Assembly (NCBI GenBank): GCA_002439285.1
Contig: DJTQ01000046.1
Location: forward strand, 1-15,560
Length of the DNA stretch: 15,560 nt
Direction of reading: 5' to 3'
From: Paenibacillaceae bacterium UBA6304
GTDB lineage: Bacteria; Bacillota; Bacilli; Paenibacillales; Paenibacillaceae
In this document: positions 1 to 15,560 of the stretch, one piece after another
Layout: each line of letters starts with the position of its first letter
Position numbering within the stretch: the stretch's first letter is position 1
Notes under the pieces: model-generated
What the model was told of the DNA's origin: nothing
What the model saw: the letters and a program-made list of their open reading frames with translations, nothing else
Databases searched by the model: none
Position numbers and translations under genes: made by a program

Positions 1-896
1 TCGTCCAGGTATTGGGCGCTCAGGGCTTCGCTCTTTTGAAGCACGGCGGACTGCTGGATCGCGGCGATGACGGCACCGGTGACTTCCTCCGGCGTGTCTG
101 CAGAGATAGCGCGGATGGCGGGCGCTAGCTCCTTGTCCTGCAGCGCATAGAGCACCGGCAGGGTAACCTGGCCTTTGCGCAGGTCGCTGCCGGCCGGCTT
201 TCCGAGTTTCTCCGCGGACTGCGTGAAGTCGAGGATGTCGTCGCGGATTTGGAAGGCCATGCCGAGCTTCTCCCCGAAGAGGTAGAGCAGATCGGCCGTT
301 TCCTCATCGGCTCCGGCGGACTGGGCGCCGATTCGTAAGCAAGTCGCCATAAGCTGGGCGGTTTTATTTCTCGATTTCTCCAGATATTCCTCTATCGATA
401 CGTCGTAATCGTAAAGATGTGCCAACTGTTGATATTCTCCCAGACAGAGCTGCGTAGTTGCCAGGGAGGAGAGATCATAAACATAACGCTCTCTGTCCGC
501 CGAATAGACCGAGATGAGTTCGATGACTCTGGCGGACATGTAATTGCCGACATGCAGGGCTTCGTTTATGCCAAGCTTGACATGCAGTGCTTTTTGCCCG
601 CGGCGAATCGGGGAATCATCGATGATATCGTCATGAATCAGGGAAGCCGCATGGATGAATTCGGCCGCAGCCGCGAGTCTCCATGTTTTGCGTTCATCGG
701 GAGAGGGGCCGAAGCGGCTGCCGACAATGACCATGAGCGGACGGACTCTTTTGCCTCCGGAACGGACCAGATCCACAATGCTCTTAGCTAGTGCGGAGGA
801 ACGAGGGACGTCCTTATCATGTTTGACTATATTCTCAATCTCCCTATCGACCGACCGGAGTGAAATATCTAGCGCCTCATCCAGTTTAAGCTTCAT
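1..896 (-). CDS. hepT: Polyprenyl (heptaprenyl) diphosphate synthase, catalytic subunit; 3' end outside window
   Basis: Trans-polyprenyl diphosphate synthase that adds isopentenyl units to an allylic diphosphate, giving the menaquinone side chain. The translation starts MKLKLDEALD and is open to the window edge, giving 298 codons of a family that is usually about 320 residues, so only a short C-terminus is missing. Visible motifs are GGKRVRP near residue 50, the first Asp-rich motif in HDDIIDDSPIRRG near residue 90, and the second in FQIRDDILDF near residue 220. The ATG at 896 has AAGGAGG seven bases upstream. It lies 46 bases after a HepS-like gene and in the same direction as an NADH dehydrogenase and a flavin lipoprotein, so it could be the DmkB-type enzyme of a flavin-based electron transfer locus rather than the housekeeping HepT. 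Family assignment is firm; the choice between these two roles is inferred from context. Confidence 0.93.
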   Translation of the reverse strand, partial: MKLKLDEALDISLRSVDREIENIVKHDKDVPRSSALAKSIVDLVRSGGKRVRPLMVIVGSRFGPSPDERKTWRLAAAAEFIHAASLIHDDIIDDSPIRRGQKALHVKLGINEALHVGNYMSARVIELISVYSADRERYVYDLSSLATTQLCLGEYQQLAHLYDYDVSIEEYLEKSRNKTAQLMATCLRIGAQSAGADEETADLLYLFGEKLGMAFQIRDDILDFTQSAEKLGKPAGSDLRKGQVTLPVLYALQDKELAPAIRAISADTPEEVTGAVIAAIQQSAVLQKSEALSAQYLD

Positions 897-942
897 GATG
901 AACCCTCCTTATTCATGTTGACGGATCAATGTGGCTTACATT

Positions 943-1395
943 TCATATGGCTTGGCTTTGCCGGGCTCCGTTGCTCTCAATCCGCAAAAACAATTCCATT
1001 CCTTTGAGCAACCGTTCGTCTTCGAAATTTCCGGCAATTCGCTTAATTTGGATTTGTTTAATAACGGGAGCCAGATGGATGAGAAGGTCAATCTCTTGCC
1101 ACCCCAAGCAGAGTTGGGTATAAAAACTATATAAATAGTCGCCGTCCAGCACCTTGCGTGTCAGTATTTCTCCGCTGTCGGAAGCGTCACAGTCACGATG
1201 GCGCGAGAGGGCGAGCTTGATTGCGATGTAAATGGACATAAGGCGCTGCTGGCGTACCGCAGCCATGTCGTACTGGTCCAACAAAATTGCAAAGGGCCGT
1301 ACGTCTTCATCGGTAATATGGAGCTGAATCCCGGTATCGGGCGAAATTTCACCTTGTAATAAGTGACATGCGTCTTGGATGAGCTTATGAATCAT
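943..1395 (-). CDS. Small HepS-like protein, possible accessory subunit of the polyprenyl diphosphate synthase
   Basis: A 150-residue protein without signal peptide or membrane segment. I start it at the ATG at 1395, which has GAGGAG nine bases upstream; a longer reading from GTG at 1479 would begin inside a hairpin and lacks a ribosome binding site. The segment KVLDGDYLYSFY followed by a helical stretch resembles the (V/L)xGDY(F/L)S..Y region of HepS, the non-catalytic subunit of Bacillus heptaprenyl diphosphate synthase. HepS is usually about 250 residues, so this would be a short version. It sits 46 bases before the catalytic synthase gene and in the same direction, which fits a two-component synthase. 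The similarity is judged by eye and is modest; that it is a gene is likely, the function is tentative. Confidence 0.7.
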   Translation of the reverse strand: MIHKLIQDACHLLQGEISPDTGIQLHITDEDVRPFAILLDQYDMAAVRQQRLMSIYIAIKLALSRHRDCDASDSGEILTRKVLDGDYLYSFYTQLCLGWQEIDLLIHLAPVIKQIQIKRIAGNFEDERLLKGMELFLRIESNGARQSQAI

Positions 1396-1459
1396 AAGGG
1401 CACACTCCTCGGGCTGAAATGCCGCGATAGTTAAAATCTTAGGTAATAGTGTAAAAATT

Positions 1460-1489
1460 AGAGTAATGTGCGATGACACACATTACTCT
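1460..1489 (-). terminator. Perfect inverted repeat between ndh and the HepS-like gene (weak terminator or attenuator)
   Basis: AGAGTAATGTG at 1460-1470 and its exact complement CACATTACTCT at 1479-1489 form an 11-bp stem with an 8-base loop. On the minus strand the hairpin follows the NADH dehydrogenase stop codon and is followed by AATTTTTA; on the plus strand it is followed by five Ts. The stem is AT-rich, so it is probably a partial terminator that reduces transcription into the two prenyl synthase genes, or an mRNA stability element. Confidence 0.5.
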
Positions 1490-1527
1490 TTTTGAAATCA
1501 GTTAAAATACTTAATAATTCATTCCGC

Positions 1528-1557
1528 TAATTACTATTAATTACTCTTAATTACTCG
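1528..1557. repeat. Three tandem copies of a 10-bp repeat at the end of ndh
   Basis: TAATTACTAT, TAATTACTCT and TAATTACTCG follow one another without gaps, the last copy covering the stop codon of the NADH dehydrogenase gene. On the coding (minus) strand the core AGTAATTA recurs, and AGAGTAAT is also found in the hairpin arm at 1460-1467. Confidence 0.7.
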
Positions 1558-3428
1558 GTATATAGATACCATCTTCGTACAAGCGGGATTCTCTTCCATT
1601 GCTTCTTGAGCCAAGGAAGAACATAATAATCCAGGCCAAATGCGCTACCCGAACCGCCAATCAAGGCTACGCCTGCGGTCATGTACCAGATCATTTCCGA
1701 CGAAGCCATGCTGGAAGACCAGATCATGACGCCGAGCGCCACGGTGGCAGCGGAAGCTACGGCTGTGAACAGTCCGACGATAATCATGACGCCGAGGGCG
1801 ATTTCCATGAATACCATGAAGAACTGGAACACGGTGGCCAAAGCGGTGAATCCGCCATCCGAGGAATAGAAGAAGATATCCATAAACCAGTTGACTATGC
1901 TTTTGATGAATCCTGGTACAGGCAAAGCGGTAACCGCTGTAGAAGCACTTTCGACAGCCGAAGCGGCAGTTTGCGCATCTACGGTTTGTGTAACTTCGGA
2001 AGCTGCTTCACTGGCCGCGGAGACAGCGTCACCCACATTCGGATTAGCCGGGATCAGGAAGATGTTCGAAGGATCCTTGAAGATTTTCGGCAGCTTATCC
2101 AAACCTTCTTCTAACCACTTGTATCCGACGAAGATGCGGAGCGGAAGAGTCCAGAAGTTAGGAGAGCGTTTGGCGAAGTGTCCCCCGACAAAGCTTCTCC
2201 GGTTGTTGACATGGAAGAATTCATGCATCATGTAGGTCCAGACTTTGGCGAAGCCGGCTACAGTAAACAGATAGTACATATTAATTAAGTGCTTGGAGAA
2301 CATCGCCATGAAACCGGTGAGCATGAACATCTTGTTCGGCAAGCCCACGTTGGCGACGCCGTAACGGCTGCCGATGCAAACCATCGTGCCGTGGAAGCCA
2401 GGTTTATAAGATTTCTTAGGTTTGTTATGAATGTCGGCATGAATGTTATGGGCGATCAACGGGCCGGCTTGCTCGGCGTTCTCTACCATTTGCGGTACAG
2501 GACGTGTTTCGCCTTCCGGAATGAAGAAGATGTTATCGCCTACGATATAAACATTTTCGTGATCGACGCTTTGCAGCTTGTCGTTCGTCACGATCCGTTT
2601 GCGGCCTTCTTGTTTCACATCCAGCTTGCCTACCAGTTCGGAACCTTCAACGCCGGCGGTCCATACTACAGTATCCGCTTCGAGCTCTTTGTCTCCGAGT
2701 ACAACGCCGGTAGGAGTTACACCGGTAATTTTGGCGCTGGTGATGATTTCAACATTCATTTTGTGAAGACGTTTGGCTGCCTTTCCAATCAGTTTGTCAG
2801 GAAGAATCGGCAGAATCTTTGGAGCCATATCTGCTACAACGAGACGAACTTCACTAGGATCAATGAAGAACTCCTTGCAGAGTTCGTCGCGGAACTCCGC
2901 CATTTCGCCGACCAATTCCACGCCGGTAAACCCTGCGCCCACAACGACGAAGGAGAGCATTTTGCGACGTTTGGCCGGATTGTTCTCTTTCGCAGCAAGC
3001 CCGAATTTATTCCGGATTTGTTCTTTCAGACGAACGGCGTCTTCATAAGACCAAAGGGTTAGGGAATGCTCCTCGGCACCCGGGATGCCGAAGAAGGTCG
3101 GCTTACATCCGGTACCGATGACCAAGTAATCGTATTTGTAAGTGTTTTTCTCGGAACGGAGTTGCTTGGAAGCAAAATCGATATGATCGATCGAGTCCAG
3201 GACAACATCGACTTTTTGACCGGCGAATATCTTCTTCAACTCAATCTTGACCGAATCTTCCGGAGCGCGGTTGGCTGCGACTTCATGCAATTCAGTCAAA
3301 AGAGTGTGGTAAGGATTGCGGTCAATCAGCGTAATTTCTACGTCTTTATCTTTCTTGAACAGTTTGGCCAGGTGCTTGGAAGTAACGACACCGCCATAAC
3401 CGCCGCCTAGAACGACTATTTTCTTCAA
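1551..3428 (-). CDS. ndh: Type II NADH:quinone oxidoreductase with C-terminal membrane (DoxX-like) extension, Ndh2 type
   Basis: Single-subunit flavoprotein that oxidises NADH and reduces menaquinone without pumping protons. From the TTG at 3428 it has 625 residues; typical NDH-2 has about 400. Residues 8-13 (GGGYGG) bind FAD, 164-169 (GAGFTG) belong to the NADH Rossmann fold, and VYIVGD at 293-298 is the second FAD motif. After about residue 425 there are an amphipathic segment, an Ala/Ser/Thr-rich linker (465-505) and about three membrane helices (525-600) resembling DoxX, ending in a basic tail. An NDH-2 with extra C-terminal membrane helices is the form (Ndh2) used in flavin-based extracellular electron transfer in Listeria. 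I prefer TTG at 3428 over GTG at 3437 because AAGGTGAG lies just before it and MKKIVVLGGG is the usual family start. It is 51 bases after the flavin lipoprotein gene, probably cotranscribed. Confidence 0.93.
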   Translation of the reverse strand: MKKIVVLGGGYGGVVTSKHLAKLFKKDKDVEITLIDRNPYHTLLTELHEVAANRAPEDSVKIELKKIFAGQKVDVVLDSIDHIDFASKQLRSEKNTYKYDYLVIGTGCKPTFFGIPGAEEHSLTLWSYEDAVRLKEQIRNKFGLAAKENNPAKRRKMLSFVVVGAGFTGVELVGEMAEFRDELCKEFFIDPSEVRLVVADMAPKILPILPDKLIGKAAKRLHKMNVEIITSAKITGVTPTGVVLGDKELEADTVVWTAGVEGSELVGKLDVKQEGRKRIVTNDKLQSVDHENVYIVGDNIFFIPEGETRPVPQMVENAEQAGPLIAHNIHADIHNKPKKSYKPGFHGTMVCIGSRYGVANVGLPNKMFMLTGFMAMFSKHLINMYYLFTVAGFAKVWTYMMHEFFHVNNRRSFVGGHFAKRSPNFWTLPLRIFVGYKWLEEGLDKLPKIFKDPSNIFLIPANPNVGDAVSAASEAASEVTQTVDAQTAASAVESASTAVTALPVPGFIKSIVNWFMDIFFYSSDGGFTALATVFQFFMVFMEIALGVMIIVGLFTAVASAATVALGVMIWSSSMASSEMIWYMTAGVALIGGSGSAFGLDYYVLPWLKKQWKRIPLVRRWYLYTE

Positions 3429-3479
3429 GAGACTCACCTTCTCGCTTTAGGGTGTAAAATCGTGGAATGCGGGAGTTAC

Positions 3480-3785
3480 TTATTTTGCTTGTTCAAGCGC
3501 TTTGGTCACCAGGCCAAAGTAAGATTGAAGGCTGATCGATACGCCGGAGAGGGCGTCGGTTTTGCCTTCTTCATTGAAAGTAAGGGAAGCCGGATCTTGC
3601 TTGTCGACCAAATACTGTTCAGCGATGACCGCTTGTTCATGCCATTCGGATTGGGCTCCGCCGGCTTTCATGCCGTATTTGCCGTCAATGGAGTTTTGTT
3701 TCTTATCTTCACCAGCTTCATTAACGCCACTGAAGTTTACTTTAATGATTTTGCCTCCAGCAACAATTACATCGGCGGTTTTTTT
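3480..3785 (-). pseudogene. Second FMN-binding domain of the flavin lipoprotein, cut off by an in-frame TGA
   Basis: Continues the frame of the lipoprotein gene directly after its TGA stop and runs 101 codons to a TAA, so the full reading would be 303 residues, about the size of a two-domain PplA. It contains the whole rest of a second FMN-binding domain: VIVAGGKI, GKYGMKAGGAQSEWHEQA, and the flavinylation-type motif DALSGVS (SGVS at residues 282-285 of the joined protein). No separate ribosome binding site is evident before its internal ATG at 3671. The frame is intact and otherwise undamaged, so the stop is either very recent, a sequencing error, or read through. Confidence 0.8.
3631..3683. 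repeat. 53-bp direct repeat, copy 2 (second FMN-binding domain)
   Basis: Matches 4006-4058 at 51 of 53 positions. It encodes the shared GKYGMKAGGAQSEWHEQA segment. The two domains differ much more outside this block. Confidence 0.85.
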
Positions 3786-4391
3786 TCAGCCGGAATGCTC
3801 GTCGAATTTTTCGCCCTCAGCATGGTAAGTGCCGTCTTTATATGTTCCAGCTTCAACAGGACCTGCAGTTAAAGCTTGATCAGCCAAGTTAAAGAATTCA
3901 CTAACATGTACGGAAACGCCCGAGATTGCATCGGTTTTACCTTCATCGTTCAAAGCGATATCTTTAGGGTCTTGTTTCTCGATCAGGTATTGCTCAACCT
4001 TTTGTGCTTGTTCGTGCCATTCGGATTGGGCTCCGCCGGCTTTCATACCGTATTTGCCTTCTTCGGAATAAGTAACTTTATCTACTCCTACTTTTTCGCT
4101 AGTCGCGTTCCACTTAGCTTCTGTAATTTTTCCGCCGGCTACCGTCAGAGTAACATAGGATTGCCAGCCGCTCTCTGGATCAGCTTCGCCTTGTGCAAAA
4201 TAAACGCCGTCTTGGTACTTGCCTTGTTCAGCCGCTGTATCCGTGCTATTTGCTTTGTTAGCGTTGCCTGCGGCACTATTCTCAGCAGGGGTATTGTTGG
4301 CGGGTGCGGCATTATTACCGTCGTTGGAACCGCAGCCTGCTAGCAGACCAAGCAACAAGGCACTGCACAGTAAAATGGATGCTTTTTTCAT
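3786..4391 (-). CDS. FMN-binding lipoprotein, PplA-like (extracellular electron transfer), truncated at one domain
   Basis: Secreted lipoprotein expected to carry covalently bound FMN outside the membrane and pass electrons to extracellular acceptors. Residues 1-19 are a lipoprotein signal ending in the lipobox LAG-C with Cys20 as the lipidated residue. A disordered Asn/Ala-rich linker (21-57) leads to an FMN-binding domain (about 60-173) with SGWQSYVTLTVAGGKI and the motif DAISGVS (SGVS at 157-160), comparable to the D-x-x-S/T-G-A-T/S site modified by ApbE-type flavin transferases, here with Ser. A second domain begins at about 183 but stops at codon 202, a TGA at the place of the Trp in SGW of domain one. 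GGAGG lies nine bases before the ATG. The next gene is the membrane NADH dehydrogenase, the expected electron source. Family assignment is good; flavinylation and extracellular transfer are inferred. Confidence 0.88.
   Translation of the reverse strand: MKKASILLCSALLLGLLAGCGSNDGNNAAPANNTPAENSAAGNANKANSTDTAAEQGKYQDGVYFAQGEADPESGWQSYVTLTVAGGKITEAKWNATSEKVGVDKVTYSEEGKYGMKAGGAQSEWHEQAQKVEQYLIEKQDPKDIALNDEGKTDAISGVSVHVSEFFNLADQALTAGPVEAGTYKDGTYHAEGEKFDEHSG
4006..4058. repeat. 53-bp direct repeat, copy 1 (first FMN-binding domain)
   Basis: Partner of 3631-3683, with two mismatches in 53 bases. Both copies are in the same reading frame and encode the same residues, which suggests a recent internal duplication or gene conversion between the two domains. 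Confidence 0.85.
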
Positions 4392-4421
4392 AATAAATGA
4401 CCTCCAGTTATAAAATATATA

Positions 4422-4447
4422 TATTAAAATGTGAAGACATTTTAATA
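4422..4447 (-). promoter_or_regulatory. Perfect hairpin in the leader of the flavin lipoprotein mRNA
   Basis: TATTAAAATGT at 4422-4432 and its exact complement at 4437-4447 give an 11-bp stem with a 4-base loop, 31 bases before the ATG. On the mRNA strand AGTTATTAAAAT before the loop can alternatively pair, with one bulge, with ATTTTATAACT just before the GGAGG. It may be an mRNA stability element or control access to the ribosome binding site; the AT-rich stem makes a strong terminator unlikely. Confidence 0.45.
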
Positions 4448-4524
4448 ACTTGCGAAGCGGGAAGACGGCGCCGTTACAGGACTTTTGAGGCCTGAAGGGA
4501 GTCCGAAAACCTTTGCTCGATGGA

Positions 4525-4530
4525 ATTTTA
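4525..4530 (-). promoter_or_regulatory. Predicted -10 element (TGCTAAAAT) of the flavin lipoprotein-ndh operon
   Basis: TAAAAT on the minus strand, preceded by TGC, forms an extended -10 element. The predicted start is near 4518, giving a leader of about 127 bases. No good -35 hexamer is present, as expected for a promoter that depends on an activator bound at -41.5. Confidence 0.5.
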
Positions 4531-4551
4531 GCATATATGCATATGGGTTAA

Positions 4552-4567
4552 TGTGAAAAATATCACG
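4552..4567 (-). promoter_or_regulatory. Fnr/Crp-type operator centred at -41.5
   Basis: Reading CGTGATATTTTTCACA on the minus strand, this matches the TGTGA-N6-TCACA palindrome of Bacillus Fnr and Crp-family regulators at 9 of 10 half-site bases. Its centre (4559.5) is 41.5 bases before the start site predicted from the -10 element at 4525-4530, the class II activator position. The NADH-sensing repressor Rex has a similar 18-bp consensus, so Rex is the main alternative. An overlapping inverted repeat, ATATCAC/GTGATAT, spans 4560-4580. Confidence 0.55.
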
Positions 4568-4585
4568 TGGTATGTGATATAAAAT

Positions 4586-4633
4586 AATCCTTAAGAGCCC
4601 GGCAAACAAGGTGCTGCACGAGCTTTAAGGATT
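4586..4633 (-). terminator. Probable terminator after the antiporter gene
   Basis: AATCCTTAAGAGC at 4586-4598 and GCTTTAAGGATT at 4622-4633 pair over 12 bp with one bulged G, around a 23-base loop. On the minus strand the hairpin comes about 40 bases after the antiporter stop codon and is followed by the T-rich ATTATTTTATAT. It would separate the antiporter from the flavin lipoprotein operon. Confidence 0.5.
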
Positions 4634-4674
4634 GAAAGCGGTTGCTCAATTTTAAAATTACTTTTTTAAAAATT

Positions 4675-6207
4675 TTAATCTTTTTTTAAGGGAGATTTTC
4701 CCCGATCATCCGGCCCGGGTATTAATTCGACTTCGGGAACTCCAGATACAAAAGGAGAGCTGCGGTAACTGAATATTTTTTTGATATTTCCCCGTTGGTT
4801 TTTGGGGCCGAGAATGTACAAAGTATCTCCTTCTTCAATAATCGTGTTGCCGCGAGGGGTGACGATTTGTTCGCCCCGGATGACCGCCGTGACCAGCACC
4901 TCTTCGGGTAGATCCAGCTCCTGCAATTCCTTGCCTATGATGTTCATCCCCGCGTGGATATGAAGATGATTGATTTCGGATTTGGTCTTGCCCAAGGCTA
5001 CGAGTTCAAGGAGAGAATGAGGCTGTGAATCGCTCTCTCCGGTCAGGCTTAGTTTCTCGGCCAAAGGGGAGATCGTAGTCCCTTGAATGATTGCCGAGGT
5101 CAGAATGACAAAGAAAACAACATTAAAGAACAGAGGCCCGTTGGGAAGTCCGCTCATTAAAGGATAAGTCGCCAGCACGATCGGAACGGCACCGCGAAGC
5201 CCGGCCCAGGAGATCAAAGTTTTTTCTTTTAATGAAAATTTAGCGAACATCAGGCTCACGTAAACGCCGACAGGGCGGGCTATGAGCATCAAAATCATGG
5301 ATAAGGCGAGCCCGGGGATCATAATTCCCGGCAACTCGGCAGGAAATACAAGCAGCCCGAGGAGAGTAAACATGGTGATTTGCATGATCCAGCCAAATCC
5401 TTTGTTAAATTGAAGTATCGACTGCCTATAGGTCAGATCCGAATTTCCGAGGACCAGTGCCATGACATAAACCGCCAGCAGTCCGCTGCCGTGAACGGTC
5501 GCTGTAATTCCATAGGTCAGAATAGCAAAGGCAACGGCCATGACCGGATATAACCCGGAGGAGTCGAAATTGATGTTGTTGATGACCTTGACGGCAATCC
5601 ATCCGAACCCGAGCCCCAGTAACAGTCCAAGACCCATTTCCAGAAAAAAGGACAGGATGAGCGGCAACAAATCATGATTCGAATGCTGAATCCATTCAAT
5701 TAAAGATACAGTCAGGAATACGGCCATGGGATCATTACTGCCCGATTCGGCCTCCAGCGTGGAGGTAATCCGCTCTTTGATATTTTTTCCTCCGAGAACG
5801 GAGAATACCGCGGCAGCGTCGGTAGAGCCGACAATAGCGCCAAACAGCAGGCCTTCTTCGAAAGAGACCCCTAATATATAATAGGCACTGATCCCGATGA
5901 TCAAGGTCGTAAGGATGACGCCGATGGTGGCCAGAGATAAGGCGCTGGAGATGACGGGCTTGATCGTAGTGTACTTGGTCTGCATGCCGCCTTCAAAAAG
6001 AATGACGATCAATGCGAAAGTGCCGACCAATTGGGCGATAAAAGCATTGTCAAAGTAAATGAACCGGCTGAGCACCATTCCCGCGGCAATAAAAAATACA
6101 AGCGCGGGCAAACCGAAGCGACTTGAAAATTTGGTGGCGAAGACGCCTATGAGGAGTAAGCTGGATAGCAAAATAACAATAGAATCGGTGTAGGCGGTTA
6201 AGTCCAT
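4675..6207 (-). CDS. nhaP2: K+ (or Na+)/H+ antiporter, CPA1 family, NhaP2/CvrA-like with TrkA-C domain
   Basis: Integral membrane cation/proton exchanger of 510 residues. About 12-13 hydrophobic helices fill residues 8-385. Family motifs are visible: GSTDAAAVFSVL (127-138), the ion-binding Asn-Asp pair in EAESGSNDPMA (158-159), and GLRGAVPIVLATYP (336-349). Residues about 405-480 form a soluble TrkA-C (RCK-C) domain, including ELDLPEEVLVTAVIRG and IIEEGDTLYILGP, which in this family senses a cytosolic ligand; a short charged tail follows. The presence of this domain and overall size favour the K+/H+ antiporter NhaP2/CvrA type, but the cation cannot be read from sequence alone. The ATG at 6207 has AAGGAGG five bases upstream. 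The gene is divergent from the HD-GYP gene and appears to be transcribed alone. Confidence 0.92.
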   Translation of the reverse strand: MDLTAYTDSIVILLSSLLLIGVFATKFSSRFGLPALVFFIAAGMVLSRFIYFDNAFIAQLVGTFALIVILFEGGMQTKYTTIKPVISSALSLATIGVILTTLIIGISAYYILGVSFEEGLLFGAIVGSTDAAAVFSVLGGKNIKERITSTLEAESGSNDPMAVFLTVSLIEWIQHSNHDLLPLILSFFLEMGLGLLLGLGFGWIAVKVINNINFDSSGLYPVMAVAFAILTYGITATVHGSGLLAVYVMALVLGNSDLTYRQSILQFNKGFGWIMQITMFTLLGLLVFPAELPGIMIPGLALSMILMLIARPVGVYVSLMFAKFSLKEKTLISWAGLRGAVPIVLATYPLMSGLPNGPLFFNVVFFVILTSAIIQGTTISPLAEKLSLTGESDSQPHSLLELVALGKTKSEINHLHIHAGMNIIGKELQELDLPEEVLVTAVIRGEQIVTPRGNTIIEEGDTLYILGPKNQRGNIKKIFSYRSSPFVSGVPEVELIPGPDDRGKSPLKKD

Positions 6208-6300
6208 AGCTTCCTCCTTCTAATTTTTTTGGGCTGTCCCGAATGCATGCTTGTTTAATATTTAGCCAAATTTAACGGGTTTGCCCACAAATTAATCACT

Positions 6301-6327
6301 GAAAACTTTGCCATATCCTGCCGATAA
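6301..6327 (+). promoter_or_regulatory. Sigma-D-like (flagellar/motility) promoter of the HD-GYP gene
   Basis: GAAA at 6301-6304, a 15-base spacer, then GCCGATAA at 6320-6327 match the Bacillus sigma-D pattern TAAA-N15-GCCGATAT at 10 of 12 positions with exact spacing. Transcription would start near 6334, 13 bases before the ATG at 6347, which rules out the upstream TTG at 6308 as the protein start if this promoter is used. Confidence 0.55.
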
Positions 6328-6346
6328 TGATGTAAGAAGCGGTTTG

Positions 6347-7873
6347 ATGGAAGGAATGACTAGTCCCTTGACGGTATACAAGACATTTATTTCTCGCTTG
6401 AGGTTGAATTATGCAGCGGGCACGCTGCTTGCGGTGATCATGATCGGAAGCCTGATATTATTCACCCAGCTAAACATTCCTAAAGAGCAATATTGGTTGC
6501 TGTCCGGCGTGCTCGCCCTGTCGCTCTGCATCATGGTTGCGCTGGAGTGGATTGTGTTTTATTTACAGCTTCGTCCGATTAGAAACTGCTTTACGGCTGA
6601 GGTCGACAACTTTTCCACTCTGCAAAATGTATACATAAGAACGCACAGATTACCCGCTCTGGCTGTAAAACGAATGGTGGGTCCGCACTTATTCGGATTG
6701 ATGTTACCGGCGGCAGGGATGACACTTTGGCTGATTTATATGGATAAACTATCTATTCCCTATTTTTATGTGTTGCTTGCCTCCATGGGAATGGTGCTCA
6801 TCGCCGGGATGAATGCTCTAATCGAGTTTTATTTAACTTCCTATGCCATACGGCCAATTTTGCTCGAATTAGGAGCCCGGTCGCTTCGTCAGTTTGGCAA
6901 AGAAATAACGCTTGGAGGAAGGGTGCTCATATCCATTCGTCGTAAACTGAGGTGGAGTTTCTTTCTCATCGGAGCCTTCCCTCTTTTGCTTTACAGCCTG
7001 GCGGTTCAGTTCCGGATGGGGGCCTGGAGTCTCGCCGATATATCCTATTGGCAGTGGGCCGCCTATATTTTGTTGATTGGCCTTGGCATTGCCTTTATAG
7101 GTTCCAGGCTGCTTACCCGGGAGATCGAGTTGCCGATCCAGCATTTATACGAAAAGATGTCCGAAGTGAAGAACGGGTATGTTCGGAGCGGAGCCAGCGA
7201 TTTATTCTCTGATGAATTCTCCAGGCTCGTTTCAGGGTTCAACCATATGCTGCGGGGCATCAAAGTTCAGGCAGAGCGAAACAATCAACTACTGGAGAGT
7301 TATTTTGCAACCTTGGCAGCAGCACTGGACGCGCGTGACCCGTATACGGCGGGCCACTCCTTAAGGGTTGCGGAATATGCGGTCGCCATCGGCCTGCTCG
7401 CCAAGCTTCCGGAAGAAGAAATTCTTGATTTGAGGAAGGCGGCGTTGCTGCACGATATTGGCAAGATCGGGATCCGTGATGCGGTTCTGCTGAAAGAAGG
7501 CCGCCTGACCGACGAAGAGTGGGACCAGATCAAACAGCATCCCGTGCTTGGAGAGGCGATTTTGAAGCAGATCGAGCCGGTGGACGCTATGGCTCCTTTC
7601 TTACCGGGTGTGAGATCGCATCATGAACGTTATGATGGAGGAGGATATCCCGATGGCTTAAAGGGAGAAGACATCCCATTGTTTGGCCGGATCATTGCGG
7701 TAGCCGATGCTTTTGACGCTATGACTTCTAACCGTCCTTACCGGAAAGGGCTGAATGAAGAGAAGGCAATTTCGATTTTGGAAGAAGGCCGGGGAACCCA
7801 ATGGGATCCTTATTTCGCAAAGCTGTTTGTGGATGCTTATCGAAAGAATAAAGTAATCAAACAGGCCCCGTGA
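6347..7873 (+). CDS. Membrane HD-GYP domain protein, cyclic di-GMP phosphodiesterase
   Basis: From the ATG at 6347 it has 508 residues. Six hydrophobic helices (about 25-43, 50-72, 113-131, 139-162, 203-221, 236-256) precede a HAMP-like region (258-309) and an HD-GYP domain (317-502). The domain has the metal-binding HDIGK motif (369-373), the His pair in RSHHERYDGGGYPDGL and the diagnostic GYP (433-435). HD-GYP enzymes hydrolyse c-di-GMP, and lower c-di-GMP favours motility, which fits the sigma-D-like promoter just upstream. The two membrane-inserted segments contain no known sensor domain I can name. The start is uncertain: ATG at 6356 is also possible, and an in-frame TTG at 6308 lies within the predicted promoter. 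The last four codons and the stop lie inside the terminator hairpin. Confidence 0.92.
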   Translation: MEGMTSPLTVYKTFISRLRLNYAAGTLLAVIMIGSLILFTQLNIPKEQYWLLSGVLALSLCIMVALEWIVFYLQLRPIRNCFTAEVDNFSTLQNVYIRTHRLPALAVKRMVGPHLFGLMLPAAGMTLWLIYMDKLSIPYFYVLLASMGMVLIAGMNALIEFYLTSYAIRPILLELGARSLRQFGKEITLGGRVLISIRRKLRWSFFLIGAFPLLLYSLAVQFRMGAWSLADISYWQWAAYILLIGLGIAFIGSRLLTREIELPIQHLYEKMSEVKNGYVRSGASDLFSDEFSRLVSGFNHMLRGIKVQAERNNQLLESYFATLAAALDARDPYTAGHSLRVAEYAVAIGLLAKLPEEEILDLRKAALLHDIGKIGIRDAVLLKEGRLTDEEWDQIKQHPVLGEAILKQIEPVDAMAPFLPGVRSHHERYDGGGYPDGLKGEDIPLFGRIIAVADAFDAMTSNRPYRKGLNEEKAISILEEGRGTQWDPYFAKLFVDAYRKNKVIKQAP

Positions 7874-7890
7874 GGTTACGGGGCCTGTTT
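7859..7890 (+). terminator. Terminator overlapping the end of the HD-GYP gene
   Basis: AAACAGGCCCCG at 7859-7870 and CGGGGCCTGTTT at 7879-7890 form a perfect 12-bp GC-rich stem. The 8-base loop contains the TGA stop codon, so the hairpin is partly coding sequence. The T tract is short (three Ts). Confidence 0.8.
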
Positions 7891-7932
7891 GCATGATTAG
7901 GATTCGTGAGATCACTGGAAAGACCTTCTAAG

Positions 7933-7957
7933 GTTCAATTCAGGCGGGGACGGGTAT
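7933..7957 (+). promoter_or_regulatory. Sigma-B-like general stress promoter of csbD
   Basis: GTTCAA at 7933-7938, a 13-base spacer, then GGGTAT at 7952-7957 match the Bacillus sigma-B pattern GTTTAA-N13-15-GGGTAT at 11 of 12 bases. Transcription would start near 7965, about 60 bases before the csbD ATG. CsbD is a classic sigma-B-controlled protein, which supports the call. Confidence 0.7.
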
Positions 7958-8026
7958 TTACAGAATACACGGAATTGTTACTGATACTCGATCAGCCTTG
8001 ACAAATTATTAAGGAGTTGATGAGAG

Positions 8027-8227
8027 ATGGACCACAATGTATTTAAAGGAAAATGGAATCAGATAAAGGGTGAAGCTAAGACGCAGTGGGGCAAGCTGAC
8101 GGACGATGATTTGGATGTCATTGATGGCGAAAAGGACAAACTGGTGGGCAAGCTGCAAGAACGTTATGGGCACACCAAGGATGCCGCCGAGCGCGAATAC
8201 AATGACTGGGCCCGTAGCCGCGAGTAA
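8027..8227 (+). CDS. csbD: CsbD family general stress protein
   Basis: Small, highly charged cytosolic protein of 66 residues. The N-terminal FKGKWNQIKGEAKTQWGKLTDDD and the later GEKDKLVGKLQERYG are the conserved halves of the CsbD family, whose members are induced by general stress; their molecular activity is not known. The ATG at 8027 is preceded by AAGGAG at ten bases. It is a single gene, with a sigma-B-like promoter upstream and a structured intergenic repeat downstream. The length is typical for the family. Confidence 0.95.
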   Translation: MDHNVFKGKWNQIKGEAKTQWGKLTDDDLDVIDGEKDKLVGKLQERYGHTKDAAEREYNDWARSRE

Positions 8228-8256
8228 GTTGGGCATCTTGACTGGCCCATTAGTAC

Positions 8257-8314
8257 AGGTTCAAAAAAGTCGGCTTTTCAGCACCGAGAAGGTTCAAAAG
8301 ATGACTTTTTGAAC
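8257..8314. repeat. Structured intergenic repeat (REP-like inverted repeat) after csbD
   Basis: GTTCAAAAAAGTC (8259-8271) and GACTTTTTGAAC (8303-8314) pair over 12 bp with one bulge. Inside, CTTTTC and GAGAAG can pair. AGGTTCAAAA occurs twice (8257-8266, 8290-8299), so the right arm can instead pair with the nearer copy (8292-8299). It may end csbD transcription; its layout is like a dispersed intergenic element, which one copy cannot prove. Confidence 0.55.
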
Positions 8315-8340
8315 TACCTCTATAATGGAGGCGGTAGAAG

Positions 8341-8604
8341 ATGTATGTTTCCCGCATTGTTACCGGAAGGATTATCGAGATGCGGGGAGATCGTGTGGTG
8401 ACGGCTCAGGGCGACACAGTCAACACCTACAATCTCCGCTATTATACGCTCAGGGATGTGGAAGTGGAGCCTGAGTTCCAGAGTGATCCCGAGCTCCTTC
8501 CTGAACCTCGCGGAAAGCGGTGGCGGCTCTGGGCGCGGGAGGACACAGGGAGGGCGTATATTCCCTGGCCGTTATTTTGGAAGAAAGACGCAAATCGTAT
8601 ATGA
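8341..8604 (+). CDS. Hypothetical protein, 87 residues
   Basis: I do not recognise the family. The protein has no signal peptide, membrane segment or Cys residues. The N-terminal half (VSRIVTGRIIEMRGDRVVTAQGD) looks like beta strands; the C-terminal half is rich in Arg, Trp and Pro (KRWRLWAREDTGRAYIPWPLF). The ATG is well placed behind GGAGGCGG at six bases, and the gene ends in a strong intrinsic terminator whose stem covers the last codons, so it is very likely a real gene. It follows the structured repeat after csbD and may be transcribed from csbD by readthrough, since I see no convincing promoter of its own. Confidence 0.75.
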   Translation: MYVSRIVTGRIIEMRGDRVVTAQGDTVNTYNLRYYTLRDVEVEPEFQSDPELLPEPRGKRWRLWAREDTGRAYIPWPLFWKKDANRI

Positions 8605-8616
8605 TTTGCGTCTTTT
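8584..8616 (+). terminator. Terminator overlapping the end of the 87-residue gene
   Basis: AAAGACGCAAATC at 8584-8596 and GATTTGCGTCTTT at 8603-8615 form a perfect 13-bp stem with a 6-base loop, followed by a T-rich run. The TGA stop (8602-8604) sits at the loop/stem junction, so the 5' arm encodes the last residues. Confidence 0.88.
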
Positions 8617-8733
8617 ATTCGGGTTAAATCGATGCTTATACAAAAAAATGCCAATTGCCTCATTTTGCATCACCCGGCTTGTGTTAATATGGAATAGGCT
8701 ACGAACAACGACATGACCTACGGGAGTGAGCAT

Positions 8734-10203
8734 ATGGGCTTTGGCAAGATGTTTATACTTAATTTGGGGTTGCTGATCACGGTTGCTTATCTGGCAAACG
8801 TGATATATAAATATGCGTTTACCAAGGTTTCTTTTAAAATCAATTACATTTTATCGTTGGCCTTGTTCATATTCGCAGGGTGGGTCTGCATGAAATTCGG
8901 CTTCCAATTAAACGATGACGTTATTTTCGACCTTCGCATCGTACCTCTGATTATTGCCAGTGGCGTCTATCTGCAGCCGTTCGCACTTATGATTATCGGG
9001 ATAGGAATTGGTCTGGCCAGGCTCACCTTAGGCTGGAATGACGCCGCTATGGCAGGACTTATCAATCTTTCGATATTAGGGATTGTTTGTGCCGCCCTTA
9101 ATATTTGGATGAGACGGAGCAACTATGGGTTAATAAGCAAGGGTGCCATTACGATTGTGATCGTTAATATAATTAACACGCTTAATATATCCATATTCGG
9201 TGTTCTCCCCATGAAAAAATATTTATTGGAGATTGTGCCGATTACGTTTCCGCTGACGATGGGGCTTAGCGTAATTTTTGCGCTGATTCTCTGGGATTTC
9301 CAAATTGAACGGAGACAAACGCTGGAATTGAAGTACGCCAATGAATTGCTGCGAAAACAGACGGAAGAGCTGCGTACGGCAAAAATCATATTGGAGGAAC
9401 GGGCGGGTCAGCTTGCGCTGGCTTCGCAGTATAAGTCGGAATTTTTAGCGAACATGTCTCATGAACTAAGAACGCCCTTAAACAGTATCATTAATCTGGC
9501 CCAGATTATTTCCGAAAATGAGGGTGGAGACGGGACTACGAATGGAGAAGAGGATACGCCCAATTACGGGACGATCATTTATAAGTCAGGACAAGATCTG
9601 CTTAAGCTGATCAATGATATTCTGGATTTGTCTAAGGTGGAAGCAGGACGGCTGGAGGTCGTGGAGGAGGATGTCGCGATCGCTGAAATTGCGGAATTGC
9701 TAGAAATGCACTTTGAGCACATGGCGAGCCAGAAAGGTGTTGCGTTTGAAATCCGTATTGAGGAAGGGCTTCCTTGCACGATTCTTTCGGATGCCCAGCG
9801 GATTGGCCAAATTTTGCGTAATTTGCTGTCCAATGCTTTCAAATTCACCCAGAATGGACAAGTCAAACTCGAAATCCGCAAAACGGGCATCGATGACATG
9901 ATGGAAGGGGAATGGATTGTTTTCGCGGTAACGGATACCGGGATCGGAATCCCGGAAAACAAGTATGAAGCGATCTTTGAGGCTTTCCGTCAGGCGGACG
10001 GTTCCATTAGCCGGAAATACGGAGGGACCGGTCTCGGATTGTCGATCAGCAGGGACCTGGCCCGCTTGCTCGGAGGGTTTATCCGCTTGAAGAGCAAGAT
10101 AGGGTTAGGTAGTACATTTTCCCTGTATCTGCCGCTAACCTCGGATATGAAAGAGAATGTAGCCGGAGAGGTTGGCTTGAAACAAAAAGACAAGTTGCTT
10201 TAA
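8734..10203 (+). CDS. Sensor histidine kinase with LytS-type 5TM receptor domain, orphan
   Basis: Membrane sensor kinase of 489 residues. Residues about 3-188 are a block of five to six hydrophobic helices of the 5TMR-LYT type, as in LytS. A coiled-coil segment (190-233) leads to the HisKA domain with the phospho-accepting His243 in MSHELRTPLN, then an HATPase domain with the N-box NLLSNAFKFT (Asn367), G1 box DTGIGI (401-406) and G2 box GGTGLGL (430-436). All catalytic motifs are intact. I start at ATG 8734 because GGGAG lies seven bases upstream; ATG 8713 in the same frame has no ribosome binding site. No response regulator is adjacent, so the partner must be elsewhere. The signal is unknown; LytS-type domains have been linked to cell-envelope and pyruvate sensing, which is only a general hint. 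Confidence 0.92.
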   Translation: MGFGKMFILNLGLLITVAYLANVIYKYAFTKVSFKINYILSLALFIFAGWVCMKFGFQLNDDVIFDLRIVPLIIASGVYLQPFALMIIGIGIGLARLTLGWNDAAMAGLINLSILGIVCAALNIWMRRSNYGLISKGAITIVIVNIINTLNISIFGVLPMKKYLLEIVPITFPLTMGLSVIFALILWDFQIERRQTLELKYANELLRKQTEELRTAKIILEERAGQLALASQYKSEFLANMSHELRTPLNSIINLAQIISENEGGDGTTNGEEDTPNYGTIIYKSGQDLLKLINDILDLSKVEAGRLEVVEEDVAIAEIAELLEMHFEHMASQKGVAFEIRIEEGLPCTILSDAQRIGQILRNLLSNAFKFTQNGQVKLEIRKTGIDDMMEGEWIVFAVTDTGIGIPENKYEAIFEAFRQADGSISRKYGGTGLGLSISRDLARLLGGFIRLKSKIGLGSTFSLYLPLTSDMKENVAGEVGLKQKDKLL

Positions 10204-10224
10204 TCCACCTTTCCTAGCTACAAT
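10195..10224 (+). promoter_or_regulatory. Possible sigma-A promoter of ridA
   Basis: TTGCTT at 10195-10200 and TACAAT at 10219-10224 are separated by 18 bases. The element overlaps the stop codon of the kinase gene and lies 33-62 bases before the ridA ATG. Confidence 0.4.
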
Positions 10225-10256
10225 AATAAGAAATTCTAGCAAAAGAGGGATGGCAA

Positions 10257-10634
10257 ATGAAGAAGGAAGTCATTTCAACATCGGCAGCACCAGGAGCGAT
10301 CGGCCCTTATTCCCAGGCCGTACAAATCGGGGACTTCGTGTTTACTTCGGGCCAACTGGGTCTGATTCCCGAGACCGGCGAACTTGCCGAAGGTATCGAA
10401 GGCCAGACGCTTCAAGCGCTGCGCAATGTTAGTGCCATATTGGAAGCGGCGGGAACCGGGTTAGATAAGGTCGTTAAAACGACGGTATTCCTGCAAAATA
10501 TGAATGACTTTGCCAAAGTGAATGAAATTTACGGAAGTTTTTTTTCCGAACCTTTTCCGGCCCGCAGCGCGGTCCAGGTAGCCCGTCTACCTAAGGACGG
10601 ATTGGTGGAGATCGAAGTAATCGCTTCGAAGTAG
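10257..10634 (+). CDS. ridA: RidA family enamine/imine deaminase
   Basis: RidA (YjgF/YER057c/UK114) hydrolyses reactive enamines and imines, such as 2-aminoacrylate made by PLP-dependent dehydratases, in the cytosol. The 125-residue protein is family length. Conserved elements are GPYSQAV (16-22), FTSGQLG (29-35), the substrate-binding Arg103 in PARSAVQVARLPKDGLVEIE, and Glu120. These mark the active RidA subgroup. The ATG at 10257 has AGAGGGA seven bases upstream. It follows the kinase gene by 53 bases and ends before a strong shared terminator. Confidence 0.96.
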   Translation: MKKEVISTSAAPGAIGPYSQAVQIGDFVFTSGQLGLIPETGELAEGIEGQTLQALRNVSAILEAAGTGLDKVVKTTVFLQNMNDFAKVNEIYGSFFSEPFPARSAVQVARLPKDGLVEIEVIASK

Positions 10635-10656
10635 GGCAAGGTGTGATTTAAAGCTA

Positions 10657-10706
10657 AACAAGAAAGGGAGTACAGACCTGGATGGGTTTGTACTCCCTTT
10701 CTTGTT
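10657..10706. terminator. Long bidirectional terminator between ridA and the convergent TspO-like gene
   Basis: AACAAGAAAGGGAGTAC at 10657-10673 and its exact complement at 10690-10706 form a 17-bp stem. The inner bases AGACC and GGGTTT extend pairing with a wobble. The arms are A-rich on the left and T-rich on the right, so the hairpin can work for both convergent genes. Confidence 0.85.
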
Positions 10707-10713
10707 GCCGGGG

Positions 10714-11469
10714 TTAGTCACGTTCCCTAGATCGAATGAAGAAGAGGGCGAGAGCAAACACCAAGAGGATGGATGCTGCCAAGCCGGAGGTAAAAAGCAC
10801 GATTCGTTCTTCGGAGTGCTTGACGGCAATAGCCGCGTATCCCCAAGCAATAGGAAGGGGGAGGGCACCGTCCCGTGTCCAACTGCCGATAAGAACAACG
10901 GCAATAACACCAATGATGAGCAAGACGACCGCCGTTGCAGTCTCTTGGAGTTCAGGAAATAACCCGGAGTATTGGAGCGTTACCTGCAGGTTGACCAAGA
11001 CGGCGGCAATGATCCAGCCGGTATACAGAGCGAACGGGAGACGGAGGAACCAGATTTCCCCCAAGGTAGGCCGTTCGATTTGTCTTGTAAGTCGATATAA
11101 CCCTGCAAGGGAAACGAGCAGCAGTATCATGGCGATGAAGGACAGAACCAGGTATTCATGATGCCAAAGCAAAAGCCAGCCCATATTAAACAGACAGGAC
11201 GGAATGAACCAGAGCGTGAAGGAGCGCATCCATTGTTCAAGAGAGTTTCTTCGGCGGTAGAGATACACGATTGAGCATCCTACCAGAACATAAATGACAT
11301 TCCAGATCATAAAGGCATAACCGGCAGGTGTTAGCAGAGTAGAATAACGCGTTGACAGTTCTCCGGTGCTGGCGCCGCCCAGCGGGAGAGCTTGTGCAAG
11401 AATATTGAGAACAATAACGGCCAGAAAGAATAGGCAGTTCCACCACGGGAGAATCTTGGGTCTGAACAT
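10714..11469 (-). CDS. TspO/MBR-like tryptophan-rich membrane protein
   Basis: Integral membrane protein of 251 residues with about seven hydrophobic helices. The stretch LTPAGYAFMIWNVIYVLVG (46-64) and later FNMGWLLLW and LPFALYTGWIIAAVLVN resemble the conserved PAG..F..W...Y, N..W and PY..W....N features of TspO/MBR proteins (translocator protein family, binding tetrapyrroles or sterols). Classical TspO has about 160 residues and five helices; this longer form belongs to a poorly studied branch common in Bacillota, so a tetrapyrrole role should not be assumed. The ATG at 11469 has AAGGAGG nine bases upstream. The gene stands alone, convergent with ridA and divergent from the SNF2 gene. Confidence 0.8.
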   Translation of the reverse strand: MFRPKILPWWNCLFFLAVIVLNILAQALPLGGASTGELSTRYSTLLTPAGYAFMIWNVIYVLVGCSIVYLYRRRNSLEQWMRSFTLWFIPSCLFNMGWLLLWHHEYLVLSFIAMILLLVSLAGLYRLTRQIERPTLGEIWFLRLPFALYTGWIIAAVLVNLQVTLQYSGLFPELQETATAVVLLIIGVIAVVLIGSWTRDGALPLPIAWGYAAIAVKHSEERIVLFTSGLAASILLVFALALFFIRSRERD

Positions 11470-11679
11470 ATTTTAAAACCTCCTTCGAGCGGTTATACCG
11501 GGCTGTTCCCGTTTACTATATGAATATACCCATTCCTAGGGGAAACCATTTCTTAACTTATGAAAAAGGAATGAAACGGGATCGGACGGCGGTTTTATAT
11601 AGGCACGGTTTCGTATAAGATAGAATTAGTGCGTTTTTTAGTCCATTGGACGCGAATCAGGAAATGACGGGAGATCACC

Positions 11680-14600
11680 ATGAATCAACGCCTTTATGGA
11701 ATTTGGCTCGGAGATGTATTGTTTTGTTTCTCCGGTGAAATATCGGAAACCAAAGTGGACGCATGGACGGCGGCAGTCAGACCGCTGGAGCCTTCAGCCG
11801 GAGTACGCCCGTTTCAGCATGCTGCGCTTAGACTTGCGGAAATCCGATACCCGGTATCCTCAGGGCGCAGGATGGCGGGCACCGGCGATCGCAAGGGGTT
11901 AATGGGAAGAACGCTGGAGGGGCTTGCTTTGCCAGTCCAGGAATCCTGGCAGTTATTGTTGAACTGGGATGAGAGCTATTTTGCGGCCAACGGAATTCAA
12001 CCGGGCCAGGAGTTGGAGTACTGGAGCGTTGCGGCCCGTTTTGCGCTGGATCTGTTGCTGCGTGGCCGAATTGTCCCGGCGACGAAGCCAGGGGCAAATA
12101 CGCTGGGGCGCAGGCGGGGAACGCAAGCCGCCATAAGTGCGGTGTGGGGGCCACTTCTGAAAGAGAGCGACGAAGAGCGTTTTCGCCAGATGGCGGCATC
12201 CATGCCGCCCGTGGCATTGGCTGCGGTGCAACCGCTGGGATGGCCGGAGAACGGCTCACTTGGTGACCGTCAGCTAGCCTTACTGCACTCTTTTCTGACA
12301 GAGATGATAGACCATGAGGTCCGAAAAGCGGTAGGGGACCTTGGGAGGAAACTAAATCCCTCGCGGGCCGATTACCGCAGGGGGTCGTCTCCGCTTACCG
12401 AGCTGTGGTGGAATAACTTGCTTAGTGCAGGAAGTCCGCCGGACATTCAAGGAAACAGCGTTGAGGTAGAGCATTTGACGGAAGAAATTTCGGGTGCCGG
12501 AGGAGCGCGGCCGAGTGCGGACGAAGAGGGCGGGAAGGAAGGAGACGTCGGTTCGTTGCGATTATGTCTGAGAATCGAGCCGATACGGGACAACGACGCA
12601 GATGAACGGAATCCGGATCTTCTCTGGCGGCTGACTTTATGGGGAGAAGGTGCAGAGGACCCCTCCGTATTGCTTCCTGCGGGTTTGATCTGGAGTTATC
12701 CGGCACCGGACATGATCATCCGTGGGCGAAAGTATCGGAATGTACGCCGAAACTTGTTGCTTCGCATGAAGAAGGCCGCGGAATTATCGGCCGAGATTGG
12801 TGCCGCGATGGAATCGGCCCGGCCTGAAGTATTGGAACTTCGGCCCGAAGAAATGTACACTTTCCTGAGCCGCTCCGTAGTCCTGCTCCGCAAGCACGGC
12901 GTGAATGTGCAGATGCCTTCCCGGTGGACTCGGGAGGGCAGGCGCGCCGCAGGCGTGAAGATCAAGGCGTCCGGCTGGGAGAAGCCGAAGGGAGAAGAAG
13001 AGCCGAATGCAGGGCTTGGCGTTCAACAGTTGGTTGCTTTTGAAGCGGGGGCGGTTCTGAATGGGGAAGAGCTAAGCCGGGAGGAGCTGGCGCAACTGGC
13101 CTCTTCCAAATCGCCGCTCGTCTTTTTCCGTGGTGAGTGGATTGAGATTGACGTCAAGGAACTTCGCCAAGTGCTGAAATTCATGAAACGGCAAGAGAGC
13201 GGCAGCATGACGTTTCGGGAATTAATGTATTTGGCTTCCGGAGCCGATCGGGATAACCGGTTCGATGGTTTTCAAGTAGATACTGTGGAAACGGAGGGAC
13301 TGCTGGCCGTTTTGTTGTCCGGAGATACGCTGCGCGTTTGTTCATCGCGCCGAGTGCCTGAGGCGCTGAACGGTACGCTGCGCCCTTATCAGGAGAGAGG
13401 CTTTCAATGGCTGTCATCGATGCGGCAGCTTGGCTTTGGGGCGCTATTGGCGGATGACATGGGGCTCGGCAAAACGGTGCAGGTGATTACGGAACTGCTC
13501 GACGGGTTGGAAACGACCCCAGGAACCAGCCTCATTGTTTGCCCGACCTCACTCCTCGGAAATTGGCAGCGGGAGTTGGATCGATTTGCTCCGGAAATGC
13601 GTCTGTATGTTCATCATGGGGGTGATCGACTGCATGGAGACCCGCTTTTGCAAGAATGCAGCAGAAGCGATGTGGTGCTGACAACCTACCAGTTGGCCGG
13701 ACGGGACGGTACGGAGCTCCGCGATTTGAAGTGGAAGACGATCGTCCTCGACGAGGCGCAGTATATCAAGAACTTTGGCACAAAGCAGGCTCAAAGCGTG
13801 ATGAAGCTGAATGCGCCGCAGCGAATCGCGATGACGGGGACCCCGGTGGAGAACCGGCTTAGCGAGTTGTGGTCGATCTTTCAGTTCTTAAACCCCGGTT
13901 ATTTGGGTACGAACGCCTCGTTTCGTTCTAAATATGCGGGAGCCGGAGAGGGGCAAGCCGCCGAGCTTCACAAGCTGCGGAAATTGGTGGCACCGTTTCT
14001 GCTCCGGCGGTTGAAGAGCGATCCGGATATTCGCAAGGATTTACCGGAGAAAATCGAGCTTAAATCGTACTGTTCTCTGACTGCGCAACAAGCCGGAATG
14101 TACGAGGCAGTAACGGCGGAGTTGATGTCGAAGATCGGCGACAGCGGCGGCATCGCCCGCAAAGGTCTTGTGTTGTCCTCGCTCACCCGGCTTAAACAAA
14201 TTTGCAATCACCCGCAGTTGGCAGCCGGAAGGCCTCTATCCGGCCCTGCCGCAGGAATGGGACGATCGGGAAAAATGGAGCGGCTGACGGAACTGCTTGA
14301 TCTCATTATGGATAATGGCGAAGCGGCACTCATCTTCACGCAGTACGTGCAAATGGGGGAGCTGCTTCAGGAGCAGTTGACACGACGGTACGGGAGAACC
14401 CCGTTTTTTCTGCACGGGGGTGTTGTAAAGCAAGAGCGTGACGAGATGGTGAAGTCTTTTCAAGAGGGGGAGGGAGCCCCGATCTTCGTGCTGTCGCTTA
14501 AAGCTGGCGGCGTAGGGCTCAACTTAACTCGGGCTAACCATGTAATTCATTATGACCGGTGGTGGAATCCGGCGGTCGAGAACCAGGCGACGGACCGGGT

Positions 14601-14817
14601 GTTCCGGATCGGGCAGCAGAAAAACGTGGAGGTCCATAAGCTGATCTGCCAGGGGACGCTGGAAGAACGGATCGATGAATTGATCGAACGTAAAAAGTCG
14701 CTCTCGGAACAAGTCGTCGGTTCAGGCGAGCAATGGCTGACGGAAATGTCCAATGAAGAGCTGCGCAATCTGATCGCGCTTCAGACGGGGAGCATCATGG
14801 AGGAGGAAGTAAGATGA
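11680..14817 (+). CDS. SNF2-family DEAD/DEAH-box ATPase/helicase, YwqA-like
   Basis: Double-stranded DNA-dependent ATPase of the Swi2/Snf2 type, 1045 residues. The N-terminal half (1-about 560) includes a bacterial SNF2-associated region with Glu/Gly-rich stretches around residues 268-286. The motor has Walker A DDMGLGKT (592-599), DEAQ (691-694), motif III MTGTP (718-722), [11 protein letters not shown] near 940 and the motif VI region [23 protein letters not shown] from 957. All ATPase motifs are intact. Such proteins, sometimes called RapA/HepA-like, remodel protein-DNA complexes; in Bacillus subtilis the homologue ywqA is paired with the SWIM zinc-finger gene ywqB. Here the next gene overlaps by 4 bases (ATGA) and encodes a SWIM-like motif, so the pairing seems kept. 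The start ATG at 11680 is preceded by GGGAG at about nine bases. Confidence 0.93.
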   Translation: [1045 protein letters not shown]

Positions 14818-15560
14818 GCCGAACACTTGCTGTTCCAAGCGATATTCATATAGAGCTGGTAGCGGGCGGGCTACGGATCGATCTTCCCGCCCAGGCCTCG
14901 GAGGGCAGAAGGCGCCGGCATCGTGTCAGTGGAGACGAAGGAGAAGGCGGAAGCAGCACGGGGAGAGCCGGCAGTAGCGGCATAGGCAAAGGAAAGACGC
15001 AGGGAGATGGCGAAAATAGAGCCGGTAGCGCCGCAGAGAGTGCTACCGGGAGTGCTGGGGTCGAAGGTAGTGAGCAGACAGTTGCAAGCCCGGTAAGCAA
15101 TGCCGCTCTTCACAGGAACGATGGGGCGCCGATCTGCACGGTCGTGCTTCCGGCATATCTTCCCGGCAGCGCGGAAAGCCGGGAGTTGCTGCGGCGGCTA
15201 GAGAGCAGCCCGCTCATCTTGGCGGGGCTGCTTGAGGAGGGGGCAGAGGCGCTGGACGCCCTCCTGCCCGAGCAGCCTCCTTGGCGGAGGCCGCGCACCT
15301 CAGCAGGCTTGGCCGGCAAGGGTGGAACAGGCGCCCGGGTTGGGGCCGGCGCTGAGGCGGTAGCTGGCGAGAGGATCGATGCCAGCGTAGAGGCCCAAGC
15401 AGCCGGTTCGGGTCGGGAGCCCGAACCGGCAGTGCCGGGCGATGCCGGCCCAGCGTGCTCCTGCGGCGCACCCGGCTGCGGCCATGTCGAGCGCGCCATG
15501 GCCTATGGTGACGCCGCTTGGGCCGCCGATGCCTGCCTGCGGCTGGCGCTGCTCGGCTGG
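14814..15560 (+). CDS. SWIM-like zinc-binding protein (YwqB-type partner of the SNF2 ATPase); 3' end outside window
   Basis: Reading frame open from ATG 14814 to the window edge (249 codons). It overlaps the SNF2 gene by 4 bases, and AGGAGG lies about ten bases before the ATG inside the SNF2 coding end, so the two are translationally coupled. Cys215, Cys217, Cys222 and His224 form CxCx4CxH, the pattern of a SWIM zinc finger. Between conserved-looking blocks (1-28, 106-158, 213-249) lie two low-complexity segments rich in Gly, Ser, Ala and Glu (about 38-100 and 162-210) that are probably disordered. In Bacillus the gene after the SNF2 ATPase encodes a SWIM protein; the usual SWIM sequence there is CSCPDW-type, so this variant is less certain. 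Codon usage becomes very GC-rich, yet the frame remains intact. Confidence 0.75.
   Translation, partial: MSRTLAVPSDIHIELVAGGLRIDLPAQASEGRRRRHRVSGDEGEGGSSTGRAGSSGIGKGKTQGDGENRAGSAAESATGSAGVEGSEQTVASPVSNAALHRNDGAPICTVVLPAYLPGSAESRELLRRLESSPLILAGLLEEGAEALDALLPEQPPWRRPRTSAGLAGKGGTGARVGAGAEAVAGERIDASVEAQAAGSGREPEPAVPGDAGPACSCGAPGCGHVERAMAYGDAAWAADACLRLALLGW

Follow-up and report, generated by a model that had tools for sequence, protein, structure and literature searches.

Does the group of redox genes at the left end of this contig belong to a locus for flavin-based extracellular electron transfer (FLEET), and how would the quinone of such a system be supplied? The window, i.e., the whole 15,560-nucleotide stretch of DNA that was analyzed, is one entire contig (C314) of a draft genome that is 85.9% complete. 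Positions 1–4391 carry pplA, ndh2, a HepS-like gene and the gene for a polyprenyl-diphosphate synthase (dmkB), all on the minus strand, as a preliminary description of this DNA had reported. That description interpreted the four genes as part of a FLEET locus, the rest of which was expected to the left of position 1.

Gene content and setting of the locus

The ndh2 gene (about 1551..3428, minus strand) encodes a type II NADH dehydrogenase (residues about 5–400) that is extended at its C terminus by about 225 residues. Its likely start is a TTG at 3428, preceded by GAGAAGGTGA as judged by eye, with a GTG at 3437 as the alternative. The closest solved structure, YjlD, matches residues 5–396 and leaves the remainder (to 628) unmatched; residues 532–619 show a weak match to a DoxD-type subunit (24 bits relative to a cut-off of 300), and a simple hydropathy scan resolves one strong hydrophobic helix and two weak peaks in the extension. 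The additional membrane part that had been described for this enzyme was found, with one clear helix. The dmkB gene (3..896, minus strand) is truncated by the contig end. It encodes a polyprenyl-diphosphate synthase, as previously assigned, which is HepT-like and has both aspartate-rich motifs (DDIID and DDILD) and a score of 218.9 bits against PF00348; its best named model is HepT.

Between these two genes is the HepS-like small subunit (about 943..1395, minus strand), a protein of 150 aa from an ATG at 1395, or of a longer frame from a GTG reaching 1479, that lacks DDxxD-type motifs. It scored 17.6 bits against PF07307, below the curated cut-off of 30; the best of 47 HepS-like members reached E 2e-4 (alignment A1, comprising 47 of 64 frames), and two homologues have a precomputed PF07307 annotation. 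Because 12 of the 47 members also match PF00348, the catalytic family, weakly (best 1.3e-4), the two families are poorly separable by sequence alone. The predicted fold is helical and isoprenoid-synthase-like, closest to HepS, and the best match in both sequence and fold is HepS/HepT of Bacillus subtilis, a solved heterodimer (9kp1). An internal stop was seen in the matched stretch of five of 45 HepS-like matches.

Another contig of the same genome (C324) bears apbE/fmnB, eetA and eetB, as predicted for the DNA left of position 1, together with an ECF set. The syntenic gene order of P. vini and Fontibacillus phaseoli puts this contig to the left of the window; we infer the adjacency from these relatives, not from the assembly. 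The assembly gap would be ~4 kb, a stretch in which the relatives have a UbiA prenyltransferase and a class-III aminotransferase. The ApbE protein of C324, a lipoprotein by sequence and the only ApbE match of the genome, is encoded beside eetA (a NusG_II protein) and eetB (a PF07456 protein), together with an ECF-T gene (CbiQ family by Pfam) and, in between, two ABC-ATPase genes named EcfA/EcfA' by their similarity to relatives. Two observations had been named as speaking against a FLEET locus, i.e., a genome without ApbE, DmkA or EetA/B genes, or only housekeeping menaquinone genes on the left; both were looked for, and neither was obtained. Among 24 EetB loci, scanned with an ORF picker that left some Ubi and ECF genes unrecognised, an HD-domain gene takes the place of ApbE near EetA/EetB in six, and in seven the neighbor was not recognised. 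Two further FMN_bind proteins of the genome were considered as EET lipoproteins and set aside, with neither ndh2 nor apbE recognised in the neighboring stretches listed: one on C385, joined to the beginning of an FAD-binding domain and truncated by its contig end, and one on C437, with three domains in one long frame. At Rfam gathering thresholds no riboswitch was found in the window or in loci L081 and L006; the sole match was one BsrC sRNA, in L081.

Comparison of gene order across relatives, proposed as a check, showed an association of the four genes beyond chance. Of 74 loci collected, seven are from outside Paenibacillaceae; the remaining 67 (one titled Bacillus sp., L040) contain PplA in 65, Ndh2 in 67, the HepS-like gene in 67 and DmkB in 66, with L031 as a locus without PplA. 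Wherever all four genes are present, they follow the order of the window within 6.5 kb (64 of 64 loci). The starts of the HepS-like gene and dmkB are less than 1.2 kb apart in all 66 loci having both. Across 118 sampled genomes of the family, the HepS-like gene and pplA occur together in 42, with the former always 1.9–2.4 kb behind the latter; PplA occurs without the HepS-like gene in two genomes (G037 and G043) and the HepS-like gene without PplA in three (G075, G113 and G139). No HepS-like match at 1e-5 was obtained in the seven loci from outside the family, where a DmkB match follows ndh2 in six, whereas the sequence of L069 stops 121 bases past this gene. The extra conserved gene is probably a helper for making the electron carrier, and the HepS-like protein and DmkB would form a putative complex, i.e., a dedicated two-subunit enzyme for the EET quinone. 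In the available passages of the literature searched, which included few subscription journals, neither a HepS-like EET gene nor a futalosine-fed FLEET system was recognised. A family annotated as 'hypothetical protein' thereby becomes a testable part of Gram-positive EET.

Candidate routes of quinone supply

In Listeria, DmkA is of the MenA type. An MqnP-like UbiA gene is present in 57 of the 67 Paenibacillaceae loci, a count that includes L041, which is truncated by the end of its contig. 'MqnP-like' denotes similarity only, since neither the locus UbiA (269 bits) nor the housekeeping UbiA (328 bits) reaches the cut-off of the NCBIfam MqnP models (430 bits); both pass the broader TIGR01475. 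This UbiA of most relatives' loci is a candidate counterpart of the DmkA that had been expected on the left; here it would fall in the assembly gap, and two MenA-like proteins are encoded elsewhere in the genome, on C158 (106.8 bits, above the TIGR00751 menA cut-off of 102.15) and on C318 (88.2 bits, below it).

MenD was not found above cut-off in this genome or in any of 24 relatives, and the 24 relatives carry futalosine-type genes. In one of these 24 genomes (G015) MqnA is missing at E 1e-40. FLEET is thus not confined to bacteria with a recognisable MenD: it also occurs in hosts with futalosine-pathway genes, and the electron carrier there may be made by a route other than that of Listeria. 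Tentatively, the locus could hold a private EET branch of futalosine parts, in which the HepS-like/DmkB pair and the MqnP-like UbiA would make a quinone used only for EET, with a head derived from 1,4-dihydroxy-6-naphthoate, in place of the MenA/DHNA route of Listeria. The quinone might stay demethylated, since no methyltransferase was seen in the locus. If this is true, two different supply routes would serve the same task in different Firmicutes.

It is quite possible, however, that UbiA and the aminotransferase are neighbors without a role and that the prenyltransferase is the MenA-like protein of C158 or C318, perhaps acting on DHNA obtained from neighbors. Both genes are absent from four loci (L056, L059, L061 and L063) and need not, therefore, belong to the system; two of these (L056 and L061) are compact and contain the whole remaining set, which weakens the case for a private quinone and strengthens that for a bystander UbiA. 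The score of the C158 protein above the menA cut-off and the absence of MenD above cut-off from all genomes searched point the same way, as does the placement of dmkA elsewhere in its genome in an available passage of PMC10373932. Against it, UbiA is found in most of the loci, is convergent to dmkB in 57 of 57, is flanked by dmkB on one side and the ECF/EetB genes on the other, and often either overlaps the aminotransferase gene or is separated from it by some tens of bases.

The in-frame stop in pplA

The pplA gene (3480..4391, minus strand) encodes a lipoprotein, with a lipobox (LLAGC) recognised by eye; its two FMN-binding-type domains have the motifs DAISGVS and DALSGVS. An in-frame TGA (3786..3788, minus strand) interrupts the gene after 201 open codons, which include one domain, and leaves 101 codons behind the stop; relatives have intact copies. 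The four genes of the earlier description were recovered; pplA, however, is no single uninterrupted frame. Pfam FMN_bind reached significance (1e-3) on neither half, several relatives carry a precomputed PF04205 label, and a profile of 22 relatives matched the solved domain 2kzx at 2e-41. Neither the first half (45 bits) nor the uninterrupted protein of Fontibacillus (76 bits) comes near the cut-off of the NCBIfam PplA model (lipo_FMN_PplA, 325 bits). The usual flavinylation motif has the form SGAT or SGAS, whereas the first-domain motif is SGVS in nearly all of the 22 aligned relatives (alignment A3, 22 of 60 frames).

The stop raises the alternative that the locus is real and decaying, with pplA a pseudogene and EET lost or reduced in this organism. 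Among 38 full-length best PplA matches of the family sample, an internal stop was found in this genome only, and the PplA of the window differs from those of P. vini and F. phaseoli at more non-synonymous codons than the latter differ from one another. Past the stop, nevertheless, the gene retains its frame, its motif and a similar synonymous share: relative to P. vini, this segment has 25 synonymous and 16 non-synonymous codons, compared to 41 and 21 in the first part (signal peptide and linker excluded). Such a pattern is compatible with a stop of recent origin or with an error in the consensus of the draft assembly. In addition, PplA matches with one domain occur in six genomes from a different genus of Paenibacillaceae (frames open over 170–202 codons, with a stop inside the match in one), so that the open first part might itself work. 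Decay is, on this evidence, unlikely. That this organism, with a stop in its pplA, may use extracellular acceptors is proposed by analogy to the Listeria system.

Proposed electron path and comparison with known systems

The genome has an ordinary menaquinone operon, hepS...mqnA-hepT, on a separate contig (C173), and such an operon was present in all 20 relatives fetched. In a tree of 30 of 73 DmkB frames, 21 housekeeping sequences and one outgroup, the DmkB of the window and the HepT of C173 fall into separate groups. EET copies of bacteria other than Paenibacillaceae cluster with those of the family (95/94), at a point where long branches meet, in a tree with saturated outgroup branches and unreliable roots. 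The Paenibacillaceae EET groups of DmkB and of UbiA (24 of 51 locus frames, 20 housekeeping sequences, i.e., 19 from relatives and that of C173, and three outgroups) each separate with 100/100 in their own tree, and an origin of the EET pair by recent duplication of the housekeeping pair is unsupported. That the window is a housekeeping respiratory locus, with an ordinary heptaprenyl-diphosphate synthase, an NDH-2 in its normal respiratory function and a lipoprotein nearby by chance, is highly improbable and was rejected: the top model of DmkB is HepT and the pair resembles that of Bacillus, but the ordinary operon is located elsewhere, the two synthases group apart, the locus comes with apbE, eetA, eetB and ECF genes, and the HepS-like gene tracks pplA across the family.

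The genes of C324 and the separate operon on C173 support the partial FLEET locus of the preliminary description, and the window very probably contains one side of it. The sequences show which genes are present, how they are ordered, their homology and co-occurrence, and that the housekeeping operon is separate; the enzymatic steps and the identity of the quinone are proposed by analogy to Listeria, in part from passages of PMC9973259 and PMC8906456. Ndh2 would oxidise NADH and reduce a dedicated membrane quinone, the side chain of which would be made by DmkB with the HepS-like small subunit; the MqnP-like UbiA of most relatives' loci may attach this side chain, in which case the futalosine route would supply the quinone. 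Electrons of the quinol would pass to FMN on PplA or to free flavin, and from there to ferric iron and other outside acceptors. ApbE lipoprotein FmnB would attach FMN to PplA, with FAD exported by EetB, EcfT/FmnA and EcfA/EcfA'. The presence of a separate hepS-like/dmkB pair beside the housekeeping pair offers a clean handle on why EET needs its own quinone.

By its genes, the locus is the FLEET system of Listeria, already known from an iron-mineral-reducing Paenibacillus (PMC10373932); published systems are compared here through the available passages of the papers cited. Shared with Listeria (PMC9973259; PMC8906456) are Ndh2, a two-domain PplA, here interrupted by the stop, a polyprenyl-diphosphate synthase, ApbE, EetA, a PF07456 EetB and an ECF-T protein in one neighborhood. 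The locus differs in the HepS-like partner of DmkB, which the preliminary description had also considered foreign to Listeria, in having EcfA/EcfA' inside the locus, in its two convergent blocks, in the MqnP-like UbiA of most loci and in a host without MenD above cut-off. Paenibacillus sp. Cedars, of the same genus group, reduces ferrihydrite and magnetite; its FLEET operon has seven of the eight Listeria genes, with ecfA1-ecfA2-ecfT inside and a dmkA homologue elsewhere (PMC10373932). The passages available on it describe no HepS-like gene, MqnP-like UbiA or mutants, and 'futalosine' occurs 0 times in the paper text. The proximity of EetB to EcfA, EcfA' and EcfT on C324 and in relatives resembles the EetB/FmnA/EcfA/EcfA' FAD exporter; in Listeria, EcfA/EcfA' also serve the RibU importer, whereas the full ECF module is here in the locus, and other genomes with eetB beside ECF-T/A genes have been reported (PMC9973259). 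As in HepS/HepT of Bacillus subtilis (9kp1), a catalytic HepT-like subunit is paired with a small HepS-like one, but the small subunit of the window has about 150 residues compared to 261 and falls below the Pfam cut-off, and the EET pair is a second pair besides the housekeeping one.

A Listeria-type locus conserved in Paenibacillaceae

The four genes pplA, ndh2, a HepS-like gene and a polyprenyl-diphosphate synthase gene (dmkB) occupy positions 4391 down to 1 on the minus strand of the window. The window, 15,560 bases long, is the entire contig C314, whose end cuts dmkB; the draft genome it comes from totals 4.30 Mb, is split into 452 contigs and is 85.9% complete. Residues 5–396 of Ndh2 match the solved NDH-2 YjlD, and its C-terminal extension, up to residue 628, contains a single strong hydrophobic helix plus two weaker peaks. 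DmkB scored 218.9 bits against PF00348 (Pfam) and retains both DDIID and DDILD; its best named model was HepT, with a score under that model's cut-off.

Directly upstream of pplA lies a gene for a potassium/proton antiporter with a TrkA_C domain (4675–6207, minus strand; NCBIfam, 589 bits, above cut-off), and an antiporter-like gene also precedes the extracellular electron transfer (EET) locus in some relatives, e.g., loci L006, L007, L015 and L022. On the plus strand, a membrane protein with an HD_5 domain (6308–7873; 134.6 bits), of a kind seen near the EET locus in many relatives, is perhaps a cyclic-di-GMP phosphodiesterase, judging by its NCBIfam neighbours. A histidine kinase (8713–10203, plus strand) matches the 5TM-5TMR_LYT sensor weakly (24.9 bits versus a cut-off of 24.6), and a gene that is RidA-like by eye (10257–10634) comes next after it.

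When named genomes were scanned with Ndh2, 74 loci came up, of which 67 belong to Paenibacillaceae; the nearest are those of Fontibacillus phaseoli (98%) and Paenibacillus vini (97%). Among these 67, PplA was present in 65, Ndh2 in 67, the HepS-like protein in 67 and DmkB in 66, all on the same strand. The preliminary description had proposed comparing gene order: all 64 Paenibacillaceae loci holding the four genes keep them in the same order within at most 6.5 kb. Most of the 67 loci carry, convergent to dmkB, genes for a UbiA-family prenyltransferase (57, including one truncated at a contig end), a class-III aminotransferase (56) and a U32-type protein (54), beyond which the usual order is EcfT, EcfA', EcfA, EetB and EetA. 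Where at least 9.5 kb past ndh2 was available (59 loci), EetB was reached in 39 and EetA in 25. PF07456 (EetB) matched exactly once in each of the 27 genomes searched. This gene adjoins EcfA in all 24 Paenibacillaceae genomes among them, and in these short loci EetA was recognised in 19, ApbE in 11 and a nearby HD-domain gene in 6, the neighbour being unrecognised in 7. In a compact version (L056 and L061), pplA-ndh2-hepS-dmkB faces a convergent EcfT-EcfA'-EcfA-EetB-EetA, then ApbE, and UbiA, aminotransferase and U32 genes are all missing; L059 and L063 likewise have neither UbiA nor aminotransferase. The aminotransferase gene is close to or overlaps the UbiA gene in many loci (e.g., L006, 14239–16456); we know of no aminotransferase step in quinone synthesis.

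An interrupted pplA

The pplA product, previously described as a single lipoprotein, does have a lipobox and two similar domains, but an in-frame TGA at 3786–3788 breaks the frame into 201 open codons, covering the signal peptide and first domain, and a further 101 codons. A profile built from 22 PplA relatives matched the solved domain 2kzx at 2e-41, and many named homologues among the 120 matches listed are labelled 'FMN-binding protein'; Pfam FMN_bind did not reach 1e-3 on either half. Against the PplA model (cut-off 325 bits), both the window protein (45 bits) and the intact Fontibacillus protein (76 bits) fell below. The acceptor-type motifs are DAISGVS and DALSGVS.

The TGA may be a recent stop, a consensus error of the draft assembly, or the end of a working one-domain protein. 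Uninterrupted copies are present in relatives, and among 38 full-length best matches from a sample of 118 family genomes only the window's PplA has an internal stop. The segment after the stop retains frame and motif, and its synonymous share of codon differences from P. vini (25 synonymous, 16 non-synonymous) is similar to that before it (41 and 21). One-domain PplA matches occur in six genomes of another genus of Paenibacillaceae, one of the six with its own stop in the match. Elsewhere in four same-genus genomes (G071, G103, G045 and G131) there is a second, diverged PplA-like protein (88–98 bits). Paenibacillus pinistramenti (L031) has an ndh2-hepS-dmkB-UbiA-ECF locus without recognisable PplA, and two genomes of the window's genus (G113 and G139) have the HepS-like protein with no PplA match.

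Partner genes and quinone supply

The partners ApbE, EetA, EetB and DmkA had been expected to the left of position 1. The first three lie on contig C324 of the same genome, in the order ApbE (294.9 bits; a lipoprotein by sequence), NusG_II/EetA (99.2), PF07456/EetB (151.9), two EcfA, EcfT (120.5) and a whole U32 gene, as in relatives. C324 stops 43 bases past the U32 gene, and synteny suggests that it joins C314 on the window's left side. On the P. vini locus, the end of C314 maps to position 13438 and that of the aligned C324 segment to 17438. About 4 kb with UbiA, a DmkA candidate, and the aminotransferase is therefore absent from the assembly; the P. vini UbiA is intact. The preliminary description had staked its reading on ApbE, DmkA or EetA/B occurring in the genome and on more than housekeeping menaquinone genes to the left; since ApbE, EetA and EetB are on C324, in synteny with P. 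vini, the locus stands. About 260 bases past the 3' end of apbE, C324 (as L081, 14045–14130, plus strand) matches the BsrC small RNA family (69.6 bits versus a gathering threshold of 38).

Housekeeping quinone genes are found on contig C173: hepS (cut), ubiE, UbiA, ubiX, a member of PF02621 (MqnA/MqnD family) assigned as mqnA, and hepT. All 20 relatives retrieved showed hepS, mqnA and hepT next to one another; ubiE was recognised in 19, ubiA in 19 and ubiX in 11. The EET DmkB (25 rows) and EET UbiA (24 rows) groups of Paenibacillaceae are each set apart from the housekeeping copies by a branch supported at 100/100, in trees whose roots and outgroup branches are unreliable. The EET locus is not the housekeeping menaquinone locus. 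The genome encodes two PF02621 proteins, MenD was not detected above cut-off in it or in any of 24 relatives, and 23 of the 24 contain a counterpart of the C173 MqnA at 1e-40; the quinone supply therefore appears futalosine-type, as far as these genes show. Two MenA-like proteins are present, one of them, on contig C158, barely over the menA cut-off. This 507-residue protein (L121, 123–1646, plus strand), encoded in a genome where no MenD passes its cut-off, reaches the menA cut-off with its second part, and its N-terminal part resembles by eye a pyridoxamine-oxidase-type domain.

Proposed working and comparison with known systems

In Listeria, as outlined in two reports (PMC9973259, PMC8906456), NADH electrons pass through Ndh2 to a dedicated quinone; the quinol delivers them to PplA-bound FMN or to free flavin, from which they reach outside acceptors. 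FAD is exported by EetB with FmnA (ECF-T) and EcfA/EcfA'; FMN is attached by FmnB, and serine can stand in for the acceptor threonine. Deletion of eetA left EET activity unchanged (PMC9973259). By analogy, the window locus would carry electrons from NADH through Ndh2 and a quinone to PplA FMN or free flavin and outside acceptors. The HepS-like protein and DmkB would form a two-subunit prenyl-diphosphate synthase supplying the EET quinone, which may stay demethylated, given that the locus showed no methyltransferase. In most loci the MqnP-like UbiA, which scores over the TIGR01475 cut-off without reaching the MqnP models, might add the chain to the quinone; the compact loci without UbiA are evidence against this role.

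With four genes in the window, partners on C324 and counterparts in relatives, the initial reading as a Listeria-type EET locus was correct. Paenibacillus sp. Cedars, which reduces iron minerals, has a Listeria-type operon with seven of eight genes together, ecfA1-ecfA2-ecfT inside and dmkA elsewhere (PMC10373932), so that such a locus in Paenibacillus is not new. The passages of that report consulted here make no mention of a HepS-like partner, an MqnP-like UbiA or futalosine supply, and in our literature search we recognised no paper describing these for this type of locus. The window locus is real and of a known kind, and differs from the known system in a conserved, putative extra subunit, an apparently different quinone supply and a pplA that is interrupted in this assembly.
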